From positions 1-64,000 of the forward strand of contig NZ_REFO01000012.1 in NCBI RefSeq assembly GCF_003688665.1: a stretch of 64,000 bases of DNA, given 5' to 3'. The notes under the pieces were generated by a model. It did not search any database. It saw only the letters and a list, made by a program, of their open reading frames with translations, and was not told the origin of the DNA. Numbering within the stretch: the first letter of the stretch is position 1; each line of letters begins with the position of its first letter. This stretch comes from Hydrogenothermus marinus. Lineage in GTDB: Bacteria; Aquificota; Aquificia; Aquificales; Hydrogenothermaceae. The translations under genes and the position numbers were made by a program. Positions 1 to 64,000 of the stretch are shown piece after piece.

Positions 1-75
1 TAACTAAAAATATAGTTTTTGTTTTTTATTATACATAAAGTTGTCAGAAAATACATCTACTATCGTTTATAAATA

Positions 76-207
76 ATGAAAATAATAAAAAATCCATATA
101 CAACAACTTATATAGGTGCTGATGCACAAACTTGGGGTGTCAACTCTGATGGAACACTTAAGGAATTTCATTCTAAAAAAGCAATACCTATTACTTTTGG
201 TTTTTAG
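76..207 (+). pseudogene. Possible 3' remnant of an outer-membrane beta-barrel gene
   Basis: A 43-codon ATG-to-TAG reading frame whose product ends in AIPITFGF. Alternating hydrophobic residues with a terminal phenylalanine are typical of the last beta-strand (BAM recognition signal) of outer-membrane proteins. An in-frame TAA lies just upstream (70-72), and I see no Shine-Dalgarno sequence, signal peptide or coding-like sequence in bases 1-75. I read it as the surviving 3' end of a larger porin-like gene, but a chance small ORF cannot be excluded. Confidence 0.3.
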
Positions 208-473
208 GAGGGATGTGGGGAGATCTGGGGGGCTTTTGCCCCCTGTTTAAAATTTAACTTCAACTTTTCCAAAAAGATATTTTTATCAAACTCATTAAAC
301 ATTATATATTCCCCATTTAATTTTAAAGATGTAGGAGAAAATTTAATCTCTAATTCATCTCTACCTGTTTTTAAATCAAAAAAGTATGATGCATTAAATC
401 TTGGAATTTCTGATTTTATTTGACGGCAAAAACTATTTATGATATTTTGAGGATAGTTAAGGCTAAGGGGCAA
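204..473 (-). CDS. Doubtful hypothetical protein, 89 codons
   Basis: An open frame from a TTG codon to a TAA. No Shine-Dalgarno sequence precedes the TTG, and an in-frame stop lies ten codons upstream. The middle (FDLKTGRDELEIKFSPTSLK) has protein-like composition. The last 15 codons, however, read through the GC-rich hairpin and give a low-complexity tail ending in SPHPS. I recognise no family. It is most likely a broken gene fragment or not a gene, and it forms one decaying locus with the OMP-like remnant beside it. Confidence 0.2.
   Translation of the reverse strand: MPLSLNYPQNIINSFCRQIKSEIPRFNASYFFDLKTGRDELEIKFSPTSLKLNGEYIMFNEFDKNIFLEKLKLNFKQGAKAPQISPHPS
228..243. other. GC-rich hairpin (terminator-like)
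   Basis: A perfect stem of GGGGGC (228-233) and GCCCCC (238-243) closes a TTTT loop, in a locally G-rich patch (207-245) that stands out in this AT-rich sequence. On the + strand it is followed by TGTTTAAAATTT, a poor U tract, so it may be a weak terminator for the OMP-like fragment just upstream. On the other strand it lies inside a doubtful ORF. Confidence 0.45.
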
Positions 474-531
474 GAAAAAAAATACTGAAAGAATAAAACT
501 TTATATAAATAAAGTTATAAAAGATAAAAAA

Positions 532-551
532 TCCCTTTTAGGATAAAGGGA
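532..551 (+). promoter_or_regulatory. Hairpin overlapping the Shine-Dalgarno of the next gene
   Basis: TCCCTTT (532-538) pairs perfectly with AAAGGGA (545-551) around a 6-nt loop. The 3' arm contains the first half of the Shine-Dalgarno GGGAGG (548-553) that serves the ATG at 562. When folded, the ribosome site is partly occluded, so translation could respond to temperature or to a trans-acting factor. A terminator role is less likely because no U tract follows. Confidence 0.4.
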
Positions 552-561
552 GGCAAATAAA

Positions 562-1299
562 ATGAAGTTCTCACAACTAATTCTTGGTTTTATTCTTTTA
601 TATCTTTCAATTTTGGGATTATATGCAGCATTTACATCAGAACCAAGAAACTGGGTAATTGTATTAGTAGGTGTATTCTTATTACTTTTAGCTCTTGTTT
701 ACATTTTAACGGATTTAACAAATTACTCAAAATATATAAAAGATAATATTCTGGATGTAGATGCAGAAGCAAAAAGCTTTTTTAGAGAAATTACTGCTAT
801 ATTAATAGTAGGATTTTCAATGTTTATCCTCTACAAATTTTACAATGGATTTGGATTTTTAGCATTTGTATTATTATTTATCCTTGCGGCTACCTATGCT
901 TATAGACCACCTATCCCCGGTATATACAAAAATGGAAAATTCTTAGGTAAAGTTTATAAAGCTTCTTTAAAAGTAAACAAAGACATAACACTAAACAAAC
1001 CAACTTATACAGAAGAAGCAGTAAGACTGAAAATAGTAAAAAATGGACAAGAAGTAGCAAAATTACATTTAACACCAGAAGGAGTTATGGAACTAACACC
1101 AGATAAAATAAAAGAAGTATTCCCAGATATAGATGGCAAGGTAGAAAGATTTAACAATATATTCAAAGTAGGTGATTATTTTCTTTATTATGAATTTATA
1201 AAATCAGAACCTGATTTTTATTATGAAGAAGATGATGAAAAAGACACTAAAACAGACCCAGCTTATAGCTATCTTATCTACAATATATGGCATAAGTAA
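562..1299 (+). CDS. Membrane protein of unknown function (4 TM segments)
   Basis: 245 residues. Hydrophobic segments at about 5-25, 32-50, 76-96 and 98-114 form two helical hairpins. A soluble, probably cytoplasmic part of about 130 residues follows and ends in an acidic stretch (YYEEDDEKDTKTD). I do not recognise the family. The ATG has a strong GGGAGG ribosome site, half of which lies in a hairpin. It is a single-gene unit: the upstream locus looks degraded and tsaE converges 45 nt downstream. Composition matches its neighbours, so it is a genuine gene of unknown role. Confidence 0.75.
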   Translation: MKFSQLILGFILLYLSILGLYAAFTSEPRNWVIVLVGVFLLLLALVYILTDLTNYSKYIKDNILDVDAEAKSFFREITAILIVGFSMFILYKFYNGFGFLAFVLLFILAATYAYRPPIPGIYKNGKFLGKVYKASLKVNKDITLNKPTYTEEAVRLKIVKNGQEVAKLHLTPEGVMELTPDKIKEVFPDIDGKVERFNNIFKVGDYFLYYEFIKSEPDFYYEEDDEKDTKTDPAYSYLIYNIWHK

Positions 1300-1344
1300 A
1301 AATGGTTTTTTGTGTTATATCTGAACAATAAATATTTTACAATT

Positions 1345-1788
1345 TTAATTATCTTGTCTTAAACATTCTTCTAAATCTTTATCGTTTTCTTCTTCAATAT
1401 TAAAAATCCTTTCATCTTCTTTTATATTTATTTTCACTTTTATAATTGGATATTCAATATCCTCAAAATCCATATACTCAGCCCACTCTATAATAATTAA
1501 TCCTGTTCCAATAATATCTGTAATATCAAAATCTTTAACTCTATATAAATCAATATGGTAAATAGGAAATTTTTCTGTTTCATAAATATTCATAACTGTA
1601 AAAGTTGGGGAATTTACTTCATCTTCTAAACTTTCATCTATAGAAGAAACAAGATACTTAGTAAAAGTTGTTTTTCCAGCACCAAGATTTCCATATAATA
1701 AAATTATCTCATTTCCTTTTAAGCATTTTAAAAACTGCTTTGCAAACTCTCTTAATTCTTTTAAACTTTTTATTCTTTTTTGAATCAA
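1345..1788 (-). CDS. tsaE: tRNA t6A biosynthesis ATPase TsaE
   Basis: 147 residues, normal for the YjeE/TsaE family. The Walker A loop GNLGAGKTT lies at about 33-41, followed by the family signature NSPTFTVMNIYE and the HIDLYR and IIEWAEY motifs. TsaE is the ATPase that supports the TsaB-TsaD complex in making N6-threonylcarbamoyladenosine at position 37 of ANN-decoding tRNAs; tsaB is also in this window at 17385. The start is a TTG with GAGGT about 5 nt upstream. It is divergent from alaS across a 94-nt gap that must hold both promoters. Confidence 0.92.
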   Translation of the reverse strand: MIQKRIKSLKELREFAKQFLKCLKGNEIILLYGNLGAGKTTFTKYLVSSIDESLEDEVNSPTFTVMNIYETEKFPIYHIDLYRVKDFDITDIIGTGLIIIEWAEYMDFEDIEYPIIKVKINIKEDERIFNIEEENDKDLEECLRQDN

Positions 1789-1870
1789 ATTTACCTCATG
1801 TTGTTTAGTATTAGAGAAAAAAATTATATAATACTATGTTAAATTATAGTTAGAAAATTAAGTTTTGTAG

Positions 1871-4519
<2,649 letters not shown>

Positions 4520-4533
4520 AAGAGGTAATAAAA

Positions 4534-6189
4534 ATGGAAAATTATGAAAAAGAGTTCCAAGAACTGTTAGAACAAGAAGAACTAAATTATTATTCAAAAG
4601 GAGAAATAGTAGAAGGAGAGATAGTAAGAATTACAAATGATTATGCATTTGTAGATATAGGACAAAAAACAGAAGCAGTTGTGAAAAAAGATGAATTAGA
4701 AGGATTAAATATAGGAGACAAAATAAAAGCAGTATATACAGGTAAAAAAACACCAGAAGGCTACTCAATCCTTTCAAGAAAACCTATAAGATTTAAAGAG
4801 GCTTTAGAAAATGTAGAAAAAGCATTAAATGAAAACCTAAGAATAAATGCAAAACTAATAAAAAATTTAGAAAAAGGATTTATAGTTGATTTAAATGGTA
4901 TTAAAGCATTTTTACCTTATTCTGAATCAGGATTAAGAAAAGGAGAAAACCTACCAGAAGAGTTTGAAGTTTATGTATTAAAACTTGATAAAAATAGAAA
5001 AGTACCAAATATAGTTGTTTCAAGAAAAAAAGTATTACAAGAAGAACAGCAAAAGAAAAAAGAAAAATTATTCTCAGAACTTGAACAAGGAATGAGTATC
5101 CCAGCAAAAGTAGTTAAAATTCAAGACAATGGAGTAGTATTATCTGTAGGAAATATAGTTTTTGGATTTTTACCTGCATCTTTATACTCATGGGATAAAA
5201 ATAAATCTATTAAAGAGCTAAAAAAAGGACAAGAAATAGAAGTATTTATTAAAGAACTTGATAAAGAAAATCAAAAATTAATTCTTTCAAGAAAAGATTT
5301 AGAAGAAAATCCATGGGAAAAATTCCCATATCAAGTAGGTGATAAAGTAAAAGCAGTAGTGAAAAAAATAAATGATTATGGACTTATAGTAAAAGTAGAT
5401 AACTTACAAGGTTTTATACATAAATCTGAAACAGATCATTTATATCCAAATAAATTCAAAGAAAAATTTAAAGAAGGTTCTGAAGTAGAAGCAGTAATTA
5501 TAGAACTTGATAGAGAAAATCAAAAATTAAAACTTTCTATAAAACAAGCTCATCCACATCCTCTTGATAAATTCTTAGAAGAACATCCAGAAGGCTCTGA
5601 AGTGGAAGGAAAAATAAAAGATGTTAAAAATAAAGTTGCATTTATAGACCTTGGAGAAATAGAAGGGATTTTACATTTAGAAGATGCTACCTGGAACCCA
5701 AAAATAAAAAATATTGGACAAGTTTTAAAAGGAAAAAAAGTAGAGAAGTTTAAAGTTTTAGGAAAAGAAAAAGACAAGATAAAACTTGGATTAAAACAGT
5801 TTAAAGAAAATCCATGGGATATTTTCTTATCAAAATATAAAGTTGGTGATTATGTAAAAGGTAAAGTAATAAAAATGATAGATAGGGGAGCTTTTGTAGT
5901 TATCAATCCAGAAACTTTTGGTAATGATATAGAAGGATTTATTCCTGTCAATGAAATATCTAAGGAAAGAATAGAAATACCAAGTGATAAATTATCGTTA
6001 AATCAAGAGATAGAAGCAAAAATTATTAAAATTAAAGGACATGACATAATTTTAAGTATAAAAGCTTTAGAAAAAGATAAAGAAAAGAAAGAAATAGAAA
6101 AAGTTATTGAAAAAGTAAAACCAAAAGGTGAAGGACTTGGAACCTTAGGAGAACTTTTAAAGGAGAAATTAAAGGAAAAAAATAAATGA
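4534..6189 (+). CDS. rpsA: 30S ribosomal protein S1
   Basis: 551 residues with six S1/OB-fold repeats at roughly 22-82, 93-163, 183-252, 266-336, 353-422 and 438-515. Each carries the usual pattern of a hydrophobic strand, a G-F/I-P/H turn and a closing LSRK/LSIK strand. Six repeats match the long S1 of Gram-negative bacteria, which helps load structured mRNAs on the 30S subunit. The C-terminal tail is charged (KEKLKEKNK). The GAGG Shine-Dalgarno precedes the ATG. It sits between alaS and a membrane exchanger gene whose ATG overlaps its stop by 4 nt. Confidence 0.93.
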   Translation: MENYEKEFQELLEQEELNYYSKGEIVEGEIVRITNDYAFVDIGQKTEAVVKKDELEGLNIGDKIKAVYTGKKTPEGYSILSRKPIRFKEALENVEKALNENLRINAKLIKNLEKGFIVDLNGIKAFLPYSESGLRKGENLPEEFEVYVLKLDKNRKVPNIVVSRKKVLQEEQQKKKEKLFSELEQGMSIPAKVVKIQDNGVVLSVGNIVFGFLPASLYSWDKNKSIKELKKGQEIEVFIKELDKENQKLILSRKDLEENPWEKFPYQVGDKVKAVVKKINDYGLIVKVDNLQGFIHKSETDHLYPNKFKEKFKEGSEVEAVIIELDRENQKLKLSIKQAHPHPLDKFLEEHPEGSEVEGKIKDVKNKVAFIDLGEIEGILHLEDATWNPKIKNIGQVLKGKKVEKFKVLGKEKDKIKLGLKQFKENPWDIFLSKYKVGDYVKGKVIKMIDRGAFVVINPETFGNDIEGFIPVNEISKERIEIPSDKLSLNQEIEAKIIKIKGHDIILSIKALEKDKEKKEIEKVIEKVKPKGEGLGTLGELLKEKLKEKNK

Positions 6190-7190
6190 TACTTGATATA
6201 GTTTTATTTGTTTTAGGTTTAATTTTTATTTTAATAGCAGGTGAGCTTTTTACAAATGGTATAGAAGCAATAGGAGATAAATTAAATCTTTCTAAGAATT
6301 TTACAGGTAGTGTACTTGCAGCAGTTGGAACTGCACTACCTGAAACAATACTACCAATAATTGCAGTTTTGTTTTTTGCAGAAACAGGGCATGAAATAGG
6401 GGTTGGAGCTATCTTAGGGGCTCCTTTTATGCTTTCAACTCTTGCTTTTCCTCTTGTAGGACTGACGATAATAACTGCTTCTTTAATGAAAAAAAGAAAT
6501 TTTTCTATTAATATTGAAGAAAATGGAATAAGAAGAGATTTAGCCTTTTTCCTTTTTGCTTATACTGTAGCATTATTTATAGTACCTTTTGAGAACTATC
6601 CTGTAAAAATTATTACTGCAGTATTTTTATTATCTTTATATATTTTTTATGTTTATCTAACTTTAAAGTCAGATAGTGAAGGGATGGAAGAAGTAGAGCA
6701 TCTTTATTTTGCTCCTAAATCAGAAAATCCATCTCTTTTTATTATGATTTTCCAAACTGTTTTTGCTTTAGTATTAATGATTGGCGGTGCACATATTTTT
6801 GTTGAAGGAATAAAAGAGATTAGTTTAAAGTTTGGATTTTCACCTTTATTATTTTCTTTACTTGTTGCTCCAATAGCCACAGAACTACCTGAAAAAATAA
6901 ATAGTGTTTTATGGACATGGAGAGGAAAGGATACCCTTGCAATTGGAAATATAAGTGGAGCAATGGTTTTCCAAAGTACTATACCAGTTAGTTTTGGTAT
7001 ACTGTTTACTCAGTGGAATATAGAAGGTCTTGCACTTATATCTGGAATATTTGCTGTAGTTGCAGCCTCATTTGTAATGGTTTTATCATTTGCAAGTAAG
7101 AAATTAATTCCAATAGGATTATCTATTGGCATAATTTTTTATTTAGTTTATCTTTATATGGTATTAACTCAAAATGGAATAATGAATTAA
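6186..7190 (+). CDS. Sodium/calcium exchanger family membrane protein
   Basis: 334 residues, about 10 TM segments in two inverted halves. The paired alpha-repeats typical of the CaCA superfamily are visible: GSVLAAVGTALPETILP at about 41-57, and the matching region VAPIATELPEK...GNISGAMVFQ at about 225-262, each with the conserved acidic residue in the TALPE/ATELPE motif. This predicts cation:H+ or cation:Na+ antiport, with the ion unknown. The start overlaps the rpsA stop (ATGA), so it is translationally coupled to it. The alignment to CaCA is clear; substrate is inference. Confidence 0.8.
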   Translation: MILDIVLFVLGLIFILIAGELFTNGIEAIGDKLNLSKNFTGSVLAAVGTALPETILPIIAVLFFAETGHEIGVGAILGAPFMLSTLAFPLVGLTIITASLMKKRNFSINIEENGIRRDLAFFLFAYTVALFIVPFENYPVKIITAVFLLSLYIFYVYLTLKSDSEGMEEVEHLYFAPKSENPSLFIMIFQTVFALVLMIGGAHIFVEGIKEISLKFGFSPLLFSLLVAPIATELPEKINSVLWTWRGKDTLAIGNISGAMVFQSTIPVSFGILFTQWNIEGLALISGIFAVVAASFVMVLSFASKKLIPIGLSIGIIFYLVYLYMVLTQNGIMN

Positions 7191-7202
7191 TAAAGGTTAA
7201 AA

Positions 7203-8141
7203 ATGGAAAAAAATGAAGAATTAAGACAGCTTCAAGATAAGATAGAAATTTTAAGAAAAAAAGTTAAAGAAGGTGAAAAGCAGTATTTAAATGAGCTTAT
7301 AGAACTAAGAAAAAAGTTTAAAAGGCTTGCAAAAGAAAGAATTGCTAAAATGACCGCATGGGAAAAAGTACAACTTGCAAGACATCCAAAAAGGCCCCAT
7401 GCAATAGATTATATAAATAACATATTTACAGATTTTGTAGAACTTCATGGAGACAGAAGGTTTGCAGATGATAAAGCTATAATTGCAGGTTTTGCGTTTT
7501 TTGATAAAACCCCTGTATGTGTAATAGGACAAGAAAAAGGAAGAGATACTAAAGAAAAGATAGAAAGAAATTTTGGAATGCCACATCCAGAAGGATATAG
7601 AAAAGCCATTAGAGTAATGAAACTTGCAGAAAAGTTTAAAAGGCCGGTAATAACCCTTGTTGATACTGCAGGTGCATATCCTGGGATAGGAGCAGAAGAA
7701 AGGGGACAATCTCAAGCAATAGCAGAAAGCATAGCAACTATGGCAGATTTAAAAACTCCTACAATATCTATTATTATAGGAGAAGGTGGATCAGGAGGAG
7801 CTTTAGCTCTTGCGGTAGCAGATAAAGTATTGATGCTTGAAAATTCAGTATATTCTGTAATATCTCCAGAAGGATGTGCTGCTATCTTATATAAAACAAG
7901 AGAAGAAGCACCAACTGCTGCAGAAAACCTTAAAATGACAGCAGATGAACTTTTAAAACTTGGTGTAATAGATGAGATAGTTAAAGAACCATTAGGAGGT
8001 GCACATCTTCAACCAATTAAAATGTATAGACTTTTAAAAAGAGCTATAAGAAAAAATTTAAAGGAGCTTTCTTCTATATCTGAAGATAAACTTATAGAAA
8101 GAAGATACTCTAAATTTTATTCAATAGGACAGCTTTCGTGA
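7203..8141 (+). CDS. accA: Acetyl-CoA carboxylase carboxyltransferase subunit alpha
   Basis: 312 residues, standard length. With AccD it moves the carboxyl group from biotin to acetyl-CoA to give malonyl-CoA for fatty acid synthesis. Signature stretches include RHPKRPHAIDYI, ITLVDTAGAYPGIGAEERGQ, and IIGEGGSGGALALAVADKV, which forms the crotonase-fold oxyanion region. The N-terminal 60 residues are a charged helix typical of AccA. The accD partner is not in this window. The stop overlaps the start of the next gene. Confidence 0.96.
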   Translation: MEKNEELRQLQDKIEILRKKVKEGEKQYLNELIELRKKFKRLAKERIAKMTAWEKVQLARHPKRPHAIDYINNIFTDFVELHGDRRFADDKAIIAGFAFFDKTPVCVIGQEKGRDTKEKIERNFGMPHPEGYRKAIRVMKLAEKFKRPVITLVDTAGAYPGIGAEERGQSQAIAESIATMADLKTPTISIIIGEGGSGGALALAVADKVLMLENSVYSVISPEGCAAILYKTREEAPTAAENLKMTADELLKLGVIDEIVKEPLGGAHLQPIKMYRLLKRAIRKNLKELSSISEDKLIERRYSKFYSIGQLS

Positions 8142-8572
8142 TGATAAATATATTTTTACCTTTTTTTGAAATAGTTTTTTTAATAAGTTTAATTTTTGCA
8201 TCTATATCTTCAATAAAAGTTTGGCTAATTTCAAAAAAACTTACAAATAAATTAAAGAAAATTCTTCCAGAAGGATATACAACTGAATTTTTTGATATAC
8301 AATCAAAAAATAAGTATAAAGATTTAAATCTACAACTACAAAAGATTATAAATATGTATGAAGATAATTTACCTACAGAAAAAATAGCTAAAGAAATGGA
8401 AAATTTAAAAAGTAATTTTAAATTCTCAAAAGAGTTTATAGATAAATTAAAAGAAATTTTTAAAGAATATAACCAAAATGTATATAAATGGAAAAAATTT
8501 GGTAAAATCTCAGGATATATAGCCTTAATTTCTGGAGTAATTTCATTTATAACTTATTATCTAGTAAAATGA
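8138..8572 (+). CDS. Small membrane-anchored protein of unknown function
   Basis: 144 residues with one TM helix near each end (about 5-28 and 124-142) and a charged, helix-rich middle of about 90 residues (many K and E). It starts at GTG 8138 or ATG 8141; both overlap the accA stop, and no separate ribosome site is visible, so coupling to accA is likely. Its own stop overlaps the heptosyltransferase ATG by 4 nt. Family not recognised. The position between accA and an LPS gene suggests an envelope role, which is inference only. Confidence 0.7.
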   Translation: MMINIFLPFFEIVFLISLIFASISSIKVWLISKKLTNKLKKILPEGYTTEFFDIQSKNKYKDLNLQLQKIINMYEDNLPTEKIAKEMENLKSNFKFSKEFIDKLKEIFKEYNQNVYKWKKFGKISGYIALISGVISFITYYLVK

Positions 8573-9591
8573 AAAAAATCATTTTATGGCAGACTGCATT
8601 CTTAGGAGATTTAATTCTTACTACTCCTTTAATAGCTTCTATAAAAAATATATTTCCAAATAGTAAACTTCACATAATTACAAAACCTTTTGGGAAACAG
8701 GTTCTAAAAAATAATCCTTATGTAAATAAACTTATTATTTTTGATAAAAGTAAAGACTCAACATTAAAACTTATTAAAGATTTAAGAAAAGAAAAATATG
8801 ATTTAGCAATATCTCCCCATCGCTCACATAGAGCAGCGTACTCTTTATTTTTAGCAGGAATTCCTGAAAGGGTTGGTTTTGATAAAGGAGGATTTTCATT
8901 TTTATATACAAAAAAAGCAAAACATGCTTTTGATGGTATCCATGAAATAGATAGGAATTTCAGACTTTTGAAAGCTTTAGATAAAAATATATCTGAAGAA
9001 AATTTTCAAAGATTCCCACAGCTTTTTTTAACAAAAGAAGAAGATCAGTTTTACAAAAGCATAGGCTTACAAGATAAAGATTATCTTTTAATTGCTCCTG
9101 GCTCAAAATGGAAAACAAAAAGATGGACAGCAAAAGGTTTTGCAGATTTAATAAAAAAGCTTTATAAAAAAGAAAATATTGTTTTAATAGGTGGAAAAGA
9201 AGATAAACAGTTTACAGATGAAATTTTGAAAATAGCACAGTTAAATCCTATAAACTTAGTAGGGAAAACCGATTTAAGACAAACCTTTTCTCTTATAAAA
9301 CATTCAAAAGGTTTAATCTCAAATGACTCAGCACCTGTTCATATGGCTGTAGCTTTTAATATTCCAGTAGTTGATATTTATGGACCTACAGTTAAAGATT
9401 TTGGTTTTTATCCATATAGAAATGGTATTATAGTAGAGATAAAAGATTTAAAATGTAGACCTTGTGGACTGCATGGACATAATAACTGTCCTATTAATAC
9501 CCACGAATGTATGGAAAAAATAACAGCAGATATGGTTTTAGATGCATTAAAAAGTTTAATTCCTGATTTAAATTATACAAACTATATATAA
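8569..9591 (+). CDS. waaF: ADP-heptose:LPS heptosyltransferase (GT9 family)
   Basis: 340 residues. Transfers heptose from ADP-heptose to the lipopolysaccharide inner core on the cytoplasmic face. GT9 features: an N-terminal strand-loop ILWQTAFLGDLILTTPLI, RVGFDKGG near 100, a donor-binding region with IAPGSKWKTKRW near 175, NDSAPVHMAVAFNIPVVDIYG near 250-270, and a late cysteine cluster (CRPCGLHGHNNCP). This last pattern is common in WaaF-type proteins, but exact acceptor specificity is inferred. The ATG overlaps the previous gene by 4 nt. It ends the alaS-rpsA-accA run. Confidence 0.85.
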   Translation: MKKIILWQTAFLGDLILTTPLIASIKNIFPNSKLHIITKPFGKQVLKNNPYVNKLIIFDKSKDSTLKLIKDLRKEKYDLAISPHRSHRAAYSLFLAGIPERVGFDKGGFSFLYTKKAKHAFDGIHEIDRNFRLLKALDKNISEENFQRFPQLFLTKEEDQFYKSIGLQDKDYLLIAPGSKWKTKRWTAKGFADLIKKLYKKENIVLIGGKEDKQFTDEILKIAQLNPINLVGKTDLRQTFSLIKHSKGLISNDSAPVHMAVAFNIPVVDIYGPTVKDFGFYPYRNGIIVEIKDLKCRPCGLHGHNNCPINTHECMEKITADMVLDALKSLIPDLNYTNYI

Positions 9592-9640
9592 AGAGCTATA
9601 ATATTTAAAATCATTTATACTAACCTTAGGAGATGATAAA

Positions 9641-11386
9641 ATGCCTAAGAAAAGAGGCGCAGATATAATTGTAGATGTTTTACTTGAAGAAAAAGTAGAT
9701 ACGATATTTGGACTTCCTGGTGGAGCAATAATGGAAGTTTATGATGCATTATTTAATGCTCCATTTAAAAATATATTAACAAGACATGAGCTTGCTGCTT
9801 GTCATATGGCAGATGGATATGCAAGGGCTACAGGTAAAGTTGGAGTTGTTATGGCAACTTCAGGACCAGGTGCTACAAATCTTGTTACAGGCCTTGCTAC
9901 TGCTCATATGGATTCATCTCCTATAGTCGCAATAACAGGGCAAGTGCCAACCCATTATATAGGCACAGATGCTTTTCAAGAAGCAGATGTAACAGGAATT
10001 ACAAGACCAGTTACAAAACATAATTTTTTAGTTACAGATATAAAAGATTTAGCATTAATCTTAAGAGAAGCTTTTTATATAGCAAGAACAGGAAGGCCAG
10101 GACCTGTTTTAGTTGATATTCCAAAAGATATTACACAACAAGTTTATGATTATAAAATGCCAACAGAAAAAGATGTGGAAGATGCACTTCCAGGATATAA
10201 GCCTCATTATGAAGGAAATATTGCTCAAATAAAAAAGGCAGCAAAACTTATTAGACAAGCAAAAAGACCTGTTCTTTATGTAGGTGGTGGAGCAGTAGCA
10301 TCAGAAGCAAATAAAGAGTTGGTAAAATTAGCAGAATTAGCAAAAATACCTGTTACAACAACATTAATGGGAAAAGGAGCATTCCCAGAAGACCACCCAT
10401 TAGCACTTCATATGCTTGGAATGCATGGTACATATTATGCAAATATGGCAGTTTATAACTGTGATCTTTTAATTGCTGTTGGAGCAAGATTTGATGATAG
10501 AGTTACAGGAAAGATAGATGAGTTTGCCCCAGAAGCAAAAATAATCCATATAGATATAGATCCAGCATCAATAAGTAAAACAATAGAAGTTGATGTTCCA
10601 ATAGTTGGAGATGTTAAGAAAGTTTTACAAAAATTAATAAAACAGCTTGAAAGAAAACCTATAGAATGGGAAGAAGCAAGAGAAAGCTGGTTAAAACTTA
10701 TAGAAAAATGGAAGAGAGAAAATCCTTTAACTTATGATAGAAAAAGTAAAATAATAAAACCTGAGTATGTTGTTGAAGAGATTTATAAAGCAACAAAAGG
10801 AGAAGCCATTATTACTGCTGGAGTTGGCCAGCATCAAATGTGGGCAGCAATGTTTTATAAATATAAATTCCCAAGACAGTTTATAAATTCCGGTGGCCTT
10901 GGGACAATGGGATTTGGTTTTCCAGCAGCAGTTGGAGCTAAAATTGCAAGACCAGACAAAGAAGTAATAGCAATAGAAGGTGATGGTTCTTTCTTGATGA
11001 ATATACAAGATATAACTACTGCAGTTCAATATAGAATACCTGTTAAAGTAGCAATATTAAATAATGAATTTTTAGGAATGGTTAGACAATGGCAAGAGTT
11101 TTTCTATGATAGTAGATATTCAAGTGTTTGCCTTTCAACTCAACCTGACTTTGTAAAGCTTGCAGAAAGTTTTGGTGCAGTTGGTCTTAGAGCAACAAAA
11201 CCTTCAGAAGTAAGAAAAGTATTAGATGAAGCTATGTCTATAAATGATAGACCTGTTATAATGGATTTTGCAGTAGATAGAGAAGAAAATGTTTTACCAA
11301 TGGTACCAGCAGGAAAATCTTATAGAGAGATGATTCTTCACCCTGGTGAAAAAGGTGAAGCAGAAACTATGTATTTAGTGGGGTAA
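9641..11386 (+). CDS. ilvB: Acetolactate synthase large (catalytic) subunit
   Basis: 581 residues. ThDP-dependent condensation of two pyruvates (or pyruvate with 2-oxobutyrate), the first step to valine, leucine and isoleucine. The catalytic glutamate sits in [14 protein letters not shown] at about 50; the ThDP motif starts with GDGS at about 447 and closes with ILNN. The FAD-binding middle domain is intact, so it is anabolic AHAS rather than the catabolic enzyme. A TTAGGAG ribosome site precedes the ATG. First gene of an ilvB-ilvN-unknown-ilvC operon. I see no leader peptide or attenuator upstream. Confidence 0.95.
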
Positions 11387-11389
11387 GAT

Positions 11390-11941
11390 ATGGAAGAAAT
11401 TAAAGCATTAAAAATAAGACCACAACCTAAAACAGTAGTAAGAAAACATGTAATTGTAGTTAAAGTACAACATAATGTTGGAGTATTATCCAGAATTACA
11501 GGTTTATTTGCAGGTAGAGGATATAACATAGAAAGTCTTACTGTTGGTATGACCCATGAGCCAAATATTGCAAGAATAACAATTGTAGTTAATGGTGATG
11601 AAAGGGTTGTTGAACAGATAATAAAACAACTTAGAAAGTTGATAGAAACATTAAAAGTAAGAGATATTACAGATGTTCCCCATATTGAAAGAGAACTTGC
11701 AATTATAAAGATTCATACTGCAGATTCTGCTACAAGAGATGAAATAATGAGACTGGTTGATATATTTAGAGCAAGAGTTATAGATGTTTCTTCAGATACA
11801 TATACTGTAGAAATAACAGGAAAGCATTCTAAAATAGAGGCATTTATAGATTTAGTTAGACCTTTTGGTATAAAAGATGTTGCAAGAACAGGGGTTTTAT
11901 CTGTTGTCCGTGAATCTCAAAAAAATATTGATAATATTTAA
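11390..11941 (+). CDS. ilvN: Acetolactate synthase small (regulatory) subunit
   Basis: 183 residues. The N-terminal ACT domain (about 22-95, beginning VIVVKVQHNVGVLSRITGLF) binds valine for feedback inhibition, and the C-terminal domain (from about 100) contributes to activation of IlvB. It lies 3 nt after ilvB, as expected for a fixed-ratio complex. Its last 32 nt overlap a likely GTG start of an unknown exported protein gene. Confidence 0.95.
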   Translation: MEEIKALKIRPQPKTVVRKHVIVVKVQHNVGVLSRITGLFAGRGYNIESLTVGMTHEPNIARITIVVNGDERVVEQIIKQLRKLIETLKVRDITDVPHIERELAIIKIHTADSATRDEIMRLVDIFRARVIDVSSDTYTVEITGKHSKIEAFIDLVRPFGIKDVARTGVLSVVRESQKNIDNI

Positions 11942-12542
11942 TTTAATTTTTTTTACGACAGTTTTTGCAAAGGATTTTAATTTAAAAATAAAAAATTTGC
12001 CAGATTCCTATAAAGATATATTTAATAATTTTTTTTATGAAAATTTAAAGTTAAAAGATAATTCTTTAAGTATTGATATAGATATTACTTGGATAGTTCT
12101 TTCTTATAATATATGTTTTTTTTTGAAAAAGGAGAATAAGCCTGTAGAGAATATATGCTTTACATCTAATAGTGGAGAAGATTTACTGACTGATATAGGA
12201 AAAGCTTTAAGTAATTCAAAATATTTATCTTTAAAACAAAAAATAAAAACAAAAAAAATAAATTTAGAAATAATAACAACTAAAATTCCTACAGAAAAAA
12301 GATTTAGAGTTATATCCAGAAAAGGAGATACACTAATAGATTATAAAAATGTCTTTTTTAAAAGGAAAGCAAAAAACATAGATGTTAAAATAGAAGACGC
12401 AATAATCACAGGTGATATAATTATAATCTCCAAAGATTATGCTACATATTTGCTGAAAAAGTTTTTAAATGGTTATAAAATAAATAAGATTTATTTAAAT
12501 AAAACAGAAATAGGAGGAAAAAATGGCAAAAATTTATTATGA
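11910..12542 (+). CDS. Unknown exported protein within the ilv operon
   Basis: About 210 residues from a GTG at 11910. This start is chosen because it puts a textbook signal peptide at the N terminus ([19 protein letters not shown], cleavage before KDF); an earlier in-frame start at 11877 would bury it. The mature part is lysine-rich with many beta-like segments and no motif I recognise. It overlaps ilvN by 32 nt and ilvC by 20 nt, so it is embedded in a biosynthetic operon although predicted to leave the cytoplasm. Single cysteines occur, and no lipobox is seen. Confidence 0.6.
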
Positions 12543-13521
12543 CAATGATGCATCCTTAGATGTATTAAAGGATAAAACGGTAGCTATTATTGGTTATGGT
12601 TCACAAGGACATGCACATGCATTAAATTTAAAAGATAGTGGAATAAATGTTGTAATAGGACTTTATGCAGGTAGCCGTTCTATAGAAAAAGCTAAAGCAG
12701 ATGGATTTGAAGTTTTATCTCCAGATGATGCTGCTAAAAAAGCAGATGTTGTAATGATGTTAATTCCTGATACAATCCAACCTGAAGTTTATCAAACTGC
12801 GATTTTACCAAACTTAGATGAAGGAAATGCACTTGCATTTGCCCATGGATTTAATATTCATTTTGATCAAATAATACCACCACCTTACATAGATGTATTT
12901 ATGGTAGCTCCAAAAGGACCTGGACATCTTGTAAGATGGCAGTATGAAGAAGGTAAAGGTGTTCCTGGCCTTGTAGCAGTACATCAAGATTTTACAGGAA
13001 AAGCTAAGGATATAGCTCTTGCTTATGCAAAAGGTATTGGATGTACTAGAGCAGGCCTTATTGAAACTACTTTCAAAGAAGAAACAGAAACAGATCTTTT
13101 TGGAGAGCAGGCAGTTCTTTGTGGTGGAGCTACTGCATTAATAAAAGCAGGTTTTGAAACTTTAATAGAAGCTGGTTATCAACCAGAGGTTGCATATTTT
13201 GAATGTTTACATGAACTTAAACTTATAGTTGATTTAATATATCAATATGGAATATCAGGAATGAGATATTCTATATCTGATACTGCAAGATATGGTGATG
13301 TTACAAGAGGAGAAAGAATTTATGAAGCAGTAAAACCTATCCATAAAAAAATACTTGAAGAAATACAAAAAGGTGAGTTTGCAAAAGAATGGGTACTTGA
13401 AAATGTAGCAGGAAGACCTCACTTTAATGCTCTTGTAAAAAGAGATGAACAACATCCTGTTGAAGAAGTAGGAAGACAATTAAGAAAAATGATGCCTTGG
13501 CTTGAAGGAAAAGGACTATAA
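12523..13521 (+). CDS. ilvC: Ketol-acid reductoisomerase
   Basis: 332 residues, class I (short) form. Isomerises and reduces acetolactate to 2,3-dihydroxyisovalerate with NAD(P)H and Mg2+. The Rossmann motif [17 protein letters not shown] is at about 24-40, and the cofactor-specificity loop reads [12 protein letters not shown]. The second domain carries the metal ligands in the [12 protein letters not shown] and [13 protein letters not shown] regions. A TAGGAGG ribosome site precedes the ATG, which lies inside the end of the upstream unknown gene. The next gene starts directly after its stop. Confidence 0.96.
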
Positions 13522-14145
13522 ATGAATTTTACAAGTAAAAGAAAAGCTTTAAAAAAGACTTATGAACCATTTGGGGTATTGTTGGCAAAAAGCCACATTA
13601 CCCCTAATATTATTACAATAATTTCTATAATTTTAGGAGTTCTTTCTGCTTATTTCTTTTTTATTCATAAACCTTTCACAGGTGCTATGCTTTTATTTTT
13701 TAGTGGATTTTTTGATTTAATGGATGGCGTAGTAGCAAGAGAAACAGATAGAGCTTCTAAATTTGGAGCAGTTTTTGACTGGCTTGCAGATAAATTTGTA
13801 GATGGCTTTGTATTATTTGCAATAGGAATGGCTTACTCAACTCCATGGATAACAATTTTGGCTGTAGTGACTAACCAACTGCATACATTTATAAAACCTG
13901 TTGTTTATTCAGAAATTGGATTTTCTGAAAGAAAAAAAGGAAAAATAGATGATCCTCTTGAAGGAATTGGATTTTTCGGAAGACCTGAAACTATGCTTAC
14001 AATTATAATTTTTGCTATTTTTGAACATTTTAAAATATTTGGTGGATTAGAGTTTGGATTTAAAGTAATAGCAGTTTTAACTATTTTATCTTTAATGCAA
14101 AGAATTTTTTATCTTTATATAAAATATAACAAGCAATACGATTAA
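13522..14145 (+). CDS. CDP-alcohol phosphatidyltransferase (inositol-phosphate-type candidate)
   Basis: 207 residues, about six TM helices. The complete CDP-alcohol transferase signature D-x2-DG-x2-AR-x8-G-x3-D-x3-D is present (DLMDGVVARE...GAVFDWLADK, about 72-97). A downstream FFGRPETMLTI segment resembles the RPE motif of archaetidylinositol-phosphate and phosphatidylinositol-phosphate synthases more than classical PgsA. Together with the inositol-1-phosphate synthase at 47378, this hints at inositol phospholipid synthesis. Family membership is clear; substrate is inference, and phosphatidylglycerophosphate synthase remains possible. It begins right after ilvC. Confidence 0.8.
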   Translation: MNFTSKRKALKKTYEPFGVLLAKSHITPNIITIISIILGVLSAYFFFIHKPFTGAMLLFFSGFFDLMDGVVARETDRASKFGAVFDWLADKFVDGFVLFAIGMAYSTPWITILAVVTNQLHTFIKPVVYSEIGFSERKKGKIDDPLEGIGFFGRPETMLTIIIFAIFEHFKIFGGLEFGFKVIAVLTILSLMQRIFYLYIKYNKQYD

Positions 14146-14156
14146 AGGGGAATCAG

Positions 14157-14822
14157 ATGAACCGTCCTTATACTATTATAGTTTCAGAAGTAACTGTTGA
14201 TGGTAAATTAACTTTAAGAAGAGGATATTCTTCTAAAGAGATTATGCAGTTTATGGATGAAGAAGCAACAAGATATTTACATCAGATTAGAGCAAAAGTT
14301 GATGGTATTATGGTTGGAGCAGAAACAGTAAGAACAGACAATCCATTTTTAACAGTTAGATATGTAGAAGGTAAAAATCCAACAAGAATTATTCCAACTT
14401 CAAGGGCAGATATTCCTTTAGATGCAAATATTTTACAAAAGCATGCACCAACTATAATTATTACTACTGAAAAAGCACCTGAGGATAAAGTTAAGGCTTT
14501 AGAAGAAAAAGTAGAAGTTATAAGATGTGGTGAAGATAAAGTAGATTTAATAAAAATGATGGATATTCTATATAAAAAAGGAATTAAAAATTTAATGGTT
14601 GAAGGTGGAGCTACTTTAAATTGGCAACTTTTTAAATATGGATTAGTAGATGAAGTTAGATTAATACATATGCCATTTATAATAGGAGGAAAAGATACTC
14701 CAACTTTAGTAGATGGAGAAGGTTTTAAATCCTTAGATGAAGTTGTAAAACTAAAATTAAGATCACACTTTTTAAGAGGTTCCCATTTAATAACAGAATG
14801 GGAGGTAAAGTTTGAAGATTAA
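14157..14822 (+). CDS. Archaeal-type diaminopyrimidine 5'-phosphate reductase (riboflavin pathway)
   Basis: 221 residues of the RibD C-terminal/DHFR-like fold without a deaminase domain. Motifs: RPYTIIVSEVTVDGKL at the N terminus, AKVDGIMVGAETVRTDNPFL at about 46-65, and the NADPH-binding MVEGGATLNWQL at about 146-157. It predicts reduction of the ribosylamino-pyrimidinone phosphate in the order used by archaea and fungi (reduction before deamination). Bacteria normally use bifunctional RibD/RibG. It overlaps moaD by 11 nt. The fold is certain; exact reaction order is inferred from the stand-alone form. Confidence 0.8.
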   Translation: MNRPYTIIVSEVTVDGKLTLRRGYSSKEIMQFMDEEATRYLHQIRAKVDGIMVGAETVRTDNPFLTVRYVEGKNPTRIIPTSRADIPLDANILQKHAPTIIITTEKAPEDKVKALEEKVEVIRCGEDKVDLIKMMDILYKKGIKNLMVEGGATLNWQLFKYGLVDEVRLIHMPFIIGGKDTPTLVDGEGFKSLDEVVKLKLRSHFLRGSHLITEWEVKFED

Positions 14823-15057
14823 ACTTCTTTATTTTTCTTCTATAAAAGATAAATTAAAAAAATCTTCTGAAGAGTTAGAAATAAAAGATAATTCTTCTAT
14901 AAATGATTTAATAAATATATTAAAGGAAAAATATCCTCAAATTAGCCAAAATCTTGATAATGTAATGTTTGCAGTAAATGAAGAATATCAAGATAAAGAA
15001 TATATTTTAAAAGATGGAGATAATGTGGCAGTAATACCACCTGTAAGCGGTGGATAA
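14812..15057 (+). CDS. moaD: Molybdopterin synthase sulfur-carrier subunit
   Basis: 81 residues with a ubiquitin-like fold pattern, ending in PPVSGG. The C-terminal Gly-Gly is the residue pair that is adenylated and thiocarboxylated to donate sulfur to molybdopterin. The start is a TTG with GGAGG at 14801-14805, inside the upstream reductase gene. A cysteine desulfurase that could feed sulfur to it lies one gene downstream. ThiS-like carriers look similar, but the FAVNEEYQDKEYILKDGDNVAVIPPVSGG ending, split here as FAVNEEYQDKEY plus DGDNVAVIPPVSGG, favours MoaD. Confidence 0.88.
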   Translation: MKIKLLYFSSIKDKLKKSSEELEIKDNSSINDLINILKEKYPQISQNLDNVMFAVNEEYQDKEYILKDGDNVAVIPPVSGG

Positions 15058-15977
15058 TGTTTGAATCTTTACTTCTTTCTAAGAATCTATTTGAAGTAAT
15101 TCTTTTTTTTAGTCTTGGATATTTTTCAAGAAAAACAAAATTTCTTCCAGAAGAAACTTCTGATTATTTAGTAAAATTTATAATTAATATAGCATTTCCA
15201 GCTCTTGTAATTTATAACATATATTACTTACATATAACTAAAAATCTTTTATTTATTATAATTTCTGGCTGGTTTGTTATATTTTTTTCAATATTTATAT
15301 CATATTTTATTGGGAAACTATTAAAACTTAATAAACCTTCTCTTGCTACATTTATAATGATGTCAACATTTGGAAATACTTCCTTTGTAGGTTTCCCTTA
15401 TTTAAAAGCTTTTCTTGGTGAAGAAAGCTTAAAATATGGAGTAGTTTTTGATCAGCTTGCATCTTTTTTACCTGTTTCTTTACTTTCTGGATTTATTTTG
15501 GCTTATGGAAGTGGCAAAAAAGCAAATATTGATATAAAAAAAGTAATTACTTTTCCACCTTTTATAGCTCTTATTTTTGGATTTTTAGTAGCTCAATTTC
15601 CAGTTCCCAAATTTATTTTAAATTCTTTAAAGGATATTGGAGATACTGTAATCCCCCTTGCTATTTTTTCAGTTGGAATGAATTTAAAACTTTCTTTTGC
15701 TCTTTTTGAAAAAAGAAATGTTTTTTTTATACTTTTAATAAAGATGATATTTGTTCCTTTATTGGTTTTAACAGTCTTAAAAATTTCAGGAATTAATCTA
15801 TCTATCCAATTAAAAACATTTATGTTAGAAATATCTATGCCTCCAATGGTTTTAGCATCTATTTTAGTTATAAATGAAAAGTTAAATAAAGATATGGCAG
15901 TTTCTGCTGTTGGAATTGGTATTATAATTAGTTTTATAACTCTTCCTTTTATTTATTATTTAATGGAGAGTATATAA
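15057..15977 (+). CDS. AEC (auxin efflux carrier) family transporter
   Basis: 306 residues with about ten TM helices in two repeats of five, matching the AEC/BART superfamily. Characteristic stretches are ALVIYNIYYL near 45, TFGNTSFVGFPYLKAFLGEESL near 100-120 with the broken helix (asparagine and prolines), and the symmetric SVGMNLKLSF and MPPMVLASILVINE in the second half. Bacterial members export or import small carboxylates; the substrate here is unknown. The ATG overlaps the moaD stop by one base. Confidence 0.8.
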   Translation: MFESLLLSKNLFEVILFFSLGYFSRKTKFLPEETSDYLVKFIINIAFPALVIYNIYYLHITKNLLFIIISGWFVIFFSIFISYFIGKLLKLNKPSLATFIMMSTFGNTSFVGFPYLKAFLGEESLKYGVVFDQLASFLPVSLLSGFILAYGSGKKANIDIKKVITFPPFIALIFGFLVAQFPVPKFILNSLKDIGDTVIPLAIFSVGMNLKLSFALFEKRNVFFILLIKMIFVPLLVLTVLKISGINLSIQLKTFMLEISMPPMVLASILVINEKLNKDMAVSAVGIGIIISFITLPFIYYLMESI

Positions 15978-17105
15978 ATGGAAATATACTTAGATGGTGC
16001 TGCTACAACAAGAGTTTTTAATGAAATTGTTGAATCATTACCTACCCTTACAAAAAGATATTATGCAAATCCAAACTCTATCCATTTTGCCGGACAAGAA
16101 GTAAAAAATAAGATAGAAAAAGTAAGATTTTTAATAGCAGAAACTTTAAATCTAAATTATGAAGATATAATATTTACTTCTGGGGCAACAGAAAGTAATA
16201 ACACAGTTCTTAAATCATTGTTATTTAGTAATAATGAAAAAGATGAAATAATTGTATCTCCTATTGAACATAAATCAGTTTTAGTTCCAATAAAATTTTT
16301 AGCAAAAAATGGATATAAAATAAGATTTTTAAACCTAAATAAAAATGGCTTAATAGATATAGATGACTTAAAATCTAAAATAAGTAAGAAGACTGCTTTA
16401 GTAGCAGTAATACATGGAAATAATGAAACAGGGGTTATTCAAGATATAGAAAGCATAGGAAAAATTTGTAAAGAAAAAGAAATTCCATTTTTTTCAGATA
16501 TAGTTCAAACTTTTTTAAAGGAAGACATAAATGCAGAATATATTGATTTTTTATCAGTTTCTGGACATAAAATAAATGCTTTAAAAGGAATAGGCTTTTT
16601 ATATAAAGGAAAAGATATAACTCCTTTACTTCATGGTGGAGGGCAAGAAGAAGGCTTTAGAAGTGGAACTCAAAACACAACAGGAATATTAAGCTTAGGT
16701 ATGGCAATAGAAAAATGGATAGAAAATAAAGAAAAATATAGAAATATGCTAAAAAAATTAAGAGATAATTTTGAAGAAAAATTAAAAGAAAAAATACCAG
16801 ATATTGAAATTGTTAGTGAAAATACAAAAAGAGTTTCACATATATCAAATATTATTTTCCCAAAAGTTGATGCTCAATCAATGCTTTTAGCATTAAGTAG
16901 TAAAGGGGTTTATGTTTCTTCTGGTTCTGCTTGCTCAAGTGGAACACCTACTCCTTCTCATGTTTTACTTGCTTATGGATATAGTGAAGAAGAAGCTTTA
17001 AGATCTTTAAGATTTTCATTTGATATTTTCTCTACTGAAGAAGAAGTGGATATAGCTGTAAATATTATTTATGATACTTTTAAAAATCTTTATGAGCTTC
17101 TTTAA
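15978..17105 (+). CDS. Cysteine desulfurase (IscS/NifS family)
   Basis: 375 residues. PLP enzyme that removes sulfur from cysteine for Fe-S clusters, tRNA thiolation or molybdopterin. The PLP lysine is in SVSGHKINALKGIG (about residue 198). The persulfide cysteine is in SSGSACSSGTPTPSHVL (about 318), an IscS/NifS-type mobile loop. The N terminus YLDGAATTRVFNEI is standard. It is slightly short of the 400 residues usual for IscS. No iscU follows; it lies just behind moaD and the AEC transporter. Its stop overlaps a convergent flgM-like gene by 4 nt. Confidence 0.9.
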   Translation: MEIYLDGAATTRVFNEIVESLPTLTKRYYANPNSIHFAGQEVKNKIEKVRFLIAETLNLNYEDIIFTSGATESNNTVLKSLLFSNNEKDEIIVSPIEHKSVLVPIKFLAKNGYKIRFLNLNKNGLIDIDDLKSKISKKTALVAVIHGNNETGVIQDIESIGKICKEKEIPFFSDIVQTFLKEDINAEYIDFLSVSGHKINALKGIGFLYKGKDITPLLHGGGQEEGFRSGTQNTTGILSLGMAIEKWIENKEKYRNMLKKLRDNFEEKLKEKIPDIEIVSENTKRVSHISNIIFPKVDAQSMLLALSSKGVYVSSGSACSSGTPTPSHVLLAYGYSEEEALRSLRFSFDIFSTEEEVDIAVNIIYDTFKNLYELL

Positions 17106-17314
17106 TTTTCTTGGTCTGTTTCAAAAAATCTAAGTATTTTCTCTGCTACTTTTTCAGGATCAATATTATATTTATTTTCTTTTATTAATCTTTTTAATAT
17201 CTCAATTTTTTCTTTTTTTTGCATATTTTCCTCCAAAAGAATTTCTTCCAATTTTTCTATATCCTCATCAGATAATTTTTCTTTTAAAAGCTTTTTTATT
17301 TCTTTTTTATCCAA
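17102..17314 (-). CDS. flgM: FlgM-like anti-sigma-28 factor candidate
   Basis: 70 residues, highly charged and helical. The C-terminal part EILKRLIKENKYNIDPEKVAEKILRFF matches, piece by piece, the FlgM pattern of helix, short Gly/Asn-Tyr turn, [I/V]D-x-E-K-[V/I]-A-x-K-[I/L]-L (here IEILKRLIKENKYN then IDPEKVAEKILRFF). FlgM binds the flagellar sigma factor FliA until hook completion. The start is a TTG with AAAGG upstream. There are no flagellar genes nearby, and the gene converges on the cysteine desulfurase. Recognition is by motif only. Confidence 0.55.
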   Translation of the reverse strand: MDKKEIKKLLKEKLSDEDIEKLEEILLEENMQKKEKIEILKRLIKENKYNIDPEKVAEKILRFFETDQEN

Positions 17315-17384
17315 AAAAAGAACCTTTTTTTAAATTGTTAAATAGATTTTCGGTATAATATATAAATTCTTAAGAGGTTAAGAT

Positions 17385-17999
17385 ATGATATTATCCATAG
17401 ATACTTTTTCTGAAGTTTTAGGTTTAGCTCTTTTAGATAGAGAAAATAAGGTAAGGTTTTTTGTAAATTATTATAAGCCTAAACCTTTTTCAGAAAGTAT
17501 AATAACTGAGATTGATAGGCTTTTTAAAGAGTTTGAAATTAATAAAAAGGATTTAAAAGCAATAGCTGTAAATAAAGGTCCCGGTGCATATACTGGTCTT
17601 AGAATAGGTATTACAGCTGCTAAAATTATTTCTTATGCTCTAAGTATTGATATTTATTCGTATGAAAGCCTTTATACAATGGCATATAGATATAAACATT
17701 TTAATGGAAGAATAATATCTACCATTTATGCAGGAAAAGGGGAAGTTTACATTCGCAAATTTATATCTAATGGAAAAGATTTAAAACCTTTAACTGAAAA
17801 TTTATTAATAAAAAAGAAAGAACTTGATAAATATATAGATAAAGATGCTTTAATTATACAAAAAAATCTAAATGATCTTTTACAAAATGCTAAAGCTTTA
17901 AATACTTCTTTAGCATTAGATGGCCTTTTTTTAAGTTTAGAAAAAAATCTTAAAGAAAATCCTTTTACTTTAGAACCTGTTTATTTAAGAAAGGCTTAA
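17385..17999 (+). CDS. tsaB: tRNA t6A biosynthesis protein TsaB
   Basis: 204 residues of the ASKHA-fold YeaZ/TsaB family. N-terminal SIDTFSEVLGLALLD is the phosphate-1 strand-turn, and AVNKGPGAYTGLRIGI at about 63-78 is the family signature. TsaB scaffolds TsaD in making threonylcarbamoyladenosine on tRNA; its ATPase partner TsaE is at 1345. Start ATG with GAGG upstream. The C-terminal half is diverged, as is common. It converges with gyrB across a 175-nt gap that holds a structured palindromic element. Confidence 0.88.
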   Translation: MILSIDTFSEVLGLALLDRENKVRFFVNYYKPKPFSESIITEIDRLFKEFEINKKDLKAIAVNKGPGAYTGLRIGITAAKIISYALSIDIYSYESLYTMAYRYKHFNGRIISTIYAGKGEVYIRKFISNGKDLKPLTENLLIKKKELDKYIDKDALIIQKNLNDLLQNAKALNTSLALDGLFLSLEKNLKENPFTLEPVYLRKA

Positions 18000-18041
18000 A
18001 TCTTTTATTTTTTAAACTAATAACCTAAAAATAGAAAATAT

Positions 18042-18089
18042 GCTGGCACCAATCAGTTTGATAAATCAGAGATTTATGGTGCCTACAGC
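18042..18089. other. 48-nt element able to fold as a three-way junction
   Basis: Outer arms GGCACCA (18045-18051) and TGGTGCC (18077-18083) pair perfectly and extend with GCT (18042-18044) to AGC (18087-18089) past a 3-nt bulge. Inside are two abutting hairpins, ATCA-GTT-TGAT (52-62 of the local 18000s) and AAATC-AGA-GATTT (18063-18075). The element lies between the convergent tsaB and gyrB genes. No U tract follows directly on either strand, so a simple terminator is doubtful. The rest of 18000-18174 shows only AT-rich sequence and a palindrome GTTTAATTAAAC at 18169-18180. Confidence 0.5.
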
Positions 18090-18174
18090 CATTGATATAG
18101 CTTCTAATAAAGTTAATTTTTTTTCAGAAGATTTTGTCTCCCCCATATTATTTAAATCTCCATTTTTTGTTTAA

Positions 18175-20577
<2,403 letters not shown>

Positions 20578-20590
20578 TTACCTCTTTTTT

Positions 20591-21688
20591 TTAATCTATA
20601 TCCATAGGCATAATTATTGCCTTATATTTTTCATTTTCAATAGGCTGTACTACAGTCTGTCCTTTTGGATTTGTAAATTTCATACAAAATTTTTCTTCAT
20701 CTATAGGCTCTACTGCATCTATTACATATTTGGCATTAAAACCAATTACAAATTCATCTCCTTGATAATCTATATCAATTTCATCTACTGCTTCTCCATA
20801 TTCTTGAGAAAAACTTCTTAATGTTAATTTATTATCATTTAGTATAAATTTAACAGGTTTAGTGTCTCCTTCTATAACTGCAGATACTCTCTTTACTGCA
20901 TCTATTAGCTGCTTTTTATCTAATAAAATCTCTGCTGTAAATTCAGAAGGGAATACCTTAGTATAATCAGGGAATGCTCCTTCAAGTAGTCTACTCATTA
21001 ATATCCATTCTGGTGTTTTAAAAAATATATACTGTTCTTCTACTGCTATCTTTACATCTTCCATTCCTGTTAAGAGTTTTCTTAATTCATTTAAAGCTTT
21101 TTGAGGGATTATAGCTTCAACAGGATTTTCTATATTACCTGTTTTTTCTACTGTATAAAGGGCTAATCTATGACCATCTGTAGCAACAAAATCTATTTTA
21201 TCATCTCTACTTTTTAATAAAACTCCTTGAATAGCATATCTACTTTCTTCTTTTGAAACACAATAAAGGGTTTTTCTTATGGCATTTTGGATCTCATCTC
21301 CTGAAATAATAAATGATAAATCTTCTGGAAATTCTTTCATTTGAGGAAAATCTTCTACATTAGCTGTAGGTAAAGAGTATTTAGTTTTACCTGATTTTAT
21401 TTTTAATGTATTTCCTTCTAAGCTTATATTAACTTTATCTGTAGGAAGTAATCTTGATATGTCTGTAAGTCTTTTTGCATTAACACATGCAGAACCTTCT
21501 TCTTCTACTTGAGTAAACACAGAAAGCCTTATATGAGTTTCAAGATCTGTAGCCTCTATTATTAGTTTATTGTCTTCAGCCTTTAAAAGAAAGTTTGATA
21601 ATATAGGAAGAGCTGATTTTTTTTCTGTAGCAGAGATGGCTTTTTTTAGTATATTTTGTAAATCTGTTTTGTCTATTATTATCTTCAA
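20591..21688 (-). CDS. dnaN: DNA polymerase III sliding clamp (beta subunit)
   Basis: 365 residues in three clamp domains of about 120 residues each. Recognisable segments are IQGVLLKSRDDKIDFVATDGHRLALY in the middle and the C-terminal IENEKYKAIIMPMDID, which contains the conserved P-M-R/D ending. The start is a TTG at 21686-21688 with AGGAGG 9 nt upstream; no ATG fits as well. Its partner downstream is gyrB. The neighbouring dnaA or recF genes often seen with dnaN are absent. Confidence 0.95.
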   Translation of the reverse strand: MKIIIDKTDLQNILKKAISATEKKSALPILSNFLLKAEDNKLIIEATDLETHIRLSVFTQVEEEGSACVNAKRLTDISRLLPTDKVNISLEGNTLKIKSGKTKYSLPTANVEDFPQMKEFPEDLSFIISGDEIQNAIRKTLYCVSKEESRYAIQGVLLKSRDDKIDFVATDGHRLALYTVEKTGNIENPVEAIIPQKALNELRKLLTGMEDVKIAVEEQYIFFKTPEWILMSRLLEGAFPDYTKVFPSEFTAEILLDKKQLIDAVKRVSAVIEGDTKPVKFILNDNKLTLRSFSQEYGEAVDEIDIDYQGDEFVIGFNAKYVIDAVEPIDEEKFCMKFTNPKGQTVVQPIENEKYKAIIMPMDID

Positions 21689-21783
21689 AGGAAAAGCCTC
21701 CTAATTGATATAATTAATATTTTATCATACTCAAATAGGTGTTAAAATAATTAAACTTAGGTAATTAAATAGAGAGGGCTATA

Positions 21784-23148
21784 TTGTTTACAAAGATTCA
21801 AGAATCTAAATGGTTAAAAGCTATTCTTTTTATAACAACATTTGCATTTGTAGGAACTGGGTTTGTAGCTTTAATAGTTTATAAACTTTCTGGTGAAATT
21901 TCAGGGGTAGCACAAGTTAATGGTATTGATATAACTCCTCAAGAGTTTATGTATGAAGTAAATAAAGTAGAAGCTCAACTACAAAATCAAGGACAAGATA
22001 TATCAGCTTTTAGAAAGATTATATATTCTCAAGTTCTCAATAATATAATTGACAGAGAACTTTTATATCAGTTTGCAAAAAAAGAAGGAATAGATGCAAA
22101 AGATGATGAAGTGAAAATGGTAATTGTTAGTATTCCTGCATTTCAAAAAAATGGAAAATTTGACCAAAATTTACTTATAAATTATCTCAAATCTGCAGGT
22201 ATATCAATGCAACTTTTTGAAGAGATATTAAAAAAGCAATTAACTGTAGGACATATTGTATCTATGTTAAAAGCAGGATTTTATATTACAGATTATGAGG
22301 TAAAAACCATACTTGAAAAATATTTTTCTACTATAAATGGAGAAATTTTAATTATTAAACCTACAGTTAAAGTTTCTGAAAAAGAGATTAAAGATTATTA
22401 TGAAAAAAACAAAGATAAATTTGCAGAAAAAGAAGGCAAAAAAATAAAAGTTTATAAAATACCTTTATCTGAAAAAGAAAAAGCACAACAGATTTTTACA
22501 AGTTTAAAATCAGGTAAAAAAGTAGAAGAAAAAGCCTATTTTGATGGATTATATTTAAAAGGTGAAACTACTAATTTACCAAAAGAAGTTATTAAGGCGT
22601 TAAACAATCTATCTGAAAACTCAAAGATAGAGTTTGTAAAAACAAAAGATGCTTTTTATCTTGTTTATTTTGAAGGTACTAAATCTATTCCAGCATCTTT
22701 TGATAAAGTAAAATCTAAAATTGAAAATATCCTAAAAGCTGAAAAAGAAAGAAAAATTGCTAAAGATATAAAACAAAAGTTAGAAAAAGAAAAGTCTAGT
22801 TCTTTAGAAGAAATTGCAAAAAAAATTAAAAATGCATCAGTCAAAATAGAAAAATTAAATAATGTTAAATATACACAGCTTCAAATAAAATATTTTATTA
22901 ATTTAGAGGATATTAAAGACTTAATTAAAAAAGGAAAAGGTATCTCTAAACCATTATTAGCTGGAAATAAAGTTTTAGTTGTAAAAATTGATAAAATAAA
23001 TCCACCTTCTAAAGAAGAGTATGAAAAAATAGTCAAATCTATAAAGCCACAGATAGAAAATCAAAAGTTTCAAGATATTATAGATATGCTTGTTAATAAA
23101 CTTAGAGATGAAGCAGAAATAAAAATAAATAAAAGATATTTACAATAA
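21784..23148 (+). CDS. PpiD/SurA-type periplasmic folding chaperone
   Basis: 454 residues. One N-terminal TM anchor (about 12-36) behind a short cytoplasmic MFTKIQESKWLK, a layout typical of PpiD. A SurA-N-like helical domain follows (about 45-180, including VNGIDITPQEF and INYLKSAGISMQLFEEILK). The segment at about 215-305 is parvulin-like in length and strand pattern, but I cannot see a convincing active site, so isomerase activity is uncertain. The start is TTG 21784 after GAGAGG. It shares the 95-nt divergent region with dnaN, and its stop overlaps the next ATG. Confidence 0.75.
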   Translation: MFTKIQESKWLKAILFITTFAFVGTGFVALIVYKLSGEISGVAQVNGIDITPQEFMYEVNKVEAQLQNQGQDISAFRKIIYSQVLNNIIDRELLYQFAKKEGIDAKDDEVKMVIVSIPAFQKNGKFDQNLLINYLKSAGISMQLFEEILKKQLTVGHIVSMLKAGFYITDYEVKTILEKYFSTINGEILIIKPTVKVSEKEIKDYYEKNKDKFAEKEGKKIKVYKIPLSEKEKAQQIFTSLKSGKKVEEKAYFDGLYLKGETTNLPKEVIKALNNLSENSKIEFVKTKDAFYLVYFEGTKSIPASFDKVKSKIENILKAEKERKIAKDIKQKLEKEKSSSLEEIAKKIKNASVKIEKLNNVKYTQLQIKYFINLEDIKDLIKKGKGISKPLLAGNKVLVVKIDKINPPSKEEYEKIVKSIKPQIENQKFQDIIDMLVNKLRDEAEIKINKRYLQ

Positions 23149-23594
23149 TGGAAAAAACACCATATGCAACTGATTTTTTATGGCATCAGATAGAACTTGG
23201 ATATAAAGAGATAAGGAAACAGAAATATAAAAAACTAATAGAAAAATTTTTATTTAATGAAGAGTATAGAAAGAAACTTGAAAAAAAGAAAGATTATAGA
23301 GGAAGAGATTATGAGGGTGGAATGCTTGAAGCAACTGCCTCTTTAGTATCTTTATCTTTATGTATATATGATAACTATCCAGAAATAGATATAGATCTTT
23401 TATTAACAGCCTTTATTTTATATGGATTTTGTTCTATTTTTAATAAAAAGGAGTGTTTTGAAAAAATTAAGGAATATGAGGAGGTAATACCTTTCTTATT
23501 TAAAAAGCAAAGGAAAAAGCCTTCTATAGAGCTTACAATTTTTGAACAGCTTATTAAATTTGATAATAAAGTTATTGTTAAATTAAGGAGGTAA
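23148..23594 (+). CDS. Degenerate HD-domain-like protein
   Basis: 148 residues. The segment GGMLEATASLVSLSLCIYDN, followed by YPEIDIDLLLTAFILYGFCSI (about 59-99; written in two parts), aligns with HD hydrolases of the YhaM type: GG-x-LEHT...YP-x-[I/V]-x-x-DLLL-x-[A/G]-x-LLHDIGKI. The metal-binding histidine of LEHT is alanine here, and the HD pair is tyrosine-glycine, so metal-dependent hydrolysis is not expected. N-terminal 50 residues are basic and helical. It overlaps the PpiD-like stop by one base. The homology is my pattern match. Confidence 0.6.
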   Translation: MEKTPYATDFLWHQIELGYKEIRKQKYKKLIEKFLFNEEYRKKLEKKKDYRGRDYEGGMLEATASLVSLSLCIYDNYPEIDIDLLLTAFILYGFCSIFNKKECFEKIKEYEEVIPFLFKKQRKKPSIELTIFEQLIKFDNKVIVKLRR

Positions 23595-23599
23595 TTTTT

Positions 23600-24367
23600 A
23601 TGGAAGGGAAACTATTTGACAATGGAACACACCAAAATCTATTGCTAGAAGATTTTGGACATGGTGAAATGGTTCAAGCTAATGTTCATTTAATTGTTGA
23701 TAATGGTAGAGGTATGATTTTAGACCCTGGAGGACACAAAGTTTATAAACATTTAATTGCTGAAGTTGGAAATATTATTGGAGTAAATAGTCTTGATTAT
23801 ATTTTCTTATCCCATCAAGACCCAGATATTGTAGCAGCTGTAAATGGATGGCTTATGACTACAAAAGCTATAGCAATTACTCCTAAACTATGGCTTAGAT
23901 TTATTCCACACTTTGGTGTTGATAGATTTGTAATAGATAGACTCAAAGGAATAGATGATGAAGGTGGAATAATTAGGCTTGGAGGAAGTGAGCTTTATAT
24001 TTTACCTGCTCATTTTATGCATTCACCGGGGAATCTTCAAATTTATGATCCAGTTTCAAAAATACTTTATTCTGGTGATTTAGGGGCATCCTTAGGACAA
24101 GATTATATATATGTTGAAGATTTTGAAAATCATATCCAGTATATGGAAGGATTCCACAGAAGATATATACCTACAAATAAAGTTTTAAAAACTTGGGCAA
24201 AAATGGTTAGAGATTTAGATATAGAAATTATAGCTCCTCAGCATGGTGCAATTTTTAAAGGAAAAGATATGGTAAATAAATTTATAGACTGGATTGAAAA
24301 TATAGAATGTGGAATTGATATTATGGAAGATGTTTATAAAGTACCTAGTAATAAACTTGAACTATGA
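23600..24367 (+). CDS. Metallo-beta-lactamase-fold protein of the ODP (diiron) family
   Basis: 255 residues. Diiron ligands as in FprA-like oxygen/NO reductase domains: H72-x-D74-x-D76 in SHQDPD, H141 in HFMHSPGN, D160 in YSGDLGA and H215 in APQHGAI. The beta-lactamase domain stands alone, with no flavodoxin domain, so an electron donor would have to be a separate protein. Stand-alone ODP proteins also serve as oxygen or redox sensors, so enzyme or sensor are both possible. The AAGGAGG ribosome site precedes the ATG. Its stop overlaps rsmH by 4 nt. Confidence 0.8.
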   Translation: MEGKLFDNGTHQNLLLEDFGHGEMVQANVHLIVDNGRGMILDPGGHKVYKHLIAEVGNIIGVNSLDYIFLSHQDPDIVAAVNGWLMTTKAIAITPKLWLRFIPHFGVDRFVIDRLKGIDDEGGIIRLGGSELYILPAHFMHSPGNLQIYDPVSKILYSGDLGASLGQDYIYVEDFENHIQYMEGFHRRYIPTNKVLKTWAKMVRDLDIEIIAPQHGAIFKGKDMVNKFIDWIENIECGIDIMEDVYKVPSNKLEL

Positions 24368-25251
24368 TTGAACATTATTCAGTACTAAAAAATGAAGTAA
24401 TTAATTTTTTTAAACTTATAGAAAGTAAAGAAGAGTATATATTAGATGCAACAGTGGGAGGAGGTGGGCATTCTTATTTTATATTAGAAAATTTTCCTGA
24501 AAAAAAAATTATAGGAATTGATAAAGATGAGTATGCACTAAAAAGAGCAAAAGAAAGATTAAAAGAGTTTGAAGGTAGATTTATTCTTGAAAAATCTGCA
24601 TTCAAAGATTTAGATAAAGTCCTTGAAAAATATAATATAGAGAAGTTAGCAGGAGCATTATTTGATTTTGGAGTTTCCCATTTTCATTTAAAAACAGAAA
24701 GGGGCTTTTCTTTTCAAAGAGAAGAGCCTTTAGATATGAGAATGGATACATCTCAGGATTTAACTGCCTATTATGTAGTTAACTACTATCAAAAATGGCA
24801 ACTTGAGAAAATATTAAAAGAGTACGGCGAAGAAAGATTTGCAACTAAAATAGCAGAAAATATAATAAAAGAAAGACAAAAAAATAAAATAGAAACTACA
24901 AAACAACTTGCTGATATAGTCTATAAAACTTATCCTCCTAAGCTAAGACATAAAAGAATCCATCCAGCAACAAAAACATTTCAAGCTATCAGAATAGAAG
25001 TAAATCAAGAACTTGAAGAAATAAAAGAAGCAGTTCCAAAAGCAATAGAAAGACTTGATAAAGGTGGGATAATCCAATGTATATCTTTTCATTCCTTAGA
25101 AGATAGAATTGTAAAAAATATATTTAAAGAGTACAAAAAATTAAAGGAATTAGAAATTTTGACGAAAAAACCAATTACTCCAACAGAAGAAGAGGTTAAA
25201 GAAAATCCTGCTTCTAGGAGTGCTAAATTAAGGGCAGGGAAAAAGTTATGA
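24364..25251 (+). CDS. rsmH: 16S rRNA (cytosine-1402-N4)-methyltransferase
   Basis: 295 residues. The SAM motif DATVGGGGHSYF is at about 28-39. Family signatures are ALFDFGVSHFHLKTERGFSFQ, EPLDMRMD, RIHPATKTFQAIRIEVNQEL and ISFHSLEDRIVKN. RsmH (MraW) methylates C1402 in the ribosomal P site. Its position heading rsmH-ftsL-like-PBP2 is the conserved start of the dcw (division and cell wall) cluster, with 4-nt overlaps on both sides. Confidence 0.95.
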   Translation: MIEHYSVLKNEVINFFKLIESKEEYILDATVGGGGHSYFILENFPEKKIIGIDKDEYALKRAKERLKEFEGRFILEKSAFKDLDKVLEKYNIEKLAGALFDFGVSHFHLKTERGFSFQREEPLDMRMDTSQDLTAYYVVNYYQKWQLEKILKEYGEERFATKIAENIIKERQKNKIETTKQLADIVYKTYPPKLRHKRIHPATKTFQAIRIEVNQELEEIKEAVPKAIERLDKGGIIQCISFHSLEDRIVKNIFKEYKKLKELEILTKKPITPTEEEVKENPASRSAKLRAGKKL

Positions 25252-25553
25252 TAAAAGACTTAGTTTTAGATTTAAAATCAGATTATAAGATAATAAAAAA
25301 ACAGATAAAATATTTGCTATTAATAGTGTTAATAGCTATTCCTTTAATCATATATAATAATGATTTTCTTAAATTAGAAGAAGATATAACTAAACTTTCA
25401 TCTGAAAAAAGTTATCTTCAAACAAAAAATATTAAACTTAAAGAAAAAATAAGCATATTATCTTCTCCTAAAAGAATATCTTATATAGCAAAGAAAAAGT
25501 TAAAAATGAAAAAAGTTGATTTATCTAAGGTTAAATTTTTAGATTCTAAATGA
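25248..25553 (+). CDS. FtsL-like division protein
   Basis: 101 residues. A cytoplasmic basic N terminus, one TM helix (about 22-38, YLLLIVLIAIPLIIY), then a coiled coil with leucine/isoleucine heptads, ending in the block SPKRISYIAKKKLKMKKVD. This last block is the pattern found at the C-terminal end of FtsL/DivIC proteins (P-x-R-I-E-x-x-A-x-x-x-L-G-M). FtsL forms a complex with FtsB/FtsQ and activates septal peptidoglycan synthesis. Sequence identity in this family is always low, so the call relies on topology, the terminal motif and its place between rsmH and PBP2. Confidence 0.7.
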   Translation: MIKDLVLDLKSDYKIIKKQIKYLLLIVLIAIPLIIYNNDFLKLEEDITKLSSEKSYLQTKNIKLKEKISILSSPKRISYIAKKKLKMKKVDLSKVKFLDSK

Positions 25554-27220
25554 ATGAAAAAAAAGTAAAATTTTTTAGTTCAATAATATTATTAGTATTT
25601 CTAATTATCATTGTTAAACTATTTTATATCCAAATATGGCAAAGAGATAAATTAATAAAATATATAGAAAATCAATATTACTCTAAAAAAAATATACTTC
25701 TTCCACGAGGTAAAATTTACGATAAAAAAGGTAATATCCTTGCAATTAGTATTCCAACAATTACAGTTTATGCTATTGGTAAGTATATAAAAAATAAAGA
25801 ACTACTTGCTGAAAAACTTTCTCCAGTCTTAAAAATGTCAAAGCAGTATATTCTTAAAAAACTAAATTCTGAAAATTATGTAGTAATTGCAAGGAATTTA
25901 GATAAATCCTTAGCTGATAAAATAGAAAAAATAAGGAAAGAAACAAAAGAATGGAATTTAGGAATTCTTGAAAGTTCAAAAAGAGTGTATCCTTTTGGGA
26001 AAATAGGAGGTGCTAATATAGGCTTTGTTAATAAATATACTGGAAAAGGACAAGAAGGTCTTGAAAGAAAATTTAACTCTATTTTAGGTGGCGGATATGG
26101 AAAGATTTTATTTATGAGAGATGCAGTAGGTAATCCAATTACAATTATTTCAAAAGAAAAAAATGAAAGTAAAGATGTAGTTTTAACTATAGATTCAAAT
26201 ATTCAATATATGGCTGAAGAGGCTTTAAAAAAACTTGTAAAGTTGAGAAAACCAAAAGAAGCTTTAGTTTTAATTATGAATCCCAAAACTGGAGAAATTT
26301 TAGCAAATGCAGTCTATCCTTCTTTTGATCCAAATCATTATAGTAAATATAAATACAATAATATAACTTTTAGGTCTGCTTATGAAATAGGTTCCTTAGC
26401 AAAACCTTTTGTAGTAGCTGAGGCTTTAGATTTAGGAGTAGTAAAAGAAGGAGAAATTATTGACGGTAGAAATGGAATAATATATGTAGATGGACAACCA
26501 ATAAAAGATCATAGAAGATTTGGTAAAATTTCATTGGAAGATGTTATTATACATTCTTCAAATGTAGGAGCTATAGATATAGCTTTAAGAATTCCTACTG
26601 AAAAGTTTTATAAAATTTTTAAAGAAGTAGGATTTGGCCAAAAATTTGGAGCATTTCCAGGAGAAAGCAAAGGAATCCTTCGAGAATATAAAAGAGATGT
26701 AGATAAAGCTTATTTTGCAATAGGTCAAAACTGGATAGCTACACCTATTCAAGTTGCAGTTGCCTATTCTGCTATAGCAAATGGTGGCTATGTTGTAAAA
26801 CCTACCTTCTTAAAGGAAATTAAGGATAAAGATAAAATAGAAAAAAATAAGCCTGTTGTCTTAAGAAAGGTTTTTAGTAATAAGTCTTTAAAATGGTTAA
26901 AAAAAGTTTTAACATTAGTAGTAGAAGAAGGTACCGGACATAAAGGTAAATCCAAATATTATACAATTGCAGGAAAAACAGGAACAGCCCAAAAGTATGA
27001 TCCTAAAACCAAAAAACTTTCAGATGAAAAATTTAATGCATGGTTTGCAGGATTTTTTCCAGTTGAAAATCCTAAATATACAATTGTAATTTTTGCCAAT
27101 GAGCCTAAAAAAATAAAAAGATGGGAACAGATAGGTGGAGGAGCTGTATCTTCAGTTGTCTTAAAAGAATTAATAGACAGACTTATGTTTTATTCTAAAG
27201 TAAAACCTGATAAAAATTAA
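25550..27220 (+). CDS. ftsI: Class B penicillin-binding protein (FtsI/PBP2 type)
   Basis: 556 residues. One N-terminal TM anchor, a dimerisation domain (from RGKIYDKKGNILA), and a transpeptidase domain with all three active-site motifs: S282-L-A-K285, S336-S-N338 and K476-T-G-T479. It cross-links septal peptidoglycan. The segment before the catalytic serine is YEIGSLAKP rather than the common EPGSTFK, yet keeps S-x-x-K. The genomic place after an FtsL-like gene supports division rather than elongation. It converges with a phosphatase gene with no gap. Confidence 0.9.
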   Translation: MNEKKVKFFSSIILLVFLIIIVKLFYIQIWQRDKLIKYIENQYYSKKNILLPRGKIYDKKGNILAISIPTITVYAIGKYIKNKELLAEKLSPVLKMSKQYILKKLNSENYVVIARNLDKSLADKIEKIRKETKEWNLGILESSKRVYPFGKIGGANIGFVNKYTGKGQEGLERKFNSILGGGYGKILFMRDAVGNPITIISKEKNESKDVVLTIDSNIQYMAEEALKKLVKLRKPKEALVLIMNPKTGEILANAVYPSFDPNHYSKYKYNNITFRSAYEIGSLAKPFVVAEALDLGVVKEGEIIDGRNGIIYVDGQPIKDHRRFGKISLEDVIIHSSNVGAIDIALRIPTEKFYKIFKEVGFGQKFGAFPGESKGILREYKRDVDKAYFAIGQNWIATPIQVAVAYSAIANGGYVVKPTFLKEIKDKDKIEKNKPVVLRKVFSNKSLKWLKKVLTLVVEEGTGHKGKSKYYTIAGKTGTAQKYDPKTKKLSDEKFNAWFAGFFPVENPKYTIVIFANEPKKIKRWEQIGGGAVSSVVLKELIDRLMFYSKVKPDKN

Positions 27221-27811
27221 TTAAATATTTACAAACTTTATATAAGCTTTATTGTCTTTATATTCTAAACAAGAAATTCCTGTATTATCATGTCTAAAAG
27301 ACCATAAATTTTCAAGGCCTAACTGAGTTTCTATACATATTATCCCTTGTATTGAGCCACCATGCCCTACAATAAGAACATTTTCTTCTTTTTCTTTTTT
27401 TATCTGATTTAAAAAATCTTTTAATCTTTTTTCAAAATCTATACATTCTTCTTGATTTGGCAAAGGACAAGCAACAGGATTTTTTAGCCAGTTATCCCAA
27501 TCTTCTTTTTTTGTTTTAAAAATATAATCATAGCCTAACCCTTCCCACTGACCAAAATGCATCTCTCTAATTCTTTCATCAACTATTGGCTCTATTCCTA
27601 AAATATCTCCTATAACTGTAGCAGTTTGATATGCTCTTCTTAAGTCAGAAGTATATATTTTTTCTATTTTATATTTTTTTAATTTTTCTCCTGCAAGTCT
27701 TGCTTGGAAAACACCTTTTGGTGTTAAAAATGTATCTATATGTCCTTGTATTATCTTTTTTGCATTATATTCACTTTCTCCATGTCTACATAAATATAAG
27801 TTTTTAAGCAT
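27221..27811 (-). CDS. Histidine phosphatase (phosphoglycerate-mutase superfamily)
   Basis: 196 residues. The phospho-histidine motif is in LYLCRHGESEYNAK (about 6-19); the second histidine is in LIVGHGGSIQGII (about 147-159), and the acidic proton donor in REMHFGQWEG at about 83. Members include cofactor-dependent phosphoglycerate mutase, alpha-ribazole phosphatase and metal-independent phosphoserine phosphatase. In Aquificales relatives a phosphoserine phosphatase of this family is established, which makes serine synthesis a good guess. The start overlaps the GNAT gene by 8 nt. Confidence 0.82.
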   Translation of the reverse strand: MLKNLYLCRHGESEYNAKKIIQGHIDTFLTPKGVFQARLAGEKLKKYKIEKIYTSDLRRAYQTATVIGDILGIEPIVDERIREMHFGQWEGLGYDYIFKTKKEDWDNWLKNPVACPLPNQEECIDFEKRLKDFLNQIKKEKEENVLIVGHGGSIQGIICIETQLGLENLWSFRHDNTGISCLEYKDNKAYIKFVNI

Positions 27812-28268
27812 TTGAATCCTCTAAAATATAAGATACAGGAACTTCATCACATTGATTGAACTTTACACAATGTATACATTCAGTCCATACTTTTTGAGGA
27901 AATTCAGATTTATCTACAATCTTAAATCCAAGTTTTTCAAAAAACTGAGGAACATAAGTAAGAGCAAATACTCTTTTTATTCCAAGATCTTTTGCATCTT
28001 CAATACATTTCTCAACAAGCTTTTTACCAATACCTTTTCTTTGGACATCTTCTTTTACTGCTAAGGATTTTATTTCTGCTAAGTCTTCCCAGTATACATG
28101 TAAAGAAACAACTGCTTTTATTTTCCCATCTTCTTCATAAACATAAAAATCTCTAATATTTTCATATATAGAGTTTAAACTACGAGGAAGGAGAATGCCT
28201 TTTAAGGCAAACTCCTGGAGTATTTGAAAGATCTGTTTTGCATCTTTAACTTTAGCTTTTCTTATCAA
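27804..28268 (-). CDS. GNAT N-acetyltransferase, short N-acetylglutamate-synthase-like
   Basis: 154 residues. The acetyl-CoA loop is [12 protein letters not shown] at about 78-89; the N terminus [16 protein letters not shown] is typical of GNAT. The C-terminal cysteine pattern W-x-x-C-x2-C-x5-CDE ([17 protein letters not shown]) is found in short ArgA-like acetyltransferases that make N-acetylglutamate for arginine synthesis. That function is inferred by motif. It starts at a TTG with AAAGG upstream and overlaps the lon stop by 17 nt. Confidence 0.78.
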
Positions 28269-30648
28269 CTTTTTCCTTTAACTTTTCAAATCCTACTATT
28301 GCTATTGGGAAGACTTGATCTATATGATCAACAAATCTAAGATCTAAATCTTTTCTTACAAATGGTGGTAAATCTTCTAATACTTCATCTTTATTTTTTT
28401 CTGGAAGTATTACTGTTTTTATTCCTGCTCTTTTCGCCGCAAGTATTTTTTCTTTTAATCCTCCAACTGGTAAGACATGACCTCTTAATGTAATTTCTCC
28501 TGTCATAGCTACATCTGAGCTAACTGGAAGTTCTGAGAAAATTGAGAATATAGCTGTTGTTATTGCTATTCCTGCTGAAGGTCCATCTTTTGGAATTGCT
28601 CCTGCTGGTACATGAATATGAACATCGTATTTATCAAAATCTTCTGGATTAATTCCATACTCTTCTGCTTTTGATTTTACATAAGATAGAGCTGTTCTTG
28701 CTGATTCTTTCATTACATCTCCAAGAGAACCTGTAAGAATAAGATTTCCTTTACCTTTCATCTTTGTTGCTTCTATTTTTAAAACTTCTCCACCAACTTC
28801 TGTCCAAGCTAATCCTTGAACAACACCAACTTCATCTTTTCTTTCTTTTTCAGGAACATAGATAGGTGCTCCAAGAAATTTTTTTACAACAGATTTTGTT
28901 ATTTTGTACTTTTTCTTTTTACCTTTTAAAGCTATTTCTTTTGCTATTTTTCTTAATATCTCATTAATTCTTCTTTCAAGACTTCTAACACCTGCTTCTC
29001 GTGTATATCCTCTAATTAAAAATTGAAGTCCAGGTCTTGTAAATTCTACTAAGTTTTTATTTATTCCTGTTTCTTTTAACTGTTTTGGAATAAGATATTT
29101 TTCTGCTATATGTAATTTTTCTTCTTCTGAATAACCAGGAATTCTAATTACTTCCATTCTATCAAGTAAAGGTCTTGGAATAGTATCTATTCTATTTGCA
29201 GTACATATAAACATAACTTCTGATAAATCAAATGGAACTCCAAGATATAAATCTACAAACTCTTTATTTTGTTCTGGGTCTAAAACTTCTAAAAGTGCAG
29301 AGGCAGGATCTCCTCTAAAATCCATTGCCAATTTATCAACTTCATCAAGCATTATTACAGGATTTTTAGTTCCTGCTTGTTTTATTGCCTGTATTATTCT
29401 TCCTGGCATAGCTCCAACATATGTTCTTCTATGGCCTCTAATTTCTGCCTCATCTCTAACACCACCAAGGGCAATTCTTGTAAATTTTCTTCCTAAGGCT
29501 TTTGCTATAGACCTTCCAAGAGATGTTTTCCCTACTCCTGGTGGCCCAACAAAACAAAGTATTGGTCCTTTTATCCCTTTTCCTTTTCTTAATTTTTGTA
29601 TAGCAAGATACTCTATTATTCTTTCTTTTACTTTTTCTAAATCATAATGATCTTCATCTAATATTTTTTGTGCTTTTTTTAAGTTTAATATATCTTTTGT
29701 TTTTTTATTCCAAGGAAGTTCAACAAGCCAATCTAAATATGATCTAATTACACCTGCTTCTGCAGAATCAGGATGCATTTTTTCAAGTCTTTTTAACTGC
29801 TTTAATGCCTCTTCTTCTATTTCTTTTGGCATTTTAGCTTCTTTTATTTTCTTTTGATACTCTTCTATCTCTTCTTGTCTTTCATCTTTTTCACCAAGTT
29901 CTTCTTGTATTGCTTTTATTTGCTGTCTTAAGAAGTATTCCCGTTGATCTTTTTCCATTTGCTCTCTTGCTGCATTTCTTATTTTTTGCTGTACTTCCAG
30001 AAGTCCAACTTCTTTAATTAAAAGATCATGAACCTTTCTTAATCTTTCTATAGGATCTATTATTTCAAGAATTTCTTGAGCTTCTTTTGACTGAATATCA
30101 AGAACAGAAGCAACTAAATCTGCAAGTCTTCCTGGTTCATCTACTGATTTAATAATACTTATAAGATCTGGTAAAATTTGCTTTCCATATCCAACTGCTT
30201 TATCTAATAAATCTTTTACAGAATGTATTAAAGCCTCTACTTCTAAACTTTCTGTATATTCTTCATCTTTATCTAAGATTTCAACCTGAACTTTATAAAG
30301 ATCATTCTCTTTTATGAATTTTTTTATCTTTCCTCTTGCAACACCTTGAACAAGGATTTTAACTCTATCATCTTCAAGTTTTACCATTCTAAGAATTGTA
30401 GCAACTGTTCCTATTTTGTAAATATCATCTTCTTCTGGTGTTTCTATATCTTTTTCTTTTTGTAAAGCTAAAAATATATATCTATCATTATTTTCTATAG
30501 CTTCTTCTATTGCATTTATAGAAAATTTTCTTCCTACAAAAATAGGAAACACCATATATGGAAATATAACTAAATCTCTAATTGGAAGTAGTGGATATTC
30601 TTCTGGTAAATTTTCTTTTAACTCTTCTTCTTCAAAAGGAATTGTCAT
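28252..30648 (-). CDS. lon: ATP-dependent protease La (Lon)
   Basis: 798 residues, full length. N-terminal substrate domain ([20 protein letters not shown]), AAA+ module with Walker [12 protein letters not shown] at about 357-367 and Walker B IMLDEVDK, and a serine-lysine protease domain with catalytic serine in [10 protein letters not shown] and lysine in [12 protein letters not shown]. Lon degrades misfolded and regulatory proteins. The AGGAGGT ribosome site precedes the ATG. It is 3 nt behind a small heat-shock protein gene, which makes a protein-quality-control pair. Confidence 0.96.
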
Positions 30649-30651
30649 AAA

Positions 30652-30999
30652 TTACCTCCTATAACTTATCTTTATTTTTATTCTACTATCTATTAATATC
30701 TCATCTTTTATTTTTGGGGCCTTAATTATTAAAACTCCTTCTTTATATTCTGCTTTTGCTTTTTCTATGTTTATTGGTTGTGGAAGACTTAATTTCCTCA
30801 AAAATTTTCCCTTGTATCTTTCTATAAGAATGTATTTACCTTCTATTTTTAATCCTGCTTTCACACCTTTAATAATTATCTGCTTTTCATCTCCATAAAT
30901 TTCAAAACTTTCTGGAATTACAGATGGACAATCCATAATTATATAATAATTTTCACCATCATCTAAAATATCTATTGGAAATGCTCCATTTCTAATCAT
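30652..30999 (-). CDS. Hsp20/alpha-crystallin small heat-shock protein
   Basis: 115 residues, almost all alpha-crystallin domain. It reads PIDILDDGENYYIIMDCPSV (beta-2/3), a DEKQIIIKGVKAG strand, the IERYKGKFLRKLSLP segment equivalent to E-R-x-x-G-x-F-x-R-x-x-x-L-P, and KAEYKEGVLIIKAPK, the A-x-[Y/F]-x-[D/E]-G-V-L motif. The short N terminus and lack of a clear IXI tail suggest small oligomers. It sits directly before lon on the same transcript, so holdase and protease are co-expressed. No CIRCE element is visible upstream. Confidence 0.85.
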   Translation of the reverse strand: MIRNGAFPIDILDDGENYYIIMDCPSVIPESFEIYGDEKQIIIKGVKAGLKIEGKYILIERYKGKFLRKLSLPQPINIEKAKAEYKEGVLIIKAPKIKDEILIDSRIKIKISYRR

Positions 31000-31010
31000 A
31001 ATTTCTCCAT

Positions 31011-32081
31011 TTATGTTTTAATCTTTATAAAATTATTTAATTCCTTTTTTCTAAGTTGTCCACATGCAGCAGATATATCTCTACCTTTACTCCATCTAAT
31101 AAATGCAGAAATATTATAATCCCAAAGTATTTTTTGAAACTTTTCTACAGATTTGTCATCTGGTCTTTGAAAATCTGTTTCTTCAAATGGATTAAATGGA
31201 ATTAGATTAACTTTATATCTTTTTTTATTTTTACCTATAAGTCTTGCAAGATTATGTGCATCTTTTTCTGAATCGTTAACTCCTTTTATTAAAACATACT
31301 CAAGCATTATTCTGTATCCTGTTTTAAATGGTAAAGAGTTTAATGTTTTCATTAAGTCTTCAAGGGTATTTGTTTTGGAAATTGGCATAATATACTCTCT
31401 TGTTTTTTGATCTGCTGCATTTAAAGAAACTGCAAGTCTTACTTGAGGAAATTCTGGATCTTCATACATCCTATTTATTTGAGCAAGAATTCCTGAAGAA
31501 GATATTGTTATTTTTCTATTTGATAAATCAAGCATGTTTTTATCTGTCATTATCTGAACTGCTTTTTTTACATTATCATAATTTGCAAGTGGTTCTCCCA
31601 TACCCATAAAAACAACATTTGATATTCTGTTTTCATTTCCTACAAATCTTTGAACTAAAAGATACTGATCTATTATTTCTGCAGTTTCAAGATTTCTTAT
31701 TAAACCATCTTTTGTTGTATAACAAAATTTACATCCTACTGCACATCCTACTTGTGTAGAAACACATATTGTATTATGCTCTCTTTCAGGTATAAATACT
31801 GATTCTATTGTATTTCCATCTTTTGCTCTCCATAAAAATTTAATACTTCCATCTAAGTTTGATTTTTCAAAAGAAACAAGCTCTAAACTATCAAACTCTG
31901 TATTTTCTTTAAGATAATTTCTAATATCTTTTGATAGATCTGTCATCTGATCGTAAGAGGAAACTTTTTTGTTATAAAGCCATTTAGCTATCTGCTTTGC
32001 TCTAAACTTTTGCCATCCTCTTTCTTTTACCCAGTTTTCAAGCTCTTTATAATTAAAATTCTTTAAATTTATTTTCTCCAT
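31011..32081 (-). CDS. rlmN: 23S rRNA/tRNA (adenine-C2)-methyltransferase RlmN
   Basis: 356 residues. Radical-SAM cysteines are in CAVGCKFC (about 115-122) after STQVG, and the methyl-carrier cysteine is near the C terminus in SAACGQLRKK. The segment GMGEPLANYDNVKKAV is diagnostic. RlmN methylates A2503 in the peptidyl-transferase centre and A37 in some tRNAs using two SAM molecules and a 4Fe-4S cluster. It lies 11 nt upstream of the Hsp20 gene and 10 nt after the glycosyltransferase gene. Confidence 0.95.
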   Translation of the reverse strand: MEKINLKNFNYKELENWVKERGWQKFRAKQIAKWLYNKKVSSYDQMTDLSKDIRNYLKENTEFDSLELVSFEKSNLDGSIKFLWRAKDGNTIESVFIPEREHNTICVSTQVGCAVGCKFCYTTKDGLIRNLETAEIIDQYLLVQRFVGNENRISNVVFMGMGEPLANYDNVKKAVQIMTDKNMLDLSNRKITISSSGILAQINRMYEDPEFPQVRLAVSLNAADQKTREYIMPISKTNTLEDLMKTLNSLPFKTGYRIMLEYVLIKGVNDSEKDAHNLARLIGKNKKRYKVNLIPFNPFEETDFQRPDDKSVEKFQKILWDYNISAFIRWSKGRDISAACGQLRKKELNNFIKIKT

Positions 32082-32091
32082 CTAATTTACC

Positions 32092-33195
32092 TCAACTTAT
32101 AATTTTTTCTATTAAGTTTTTCCATTTTTTTGCAGTTTCTTCTATTGAATATCTTTTTGCTGTTTCTATAGCATTTGTAGATAATCTTTTATATTCTTCC
32201 TTAGAAAGATTTAACATCTTTTCCATTTTTTTTGTTAAACATTTATCATCTCCAACATTGCAAGTAAAACCATTTTCATTATCTTTCAGATATTCTCCTA
32301 TTCCACCTGCAAGAGTAGATAAAACTACTTTCCCTGAGGCCATTGCTTGAAGTAATGCTCCTGCAATACCTTCTGAATTAGATGCTAAAACAAAAAAATC
32401 AGATGCTTGATGTAGTTTTTCTACATCATTTCTAAAACCAAGTCCAATTACTTTATCTTGAAGATTAAAATCTTTTATCATCTTTAAAGCTTCTTCTGAA
32501 TCTGTTTTATGGCCTACAAGTAATAATTTACAATTTTTACAATTTAAATTTTTAAAAGCTTTTAATAATATATCCTGTCCTTTTCTCCAAGGTTGGAAAT
32601 TAGCTACATTTATAAAAACTTTTTCATTTTCTTTTATCCCAAGTTTTTTTCTATACTCTTCTCTATAATCTGAAACAGGTTTAAATCTTGATAAATCTAT
32701 TCCACTTTCAATTACTTCAAGTTTTTCTGGATAAAAATTTTTCTCTTTTAAAAGTTTTGCTACATCCTTTGAAACAACAACAATTTTATCAGCCCATCTA
32801 TATTTAAGATATTTTGATATAAAAGAAGGCACATAACCAGAACGGCGCATTGCTATAAGTTTTGGCTTTTTCTTTAAAAATGGATAAACTGCAACAACAT
32901 AATTAAAAGACCAAGATGAATTTGCAACAACTACATTATAATTTCCATCTTCTATAATTTTTTTTAATCTTTTGTAATTTTTAATATCAAATCTTCTTTT
33001 ACTTCCTATATCTTCTTCATAAAATCTTAAAGGAACTACATTTTCAAGCCTTTCTATCATCTCTTTATGATCAAATGCAAGGGCAAGCTCTGTATGAAAA
33101 TATTTAGAAAGATGTTTTGTAATTAGATAAGTCTGTTCTTTTGTACCGCACCATCCATGACTATCTATTACTTCTAAAACTTTAATATTTTTCAA
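32092..33195 (-). CDS. GT4-family glycosyltransferase
   Basis: 367 residues, two Rossmann-like halves (GT-B). Donor-side motifs: NVANFQPWRKGQDILLKAF at about 196-214, ASNSEGIAGALLQAMASGKVV (the E-x7-E motif region) at about 276-296. N terminus KVLEVIDSHGWCGTKEQTY with HGWCG resembles LPS core or O-chain transferases. Sugar and acceptor are not readable from sequence. The start is a TTG with AAAAGG upstream. It heads the rlmN-hsp20-lon transcript and diverges from an epimerase gene across a palindromic promoter region. Confidence 0.82.
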   Translation of the reverse strand: MKNIKVLEVIDSHGWCGTKEQTYLITKHLSKYFHTELALAFDHKEMIERLENVVPLRFYEEDIGSKRRFDIKNYKRLKKIIEDGNYNVVVANSSWSFNYVVAVYPFLKKKPKLIAMRRSGYVPSFISKYLKYRWADKIVVVSKDVAKLLKEKNFYPEKLEVIESGIDLSRFKPVSDYREEYRKKLGIKENEKVFINVANFQPWRKGQDILLKAFKNLNCKNCKLLLVGHKTDSEEALKMIKDFNLQDKVIGLGFRNDVEKLHQASDFFVLASNSEGIAGALLQAMASGKVVLSTLAGGIGEYLKDNENGFTCNVGDDKCLTKKMEKMLNLSKEEYKRLSTNAIETAKRYSIEETAKKWKNLIEKIIS

Positions 33196-33214
33196 TAAAT
33201 TATCCTTTTAAGAT

Positions 33215-33241
33215 GATATAATTTGATTTAAAAATTATATC
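33215..33241. promoter_or_regulatory. 27-bp inverted repeat between divergent glycosylation genes
   Basis: GATATAATTT (33215-33224) and AAATTATATC (33232-33241) are perfect arms around a 7-nt spacer. Each arm contains a TATAAT-type hexamer facing outward, so the repeat may carry the -10 elements for both directions or an operator over them. The right arm ends one base before the AAGGAG ribosome site of the epimerase. The AT-rich background makes chance palindromes fairly common. Confidence 0.35.
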
Positions 33242-33253
33242 AAGGAGTGGAAA

Positions 33254-34243
33254 TTGCAATCAAAAACTATTTTAGTTACAGGTGCAGCAGGTTTTATAGG
33301 TTGGAAAACTGCTGAACTTTTATTAAAAGAAGGACATTTTGTAGTTGGAATTGATAACATGAACCATTACTATGATGTTAGGCTGAAAGAATGGAGAAAA
33401 AAACAGCTTGAAAGTTATGATAATTTTAGATTTTTTGAGGTAGATATAGAAAATCTTGGTGCATTAAAAGTTTTATTTGATAGTTTTAATTTTGATGCAG
33501 TAATAAATCTTGCAGCAAGGGCAGGTGTAAGATACTCAATAGTAAATCCACATGTTTATCTTGAAACTAATGCTCATGGAACATTAAATCTTTTAGAGTT
33601 AATGAAAGAAAAAAATATTAAAAAGATGGTTCTTGCTTCAACTTCTTCACTATATGCAGGACAACCTATGCCATTTAAAGAAGATTTACCTGTAAATACG
33701 CCAATTTCTCCTTATGCTGCATCTAAAAAGGCAGCAGAAGTTATGTCTTATACATACCATTATTTATATGATATGGATATATCAATTCTTAGATACTTCA
33801 CAGTTTATGGGCCTGCAGGAAGACCTGATATGAGTATTTTCAGATTTATAAAATGGATAGATGAAGGAAAACCTATTCAGCTTTTTGGTGATGGTTCTCA
33901 AGCACGAGACTTTACTTATGTTGATGATATAGCTAAAGGTACAATCCTTGCATTAAAACCTTTAGGATATGAGATTATAAATCTTGGTGGTGGAAAAAAT
34001 CCTATATCTTTAAAAACTTTAATTGAAAAAATAGAAAATCTGCTTGGTAAAAAAGCAAAAATAGATTATAAACCTTTTAATAAAGCAGATATGATGGAAA
34101 CTTGGGCTGATATAGAAAAAGCAGGGAAGCTTTTAGGCTGGAAACCTGAAATAGATATAGATAAAGGATTAAAAAGAACTGTTGATTGGTATTTAGAAAA
34201 TAAAGATTGGGTTAAAGATATATCCTTAGAAGAAGGCTCATAA
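33254..34243 (+). CDS. NAD-dependent nucleotide-sugar 4-epimerase (UDP-glucuronate type)
   Basis: 329 residues of the extended SDR family. NAD loop GAAGFIG at 10-16; catalytic Y154-x3-K158 in SPYAASKKAAE; active-site serines/threonine in LASTSSLYAG near 128-137. The NLAARAGVRYSIVNPHVY stretch and YDVRLKEWR near 40-48 are characteristic of UDP-glucuronate 4-epimerases. It probably supplies an LPS or capsule sugar. It starts at TTG 33254 behind AAGGAG. Its end overlaps the opposing pseudo-receiver gene by 6 nt. Confidence 0.85.
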   Translation: MQSKTILVTGAAGFIGWKTAELLLKEGHFVVGIDNMNHYYDVRLKEWRKKQLESYDNFRFFEVDIENLGALKVLFDSFNFDAVINLAARAGVRYSIVNPHVYLETNAHGTLNLLELMKEKNIKKMVLASTSSLYAGQPMPFKEDLPVNTPISPYAASKKAAEVMSYTYHYLYDMDISILRYFTVYGPAGRPDMSIFRFIKWIDEGKPIQLFGDGSQARDFTYVDDIAKGTILALKPLGYEIINLGGGKNPISLKTLIEKIENLLGKKAKIDYKPFNKADMMETWADIEKAGKLLGWKPEIDIDKGLKRTVDWYLENKDWVKDISLEEGS

Positions 34244-34579
34244 GCCTTCTATAATCTGTGGAAGCTGGGAAACAATCATTCCATTTGTAGCAACAAAATC
34301 TGCTCCAACTTCTTTTGCTTTATTTGCTAAATCTGTTCTTGTATGTCCACAATATCCTATAACCTTTATCCCTCTTTTTTTTGCTCCAGGAATAATTTTA
34401 AATGGATCATTTGATCTACTTTCAAGATTTATTAATAAAATATCAGGTTTAATCTCATCAAACTTTTCAAAATTTTCTTTAAAAAATGCAACTATTTTTG
34501 TATCGTATCCTGCTGATTTTGAAATACTGCTTATTTTTGAGTTTAACATAAGATTTTCATCTATTATTAATACTTTCAT
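34238..34579 (-). CDS. Pseudo-receiver (CheY-like) domain protein
   Basis: 113 residues, a stand-alone receiver fold. Beta-1 VLIIDEN keeps an Asp-Glu pair, but beta-3 reads DILLINLES where the phosphoacceptor aspartate is asparagine. Beta-4 KVIGYCGHT lacks the usual small hydroxyl/alanine pattern, and beta-5 GADFVATNGM lacks the conserved lysine. Classical phosphorylation is therefore not expected; such domains signal by constitutive fold or ligand binding. No histidine kinase lies nearby. AAGGAG precedes the ATG. It is 11 nt behind the cupredoxin gene on the same strand. Confidence 0.7.
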   Translation of the reverse strand: MKVLIIDENLMLNSKISSISKSAGYDTKIVAFFKENFEKFDEIKPDILLINLESRSNDPFKIIPGAKKRGIKVIGYCGHTRTDLANKAKEVGADFVATNGMIVSQLPQIIEGL

Positions 34580-34589
34580 TTTATCTCCT

Positions 34590-34979
34590 TTATTTAATTA
34601 TTAATTCTCCCTTTGTTGGAAAAATTCCTGAGCAGTATGGACAGGTAAATAAAACTTTACCTGGATAAACCATCTTAACTTTTACTTGCTTTGTTTCTCC
34701 TTTTTTAATATTTTGAACCATCACATCATAAGGTGGTAATATATAAAAACAATGCCCATAAACACTTTGTGAATAATCGTCTCCAATTCCTTCATCAAGA
34801 GCTTTTATTCTAAATAATACTACCTGACCTCTTTTAACTTCAATATGATTTGGATTATATCCATTTTTAGAAACTTCTATATTTATAACAACATCTGGCT
34901 TTTCATCAGTATTTTTTGAACAACTAAATAAGATATTAGCCAATAATATCAAGATTATTGTTATATTTCTCAAGCTCAT
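34590..34979 (-). CDS. Cupredoxin-fold lipoprotein
   Basis: 129 residues. N-terminal hydrophobic segment ending LFSCSKN, a lipobox-like cysteine, then a cupredoxin-type beta-sandwich: VEVKRGQVVLFRIKA-like strand (IEVKRGQVVLFRIKA), GHCFYILPPYDV with a candidate copper histidine, and the closing KVLFTCPYCSGIFPTKGELII. Two cysteines in CPYC plus the histidine could bind one copper or a CuA-like centre, though the CuA spacing C-x3-C is not met. Probably anchored in the periplasm for electron transfer or copper handling. It overlaps the upstream small exported protein by 44 nt. Confidence 0.65.
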   Translation of the reverse strand: MSLRNITIILILLANILFSCSKNTDEKPDVVINIEVSKNGYNPNHIEVKRGQVVLFRIKALDEGIGDDYSQSVYGHCFYILPPYDVMVQNIKKGETKQVKVKMVYPGKVLFTCPYCSGIFPTKGELIIK

Positions 34980-35157
34980 TTTTCAACTCTTTTATTTTCT
35001 TTTCTAATAATCTTTTCTTTTTTGGATTTTTTTCTTTACTCTTTTTTTCTTCTAAAACTTTAATTTTTGATAATATTTCTAACCTTATATCACTATAAGG
35101 GTCTGCATAGCTAAAAGTAAAAGAAATAAGTAATAAAATTATTAAAACTTTTCTCAT
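34936..35157 (-). CDS. Small exported coiled-coil protein
   Basis: 73 residues. Clear signal peptide (RKVLIILLLISFTFSYA, cleavage before DPYSD) followed by a highly charged single helix rich in K and E with heptad-like spacing. No family recognised. It overlaps coaE by 4 nt upstream (ATGA) and the cupredoxin gene by 44 nt downstream, so all three are probably co-translated. A periplasmic structural or chaperone role is guesswork. Confidence 0.6.
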   Translation of the reverse strand: MRKVLIILLLISFTFSYADPYSDIRLEILSKIKVLEEKKSKEKNPKKKRLLEKKIKELKNELEKYNNNLDIIG

Positions 35158-35759
35158 TTTGTAGCCTCTTTTTTTAAATCTTCAAAAACTTTTTTTATTT
35201 TTTCTTTAAGTTCCTCTATGCTTCCTGTGTTTTCAATTACAATATCTGCATATTTTAATTTTTCTTCAATAGGCATTTGGGAATTTATTCTTGCCAAAGC
35301 TTCTTCTTTTGAAAATCCTTTTTTTATAAGCCTTTCTAACTGAATTTCCTTTGGTGAATAAACAACTATAACCTTATCATAATCTTTATATAGTTTGCTT
35401 TCTATTAAAAGAGGGATTTCTGCAATTATTACTGCATTTTTATCTTTTCTTTCCACCTCTTCTATAAATCTTTTTATTTCTTTTCTAACTTCAGGATGGA
35501 TAATACTTTCTATCTTTTTCTTTTTTTCTGGATTTTTAAAAATTATATCTGCTACTTTCTTTTTATCTATTTCTCCATTTTTATCAAAAATATTATTTCC
35601 TAAAACCTTTGAAAGTTTTTCTTTTATATCTTTTCTTTTTAAAAGCTTATGAACTACTTTATCTGCATCTATTACATACGCACCAAAATCTTCAAAAATT
35701 TCTGAAACAGTTGTTTTTCCTGTACCTATTGAGCCTGTTAATCCTATCTTTAAAGCCAT
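35154..35759 (-). CDS. coaE: Dephospho-CoA kinase
   Basis: 201 residues. Walker A GSIGTGKTTVSEIF at about 9-22 and the family signature YVIDADKVVHKLL. The LID/CoA region is VIAEIPLLIESKLYKDYDKVIVVYSP. It phosphorylates the 3'-hydroxyl of dephospho-CoA, the last step of CoA synthesis; the first committed kinase (type III, coaX) is at 57492. It heads the coaE, small exported protein, cupredoxin and pseudo-receiver transcript and diverges from comEC. Confidence 0.94.
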   Translation of the reverse strand: MALKIGLTGSIGTGKTTVSEIFEDFGAYVIDADKVVHKLLKRKDIKEKLSKVLGNNIFDKNGEIDKKKVADIIFKNPEKKKKIESIIHPEVRKEIKRFIEEVERKDKNAVIIAEIPLLIESKLYKDYDKVIVVYSPKEIQLERLIKKGFSKEEALARINSQMPIEEKLKYADIVIENTGSIEELKEKIKKVFEDLKKEATK

Positions 35760-35830
35760 TGATACCCTTTAAGTTTTGTTAATGCTTTTTATGTTAATAT
35801 TTTTTAGATATATATTCAATAAATAATAAA

Positions 35831-37225
35831 ATGGAAAATATTTTTATTTTTGCTTTTTTATCTTATATTTGGGGAGTTTTAACTAAATCTTTTCTCTTAG
35901 ATTTTAATATTCCTTTAGTAGTCATTTTATTGCTCATTTTAGTTTCTGTTGTATTGAAAAATAAATTAGGTTTCATATTTACAGCCTTTTCTTTATTTGC
36001 TCTTGGATTTTATATGGCAAGTTCTTCTAACCTTAAAATAAATATCAAAAATCCTGTATTTTTAGAATGCAAAGTAATATCATTTCCTGAAAAATACTAC
36101 AAAAATTTTTTATCTGATTGTAAAGTTTTAAATTCTAATAATAAAAATCTTATAAATAAAGAAGTTAAATTAATTTCCAATAAAAAATTATTTTTTTTGA
36201 GTAATGTTTATATACTTGGTAAAGCTTCTATAAAACATAATAAAATTTTTGTGAAAGTAGTCAATCTAAAAGAAGAGAAAAATAAATTTTTAAGTCCTAT
36301 TTTAAGTTTTAGAGATTACTTAATAAAAAATTTTAAAGAAAATAGTCTTAATTACATTAGTTTTTCAATTGGAAACGCACTTATATTTGGAGATAGGTCT
36401 TATATTCCTCAAAATATAAAAAAAGCCTTTATAAATACAGGATTAATCCATCTTCTTGCTATAAGTGGCCTTCATATTGGTCTTTTAATTTTTATTTTGC
36501 TTTTTATTTTTTCTTTTTGGGACAAAAGAAAATCATATTTAATAACAATTTTATTTTTGATTTTTTATCCAGTAATAACTGCTTTCCATATTCCTGTTTT
36601 TAGGGCATCATTAATGGGAATTTTATACTTATATGGAAAATTTAAATATTTAGCTATAAATCCAATGAATATTTTGTTTTTTGTAGCATTTATATCTGCT
36701 TTAATCTATCCTGAAGTAATATTTTCTGTAGGCTTTCAACTTTCATTTATTGCAGTTTTTGGATTAATCCTTTCCAGAAAATATATTGAAATTGATATTA
36801 AAAACAAATTTTTAAAATTTTTTATAACTTCAATGCTACTTTCATTTTTTGCAGTTTTATGGACTACACCTTTAATAATTTTTTATTTTCATCAGTTTTC
36901 TCCAACATCAATATTTGCAACAACTTTTGAGATGTTTTTATTAATTCCATATCTTTTTTTATCTGTTTTAAATATGTTTTCATTATTTTTAATAAAGCCT
37001 CTAATAAATATAATGGATTTTATAGGATTAAAATTTATAGAACTTGCTAAGCTTTTTGATTCATTAAAGATTATGGCTTCAAACTTAGATTTAAATCTTA
37101 TTGAAGTTCTGACTTATTATATTTTACTTGGATTTATAACTATAAATTCTAAAATCAAAATTATTTATAAGTACATCTTGTTTTTTATTTTATTTTCCTT
37201 TTTATTTGTTATGTCTAAAATTTAA
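35831..37225 (+). CDS. comEC: ComEC/Rec2-type DNA-uptake channel (short form)
   Basis: 464 residues, about ten TM helices. The competence-domain signature TGLIHLLAISGLHIGLLIFI is at about 195-215, and FSVGFQLSFIAVFGLILSRKY is typical. An N-terminal DUF4131-like soluble region precedes it. The usual C-terminal metallo-beta-lactamase domain (giving about 750 residues in long ComEC) is absent, a form known in several lineages. It would pass single-stranded DNA through the inner membrane during transformation. No ribosome site is evident before the ATG. The end overlaps an opposing gene by 4 nt. Confidence 0.85.
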   Translation: MENIFIFAFLSYIWGVLTKSFLLDFNIPLVVILLLILVSVVLKNKLGFIFTAFSLFALGFYMASSSNLKINIKNPVFLECKVISFPEKYYKNFLSDCKVLNSNNKNLINKEVKLISNKKLFFLSNVYILGKASIKHNKIFVKVVNLKEEKNKFLSPILSFRDYLIKNFKENSLNYISFSIGNALIFGDRSYIPQNIKKAFINTGLIHLLAISGLHIGLLIFILLFIFSFWDKRKSYLITILFLIFYPVITAFHIPVFRASLMGILYLYGKFKYLAINPMNILFFVAFISALIYPEVIFSVGFQLSFIAVFGLILSRKYIEIDIKNKFLKFFITSMLLSFFAVLWTTPLIIFYFHQFSPTSIFATTFEMFLLIPYLFLSVLNMFSLFLIKPLINIMDFIGLKFIELAKLFDSLKIMASNLDLNLIEVLTYYILLGFITINSKIKIIYKYILFFILFSFLFVMSKI

Positions 37226-37548
37226 CCACCAAAAAAATGCTTATATAAAATATAAGCTGCTATAAATATAGATACTGTTAGTAATATTTGGATTATTATT
37301 CTTATTGTAAATTTTAAAACTTTTAAAATAACAGTTAATAATATTATAGCTATTACTGTAAGAACCAAATCACCGGTTCCATTTTCCATTAAAAATTTCA
37401 TATTATCAGGTAGATATTTTTTTATTTCTTGTTTTGTTTGCTCTTTTAATTTTGATAAATTTTTTTCTACTTTATTTATATATTCTTGAGGATTATTTGT
37501 TATATCATATATAGGGTTAGAAATTTCATTAGAATTTTTTTCTGCCAT
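37222..37548 (-). CDS. Small membrane protein of unknown function
   Basis: 108 residues. Soluble acidic/amphipathic N-terminal 55 residues (NPQEYINKVEKNLSKLKEQ suggests a coiled helix), then two closely spaced TM helices (about 60-78 and 83-102) ending in HFFGG. Family not recognised. It follows the MATE gene by 4 nt on the minus strand and is the last gene of the kdsC transcript. Confidence 0.65.
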   Translation of the reverse strand: MAEKNSNEISNPIYDITNNPQEYINKVEKNLSKLKEQTKQEIKKYLPDNMKFLMENGTGDLVLTVIAIILLTVILKVLKFTIRIIIQILLTVSIFIAAYILYKHFFGG

Positions 37549-37552
37549 CTTA

Positions 37553-38866
37553 TTACCCCTCTATCTTTTTCCATTTTCCTTTTTTGAAAATATACCATAT
37601 TATGAAAGCTTTTATAAAAGTTTCAGCTATTATTATTAAATAAACATAAATTAAATTTTTAAAAAATAAAGTTAAAATTAAAGATGGAATTATTCTAAAT
37701 AACCATAAGCTTCCTGTATTTACAAACATAGCAATTTTTGTAGCTCCTGCTCCTCTTAATGCACCACTTAAAACAAAATCTATTGCAAGAGGAAATTGAG
37801 AAACTGCAACTACTTTTAGATATAAAGATGCTTCTTTTACTGTTTTTGGGTCTTGTGTAAATATTGAAATAAAAATTTCAGGATAAAAAAACATAAAAAT
37901 TCCTATAAATTGCATAATTAAACCTGAAATAATAGCTGATTTGATACCTAATCTATAAGCTTTATCAAGATTTCCTTCACCAATAGATTGACCTACAAGA
38001 GTCATAGCTGCTATAGAAAATCCAAATCCTATCATAAAAGCAAGTCCTTCTACCCTAAGACCTATCTGATAACCTGCAAGAACATAAGTACCATACTGAG
38101 CAATTATCCAGATAAAAAACATAAAAGATATACTACTTACAAATCTTTCAATTCCTGTTGGTATTCCAAGTTTTAAACTTCTTTTGGCAATATCTTTACT
38201 AAAAGAAAAACTGATTTTAAATAAATTTTTATAAAAAATAAGAAAAATATAAATTAATACTTCAAATATATCAGCAATTGTAGTTGCTATTGAAGCTCCT
38301 AAGATCTCAAGTCTTGGGAAACCTAAATTCCCAAGTACTAGACAGTAATCAAGAAAAGTATTTAATATATTACCAGCTATACCTATTAAAAGGGGTGTTT
38401 TTGTATCTCCAAACCCATTAGATGTAGAAGCAAAAACTGCTCCTGCAAATAAAAAAGGGAATGCTATAGCTTGTATATGCATATAGTCTGTTGCAGATTC
38501 TGTAAGCTGTTTATCTTTTCCAAATAAAAAGAAAAAATCATAGGCAAATACTAATACAAAAATAGCAACAAAGATAGAAAATATCAAAGCAAGAACAAGA
38601 TTTACTGATATTACTTTTTCTAAATTTTGAAAATCTTTAGCTCCAAAAAATCTTGCTACAAGAGCATTTGTACTAACACTAAAAATAGTAATAAATGCAT
38701 AAATAACCCATAAAAAATTCATACTAAGTCCAACAGCTGCTATAGCTACAGGCGATATTCTACCTACAAATATCATATCTACAAGAACCTGTAGCATATC
38801 AAGAAGATTATTTAAAGCTGCAGGAATTGCAATAATAAGAATCTTTTTTATATCAGAATTTAACAT
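37553..38866 (-). CDS. MATE-family efflux transporter
   Basis: 437 residues, 12 predicted TM helices in two six-helix halves. Family stretches: IAIPAALNNLLDMLQVLVDMIFVGRISPVAIAAVGLS (read as IAIPAALNNLLDML and VDMIFVGRISPVAIAAVG) at the N terminus, STNALVARFFGA near 65-76, and GFGFSIAAMTLVGQSIGEG in the second half. MATE proteins export cationic drugs or metabolites using Na+ or H+; the substrate here is unknown. The start overlaps the methyltransferase gene by 7 nt. Confidence 0.87.
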   Translation of the reverse strand: MLNSDIKKILIIAIPAALNNLLDMLQVLVDMIFVGRISPVAIAAVGLSMNFLWVIYAFITIFSVSTNALVARFFGAKDFQNLEKVISVNLVLALIFSIFVAIFVLVFAYDFFFLFGKDKQLTESATDYMHIQAIAFPFLFAGAVFASTSNGFGDTKTPLLIGIAGNILNTFLDYCLVLGNLGFPRLEILGASIATTIADIFEVLIYIFLIFYKNLFKISFSFSKDIAKRSLKLGIPTGIERFVSSISFMFFIWIIAQYGTYVLAGYQIGLRVEGLAFMIGFGFSIAAMTLVGQSIGEGNLDKAYRLGIKSAIISGLIMQFIGIFMFFYPEIFISIFTQDPKTVKEASLYLKVVAVSQFPLAIDFVLSGALRGAGATKIAMFVNTGSLWLFRIIPSLILTLFFKNLIYVYLIIIAETFIKAFIIWYIFKKGKWKKIEG

Positions 38867-39405
38867 TTTTTAACTGCAACTAAATAGGCTTTTCTACCTT
38901 TTCTACCATCATTTCTTATTACATCTTTTTCTTGATAAAAAACCACATAAAAATCAATAAATAATCTTAAAAGCTCATTTTCTCTTAAATAAAAATCTTT
39001 TGTTTTAGATTCTTCATTTAAAACAAATGTTTCAAATATTATTACTCCATCTTTTTTTAATCCATCCTTTATCTTTGGAATTAAATTTCTATTTAGGAAA
39101 TTAATATTTATTATCAGCTCATATCTATTTTCAGGTATTTGATAATTATCTAAATCAGCTACAATAGCATTTATATTAGGATTTTTTTCTTTTAGTTTAT
39201 TGATAGCCACATCTGAAATATCTACTGCATCAACTTCAAAACCTTTTTCTTGCAGAAAAATAGAATTTCTACCAGTTCCACAGGCAATATCTAATGCTTT
39301 ACCTTTTTTAGCTATATTATAAAAATCTTTTACAATTTGGGAAGGTTCTTCAGGTAATTTTTCTTCTAAATATTTTTTATTCCATCTTTTTTTATCTTCA
39401 AGCAT
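38860..39405 (-). CDS. Class I SAM-dependent methyltransferase (TehB-like)
   Basis: 181 residues. Motif I ALDIACGTGRNSIFLQEKG at about 37-55, followed by VDAVDISDVAINKLKEK (motif II) and a post-motif INFLNRNLIPKI. Tellurite-resistance TehB and related small-molecule methyltransferases share this layout. The substrate cannot be told. It overlaps both kdsC (8 nt) and the MATE gene, so the three are translated together. Confidence 0.8.
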   Translation of the reverse strand: MLEDKKRWNKKYLEEKLPEEPSQIVKDFYNIAKKGKALDIACGTGRNSIFLQEKGFEVDAVDISDVAINKLKEKNPNINAIVADLDNYQIPENRYELIININFLNRNLIPKIKDGLKKDGVIIFETFVLNEESKTKDFYLRENELLRLFIDFYVVFYQEKDVIRNDGRKGRKAYLVAVKKC

Positions 39406-39919
39406 CTGTAAATTCCTTTATAATTTTTTCATACTCATCTCTTAGTTTTAAGATTAGTTCTACTACCTCTCTAACAGCCCCTTCTCCTCCTTTCTTTTCT
39501 GTAATATATATACAGAAATTTTTCACATCTTCTACAGCATCAGCTACTGCTACAGGAAAACCCACTTTTTTTAAAACAGGAATATCTACTAAATCATCAC
39601 CTATATATAAAATCTCTTCATCTTTTAATGAATATTTTTCTTTTATATTATTATAAGTATCTATCTTTTTTCTTTTACCTTGAAAAACCTCATTAATTTT
39701 TAGTTCATTTGCTCTTCTTTCTACCATAGGAGAGTTTCTTCCTGTAATAATCCCTGTTTTTATTCCTGCCTTATGTAAAAGTCCTATAGCAAGGCCATCT
39801 TTTATATTAAAGGATTTTAGTTCATTTCCTTTAGAATCATATATTACTTTACCATCAGTTAATACTCCATCTACATCCATAAGAAACATCTTGATTTTTA
39901 AAGCTTTTTCTTTTAACAT
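39398..39919 (-). CDS. kdsC: KDO-8-phosphate phosphatase
   Basis: 173 residues from the ATG at 39919. Small HAD phosphatase: nucleophile in FLMDVDGVLTDGK, threonine/serine motif in GIITGRNSP, lysine in QGKRKKIDTY and metal site in YIGDDLVDIPVL. This is the KdsC arrangement, which hydrolyses KDO-8-P to KDO for lipopolysaccharide. The reading frame stays open to 39994, but the extra 25 residues are hydrophobic and unlike the family, so the shorter start is preferred; AGGTG upstream is a modest ribosome site. It heads kdsC, methyltransferase, MATE and a small membrane protein. Confidence 0.9.
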   Translation of the reverse strand: MLKEKALKIKMFLMDVDGVLTDGKVIYDSKGNELKSFNIKDGLAIGLLHKAGIKTGIITGRNSPMVERRANELKINEVFQGKRKKIDTYNNIKEKYSLKDEEILYIGDDLVDIPVLKKVGFPVAVADAVEDVKNFCIYITEKKGGEGAVREVVELILKLRDEYEKIIKEFTDA

Positions 39920-39923
39920 TCTG

Positions 39924-39937
39924 TTGACACCTGTCAA
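39924..39937. promoter_or_regulatory. Palindrome TTGACA-CC-TGTCAA, possible operator or promoter element
   Basis: Perfect 6-bp arms around CC, five bases upstream of the kdsC ATG. Read rightwards, TTGACA is followed after 17 nt by ATATAT (39947-39952), a plausible sigma-70 promoter running toward pyrE. As a palindrome it could also be a repressor site controlling kdsC or its leader. Confidence 0.4.
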
Positions 39938-39980
39938 GTTTATGATATATATTAGTTTACAGGAAAAAAAGAGCTTACAA

Positions 39981-40058
39981 ATAAAAAAGGGCACCTAAAA
40001 GGTGCCCAAAAGCGTAAATTGGTAGGTACGGCAAAACCTTTAGGAGGGTAGCCATGGA
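39981..40058 (-). ncRNA. Candidate small RNA or kdsC leader/attenuator
   Basis: A complete minus-strand transcription unit with no ORF. A TTGAAA-N16-TATAAT promoter precedes a start near 40057; about 50 nt of unusually GC-rich sequence follows (including ACCCTCCTAAAGG, whose CCTCCT matches the anti-Shine-Dalgarno), then a strong hairpin and U tract. Predicted length is about 77 nt. It could be an independent sRNA, or a leader whose terminator is relieved to allow transcription into kdsC 60 nt downstream. I do not recognise it as a known riboswitch. Confidence 0.55.
39983..40007 (-). terminator. Intrinsic terminator of the small RNA
   Basis: GGGCACCT (39989-39996) and AGGTGCCC (40000-40007) form a perfect 8-bp stem with a 3-nt loop. 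On the minus strand it is followed at once by six T (complement of 39983-39988). On the plus strand there is no T tract, which fixes the orientation. Confidence 0.75.
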
Positions 40059-40082
40059 TATATATTATATACGAATTTCCTA
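40053..40082 (+). CDS. Possible nine-codon leader peptide upstream of pyrE
   Basis: ATG-GAT-ATA...TCC-TAA encodes MDIYYIRIS. A strong AGGAGGG (40042-40048) sits at about 5 nt before the ATG. It ends 46 nt before pyrE and is antisense to the small-RNA promoter. Nine codons may be chance; the good ribosome site is the only support. Confidence 0.25.
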
Positions 40083-40091
40083 ATATTTCAA
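40064..40091 (-). promoter_or_regulatory. Sigma-70-type promoter TTGAAA-N16-TATAAT
   Basis: On the minus strand the -35 TTGAAA is the complement of 40086-40091 and the -10 TATAAT the complement of 40064-40069, with a 16-nt spacer. Transcription would begin near 40057 and run into the terminator 50 nt later. It lies in the pyrE leader region. Confidence 0.5.
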
Positions 40092-40128
40092 GTTTTATAT
40101 TTTTATACAAATAAATATGAGGTAATGT

Positions 40129-40689
40129 ATGAATTACAAAGATAGATTGGAAACCTTAATCAAAGAAAGAGCATTAAAGATAGCAGATAAACCTATTTTT
40201 AAACTTTCTTCTGGAAAAATGAGTACATATTATATGGATTTAAGAACTATTACCCTTGATCCTGAAGGTGGTTATATTATAGGTAATATTATTTATGAAA
40301 TGATTAAAGATAAAAATCCTGATGCTATTGGTGGCTTAACCCTTGGAGCAGATCCAATATCTTATGCCACTGCATTAGTTTCTTATTTAAATAAAAATCC
40401 AATAAAACCTTTTGTAGTCAGAAAAGAACCAAAAGGACATGGTACAGGAAAACAGATAGAAGGGAACGTTAAAGAAGGAGATAATGTTTTTATTGTTGAG
40501 GATGTAGTAACAACTGCTGGTTCATCTTTAAAAGCAGCAAAAGTAGCAAAAGAAGCAGGATTAAATGTTTTAGGTATAATAGCAATTGTTGATAGGGAAG
40601 AGGGAGGAGAAGAAAATATAAAAGAAGAAGGGTTTAACTTTTATCCTCTTTTTAAAATTTCCCAATTTCTTAATAAGCAGGATGTTTAA
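40129..40689 (+). CDS. pyrE: Orotate phosphoribosyltransferase
   Basis: 186 residues. The PRPP-binding motif VFIVEDVVTTAGSSLKAA is at about 122-139, and the orotate side has FKLSSGKMSTYYMDLR at about 24-39. It joins orotate to PRPP to give OMP in pyrimidine synthesis. GAGG lies 8 nt before the ATG. No other pyr genes are adjacent. Its end overlaps the opposing ccsA-like gene by 20 nt. Confidence 0.94.
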   Translation: MNYKDRLETLIKERALKIADKPIFKLSSGKMSTYYMDLRTITLDPEGGYIIGNIIYEMIKDKNPDAIGGLTLGADPISYATALVSYLNKNPIKPFVVRKEPKGHGTGKQIEGNVKEGDNVFIVEDVVTTAGSSLKAAKVAKEAGLNVLGIIAIVDREEGGEENIKEEGFNFYPLFKISQFLNKQDV

Positions 40690-41464
40690 TAAACCAAAAT
40701 ACTATTACTGCAATAAAGCTTCCTATTAAGGTTAAATAGGAGGCTTTTTTCCCTGTCTTATGTTTAATTATTCTAAAATGAAGTAAAATACCATAAAAAA
40801 TCCATAAAATAAATAAAGCTATCTGTTTTTGATCCCATAGCCAATGTTTACCAAGATAAACACTTGACCAAACAAAAGAAGCTATTAAGCTTAAACTTAA
40901 AAAGATAAATGCAAGAACATTAGTTTTATACTCTATATCTTGAAGAGTAAACAAAGAAGATGAAAATTTAGAAACAAAAAAAGAATTTAAATTTTTCTTT
41001 TTCAAACTTCTTTCTGTAAGAATATATATAATCGCAGATATAGTTGCTACTATAATAAATGCATAAGCAAGTACAGAAAAGATAATATGTAAATAAAACC
41101 ATAAATTATTATGTATTTGCTCTATTTTTTCAGTATTAGGTAAAACTAAAGCTATTAAAAAAGCATTTATAGGTGCAAAAATAGATCCAAGTTCTTTTAG
41201 CTGTTTATATTTAAAAGAAAATCCATAAAAAATAGATCCTATAATTAAAGCAAGTAAAAGAGGTAAATGCTTTGGAGATGCTAAAGCAAAACCTTTATAT
41301 AAATAGTCAGAAATCCCTGTATAAATTATCTGAAGTAAAAAAGCTATCCCAAAAAAAGCAAACCCAATTTTTAAGCTAACTTTCTTTTTTGTATATATAT
41401 ATACCCAAAATCCAATTGAAGAAGCAAAATAAGAAATAAGTATAAAAAGCAGTATTGCCTTCAT
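40670..41464 (-). CDS. CcsA/HemX-type cytochrome c assembly protein
   Basis: 264 residues, eight TM helices. Shows the family's heme-handling pattern: NLWFYLHIIFSVLAYAFI with a histidine near 120, and a degenerate tryptophan-rich WWD-like segment SSVYLGKHWLWDQKQIALFIL near 200-220 (CcsA consensus G-x-x-W-x-W-D-x-K). The shorter length favours HemX-like or the CcsA core without extra loops. Acts in the cytoplasmic membrane in heme delivery for c-type cytochromes. It is divergent from comM, separated by a 29-bp palindrome. Confidence 0.78.
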   Translation of the reverse strand: MKAILLFILISYFASSIGFWVYIYTKKKVSLKIGFAFFGIAFLLQIIYTGISDYLYKGFALASPKHLPLLLALIIGSIFYGFSFKYKQLKELGSIFAPINAFLIALVLPNTEKIEQIHNNLWFYLHIIFSVLAYAFIIVATISAIIYILTERSLKKKNLNSFFVSKFSSSLFTLQDIEYKTNVLAFIFLSLSLIASFVWSSVYLGKHWLWDQKQIALFILWIFYGILLHFRIIKHKTGKKASYLTLIGSFIAVIVFWFIKHPAY

Positions 41465-41479
41465 TTTTCCACTCTATTA

Positions 41480-41508
41480 TTTGTTATTATATTAATAATA
41501 ATAACAAA
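41480..41508. promoter_or_regulatory. 29-bp perfect inverted repeat between ccsA-like and comM
   Basis: TTTGTTATTAT (41480-41490), ATTAATA spacer, ATAATAACAAA (41498-41508). The pattern of ATAAT-like hexamers in inverted array resembles Fur/PerR-family operators and the palindrome over the ferritin promoter at 44486. The genes on either side include one in heme handling, consistent with iron or heme control. AT richness raises the chance of coincidence. Confidence 0.4.
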
Positions 41509-41525
41509 AAGTAGGTTTTAATTTT

Positions 41526-43046
41526 ATGCTTTCTATTATAAAAAGTGGTGGAGTTTTAGGAATAGATGGATATATAGTTGATGTAGAAGTTTCTTTGTCT
41601 AAAGGACTTCCTCAATTTTTAACTGTAGGACTTCCAGATACTGCAGTTAAAGAAAGTAAAGAAAGAGTAAAATCAGCAATTACAAATTCAGGATTTAATT
41701 TCCCTTCTAAGAAGATAGTTGTAAATCTTGCACCGGCAGATATTCAAAAACAAGGAACTTTGTATGATCTTCCAATTGCAATAGGAATTTTAAATAATAC
41801 AGGAATTATAAACTCAGATTTAGAAAAAACAGCATTTATTGGTGAGCTTGCTTTAGATGGAAAATTAAGAAAAGTAAAAGGGGTATTACCAATAGCATTA
41901 AAACTAAAGGAAGAAGGTTTTGAGAGAATTATATTACCAGGAGAAAATGAAAATGAAGCAGGACTTGTAAAAGATTTAAAAGTTTATGGATTTAATCATC
42001 TAAAAGAGATAGTAGACTTTTTAAATGGAAATATATCTAAAAATCCAGTAAAAATTGATATAGATTCTATTTTTAATATAGAAGAAAATTCTTTACTTGA
42101 TTTTAAAGATGTAAAAGGGCAATACTCTGTAAAAAAAGCTTTAGAAATAGCTGCAGCAGGTTTTCATAATCTTTTAATGATAGGTTCGCCAGGAAGTGGA
42201 AAAACAATGCTTGCAAGAAGATTTATAAGTATATTACCACCTCTTACCTTTGAAGAAGCTATAGAAACAACTAAAATACATAGTGTAGCAGGAGAGTTAA
42301 ATGATTTTATAATAAGAACTAGACCATTTATAGAAGCTCACCATACAGCTTCTGATGTTTCAATCATAGGTGGTGGAACTATACCAAAACCGGGACTTGT
42401 AAGTTTAGCTCATAATGGAGTTTTATTCTTAGATGAACTTCCTGAATTTAAAAGAAATGTTTTAGAAGTTTTAAGGCAACCTCTTGAAGATAAAAAAGTA
42501 TCTGTTTCAAGGGCATCTGGTAAATTTGAATTTCCTGCAAACTTTCAGCTTATAGCGGCAGCCAATCCTTGTCCTTGTGGATATAAAACAGATCCTTATA
42601 AAGAATGTACATGTAGTCAAAATCAGATAAAAAGATATTTAGGAAAAATTTCAGGACCTTTACTTGATAGAATAGATATTCTTGTAAATGTAATGCCTGT
42701 AAAAACAGAAGATTTATCTAAAAAAGAAGAAGGAGAATCTTCTAAAAATATAAGAGAAAGAGTTTTAAAAGCGGTAGAAATTCAAAAAGAAAGATTTAAA
42801 GATTTACCAATTAATTTTAACTCTCAAATGAGTTCATCAATGGTTGATAAATTTGTAAATCTTAAACCAGAAGCTGAAAATATTTTAAAAACATATATAA
42901 ATAGATATAAGCTTACTGCAAGATCTTATTATAAGATTTTAAAAGTTTCAAGAACATTAGCAGACCTTGAAAATAAAAATCAAGTTGAAACAAAGCATAT
43001 AATAGAAGCTATAAATTATAAAGTTAGTGAAGATATATTTTCATAG
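41526..43046 (+). CDS. comM: YifB/ComM family Mg-chelatase-like ATPase
   Basis: 506 residues. N-terminal ChlI-like domain (GVLGIDGYIVDVEVSLSKGLP at about 9-29), a central AAA+ module with Walker A GSPGSGKTML at about 220-229 and Walker B LFLDELPEF, a four-cysteine cluster ANPCPCGYKTDPYKECTCS at about 345-363, and a C-terminal helical domain. ComM is a hexameric helicase that promotes branch migration during natural transformation. With comEC at 35831 it fits a competent organism. Confidence 0.93.
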   Translation: MLSIIKSGGVLGIDGYIVDVEVSLSKGLPQFLTVGLPDTAVKESKERVKSAITNSGFNFPSKKIVVNLAPADIQKQGTLYDLPIAIGILNNTGIINSDLEKTAFIGELALDGKLRKVKGVLPIALKLKEEGFERIILPGENENEAGLVKDLKVYGFNHLKEIVDFLNGNISKNPVKIDIDSIFNIEENSLLDFKDVKGQYSVKKALEIAAAGFHNLLMIGSPGSGKTMLARRFISILPPLTFEEAIETTKIHSVAGELNDFIIRTRPFIEAHHTASDVSIIGGGTIPKPGLVSLAHNGVLFLDELPEFKRNVLEVLRQPLEDKKVSVSRASGKFEFPANFQLIAAANPCPCGYKTDPYKECTCSQNQIKRYLGKISGPLLDRIDILVNVMPVKTEDLSKKEEGESSKNIRERVLKAVEIQKERFKDLPINFNSQMSSSMVDKFVNLKPEAENILKTYINRYKLTARSYYKILKVSRTLADLENKNQVETKHIIEAINYKVSEDIFS

Positions 43047-43054
43047 AGGCAAAA

Positions 43055-43927
43055 ATGCTATTAAAAGGGAAAATATTAATAATATCTGGAATAGTGCTAC
43101 TTCTATTAAGTTTATATGGAAAAGATCCTTTAATTAAAGAAGCTAAAAATTATACAGATAATGTAATAAAGAAAACACTTACAGCATATGTAGTCATAAG
43201 AGGTATAAATGCAGGTGTTTCTGTAATAAAAGAAAGTGAAATAAATTTACCAATAGTTTCAATAGCTGCAGGCCAAGTTCTTGATCCTATAGATGATATT
43301 ACAGAGAGAACTTCTTTTATTCTTATGATAGCTTTTATATCTCTTGGTATCCAAGAAATTTTCCTTGAATTTTTTCCAAATTTATTTTTATATTTTTTAG
43401 GTATTTTACTATTTATTTTAGGAATACTTTATATATTAAAAATAAAAATACCAAAATTTTTACTTAGTCTTACTTTGGCTTTTCTGATTATTAGATTTTT
43501 TATCCCGATTTTAATGATAAGTACTGAAATTGTATACAATAATTACATAAAACCAGCTATAAATGAAAAAGTAACATATCTTAATGATTGGAACAAAAAA
43601 TTAGAATTAAAAGAAAATTTGGAAACTTCCCAAATAAATCAAATAAATAAAGAAACTGAAAAAAAGGAAAATATATTTTCTTACTTTAAAGAAAAGATTA
43701 AAAGCTTTAAAACAAGTATTTGTAAAAAAATTGATAACGTAGAAAATAAAATTAAAAAGATTAAAAAATTAACAAACGAGATAAAAGAAAAGTCAGATAA
43801 AATAGTTGAAAGTATACTTTATTTAGCATTATATTTTGTTTTTCAAACAATAATTATTCCTATATCTATCCTATGGATAACGCTTTGGTCTATTAAATAT
43901 ATATTTATTAGCTTCCAGCAAGGATAA
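43055..43927 (+). CDS. Membrane protein of unknown function with charged helical loop
   Basis: 290 residues. TM segments near 7-21, 88-104, 107-126, 131-155 and 255-282 enclose a long, lysine- and glutamate-rich helical loop (about 180-250, NKETEKKENIFSYFKEKIKS) that may form a coiled coil. The N-terminal part between the first two TM segments is soluble and probably periplasmic. Family not recognised. It lies 8 nt after comM. The last codons lie within a bidirectional terminator hairpin. Confidence 0.65.
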   Translation: MLLKGKILIISGIVLLLLSLYGKDPLIKEAKNYTDNVIKKTLTAYVVIRGINAGVSVIKESEINLPIVSIAAGQVLDPIDDITERTSFILMIAFISLGIQEIFLEFFPNLFLYFLGILLFILGILYILKIKIPKFLLSLTLAFLIIRFFIPILMISTEIVYNNYIKPAINEKVTYLNDWNKKLELKENLETSQINQINKETEKKENIFSYFKEKIKSFKTSICKKIDNVENKIKKIKKLTNEIKEKSDKIVESILYLALYFVFQTIIIPISILWITLWSIKYIFISFQQG

Positions 43928-43950
43928 AACCTTAACTGGAAGCTTAATTT
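43910..43950. terminator. Bidirectional terminator hairpin
   Basis: AGCTTCCAG (43910-43918) and CTGGAAGCT (43936-43944) pair perfectly, with an inner AAGG/CCTT extension that lengthens the stem. TAATTTTT follows on the plus strand. It overlaps the last codons of the upstream membrane-protein gene and lies between two convergent genes. Confidence 0.7.
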
Positions 43951-44460
43951 TTACTCGCCTTTTAACTGTTTTATAAATGAAGTTATATCTTCTTGAAGAG
44001 CTACAAGATCTTCTTCATGCTCTACTTCATCTTCTAAAATCTGCTTTACAATATCATAAGTTACAATATCTTTTCCGTTTGTAATGTCTGCTATTTTACT
44101 ATATATATCTATTGCACATCTTTCACCTTCTATTGCATCTTCTAATATTTTTAGAACATCAAAATCAGTAGGGGTGATATAACCACAATTTGTTTGCTCT
44201 AACCAATCCTTAGGATTTAATAGAGGCGTTCCACCAAGTTGAATAATTCTATCAGCAAGAAGTCCTGCATGTCTTAACTCATCTGCTGCATGTTGATTTA
44301 ACTCTGCTATAACTGCATCTTTCATAATACCTTTTATTACTTTTGCTTCAATGTAGTACTGGTAATAAGCAAGCCATTCATCAGCATAAGCTTTGTTTAG
44401 AAGTTTAATTAATTCATCAACATCTAATCCTCTTATGATTGAAATTCCTTTTTGTGCCAT
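43951..44460 (-). CDS. DPS-like (DPSL) ferritin-family protein
   Basis: 169 residues, four-helix ferritin fold. Diiron ligands are in EWLAYYQYYIEAKV (E28 region), ELRHAGLLADRI, IEGERCAIDIY and EVEHEEDLVAL. The pair of cysteines in WLEQTNCGY and ERCAI is the thioferritin signature of DPSL proteins, which use H2O2 to oxidise iron and protect against oxidative stress. The GGAGG ribosome site precedes the ATG. The promoter overlaps a 33-bp palindrome. It is a single-gene unit. Confidence 0.85.
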   Translation of the reverse strand: MAQKGISIIRGLDVDELIKLLNKAYADEWLAYYQYYIEAKVIKGIMKDAVIAELNQHAADELRHAGLLADRIIQLGGTPLLNPKDWLEQTNCGYITPTDFDVLKILEDAIEGERCAIDIYSKIADITNGKDIVTYDIVKQILEDEVEHEEDLVALQEDITSFIKQLKGE

Positions 44461-44485
44461 TTTTTCTATCCTCCAAATATATTTA

Positions 44486-44518
44486 TTAATAATAATTATT
44501 AATATTAATTATTATTAA
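44486..44518. promoter_or_regulatory. 33-bp inverted repeat over the ferritin promoter
   Basis: TTAATAATAATT (44486-44497) and AATTATTATTAA (44507-44518) are perfect 12-bp arms about a 9-nt spacer. The spacer and right arm contain the -10 element of the ferritin gene, so a bound protein would block polymerase. Layout and hexamer content suggest a Fur/PerR-type peroxide- or iron-responsive repressor. The rest of the 44461-44707 gap is AT-rich with no further recognisable element. Confidence 0.5.
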
Positions 44519-44530
44519 CGAAAAAGTCAA
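44502..44530 (-). promoter_or_regulatory. Promoter of the DPS-like gene: TTGACT-N17-TAATAT
   Basis: On the minus strand the -35 TTGACT is the complement of 44525-44530 and the -10 TAATAT the complement of 44502-44507. The spacer is exactly 17 nt. Transcription would start near 44495, leaving a leader of about 35 nt with a strong GGAGG. Confidence 0.55.
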
Positions 44531-44707
44531 TACTTTTAATCAAAGATTGTTTTAAAATTCTGAAAAATATAAAAATTAATCCGGATAAAATTATTTTTAA
44601 TAATTTTAAGCATCTTTATGTTTAATCTCCGCTTATCTATTATTTTTATTAAATATAAAGTTTCTTCTTTGAGAGTCAATAAAAAAATAATTAACAAGGA
44701 AGAAAAA

Positions 44708-45643
44708 TTAGATATGTTCAAAGCCTTTTTCTTTTAATTTCTTATTATCTAAATATATACCTTCTCCTTTTTCTACTATTCCTATTAAGAACTCATTTTT
44801 AAAATGGATTATATCTTCTTTTTTTATTGTAAATGCAAGCTGATAATCCTCTCCACCATATAAAATATAATCATAAGGATTTTTATTGTATTTTTTGCAA
44901 TATTTTTCTAAATCTGCAGATATAGGAATTTTTTCTTTTTCTAAAATTATTTTTACTTTACTATTTTCTGATATATGTCCTAAATCTCCAACAAGGCCAT
45001 CACTAATATCTATGCAAGCTGTTGCATATCTTGATATTTTCTCTTGTAAATCTATTCTTGCTACTGGCTCAAGATGGGTTTTTATAAGTCTTTTCTCAAA
45101 ATCTTCATAATCTTTTTTATCCATTAATAAAAGTTCAAGTCCTGCCCTTGATAGTCCTGTATGTCCTGATATAAAAACATAATCTCCTGGTTTTGCTCCT
45201 GATCTTGATACAAATTTTTCAGTTTCTCCTGTTAAAAACAAATCAAATATTATTTCCGAAGAAGAAGAAGTGTTTCCACCAATAATATCAAATTTATAAA
45301 AATCTAAAGCTTTTTTTATTCCTTCATATACTTCTTTAAGCCATTTTATATTAATATTTTTAGGAACTGCTATAGAAATAACTGCCCATTTTGGAACTCC
45401 TCCACAAGCTACAACATCACTTACATTTACAGATATGAGTTTCCAGCCAAGTTGGGTAGGTTTAACTTTATCTTTTAGAAAATGCACATTTTCTATCTGT
45501 ATATCTGCTGTAAAAACTAATTTCTTACTTTCTACATTAACACAAGCACAATCATCTCCAAAACCAACTAAAACATTCTTATCTTTTATTTCTAATATCT
45601 TTGTAAGCTGTTTTATAAGTTGGAACTCTCCTATATGTTTCAT
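44708..45643 (-). CDS. thiL: Thiamine-monophosphate kinase
   Basis: 311 residues, AIR-synthase-like fold. N-terminal GDDCACVNVESKKLVFTAD (metal/phosphate-binding DDxA region), GWKLISVNVSDVVACGGVPKWAV, IIGGNTSSSSEII and the C-terminal ACIDISDGLVGDLGHI with YGGEDYQLAF. It phosphorylates thiamine monophosphate to thiamine diphosphate, the cofactor of IlvB in this window. It overlaps the upstream peptide-binding protein gene by 4 nt. Confidence 0.94.
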   Translation of the reverse strand: MKHIGEFQLIKQLTKILEIKDKNVLVGFGDDCACVNVESKKLVFTADIQIENVHFLKDKVKPTQLGWKLISVNVSDVVACGGVPKWAVISIAVPKNINIKWLKEVYEGIKKALDFYKFDIIGGNTSSSSEIIFDLFLTGETEKFVSRSGAKPGDYVFISGHTGLSRAGLELLLMDKKDYEDFEKRLIKTHLEPVARIDLQEKISRYATACIDISDGLVGDLGHISENSKVKIILEKEKIPISADLEKYCKKYNKNPYDYILYGGEDYQLAFTIKKEDIIHFKNEFLIGIVEKGEGIYLDNKKLKEKGFEHI

Positions 45644-47388
45644 TGTTTTATATAAACCATTTCATCTTTATACCAACCCCAAACTGTAGGGAAAACATTT
45701 TTTAGTTTATTTCTTACTGCTATGAGTTCTTCTGGGGCGGCAATAAATATCATTGGTTGATATTCTCCTATTATTTTAAATGCTTTTTTGTAAAGCATAT
45801 CTCTTTTTTTTGGATCTAGTTCAATAGCAGCTTTTTTAAAAAGATTATCTATTTCTGCTTCCCATTTTGTAGCTGGTTTTTTTTCATTTGGATACCACAT
45901 ATGAAGATGTCCTGATGAAAGCCATACATTTTGTCCAAAATATGGATCTAAAATTCCTGTAAGTCCTATTATCACTGCTTCAAAATCATGAGAACTCATA
46001 AGCTTTGAAACAAGATTATTAAAATCAAGAGTTTGGAAATTAACTTCTATTCCTATCTTTTTTAAATCATCTTTTAATATATTTCCAATAGATTCTCTTT
46101 CTTTATTTCCAGAATTAGTAATTAAAGTAAATTCCAGTTTATGTCCTTCTTTATCATATAAATAACCATCTTTACCTTCTTTAAATCCAATAGATATAAG
46201 TAGCTCTTTTGCTTTTTTTAAGTTATAAGGATATTTAGGATAGTAATTTTCATCAAACAATCTTCTGTTTGCAGGTGTTACTGCAGTATATATTGGATAA
46301 GCAAGTCCATTATAAACAAGATTTATTATTCCTTTTCTATCTACCGCATAAGAAATAGCTTGTCTAAATTTTTTATTTTGAAACCATTTTAGTTTGTACT
46401 TAGGAATTGGTGCATTTGGATTTTGATTAAAAACTATAAAAGTTATTGCAGGGGTTGCTCCAAGATTATAGATTGTAAAATCTTTTTCTTTTGCTTTTGG
46501 TACAAGTTGTGGTAAGTCGGAAGGTCTTACTCCATATATATCTGTTTCTCCTGATAAAAATTTTATTAGCTGTACATCTGGATCAGATATTATTTGAGCT
46601 TTTATTTTTAATATATATGGAAGTTTTTGTCCTTTTTTATCTTTTTCCCAGTAAAGCTCATTTCTTTTATAAATAGCTATCTGTCCGGGTTTATATTCTA
46701 CAAGTTTATATTTTCCAGTTCCTATTATATTTTTCGGGTCAGTATTTATATTCCAAGCAGATGGAAATGTTTTATTTTTTACATATTTTTCAAGAATATG
46801 TTTTGGAAGTATTGGCTGTCCTAGTGCTTGTAAAAATGGTGCAAAAGGTTTTGGAAGACTGAATTTAACTATTTTTTCACTTACTTTTTCTACTTTAAAA
46901 GGCTTTCCTGCAACTGTTAAAACATCTTTGGCAGATGTTGGAATATCTGGATTATAATAAATTTCATTATAAGTAAATACTATATCATCTGCAGTTACTG
47001 GCTTTCCATCAAACCAGTAAGCATTCTTTCTAATATAAAAATACCAAACAGTTCCATCTTTGTTTCTTTCCCATTTTTCTGCTAAATCTGGCTTAGGTAA
47101 AAGAGTTTTAATATCTGTTTTTGTAAGACCATTAAATAGATCTCCAATTACTGCAGTAGATGTTGTTTCTTGGGCCATTGCAGGATTAAATGTTTTAGGA
47201 TCTCCTGATAAAGCTCTTTTTAATATTCCACCTTCTATTCCAATCTGAGGATTAAATTTAGAAACATCTACTTTTTTTATTACATCATTTTTTATTTTTG
47301 AATCATCAGGAGTTACTAAATAAAAAGGAAGGAAAAATAAAACTATAGAAGAAAAAGCAAGAATAATATATTTTAAGCTATCCTTCAT
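45640..47388 (-). CDS. Peptide/solute ABC transporter substrate-binding protein
   Basis: 582 residues, family 5 (DppA/OppA). Signal-anchor YIILAFSSIVLFFLPFYLV at the N terminus, then LAEKWERNKDGTVWYFYIRKNAYWFDGKPVTADDIVFTY (shown here as LAEKWERNKDGTVWYFYIRK and GKPVTADDIVFTY), the family signature for the N-terminal lobe. IGTGKYKLVEYKPGQ and RQAISYAVDRKGI mark the hinge and second lobe. Ligand is probably an oligopeptide, or possibly a metal chelate. No permease or ATPase genes are adjacent, so it works with a transporter elsewhere. Confidence 0.87.
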   Translation of the reverse strand: MKDSLKYIILAFSSIVLFFLPFYLVTPDDSKIKNDVIKKVDVSKFNPQIGIEGGILKRALSGDPKTFNPAMAQETTSTAVIGDLFNGLTKTDIKTLLPKPDLAEKWERNKDGTVWYFYIRKNAYWFDGKPVTADDIVFTYNEIYYNPDIPTSAKDVLTVAGKPFKVEKVSEKIVKFSLPKPFAPFLQALGQPILPKHILEKYVKNKTFPSAWNINTDPKNIIGTGKYKLVEYKPGQIAIYKRNELYWEKDKKGQKLPYILKIKAQIISDPDVQLIKFLSGETDIYGVRPSDLPQLVPKAKEKDFTIYNLGATPAITFIVFNQNPNAPIPKYKLKWFQNKKFRQAISYAVDRKGIINLVYNGLAYPIYTAVTPANRRLFDENYYPKYPYNLKKAKELLISIGFKEGKDGYLYDKEGHKLEFTLITNSGNKERESIGNILKDDLKKIGIEVNFQTLDFNNLVSKLMSSHDFEAVIIGLTGILDPYFGQNVWLSSGHLHMWYPNEKKPATKWEAEIDNLFKKAAIELDPKKRDMLYKKAFKIIGEYQPMIFIAAPEELIAVRNKLKNVFPTVWGWYKDEMVYIKQ

Positions 47389-48574
47389 TTTTCAATTTAT
47401 TAAACCATTCTACAAGCATTTGATATTGAGTATGAGTATTGTAAATATCAGTTTCCATAGGAGATTTAAAGAAAAATGCAAGTTCTTTTATTACTCCTTT
47501 CTGTCCTTTTTTCTTTGCAAAATTTAAAAATCTTGCTATATCAATTACAAGAGGAGCTGCTACAATAGCATCTATTGCATCCCAGGTAAAGTAAAATTTC
47601 ATTTTTGTACCTAAGAATCCTTCATAATGGATAAAATCAAAAGCAGTTTTATTATCTTTTAAAGATGGAAAAAAGTTTATTTCTGTTATTGTATAAGGAT
47701 AATAACCAAGAATTTTACCTATAACTTTATCCTTAGATACTATTTTGCTTTCTTTATTTTCTTTATGAGCTAAAACTTTACCATCTAAATCACCAAGAAT
47801 ATTATATCCCATCCAACCTAAAACTTTTAAATTCCTATATGCAAACATAGGAGCTAAAGTTGTTTTTACAAGAGTTTCTCCAGTTTTTCCATCATTGCCT
47901 GCATGTGGAACATTATTTTCTTCTGCAAGCTGTTTTAATGCTTGGATATTAGAACCTATACTTGGAGTAAAATTAGCATAAGGTATTTTATTTTTTAAAC
48001 AAACATAAGCATAAAGCATAGATGCAGTAAATTTTTCTTTTTTATTTTCTTTTATTGCTTTTTCAAAATTTTCTATATTTCCATGAATATTTTCATCATA
48101 TTCTATAGTAGGCTCTGTAGATGCTACATTTATAGCTACTGTTTCTTCATCTTTAAACTCTAATAAATCTTTTTCTAGTTTATCTACTATCTCTTCTAAA
48201 GAAAGATTTTCATTCTCAAGACTTTCTATAGGTTTTAGTTCTTCTAAAACACCTTCTCCACAGTTTAAAGCAGTACCTTTTTTGGCTTTTATTTTTTCTA
48301 AATCTTCTTTTAACTGTTTTAAGATTCTATAATCAAAATGTTGGTTTTCTTCCCAGTGTTTGAATAACTCTTCATATAGATTACTTTCTATATTTCTTAT
48401 ATCATGTCCGCCAATTTCATCAAAACTTAAAGGAGAAAAATTTGCCAAACCTTCAAAATCTGGAAGTTCGCTTACAAGCCCTGTTTTTTCTGAAATTCCT
48501 TTTTCAATTGCTTTATTTCCAGCAATTGCAGTAGTTCCAACTATTCCATAAATACCGAAAAGCCATAATTTCAT
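47378..48574 (-). CDS. Inositol-1-phosphate synthase
   Basis: 398 residues of the NAD-dependent INO1 family. The Rossmann start LWLFGIYGIVGTTAIAGNKA, a YANFTPSIGSNIQALKQLA region, GNDGKTGETLVKTTLAPMFA and NILGDLDGKVL are family hallmarks. It turns glucose-6-phosphate into inositol-1-phosphate. In thermophiles this feeds inositol lipids or di-inositol-phosphate solutes. It overlaps the following gene by 11 nt. The CDP-alcohol transferase at 13522 is a candidate user of the product. Confidence 0.9.
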   Translation of the reverse strand: MKLWLFGIYGIVGTTAIAGNKAIEKGISEKTGLVSELPDFEGLANFSPLSFDEIGGHDIRNIESNLYEELFKHWEENQHFDYRILKQLKEDLEKIKAKKGTALNCGEGVLEELKPIESLENENLSLEEIVDKLEKDLLEFKDEETVAINVASTEPTIEYDENIHGNIENFEKAIKENKKEKFTASMLYAYVCLKNKIPYANFTPSIGSNIQALKQLAEENNVPHAGNDGKTGETLVKTTLAPMFAYRNLKVLGWMGYNILGDLDGKVLAHKENKESKIVSKDKVIGKILGYYPYTITEINFFPSLKDNKTAFDFIHYEGFLGTKMKFYFTWDAIDAIVAAPLVIDIARFLNFAKKKGQKGVIKELAFFFKSPMETDIYNTHTQYQMLVEWFNKLKNEG

Positions 48575-48669
48575 TTAGAGTTTTCTCCTGTTTTTGTTTT
48601 ATTTAAAAATAATGAGTAATATAAACTATTCTAATATACATTGTCAAACTTGGTAAACTTGGAAGCTCT

Positions 48670-50040
48670 TTATACTAACTTAGCAATAAAATAAGAGGCA
48701 ATACTTAAATATATGAAAATTCCTAAAATATCATTAATAGTTAATACTATAGGTCCTGTTGCAAAAGATGGATCCTTTTTCATATATTTTAAAATTACAG
48801 GAATTAAACCTCCTAAAAAAGATGCAAATAATATATTAATAAACAAAGCAACAGCTACAATAATTCCTACTGCATGATTTGTAAGCCACAAGAAAGATAT
48901 AAATCCAACTATAAAACTTAAAAATAAGCCAAGTACAATAGAAATCTTTATTTCCCTCACTATATAAATAAAAATATCTTTTAAGTTTTCACCTATTTTC
49001 CCTGTAATTAATCCTCTTGCTGTGATAATTGCAGATTGAGAGCTTATATTTCCACTAACGGCAGCAACTAATGGAAGGAAAAATACTATAGGTAATGCTT
49101 TATAAATTGTTATTTTAAATAAACTTATGATAAAAGCAGTAAAAAGTTCTCCTACGGTTGTTACAATTAGCCAAGGAGCTCTTAATTTTGCAATTTTAAG
49201 TATTTTATTTTCATAAAATAGTTCTTCCTCATGAGCTCCTGCCATTTTGAAAAATTCTTCAGTAGTTTTTTCTGATAAAGCATCTATAATTTCATCTATG
49301 TATATTACGCCAATTAATTTATCTTCTTCATCAATTACAGGAACTACATATATATCATAACTTTTAAATATTTCTATCAGTTCATCTAATGGACTATTTA
49401 CATATACAGATATTACATTTCTTGTCATTATATCTTTTATTTGTGTATTTTCTGAGACAGTAAGAAGTTCTTTTAAAGAAACAACGCCAGTTAATCTTCC
49501 TTTTTCATCAATTGCATATATATATATAATTTCAATATCTTTATCTTTAAACTCTTTAATTAATTCTAATGCATCTTTAACAGTTTTATTATCTTCAATA
49601 GCTATAAAATCTTCATTTATAAGATGTGCAATAGTTTCTTCACCATAAGATATATATTTTTCTAATTCTGCTCTTTTTTCCTCTTCTAATTTTGATAAAA
49701 GTTGTTGTTGAACAGATTTAGGAAGTTTATCTATTATTTTTGCTATTTCACCTGGAGAAAAAGTTAAAAGTACTTTTACTGTATCTTCTGATGGTAGATT
49801 TCTTAAAATCTCTATCTGTACATCTTCATCAAGGTCATATAAAACATCAGAAGCTTTTTCTAAATCTACACTTAAAAGGACTTTAAAAGCTTTTATTCTT
49901 TCTTGTGGAGATAAATATTTAAATACATAAACAATATCTCCTTTTAAAACCTTCTCTAATAATCTTTTTAAAGAATAGGTATCACCTTTATTTATAAGCT
50001 GTTTTATAGTTTCTTTTAAAATTTCTAAACTTGGAGTCAT
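48670..50040 (-). CDS. mgtE: Magnesium transporter MgtE
   Basis: 456 residues. N domain (about 1-130, with DEDVQIEILRNLPSEDTVKVL), two CBS domains (about 140-260) that sense cytoplasmic Mg2+, and five TM helices with the pore region SGNISSQSAIITARGLITG near 330-348 and DPSFATGPIVLTINDILGI near the end, containing the ion-binding aspartate. The full-length, Mg2+-gated form. It is the upstream neighbour of inositol-1-phosphate synthase and diverges from the 50112 envelope cluster. I see no Mg2+ riboswitch upstream. Confidence 0.94.
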   Translation of the reverse strand: MTPSLEILKETIKQLINKGDTYSLKRLLEKVLKGDIVYVFKYLSPQERIKAFKVLLSVDLEKASDVLYDLDEDVQIEILRNLPSEDTVKVLLTFSPGEIAKIIDKLPKSVQQQLLSKLEEEKRAELEKYISYGEETIAHLINEDFIAIEDNKTVKDALELIKEFKDKDIEIIYIYAIDEKGRLTGVVSLKELLTVSENTQIKDIMTRNVISVYVNSPLDELIEIFKSYDIYVVPVIDEEDKLIGVIYIDEIIDALSEKTTEEFFKMAGAHEEELFYENKILKIAKLRAPWLIVTTVGELFTAFIISLFKITIYKALPIVFFLPLVAAVSGNISSQSAIITARGLITGKIGENLKDIFIYIVREIKISIVLGLFLSFIVGFISFLWLTNHAVGIIVAVALFINILFASFLGGLIPVILKYMKKDPSFATGPIVLTINDILGIFIYLSIASYFIAKLV

Positions 50041-50111
50041 AAAGTTATTATACCAAGGATTTTAGAGCTATGATAAAATTTATACTTTAAAAATTTTGTA
50101 GGTAGTTTAAA

Positions 50112-50327
50112 TTGAGTCTTTATCTTATTTATATTTTAACAATTTTAATAGGTATTTATGCAGTATATATGAATGCCCCAGTTTTATTCAAAATAAATCC
50201 TTTTGAAAATGAGCTTGCAATGGCTAAATTTTTTGCTTCTTTTTTTCCAACAGTTGTTGGAATTTTTATGATCTATTTTGGTGTATATAGTATATATAAC
50301 CTTTATAAAAAAAGGAAGAATAATTGA
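50112..50327 (+). CDS. Small two-helix membrane protein
   Basis: 71 residues from a TTG with AGGTAG upstream. Two TM helices (about 2-24 and 41-63) end in a basic YKKRKKNN tail. Family not recognised. It overlaps the PHP-domain gene by 4 nt and heads the envelope cluster. Confidence 0.6.
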   Translation: MSLYLIYILTILIGIYAVYMNAPVLFKINPFENELAMAKFFASFFPTVVGIFMIYFGVYSIYNLYKKRKNN

Positions 50328-51394
50328 TAGAGCTGTTAATATTTATTTTAGCTATCTACATTATATTTTGGGAGTTTTATCCATATAAAATCTTAAGATT
50401 GAAAGAAAATGGTTTATTAGAAGATAAATTCCCAAATGTAAATCTGAAAAAATATAAAGTAATAGCCCATATCCATACTCAGTTTTCTTTTGATTCCTTA
50501 GGTAAACCTTCTGATATAAAAAAAGCAATGGAAATTAACAATATAGATTTTGTTTTTGTTACAGATCATAACAATGATGATTATAAATATTTTGAAGATA
50601 ATAAGATTTTTGCAGGAATTGAGATAAATACAGAAAATGGAAGACTTCTAAAACTTGGAAATATCCTTCCTGTAATATCTCATCCAAACAACTTTGAGTT
50701 TGAGCATTATAAATGGAAAGGAGATTTTAAAGAAGGTTATTTATATGAACTTATTGATATAAAGGATATGGTTGTATGGAGTAAGTTAAAAACAGGTTTA
50801 AAACTTCTTAAAAATATACTTATATATCCTTTTACACTAAATGTAATAAGAAAATGGAATGCATTAATTCCACTTGAAAAATGGATTGATTTATATTGGG
50901 AAAGAGCATCTCACTTAAAAATAATTGGAGGTTTAGACTTACATATAAAATTTGTTTATCAAGAGCATACCCATGGAATATTAATTCCTTCTTATAAATC
51001 AGGTTTCAAATGGCTTGTAAATTATATAATCACTGATAAAGAGATAAAAACTAAAGAAGAAGTATTACAAGAACTTAAAAAAGGTAGAAGTTTTTTAGTT
51101 TTAAATCATAAATTTGGTGATATATTTATAAAAAATAATAATAAATTTTATTTTTTAGGAGATGAAATTCCTGAAAAAGCCATTTTTTTTGTAAAATTTA
51201 AAGACAAAAAATTAGTTAAAATACTAAAAAAAGATAATAAACCAATATTAATTACAGAAAAAAATCAATTTTCTTATAAACTAAACGAAAAAGGTAAATA
51301 TCATCTGGAAGTTTATGAGTATGATTTTAAAATATTTAATTTTTATTTTGGATTTAGACCTACAGGAATTACAAACTGGATAGAGGTTAAATGA
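50324..51394 (+). CDS. Membrane-anchored PHP-domain phosphoesterase
   Basis: 356 residues. An N-terminal TM anchor (about 2-20) is followed by a PHP metal-binding core: H49-I-H51 in AHIHTQFSFDS, D57, and D81-H82 in VTDHNND, then E97 region in AGIEINTE and ISHPNN. Later a GLDLHIK segment supplies another candidate D-x-H pair. The C-terminal 90 residues form a beta-rich domain. The anchoring and neighbours (PAP2, O-antigen ligase) suggest a phosphate-removing role in envelope synthesis, though the substrate is unknown. Confidence 0.75.
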   Translation: MIELLIFILAIYIIFWEFYPYKILRLKENGLLEDKFPNVNLKKYKVIAHIHTQFSFDSLGKPSDIKKAMEINNIDFVFVTDHNNDDYKYFEDNKIFAGIEINTENGRLLKLGNILPVISHPNNFEFEHYKWKGDFKEGYLYELIDIKDMVVWSKLKTGLKLLKNILIYPFTLNVIRKWNALIPLEKWIDLYWERASHLKIIGGLDLHIKFVYQEHTHGILIPSYKSGFKWLVNYIITDKEIKTKEEVLQELKKGRSFLVLNHKFGDIFIKNNNKFYFLGDEIPEKAIFFVKFKDKKLVKILKKDNKPILITEKNQFSYKLNEKGKYHLEVYEYDFKIFNFYFGFRPTGITNWIEVK

Positions 51395-51915
51395 GTAAAG
51401 ATTGGCAATTAAAACTAAAATGGAATATAAAATTATTTAGATTTATTAACAATAAAAGATCTAAATTCTTAGACAAATTTTATAAAAAGTTTTTTTTACT
51501 TGGGAAAAGTTATTCTTTAATTTTATTTTTACCTATTTTTTATTATTTTGGAAAACTTAATGCTATTTATCAGCTTATTATTGCTTTATTAATTACTGGT
51601 ATAGTTATGCCAACTTTAAAATATATTTTTAGACATAAAAGGCCTGTTTCTCTTTTAGAAGATGTTTATCTTTTAGAACCTGTTAGTTTAAAAAGCTTTC
51701 CATCTGCAGATACTGCTTATGCTTTTACTTTATTTTCTGTTTCTTTATTTTTCTTTCCATTATGGGCAGTTTTTATTATGTTTATATATGCTTTACTGAT
51801 AGCATTTGGAAGAATCTATATGGGAGCTCATTTTCCTATAGATGTTGTTGTTGGAGCTTTTATAGGTTTTATTTCAGGAATAATATCTCATCTGATTTTC
51901 CTATATATGATGTAA
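51391..51915 (+). CDS. PAP2-superfamily membrane phosphatase with variant motif 2
   Basis: 174 residues, about five TM helices. Motif 1 is KYIFRHKRP, motif 3 is GRIYMGAHFPIDVVVG, both normal. Motif 2 reads SFPSADTAYAF, where the usual PSGH is PSAD. The histidine that acts as proton donor is therefore aspartate, while the nucleophile histidine in GAHFPID remains. Lipid A or undecaprenyl-phosphate phosphatases are likely relatives. It overlaps the PHP gene by 4 nt. Confidence 0.8.
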   Translation: MSKDWQLKLKWNIKLFRFINNKRSKFLDKFYKKFFLLGKSYSLILFLPIFYYFGKLNAIYQLIIALLITGIVMPTLKYIFRHKRPVSLLEDVYLLEPVSLKSFPSADTAYAFTLFSVSLFFFPLWAVFIMFIYALLIAFGRIYMGAHFPIDVVVGAFIGFISGIISHLIFLYMM

Positions 51916-51945
51916 AATATATACTAAAAAAGAAGATGGAAAAGT

Positions 51946-53133
51946 ATGGAAAATAAAAAATATATTTATATTTATGTTTTATCTGTTTCTGCCTTCTTAT
52001 CAATATCTTTATTTGAAATATTAGTTGCAGTAGGAGTTTTATGGAGTTTTTATGACTTTTTTAAAGATAAAAAATTAGAAGGTTCTTTAAAAATTCCTTT
52101 AGTTTCTTTCATTGGGATAGCTTTAATTTCTACATTAATAAATTATCCAAAATTAATCAATAAAGCATTAGAAGAAGGACTTTTCCAGTTTTTATATTTT
52201 TTTAAAATAAATCCAGAAAGAAAATTTGTAAGAAATCTTGTATTTTTATTTATAGTTATTGGAGTTTTACTAATACCAGTTATACTTTATCATTTTTATA
52301 AAATTGGTGTTGTAAAACCTATTTGGGGGGGTTGGTTTGAAGTTGGTCAGTTTTACGCTTTTATGTCTATAATGGCTATTGGAATAGCTATATATTATCT
52401 GTCTAATAAGAATAAAAAGTTGGTCATGCTTTTTTCTCTTTTATTTATCTTTTTTATTACTATAGAAGTTTTATCTACAAGAAGATCGGCAATTTTAGCT
52501 TTAACTATATCTTTGTTAATATTTATTTTTGTTCTTTATAGAAATAAAATTATTAAAAAACAGATATTTTTTGCGATTAATAGCATTTTTTTAATTTCTT
52601 TAATATCAGGATATATATATCTTTCAAAAACTGATCCAAGATTCCAGATTTTAAATTATCTTATTACTCATCCAAATGAAATAAATTATCAAACCTTAAA
52701 TAGATTAAGTAGTACAAGGGTTGATATTGGTTCTGATGCTATTAAGATCATTGAAAATGATATAAAAAACAAAAATATATTAAATCTTTTAATAGGTCAT
52801 GGTATATGGTCTGGTGCTTATCTTCCCCATGAAAAAAGTCCTAAGGATTATGGTAAGTATGAATCCTTTATACTTTTATCTGAGTTTATTGAGATAGGAC
52901 TTCTTGGAATTATAGCTGAAATAGCTATATTTTTTATATTTTTTAAGAAATTCATAAAAGCCAAAATAAAAAATAAAGAGGATATATTTGCTATATTACT
53001 TTTTATACCTTTATCTACCCATCTTTTAGGTGCTTTATTTACATTTTTCTGGGATGCTTTATTACCATTATATCTACTGCTATTTAAAATCGGGGAAAAA
53101 AGTTTAGAAGAAAGCTCCCAAAGGGAGCTTTGA
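51946..53133 (+). CDS. O-antigen ligase/polymerase family protein (WaaL-like)
   Basis: 395 residues, about 11 TM helices with a large periplasmic loop (about 210-310). The segment WGGWFEVGQFYAFMSIMAIGIAIY precedes the loop (shown in part: GGWFEVGQFYAFM), RRSAILALTISLLI near 180 provides the conserved arginines, and the loop has LIGHGIWSGAYLPHEK with candidate catalytic histidines. It joins undecaprenyl-linked O-chains to lipid A-core. A run of seven G (52325-52331) lies in codons 127-129. It ends in a hairpin terminator. Confidence 0.8.
   Translation: MENKKYIYIYVLSVSAFLSISLFEILVAVGVLWSFYDFFKDKKLEGSLKIPLVSFIGIALISTLINYPKLINKALEEGLFQFLYFFKINPERKFVRNLVFLFIVIGVLLIPVILYHFYKIGVVKPIWGGWFEVGQFYAFMSIMAIGIAIYYLSNKNKKLVMLFSLLFIFFITIEVLSTRRSAILALTISLLIFIFVLYRNKIIKKQIFFAINSIFLISLISGYIYLSKTDPRFQILNYLITHPNEINYQTLNRLSSTRVDIGSDAIKIIENDIKNKNILNLLIGHGIWSGAYLPHEKSPKDYGKYESFILLSEFIEIGLLGIIAEIAIFFIFFKKFIKAKIKNKEDIFAILLFIPLSTHLLGALFTFFWDALLPLYLLLFKIGEKSLEESSQREL
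53111..53131. terminator. Terminator hairpin at the end of the O-antigen ligase gene
   Basis: AAAGCTCCC (53111-53119) and GGGAGCTTT (53123-53131) form a perfect 9-bp stem with a 3-nt loop, overlapping the last codons and stop. Downstream on the plus strand GATATTATTT is a moderate U tract; on the minus strand CTTCT follows. It probably serves both convergent genes. Confidence 0.7.
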
Positions 53134-53145
53134 TATTATTTGATA

Positions 53146-53571
53146 TTATGTAAGTCTGTTTCTTTGAGCGTTTGTAATAGATGTTGCTATGGAAATATCT
53201 CTTGGAAATTCTGTTCCTCTATCTGTTGTTCTTATTTCTAAATCTTCTGTTTCAAAATATTCTTTAATTAGTTTTATTGCTTTATCTATATCAAAATCTT
53301 TACAAGAAAAAATATCTATTGAAAAATATCTTTTTTCTGGAAATGTATGAATACTAATATGGCTTTCTGCTATAATTACAAATCCTGAAACACCCCAATC
53401 TTCAGGTTTATCTCCTCCATCATACTTGAAAACATAAGGAGGCATTATTTTCGTCATTCCTATTTCTGAAACTGTAGTTTCTAAGAACTCTGTAACTGCT
53501 TCAACACTTGCAAGTTTTTCATAATTTGCATTATAACCATCAACCATTAAATGTGGTCCAAATCCTATCAA
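53146..53571 (-). CDS. speD: S-adenosylmethionine decarboxylase proenzyme
   Basis: 141 residues. Autocleavage to the pyruvoyl enzyme occurs between Glu and Ser in AESHISIHTFPE, and the remainder (YFSIDIFSC) matches prokaryotic class 1b. It makes decarboxylated SAM for spermidine and longer polyamines, which stabilise nucleic acids in thermophiles. The start is a TTG with AGGAGG 9 nt upstream; a nearer ATG is followed by a stop. No speE is adjacent. Confidence 0.95.
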   Translation of the reverse strand: MIGFGPHLMVDGYNANYEKLASVEAVTEFLETTVSEIGMTKIMPPYVFKYDGGDKPEDWGVSGFVIIAESHISIHTFPEKRYFSIDIFSCKDFDIDKAIKLIKEYFETEDLEIRTTDRGTEFPRDISIATSITNAQRNRLT

Positions 53572-53648
53572 TCCATCAATCCTCCTAAGAATATAAATTT
53601 TGAAAATAAAATTATACCAATTTTTTAAAATTTAAAGGATGCTTTTTA

Positions 53649-55460
53649 TCATTCAACAGTTACTGTCTTTGCTAAATTTCTTGGTTGATCTACATCTTTT
53701 CCAAGTAAGGTAGCAATATGATAAGAAAGAAGTTGCAAAGGGACAACAGTTAATATTGGATATAATTCATCTTCTGTTTTTGGTATATAGATAATATCAT
53801 CTACAAGTTCTTTTATATTTTCATCCCCTTCTGTAGCTACTGCTATAAGTTTTCCTTTTCTTGCTTTTACTTCTTGAATATTTGAAATCATTTTTTCATA
53901 AAATTTATCCATAGGGGCCAAAGCAACAACAGGAAGTTTATCATCTATTAATGCTATAGGTCCATGTTTCATTTCACCTGCAGGATAACCTTCTGCATGG
54001 ATATAAGATATCTCTTTTAATTTTAAAGCTCCTTCTAAAGCTATAGGATAATTTATATTTCTTCCTAAGAAAAGAAAATCTGATGCATTCATATATTTAT
54101 AAGCTATATCTTTTATAGATTTTTCTTTTAATAAAATTTTTTCTATTTTAGAAGGTATTGATAAAATCTTCTGCTGTAAATCTTCATATAGATCTTTTGT
54201 TATAGTATTCTTTTTTAGTCCAAGTTCTAAAGCAAAAAGAAGTAGAACTATTAATTGGGCTGTAAATGTTTTTGTTGCTGCAACACCAATTTCTGGGCCA
54301 CAGTAAGTATAAAGAGTATAATCTGCTTCTCTTGATAAAGAACTGCCAACTACATTTACAATACCAATAGTTTTAGCTCCTTCTTTTTGTGCATCTATTA
54401 ATGCAAATCTGGTATCTGCAGTTTCTCCTGATTGACTTATTCCAATAATAACTGTTTTATCATTTATAATTTTATCTCTATATCTATATTCAGAAGCATA
54501 ATCAACTTCAACTGGTATTTTTGCAAATTTTTCAATCCAAAATTTTCCAACTAATCCTGCATGATAAGAAGTACCACAAGCAATAATATAAATTCTATCT
54601 GCATTCACTACTGTATTGTATAAATCTTCATTTATCTGAGATGAAAAGCCTGATATTGTATCTGCTACGGTTCTTGGTTGTTCAAATATTTCTTTTTGCA
54701 TAAAATGTTTATATCCTGCTTTTTCAGCAGCAGAAATATCCCAATTTACATGAAGTATATCCTTTTTTATTTTATTTCCATTTATATCATAAACTTCAAC
54801 ATTATCCTTTGTTATTACTGCTATCTCATCATCTTCAAGTATTATAAAATCTTTTGTATATTCTAAAACTGCAGGAATATCCGAAGCTATAAAGTTTTCA
54901 TCTTTCCCAACACCAATTACTAATGGACTTCCTTTTTTTACAGCTATTATTTTATCAGGCTCATAAGAAGAGATTATTCCAAGAGCATAAGCTCCTTTTA
55001 ATTTTTTGACTACATTTAGTATTGTTTCAAATAAGTTGCCATTATAAAATTCTTCAATAAGGTGAGCTACTACTTCTGTATCTGTTTGAGACCTAAATTT
55101 ATATCCTTTTTCTTCTAACTCTTTCTTTAATTCTAAATAATTTTCTATTATTCCATTGTGTACAATAGCTATTGTTCCTGATTTACTTGTATGAGGATGA
55201 GCGTTTTCTATTGTAGGTTCTCCATGGGTTGCCCATCTTGAATGACCAAGACCAATATTTCCTTCTATCTTTTTATTCCATAATTTTTCTTGTAAATCTT
55301 TTATTTTTCCAACCTGTTTTTCTACAATTATTTTATCTTCTTCTCTATCAATAACTGCTATACCTGCAGAATCATAACCTCTATATTCAAGTCTTTGAAG
55401 TCCATAAAGTAAAACTGGTACTGCTTTTCTATTTCCAATATATCCAATTATTCCACACAT
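53649..55460 (-). CDS. glmS: Glucosamine-6-phosphate synthase (isomerizing)
   Basis: 603 residues. N-terminal glutaminase with catalytic Cys2 ([13 protein letters not shown]), [11 protein letters not shown] and HNGIIENY. Two SIS domains bind fructose-6-phosphate: [20 protein letters not shown], and the C-terminal [13 protein letters not shown]. It provides glucosamine-6-P for peptidoglycan and LPS. There is no glmS ribozyme or leader; the start lies 13 nt inside the pdxJ gene. Confidence 0.97.
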
Positions 55461-56182
55461 CTTAATCTTGCCTCTAATATTAATCTTTTCATTTTTTCAA
55501 CTGCTTTATCTAAACCTAGGAATACTGAATTTGCTATTATAGAATGGCCAATATTTAGTTCTTCAATCTCAAGAATCTGTGCTATTGGTTGAACATTTTC
55601 ATAAGTTAATCCATGTCCTGCAAAAACAGATAAACCTTTTTCTTTTGCATAAATTGCTGCATCCTGAAGTCTTTTTAACTCTTTTAAAATATTTTCACCA
55701 TAAGCATTTGCATATTCACCAGTATGAAGTTCTACTGCGTCTGCACCTGTTTCTAAGCTTGCATCTATCTGATCTTTTTCTGGGTCTATAAAAAGAGAAA
55801 CTTTTATTCCATTATTTTTTAGTTCTTTTACAAAACTCCGTAGATAATCTAAAGTAGAAATTACATCTAAACCACCTTCTGTTGTTATTTCCTGTCTTTT
55901 TTCTGGAACTAAAGTAACCCTATCAACTTTTACATCTATTGCTATATTTTTCATTTCTTCAGTTGGAGCCATTTCAAGATTAATAGGAACTTCCTTTATT
56001 GTTGCTTTTAATCTAAGTAAATCTTCATCTTGAATATGCCTTCTATCTTCTCTTAAATGAAGGGTGATTTGATCTGCTCCATTTTTTATTGCAATGATTG
56101 CTCCATTAATTGGATCTGGTTCATAAGTTTTTCTTGCTTCTCTAATAGTTGCTATATGGTCTATATTTACTCCTAATTTCAA
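55448..56182 (-). CDS. pdxJ: Pyridoxine 5'-phosphate synthase
   Basis: 244 residues, TIM barrel. N-terminal [15 protein letters not shown] is the family start; catalytic Glu in [16 protein letters not shown], and C-terminal [12 protein letters not shown] with [14 protein letters not shown]. It condenses amino-acetone phosphate with deoxyxylulose-5-P to make vitamin B6. I choose TTG 56182 because GAGG lies about 8 nt before it and the product then begins like other PdxJ; a TTG five codons upstream has no ribosome site. PLP is used by the cysteine desulfurase here. Confidence 0.95.
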
Positions 56183-56265
56183 TGGTTTTTTCCTCAAGTT
56201 TTTTTTATATTTTACGATTTAATAATTATATAATATTGAGTTTTGAAATAAAGGAAATAATAGTT

Positions 56266-57495
56266 TTGAAAACTTTTAAATTTCTAATAATCTTCCAGCT
56301 ATTAATATTTAATTTATCCGTAGCTGGATATTTAAAGGCTTATAATACGGAAAATGGATATAAAGTAGTAATAAATGCATATAAAATACAAAAAATACCA
56401 TTTTTTGATGAGAATTATCTTGTCTTTAAGATAAAAGACAAAAACTTTAAATTAAAATATATAAAACCAAATAAAAAATATGTAAAAGATATATCTATAA
56501 TTAAATCAAAAGATGGATTAAAACTTGTTATACAAAAAACAAAAAGATATTTTAAATTAAAAAAATATAAAAATGGCATATCTATAATCTTTTTTGAAAA
56601 AAAACATAAAAACTTATTAAAAAAAACCAAATACTCTAAGAAAATTTCTGATTATGAAAGGCTAAATAGACTAATTACTAAAATTATTACAGGTGAAAAA
56701 GAAGATATAACAGATAAACCTCAAATTATTATCCAGCCAAAACTTATAAAAAGAAAACAAGACCCTTTATATGATGTAGTAATAAAAGAACTTAATAAAG
56801 AACAAATAATAAAACCAATAGTTATAGTAATAGATCCAGGACATGGTGGAAAAGACCCAGGAGCAATTGCTAATGGAGTTAAAGAAAAAGATATTACTTT
56901 AAAATTAGCAAAAATATTAAAAAGATATTTAGAAAAAGACAAAGTATATAAGGTTTATTTAACTAGAAACACAGATAGATATGTAGGTTTATATGAAAGA
57001 ACATTGTTTGCCATAAAAAAACATGCAGATATTTTTATTAGTATTCATTGTAATACAAATCCAAACCCAAAAATAAATGGAACTTATATTTATACTTTAA
57101 GTCTTAAAGGTGCAAAATCAAAATTAGCAAGGCTTGTAGAAAAAAGAGAAAACAAAGCAGTGATAAAATTAGTTAAAGTAAGTAAGAATACTTATGTAAA
57201 TAATGTTGTTGCAGAACTTGCTATAAATACTACTATGACAGAAGGAAGAAATTTTGCATATATATTAAAAAATCAATTAAAAAAAATAACAAAGGTAAGA
57301 GATATAGATAGTGCAAATTTTGCAGTATTAAAAACCCCTGGAATACCATCTGTTTTAATAGAAACTGCTTTTTTAACAAATAAAGAAGATATTAAAAAAT
57401 TGAAAAATGAAAGATTTTTAAAAAGATTTGCAAAAGAGATATATAATGCTATAGATGAATACTTTTTTAATTATCATAACTTGGTCTTAAAATGA
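56266..57495 (+). CDS. N-acetylmuramoyl-L-alanine amidase (AmiC type)
   Basis: About 409 residues from TTG 56266, chosen because AAAGG lies upstream and it begins a signal peptide (KTFKFLIIFQLLIFNLSVAG); an in-frame start at 56149 would overlap pdxJ and add 39 odd residues. An AMIN-like beta domain follows (about 25-130), then a linker and amidase_3 catalytic domain: IDPGHGGKDPGA with zinc histidine, E in GVKEKDITL, second histidine in FISIHCN, and catalytic Glu in PSVLIETAFLTN. It cleaves septal peptidoglycan. It overlaps coaX by 4 nt. Confidence 0.9.
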   Translation: MKTFKFLIIFQLLIFNLSVAGYLKAYNTENGYKVVINAYKIQKIPFFDENYLVFKIKDKNFKLKYIKPNKKYVKDISIIKSKDGLKLVIQKTKRYFKLKKYKNGISIIFFEKKHKNLLKKTKYSKKISDYERLNRLITKIITGEKEDITDKPQIIIQPKLIKRKQDPLYDVVIKELNKEQIIKPIVIVIDPGHGGKDPGAIANGVKEKDITLKLAKILKRYLEKDKVYKVYLTRNTDRYVGLYERTLFAIKKHADIFISIHCNTNPNPKINGTYIYTLSLKGAKSKLARLVEKRENKAVIKLVKVSKNTYVNNVVAELAINTTMTEGRNFAYILKNQLKKITKVRDIDSANFAVLKTPGIPSVLIETAFLTNKEDIKKLKNERFLKRFAKEIYNAIDEYFFNYHNLVLK

Positions 57496-58265
57496 TAATA
57501 GGTATAGATATAGGAAATACTACTGTTGAAATAGGATTTATAAAAGAATATAAATTTATAAAAAGTTATAAACTTGCTTCAAATAGGGAAAAAACAATAG
57601 ATGATTGGTTTTTAGATATTTTTAATATTTTTTCTATAGAAAAAAACAAACCTCAAGATTGTATTATATCTTCAGTTGTACCTCAGATAGAACAAAAAAT
57701 ATTTGTAGCAATTGAAAAATTATTAGGGAAAAATCCATTAATTGTAGGAAAAGATATAAAAGTACCTATTGTAAATAAATACAAAAATCCAGATGAAGTA
57801 GGAATTGATAGATTAGTTAATGCTTTTTCTGCCTTAAAAAAGCAAAATCCACCTCTAATTGTAATTGATCTTGGTACTGCTATTACTTTTGATATAGTAA
57901 ATGAAAAAGGAGAGTATGAAGGTGGCTTAATATTCCCTGGAATAGAAAGTAGTGTAGATACTCTTTTTTCAAAAACTTCTAAACTTCCTATGGTAAAAGT
58001 AGAAAAGCCAAAAAATATCATAGGAAAAACAACTGTAGATAGTATAAAATCAGGAATATTTTATGGATATTGTAGTCTTATAGATGGACTGATAAAGAAA
58101 ATAAAATCAAAAACAAAGAAAAATTTTAATATAATATTGACAGGAGGAAATTCTGAACTAATATCAAATTGTATAGAAGAAAAACATATAGTAGATAAAT
58201 TTTTGGCTATGGAAGGATTATATTTGATATATAAACAGTATTTAGATATACTAAATAAAACTTAA
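57492..58265 (+). CDS. coaX: Type III pantothenate kinase
   Basis: 257 residues of the ASKHA fold. Phosphate loop GIDIGNTTVEIG at about 4-15, DEVGIDRLVNAFSAL at about 96-110, and IVIDLGTAITFDIVN at about 123-137. It phosphorylates pantothenate using ATP and a monovalent cation, the first step of CoA synthesis; coaE, the last step, is at 35154. The start overlaps the amidase stop by 4 nt. Confidence 0.94.
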   Translation: MIIGIDIGNTTVEIGFIKEYKFIKSYKLASNREKTIDDWFLDIFNIFSIEKNKPQDCIISSVVPQIEQKIFVAIEKLLGKNPLIVGKDIKVPIVNKYKNPDEVGIDRLVNAFSALKKQNPPLIVIDLGTAITFDIVNEKGEYEGGLIFPGIESSVDTLFSKTSKLPMVKVEKPKNIIGKTTVDSIKSGIFYGYCSLIDGLIKKIKSKTKKNFNIILTGGNSELISNCIEEKHIVDKFLAMEGLYLIYKQYLDILNKT

Positions 58266-58281
58266 AAGGAGGTTTGAAAAA

Positions 58282-58410
58282 ATGCAAAACTGGGTAAACT
58301 CTTTTCCGGAATTAATTCTTTTAATATTAATGCTTACTCAATTTTTATTTTTATGGGGAATTTTAATGTCTAGGACTGTGAAAGAAAACTCACAGCAACA
58401 GGCACACTAA
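58282..58410 (+). CDS. 42-residue single-TM membrane peptide
   Basis: ATG-to-TAA, 43 codons. It encodes a short polar N terminus (MQNWVNSFPE), one TM helix of about 20 residues (LILLILMLTQFLFLWGILM) and a polar tail SRTVKENSQQQAH. A strong AAGGAGG (58266-58272) lies 9 nt before the ATG, right after coaX. Size and topology recall small accessory subunits of membrane complexes such as oxidases or transporters. No family recognised. The following 58411-58540 stretch holds only an AT-rich imperfect palindrome at 58435-58457 and a GGAG ribosome site. Confidence 0.65.
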   Translation: MQNWVNSFPELILLILMLTQFLFLWGILMSRTVKENSQQQAH

Positions 58411-58540
58411 AGCTTGAAGAGATTTAAGAAAAGTTTTATTAATTAGTAATTATTAAAGTTATGTTATAAGCGTAATATATTTTTAGTATAAATTTTAACA
58501 CTGAGTTTCTTAATTTTATTTTAATAGAAAGGAGAATTTT

Positions 58541-58798
58541 ATGGAAGAAGAAAGAAAAGCATATCCATTTGCTCTAGTAGGTTTTTTTGTAAGTGAAAAG
58601 CCTATAGAAGAAATATTTAGAAAAGATGTAACTCCTGAAGAGTTAGAAAAGCTTCAACAACTTTTAAAAGATACAATATTTACTGAAGATGTAGATATTG
58701 CTATTGCACCTTATGTGGTTCCTCCAGATCAAGTAAATGATGCATTAAATAATCTTGCAAACATAGTTTTTAATCCTGAAGAAAAAATGGATGCGTAA
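58541..58798 (+). CDS. Small acidic soluble protein of unknown function
   Basis: 85 residues, no TM. It contains a beta-like AYPFALVGFFVSEK and helical VTPEELEKLQQLLKDTI, ending acidic (NPEEKMDA). The GAAAGGAG ribosome site precedes the ATG, and dapB begins 9 nt after the stop. Family not recognised; conserved spacing and composition support a real gene. Confidence 0.65.
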   Translation: MEEERKAYPFALVGFFVSEKPIEEIFRKDVTPEELEKLQQLLKDTIFTEDVDIAIAPYVVPPDQVNDALNNLANIVFNPEEKMDA

Positions 58799-58807
58799 GA
58801 GGTTAAG

Positions 58808-59614
58808 ATGGTAAAAGTAGCAATATCAGGTATTCTTGGAAGAATGGGAAAAACTATCGCAAAACTTGCATATGAAGATTCAAATATAGAAATAGTTGCA
58901 GGAATTGAAAGCCCAGATTGTGCCCATACTCATGATACAGTTGGAGAAATTTTAAACGTTGATTTAGATGCACCAATAGTTTCAGATTTATCTAAGGTAA
59001 TAGATATTACTGATGTTGTTATAGAATTCTCAAACTCTACAGAAGCAGCTTTGTCTCATTTGAGACTTTTAGCAGCAGATAAAAATAAAAAAGGTATGGT
59101 AATCGGGACTACAGGTTTTAATGATGAAGAATTAAAGGAAATTAAAGAATTATCAAAAGATATTCCAGTTGTTTTAGCTCCTAATATGAGTATTGGAGTT
59201 AATCTTTTATTTAAACTTGTTGAAGAGGCTGCTAAAGCTTTAAAAGATAAAGGATATGATATTGAAGTTATTGAGATGCATCATAGATTTAAAAAGGATG
59301 CACCTTCAGGAACTGCTGTAAAACTTGTTGATATTCTAAAAAAAGAAACAGGAATTGAAAATGTAGTATATGGTAGAAATGGAGAATATCCAAATGGAAG
59401 GCCTTCTGATGAAATAGCAGTTTTCGCACTTAGAGGTGGAGATGTTGTTGGAGATCATACTGTAATATTTGCAGGTCTTGGAGAAAGAATAGAGTTAACC
59501 CATAAAGCAGGCTCAAGGGATATTTTTGCAAGAGGAGCTATAGAAGCTGCTAAATGGATAAAAGATAAACCTGCAGGACTTTATGATATGATGGATGTCC
59601 TCAACTTAAAATGA
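58808..59614 (+). CDS. dapB: 4-hydroxy-tetrahydrodipicolinate reductase
   Basis: 268 residues. NAD(P)H loop ISGILGRMGKTIAKLA at about 6-21, AHDT region with VIEFSNST, and the substrate motif IEMHHRFKKDAPSGTAVKL at about 153-171. It reduces hydroxy-tetrahydrodipicolinate on the way to lysine and the meso-diaminopimelate of peptidoglycan. The ribosome site GAGG precedes the ATG. It overlaps the AtpZ-like gene by 4 nt. Confidence 0.95.
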   Translation: MVKVAISGILGRMGKTIAKLAYEDSNIEIVAGIESPDCAHTHDTVGEILNVDLDAPIVSDLSKVIDITDVVIEFSNSTEAALSHLRLLAADKNKKGMVIGTTGFNDEELKEIKELSKDIPVVLAPNMSIGVNLLFKLVEEAAKALKDKGYDIEVIEMHHRFKKDAPSGTAVKLVDILKKETGIENVVYGRNGEYPNGRPSDEIAVFALRGGDVVGDHTVIFAGLGERIELTHKAGSRDIFARGAIEAAKWIKDKPAGLYDMMDVLNLK

Positions 59615-59838
59615 TTAATAGAAAAGTATCCAAATATCTAACAGTTTCTGCGATAGGCCTACATCTTATATCAGGAATTATTGTAGGCCTTTTTCTTGGT
59701 TATATTTTTGATAACTTATTCCATAAAGATTATTTATTTAAAATCATATTTTTAATTCTTGGTATTATAGCTGGATTTTATAATATGTATAAAGATGCTA
59801 TTAGATATTTAAAACAGGAAGATACCAAAAATAATTAA
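59611..59838 (+). CDS. AtpZ/AtpI-like small membrane protein
   Basis: 75 residues with two TM helices (about 14-34 and 42-60) linked by a short loop and ending in a charged tail. The pattern GLHLISGIIVGLFLGYIFDNLF...GIIAGFYNMYKD matches the AtpZ family linked to F-type ATPases, thought to move Mg2+/Ca2+ or help c-ring assembly. No atp genes are near; here it follows dapB. Recognised by topology and glycine pattern. Confidence 0.7.
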   Translation: MINRKVSKYLTVSAIGLHLISGIIVGLFLGYIFDNLFHKDYLFKIIFLILGIIAGFYNMYKDAIRYLKQEDTKNN

Positions 59839-59881
59839 AAATTTATATTAAATTAGCCAAATTTAAGTACTAAATTTTTAA
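59835..59881. terminator. Long AT-rich stem-loop between convergent genes
   Basis: TTAAAAATTTA (59835-59845) pairs with TAAATTTTTAA (59871-59881), continued by TTAAATT (59848-59854) with AATTTAA (59860-59866) around loop AGCCA, about 20 bp in all. It overlaps the stop of the AtpZ-like gene and lies in front of the nrnA 3' end. Probable bidirectional terminator, weak because it lacks GC pairs. Confidence 0.5.
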
Positions 59882-59946
59882 GGTATTCTGAATTATCAAA
59901 TCTATATTAAAAATAACAAACTACTTTTAAACTAAATACCGTTAAT

Positions 59947-60924
59947 CTATATAGTTGAATAGCTAATATTTAGTTCTTTTTCTAATTGTTGTTTTGCTCT
60001 TTCAACTAATTTATTTAAAACCTCTTCTTTTTTACCTCTTATTCTACAACCTGCTGCATCTCTATGTCCACCACCGCCAAAATATTCAGCAATTTCTCTT
60101 ACATCAATATTTCCTTTTCCTCTAATCGATACTCTCCAAAGATCAGGATCTTCTTTTTGAATCATTATGAAAGCTATTTCAACACCATCTATACTTCTTG
60201 CATAATTTACAAATCCTTCTGTCTCTTCTTCTAAAGCACCTGTTTCATGGAGATATTTTCTTTCAACTATTAAAGAAGCTATTTTTCCTTCTGCATATAA
60301 CTTTAAAGTTGAAAGTGTAAGCTGTAAAAGTTTTATTGTACTTAATTTATTTCTTTCATAAATCATATTTGCAATATAAGTAGGATCTGCTCCTTTTTTT
60401 ACTAAAAATTCAGCCATTTCAAAAGCTTCATCATCAACATTGTTATATCTAAATGAACCTGTATCTGTTAAAAGGCCTGTATATAAATTTGTTGCAATAT
60501 TAGAATTTATCTTTTCTTCATTCCAATAACGAAGAATTTTTGCAACTAAAAAAGTAGTTGAAGGAGCATATGTATCTATAAAATCATAATTACTTTCTTT
60601 ATTACCACCTATATGATGATCTATTCTTATTATCTCTTTTGCGTTTATTTTAGTTCCTGCTCTAAAGGCTCCAGCAGCATCAACAAGTATTGCTAAATCA
60701 TATGTTTTTTCATTTGGTAATTTTTTTATTTTATCTATATTTGGTAAGAAATCTAAGATTGCAGGTGCTGGGTCTTTCATTGCACATTCTACATCTTTAC
60801 CTTCATTTTTTAAAAACTCATAAAGGGCAAGCATACTACCAATACCATCTGCATCTGGGTTTTCATGAGTAAATATTAGTATTTTTCCTTTTTCTCTTTT
60901 TATTCTATCTATTAAAGCCTTCAT
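59947..60924 (-). CDS. nrnA: Bifunctional oligoribonuclease / pAp phosphatase NrnA
   Basis: 325 residues of the DHH-DHHA1 family. Metal motifs: HENPDADGIGSM at about 20-31, VDAAGAFRAG, IDHHIGGNK (the DHH box) at about 104-112 and TDTGSFRYN. The substrate-binding GGGGHRDAAG motif is near 285. It degrades short RNAs and 3'-phosphoadenosine-5'-phosphate. GAGGT precedes the ATG. It follows nth by 12 nt. Confidence 0.9.
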   Translation of the reverse strand: MKALIDRIKREKGKILIFTHENPDADGIGSMLALYEFLKNEGKDVECAMKDPAPAILDFLPNIDKIKKLPNEKTYDLAILVDAAGAFRAGTKINAKEIIRIDHHIGGNKESNYDFIDTYAPSTTFLVAKILRYWNEEKINSNIATNLYTGLLTDTGSFRYNNVDDEAFEMAEFLVKKGADPTYIANMIYERNKLSTIKLLQLTLSTLKLYAEGKIASLIVERKYLHETGALEEETEGFVNYARSIDGVEIAFIMIQKEDPDLWRVSIRGKGNIDVREIAEYFGGGGHRDAAGCRIRGKKEEVLNKLVERAKQQLEKELNISYSTI

Positions 60925-60936
60925 TTTTTTACCTCT

Positions 60937-61608
60937 TTATAGATTTTTTTCTGGATATGGGCATATATCATTTAAATGACATTCTTTACATAAAGGTTTT
61001 CTTGCTTTACATATATATCTTCCAAACAGTACTAAAGCGTTTGATATATATATCCAGTTTTCTTTTGAAAAAAATTCTGCTAAATCCTTTTCTACTTTTT
61101 CAGGATCATTATGGCATGTTAACCCTAATCTTTTTGACACTCTTTTAACATGAGTATCTACAACAATAGCTGGTTTATGAAATCCATTTACAAGTATCAC
61201 AGATGCTGATTTTCTTCCTATACCCGGAAGTTTAACTAATTCTTCTATTGTGTCTGGTATTTTCCCTTTAAACTCTTCAACAATATATTTTGCTACATCT
61301 TTAATATATTGAGCTTTTTTTCTATAGTAATTTATAGGACGAAGAATTTCATAAAGGTCTTCTATATCAGCTTTTGCAAGTTTTTCTGGAGTTGGATACT
61401 TTTTGAAAAGTATTTTTGTTGCTTCATTTACTTTTATATCTGTAGTTTGAGCTGAAAGAAGTACTGCAATTATTAATTCAAAAGGATTTTTATAATTAAG
61501 TTCTGTTTTAGGACTTGGAAAATGTTTTTTTAATCTTGCTATAACTTCCTCTTCAGTAAATTTAATTTTCTTAGAACAAGGTTCTTTGGCTTTTTTCTTT
61601 TTTTTCAT
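60937..61608 (-). CDS. nth: Endonuclease III
   Basis: 223 residues. Helix-hairpin-helix LPGIGRKSASVIL, catalytic aspartate in VDTHVKRVSKRLGL, lysine in the HhH, and a C-terminal 4Fe-4S cluster C-x6-C-x2-C-x5-C (CKARKPLCKECHLNDIC). It removes oxidised pyrimidines. I choose the ATG at 61608 because AAGGAG sits 7 nt upstream; a TTG seven codons earlier has none. It overlaps the upstream exonuclease by 38 nt and starts with a lysine-rich tail (KKKKKAK). Confidence 0.94.
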   Translation of the reverse strand: MKKKKKAKEPCSKKIKFTEEEVIARLKKHFPSPKTELNYKNPFELIIAVLLSAQTTDIKVNEATKILFKKYPTPEKLAKADIEDLYEILRPINYYRKKAQYIKDVAKYIVEEFKGKIPDTIEELVKLPGIGRKSASVILVNGFHKPAIVVDTHVKRVSKRLGLTCHNDPEKVEKDLAEFFSKENWIYISNALVLFGRYICKARKPLCKECHLNDICPYPEKNL

Positions 61609-62464
61609 ATTTTTGCTCCTTATTTCCAATTTCTTTCAATAATGATTTAAATCCAAGTTTCTCAAACTCCTTTATTAAACTTTCCCAATCTATTTTTTCT
61701 CTTTTTAAGTTTTCTATTTCTATATCTAAAGGTACATTATCATCTAATTTTACTAAAAATCTATTTTTTTCAAGTCTGTCTATAGCTTCCTGAAAAGCTT
61801 TTTGTAATTTTGGAGAAAGTTCATCTAAATGATTTAATATATTTTCAATATTTCCATATTGATTTAAAAGCTTAGATGCAGTTTTAGGACCTACTCCTTT
61901 TACTCCTATAATATTATCTACAGTATCCCCTACTAAAGCTTGGTAATCTATGAACTGCTCAGGATAAACTCCATATTTCTCTTTTACTTTCTCTTTATCA
62001 AAAATAATATTTGAAACAGGATTTAGAAGATATATATTCTCACTTACTAGTTGCATCATATCCTTGTCAGGTGTTACAACATAAACTTTAAAGCCTTTAT
62101 TTTTTGCTTTTTTAGCAAGAGTTGCAATAATATCATCTGCTTCAAAACCTTCTTTTTCTAAAACTTTTATTCCAAATAATTTTAATAATCTTTTTATTTC
62201 TGGGATTTGTTGTTTTAACTCATCTGGCGTTTCTTTTCTAGTAGCTTTATAATCTTCATACTGTTTAGTTCTAAATGTTATTTTTCCTTTATCAAAAATT
62301 ACTGCTATATATTCAGGATTAAGGTCATTAATAAGTTTTAATATCATTCTTAAAAAGCCATAAATAGCTCCTGTAGGTCTTCCATCTGGAGCTGTCAAAG
62401 GTGGAAGTGCATAAAAAGCTCTATATATATATGATGAGCCGTCAACTAAAGCTATTTTTTTCAC
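61571..62464 (-). CDS. Stand-alone 5'-3' exonuclease (PolA N-terminal-like)
   Basis: 297 residues. Metal-site motifs: ALVDGSSYIYRAFYALPP at the N terminus, EGFEADDIIATLAKKA, VVTPDKDMMQLV and QALVGDTVDNIIGVKGVGPKTA with the H3TH. This is the flap endonuclease domain of DNA polymerase I encoded alone; Aquificales polymerase I lacks it. It removes RNA primers and flaps. The start is GTG. The C-terminal KKEKSQRTLF is a charged tail with a PIP-like sequence, a possible clamp-binding site. Confidence 0.9.
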   Translation of the reverse strand: MKKIALVDGSSYIYRAFYALPPLTAPDGRPTGAIYGFLRMILKLINDLNPEYIAVIFDKGKITFRTKQYEDYKATRKETPDELKQQIPEIKRLLKLFGIKVLEKEGFEADDIIATLAKKAKNKGFKVYVVTPDKDMMQLVSENIYLLNPVSNIIFDKEKVKEKYGVYPEQFIDYQALVGDTVDNIIGVKGVGPKTASKLLNQYGNIENILNHLDELSPKLQKAFQEAIDRLEKNRFLVKLDDNVPLDIEIENLKREKIDWESLIKEFEKLGFKSLLKEIGNKEQKYEKKEKSQRTLF

Positions 62465-62466
62465 TG

Positions 62467-63303
62467 TTATATCCTGTTTTTACTATTTAAATAAAGCATT
62501 TTCTTTGGATCTATAAGTTTTCCATATCTTCTTATTTCATAATGAAGATGAACACCTGTTGACCTACCTGTACTTCCTGCATAACCTATAATTTGCCCAG
62601 CTTTAACATATTGGCCTGTCTTTACTTTTATATAGTACATATGAGCATAAAGAGTTGTAAAACCGTATTTATGCTTTATTTTTACCATTTTTCCATATCC
62701 TCTGCCCCAGCCTGCATAAACAACCTTTCCATTTGCAGTAGCAAATACTGGTTGTTTAAAAGTAGCTCTAAGATCAATACCTGTATGGAAAGCCTTTTTA
62801 CCTGTAAAAGGATCTCTTCTTACTCCAAAACCTGAGGTGATTTTGCCATATAAAGGTACACCTACAGGAATATCTTGAATAGTTTTTAAAAGTTTAGTTA
62901 TACTTTTTTCTAAATTACCTGCATATAGATGAATTTTTTTGCTATTTTCAGGAATATATATACCACCTTCTGGAAGCTCAACTTTTATGCCTTTTCTTTC
63001 CAAATAATGATTGGCTTTTTTTATCTTTTCTTCAATATTTTTTAATTTTGTTTCTATTTCTTCCTTTTCTTTTTTTGTTTTTTCAAGTTCTTTTTCTCTA
63101 TCTTTTAAAATTTCTTTTAAAACTAATACTTCTTTCTGTAAAGATACAATTTCAGTTTGATAATTTTTTTGAAATTCTTTATAGTCTTTTTTTGTATTAA
63201 TTAATATATAAAAAATGATAAAAGAAAATATAGTTAACCCAACTGTATATATATACAAAAATTTAATTTTTTTATCCAATTTCTTTTGCAACCTCTTTTG
63301 CAT
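62467..63303 (-). CDS. M23-family murein hydrolase/regulator
   Basis: 278 residues. A single TM anchor (about 16-33), a long coiled coil (about 40-110), and a LytM domain: [24 protein letters not shown] with zinc histidine and aspartate in HTGID, second site in [10 protein letters not shown] (H-x-H). All metal ligands are kept, so it can be an active DD-endopeptidase, unlike EnvC-type regulators. Faces the periplasm. It overlaps hemB by 32 nt. Confidence 0.9.
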
Positions 63304-64000
63304 GATAAGTTATTATTATATCAGCTCCAGCCCTTTTGATTGAGGTTAATGTTTCAAAGATTACTTTCTTTTCATCAATCCATCCTAATTTTCCTGCTGC
63401 TTTTATCATAGAATATTCTCCACTTACATTATAAGCAGCAACAGGAACATTAAAATTATTTTTTACATCTGAAATAATATCTAAATATGCTAAAGCAGGT
63501 TTTACCATAACAATATCTGCACCTTCTTCAAGATCTAAAGCAACTTCCTTTAAGGCTTCTCTTCTATTTGCAGGATCCATCTGATAAGTCCTTCTATCTC
63601 CAAAGGCTGGTGCAGATTCTGCAGCATCTCTGAAAGGTCCATAATAAGAAGATGCGTATTTTGCTGAATAAGACATAATTGGAATATCTACAAAACCTTC
63701 ACTATCTAAAGCTTCTCTTATTACTTTTACTACTCCATCCATCATTCCAGACGGAGCTACCATATCAGCTCCAGCTTTTGCATGAGATATTACCTGTTTT
63801 TTTGTATTTTCTAAGGTTTTATCATTATCAACATCATTACAACATAATACTCCACAATGTCCATGCTCAGTATATTCACAAAAACACACATCAGTTATTA
63901 CATAAAGTTCTGGATATTTATCTTTTATATATTTAATAGCTTTTTGAATTATCCCTTCCTCATTCCATGTATCACTTCCAATCTCATCTTTGTAGGAAGG
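63272..64000 (-). CDS. hemB: Delta-aminolevulinic acid dehydratase (porphobilinogen synthase), partial
   Basis: The C-terminal 242 residues; the frame stays open through 64000, so the 5' end lies outside. It has the zinc-cysteine site [16 protein letters not shown], the Schiff-base lysines in [10 protein letters not shown] and in the [18 protein letters not shown] segment, and the C-terminal [13 protein letters not shown]. Two 5-aminolevulinates are condensed to porphobilinogen for heme. It is the first readable gene of the 3'-end operon with the M23 gene downstream. Confidence 0.93.

Follow-up and report, generated by a model that had tools for sequence, protein, structure and literature searches.

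Known base-pairing RNAs related in kind to a predicted small RNA of Hydrogenothermaceae

IsrR of Staphylococcus aureus (PMC9410917) and FsrA of Bacillus subtilis use C-rich single-stranded stretches to pair with the Shine-Dalgarno regions of iron-containing respiratory enzymes, including molybdenum enzymes (nitrate reductase, FdhA), in AT-rich hosts in which G-runs are mostly Shine-Dalgarno sites. RyhB (RF00057) is a terminator-tailed small RNA (sRNA), whereas MicA (RF00078) and other porin-repressing sRNAs combine a promoter, an unstructured 5' seed and a strong terminator and pair with an outer-membrane β-barrel mRNA at its start. For the order to which Hydrogenothermaceae belong, the only earlier survey found describes ncRNA candidates n1-n99; its novel candidates are from Aquifex aeolicus (Aquificaceae), no targets are proposed, and its main text does not mention kdsC, pyrE or Hfq (PMC4227106). 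Searches for sRNAs in Persephonella or Hydrogenothermaceae found nothing else.

Here we analyzed a locus in a 64,000-nucleotide stretch of Hydrogenothermus marinus DNA (hereafter the window). The predicted RNA carries one anti-Shine-Dalgarno core plus a separate coding-region seed, while IsrR is 174 nt, has three C-rich regions, and is Fur-controlled and Hfq-independent; no sequence or synteny relation to IsrR or FsrA was seen. The locus shares with RyhB a terminator tail and the proposed repression of several heme/Fe-S enzymes at their translation starts, though its pairing sequence differs, no Fur control has been shown, and the RyhB covariance model scores only 14.7 bits (E 2.9) against a gathering score of 55. 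One predicted target is an outer-membrane β-barrel mRNA paired at its start, as for MicA, but the MicA model gives 23.7 bits (E 0.11) against a gathering score of 41, and the phylum, pairing sequences and promoter are unrelated. The kind of regulator is known, while the family, its candidate regulon and its presence in this phylum look new within the papers searched.

A promoter-to-terminator unit upstream of kdsC

The minus strand contains a sigma-70-type promoter (40064–40091) composed of TTGAAA (40091–40086), a 16-nt spacer and TATAAT (40069–40064), which matches 11 of 12 consensus positions and is joint best of 52 promoter-like sites in 10 kb. It is followed by about 50 nt and by an intrinsic terminator (39983–40007), consisting of a perfect 8-bp hairpin (40007–39989) and six T (39988–39983). 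The promoter, hairpin and T-run are exactly where a sequence-only reading had placed them. The predicted RNA of about 75 nt spans 39983–40059, with its start estimated at 40059–40057. Promoter-like sites in general are no commoner than in shuffled sequence (64.8 expected), and only three terminator-like sites were found in the same 10 kb against 3.0 expected, so the parts alone could be chance. However, the ~76-nt RNA folds better than all 200 shuffles (z −3.56), and the promoter, 5' core and terminator recur in 20 other genomes. Two statements of the sequence-only reading need correction: the region was said to have no ORF, yet a 26-codon frame (ATG 40055 to TAA; 40055–39975, minus strand; MATLLKVLPYLPIYAFGHLLGALFYL) runs through the RNA, though relatives do not keep it, and the region was called GC-rich, which is relative, at 45% in a 27% GC window.

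No Rfam 15 riboswitch or leader matches at the gathering threshold in the 64 kb, and relaxed matches to MicA, DapZ, mmgR and RyhB are sub-threshold and driven by the terminator. No tRNA or tmRNA was found. The conserved downstream neighbor is kdsC (39398–39919, minus strand; start codon taken as ATG 39919), followed by methyltransferase and MATE genes, and the same order is observed in relatives. On the plus strand, the fold is not notable (z −1.74), and pyrE is not the neighbor in the relatives examined, which argues against a pyrE leader. A second strong promoter-like site on that strand (39924–39953, TTGACA-18-TATATT, 11/12) would nevertheless give pyrE a leader of ~170 nt (39960–40129) that is a complete antisense of the sRNA, and this could be a local sponge.

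Conservation and covariation within the family

BLAST and a covariance model (R1) built from 11 homologues find the element in 21 of 41 Hydrogenothermaceae genomes, representing five genera (designated g1, g2, g4, g5 and g7), and not in g3, g6, g8, g9 or g10. The model hits 19 family genomes at E < 1e-9 and a further one (G013) at 3e-4, with nothing of comparable strength outside the family among 112 genomes of the order, which include its two other families; one more genome (G014) was added. In 20 of the 21 genomes the element lies upstream of kdsC on the same strand, while the gene on the other side varies: pyrE in the window, and uvrA, a lipoprotein gene or Cmr-type genes elsewhere. The exception is G012, in which the RNA lies between fabZ and a phosphoesterase gene. 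All eight terminator pairs show changes on both sides in 20 homologues, with 94% of cells paired and a covariation score of 0.694, against 0.254 in shuffles and at most 0.14 when slid.

The RNA has two pairing regions. Region 1 (40040–40052, minus strand), GCUACCCUCCUAA, is antisense to Shine-Dalgarno regions, and the CCTCCT noted in the sequence-only reading is the center of this 13-nt core. The 13-mer GCTACCCTCCTAA is invariant in the first 12 homologues aligned and altered in some later ones (g2, G014, G017, G022, G025 and G027/G028). The core is largely unpaired in the predicted folds (0.47–1.0, mostly above 0.6). Region 2 (40012–40031, minus strand), CCGUACCUACCAAUUUACGC, with the core CCUACCAAUUUACGC at 40026–40012, is antisense to codons 2–8 of a FadL-type outer-membrane protein (OMP) gene at G000:C12:165268 (contig C12 of the window's genome, G000; BLAST E 0.003).

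The spacer between the −35 and −10 elements (promoter region 40090–40064, minus strand, and homologues) holds a conserved pseudo-palindrome, AATATTCnGATATT in g2 and part of g7 and TTGAA-N3/4-TTCAA in several, which is a possible operator. A copy also lies before a TolC-like gene near a Crp/Fnr-type gene. A search for this operator gave about 66 hits, more than the reversed-pattern control, but mostly inside genes and without a clear regulon.

Complementarity to a molybdoenzyme operon and an outer-membrane protein

In the window's own genome, the two best BLAST matches other than the locus itself are the first codons of the FadL/OmpP1-type protein (ATGCGTAAATTGGTAGGTTCGG) and the Shine-Dalgarno region of an NrfC/TtrB-like Fe-S (B) subunit (AAACCTTTAGGAGGATGGCC), 6.7 kb apart. 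The only other exact 13-mer in that genome is the Shine-Dalgarno of the catalytic (A) subunit, 1.5 kb further on. All three sites lie in one cluster (G000:C12:152000-171000), which contains type II DMSO-reductase-family genes, then the B, NrfD-like and A subunits of a Psr/Phs/Ttr- or Soe-like molybdoenzyme (below all equivalog cut-offs; nearest solved structure thiosulfate/polysulfide reductase 2vpw), a TorD-like chaperone, a ferredoxin-like protein, the FadL-type protein and a PF03601 membrane protein. Two different DMSO-reductase-superfamily enzymes are side by side. When RNAduplex was run against 320 translation starts sampled from the genome, the OMP ranked first (−35.5), the B subunit second (−33.3) and the A subunit seventh (−25.3), against a background of −14.8 ± 4.8 kcal/mol. 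These energies ignore target structure and Hfq, and they were computed at 37 °C for thermophiles. A flagellar hook-like gene of the same genome (L250:9521, minus strand) has UAGGAGGGUAGUC before its start and ranked fourth, making it a possible further target; a FlgI-like gene in G022 also has a site.

The complementarity is lineage-specific and compensated. For the B subunit, own sRNA-mRNA duplexes average −33.0 kcal/mol, with up to 24–25 uninterrupted pairs, whereas orthologous starts of genomes then scored as lacking the sRNA give −18.1, a set that includes G001 and also G014, later found to carry it. The extension beyond the Shine-Dalgarno differs by genus, being AAACCUUUAGGAGG in g1, GGUAAAUACUUUUAGGAGGG in g2 (24 uninterrupted pairs with its own RNA) and CGGUAAAUAUUAUUAGGAGGGUA in part of g7. 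The g7 mRNAs score about as well with g2 RNAs as with their own, so the genus effect for this target is clear for g1 and g2 and weak for g7. In G012, G013 and G022 the B-subunit pairing is no better than chance, and in G027/G028 it is interrupted.

For the OMP, the analysis was restricted to coding bases so that no Shine-Dalgarno is involved, and each genus's RNA fits its own genus best: g1 RNAs with g1 mRNAs (−36.6 against −25), g2 with g2 (−28.3) and g7 with g7 (−30.7). Genomes without the RNA give about −4 to −15 (about −10 for genus g9), G026 excepted. Within g7, a two-sided change from CCUGCCACC/GGUGGCAGG to CCUGCUACC/GGUAGCAGG keeps the helix in G027 and G028. G012 and G013 lack region 2, and their OMP genes lack the complementary codons, while G025 lost the anti-Shine-Dalgarno core but kept region 2. 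The two seeds therefore evolve as modules.

A wider candidate regulon

Sites with the 13-mer (at most one mismatch) placed directly before a start codon number 47 in RNA-carrying genomes and seven in the others, although many belong to orthologues inherited together, so the 47 are not independent. Three of the seven are in G001, a gapped, 89% complete assembly of the same genus; the rest are rpsL (two genomes), a small unnamed protein and a NuoN-like gene, i.e. background. G001 and G026 (78% complete) carry target-like sites but no detected RNA. The target families are the B and A subunits, a YgaP-like TM protein (PF11127), SoxA and SoxX (over NCBIfam cut-offs), KatG-type peroxidase, multihaem cytochromes, encapsulin (NF041155), a DsrE-like protein, porin, acetyl-CoA synthetase and MscS. 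In the window's genome, a di-haem cytochrome c peroxidase has a partial site, AGAGGGUAGC, and the YgaP-like gene has the site with one inserted T. Many of these are heme, Fe-S or sulfur-metabolism proteins, and the target list suggests iron, oxygen/redox or sulfur supply as the inducing signal.

Discussion

The evidence strongly supports the view that this locus is the gene of a trans-acting, base-pairing sRNA; a self-contained sRNA gene was one of the two readings proposed from sequence alone, together with the proposal that its CCTCCT could pair with Shine-Dalgarno sequences. Without expression data, transcription from the promoter is inferred. The predicted RNA ends in an intrinsic terminator with a U-tail, the kind of 3' end that Hfq binds; T-rich tails are also present in relatives, and Aquifex Hfq binds U-rich RNA (PMC5379935). 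Hfq (PF17209) is encoded in 41 of 41 family genomes, with two homologues in nearly every one, and the RNA is probably Hfq-dependent. Region 1 is predicted to pair with the Shine-Dalgarno and flanking bases of the B and A subunit genes and of other envelope, heme and redox proteins, and region 2 with codons 2–8 of the OMP. Pairing at these places would block ribosome binding and lower expression; repression rather than activation is inferred from known sRNAs such as RyhB and IsrR (PMC9410917).

It remains possible that the element is a dual-use 5'UTR, in which one promoter makes mostly the terminated trans-acting sRNA and, by read-through, the kdsC-methyltransferase-MATE mRNA. This would extend rather than oppose the trans-acting model. 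It is consistent with the conserved synteny and with genera g5 and g7, in which the kdsC ribosome-binding site follows the terminator at once, leaving no room for a separate kdsC promoter, so that kdsC is probably read by read-through there. In the window, however, there are about 60 nt between the terminator and kdsC, enough for a separate promoter, and G012 has lost the link.

A solely cis-acting leader of kdsC, with the terminator as an attenuator and the upstream RNA sensing a ligand or protein, is unlikely; an attenuator leader for kdsC was the other reading proposed from sequence alone. Its position upstream of kdsC in 20 of 21 genomes and the arrangement in g5 and g7 favor it, and in g7 CCGAA before and UUCGG after the terminator can pair, the latter overlapping the kdsC ribosome-binding site, which suggests possible cis control of read-through mRNA. 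A leader role is not excluded as a second function, but it cannot be the main explanation because in G012 the RNA is not next to kdsC and because attenuation of kdsC does not predict pairing, or compensatory changes, with unlinked mRNAs; nor does any Rfam riboswitch match. A small leader peptide is very unlikely: the frame is open in the window and G004 has GTG at the same place, but there is no ribosome-binding site (the ATG is a few nt from the predicted start of transcription), the frame stops after four codons in G024, and G003 and G002 have no start codon. Chance, although any CCUCC pairs with purine-rich ribosome-binding sites, is contradicted by conservation across five genera with a covarying stem, by complementarity that extends far beyond the Shine-Dalgarno and tracks genus, and by pairing of region 2 inside coding sequence.

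Within the papers searched, no base-pairing sRNA with identified targets is described for Aquificota, although these bacteria keep Hfq. With 21 homologues, a defined candidate regulon and visible compensatory changes between RNA and mRNA, this family makes it testable whether Hfq-type riboregulation works in deep-branching thermophiles at high temperature, and links it to sulfur chemolithotrophy. It is also a clear natural record of sRNA-target co-evolution with two independently evolving seeds.
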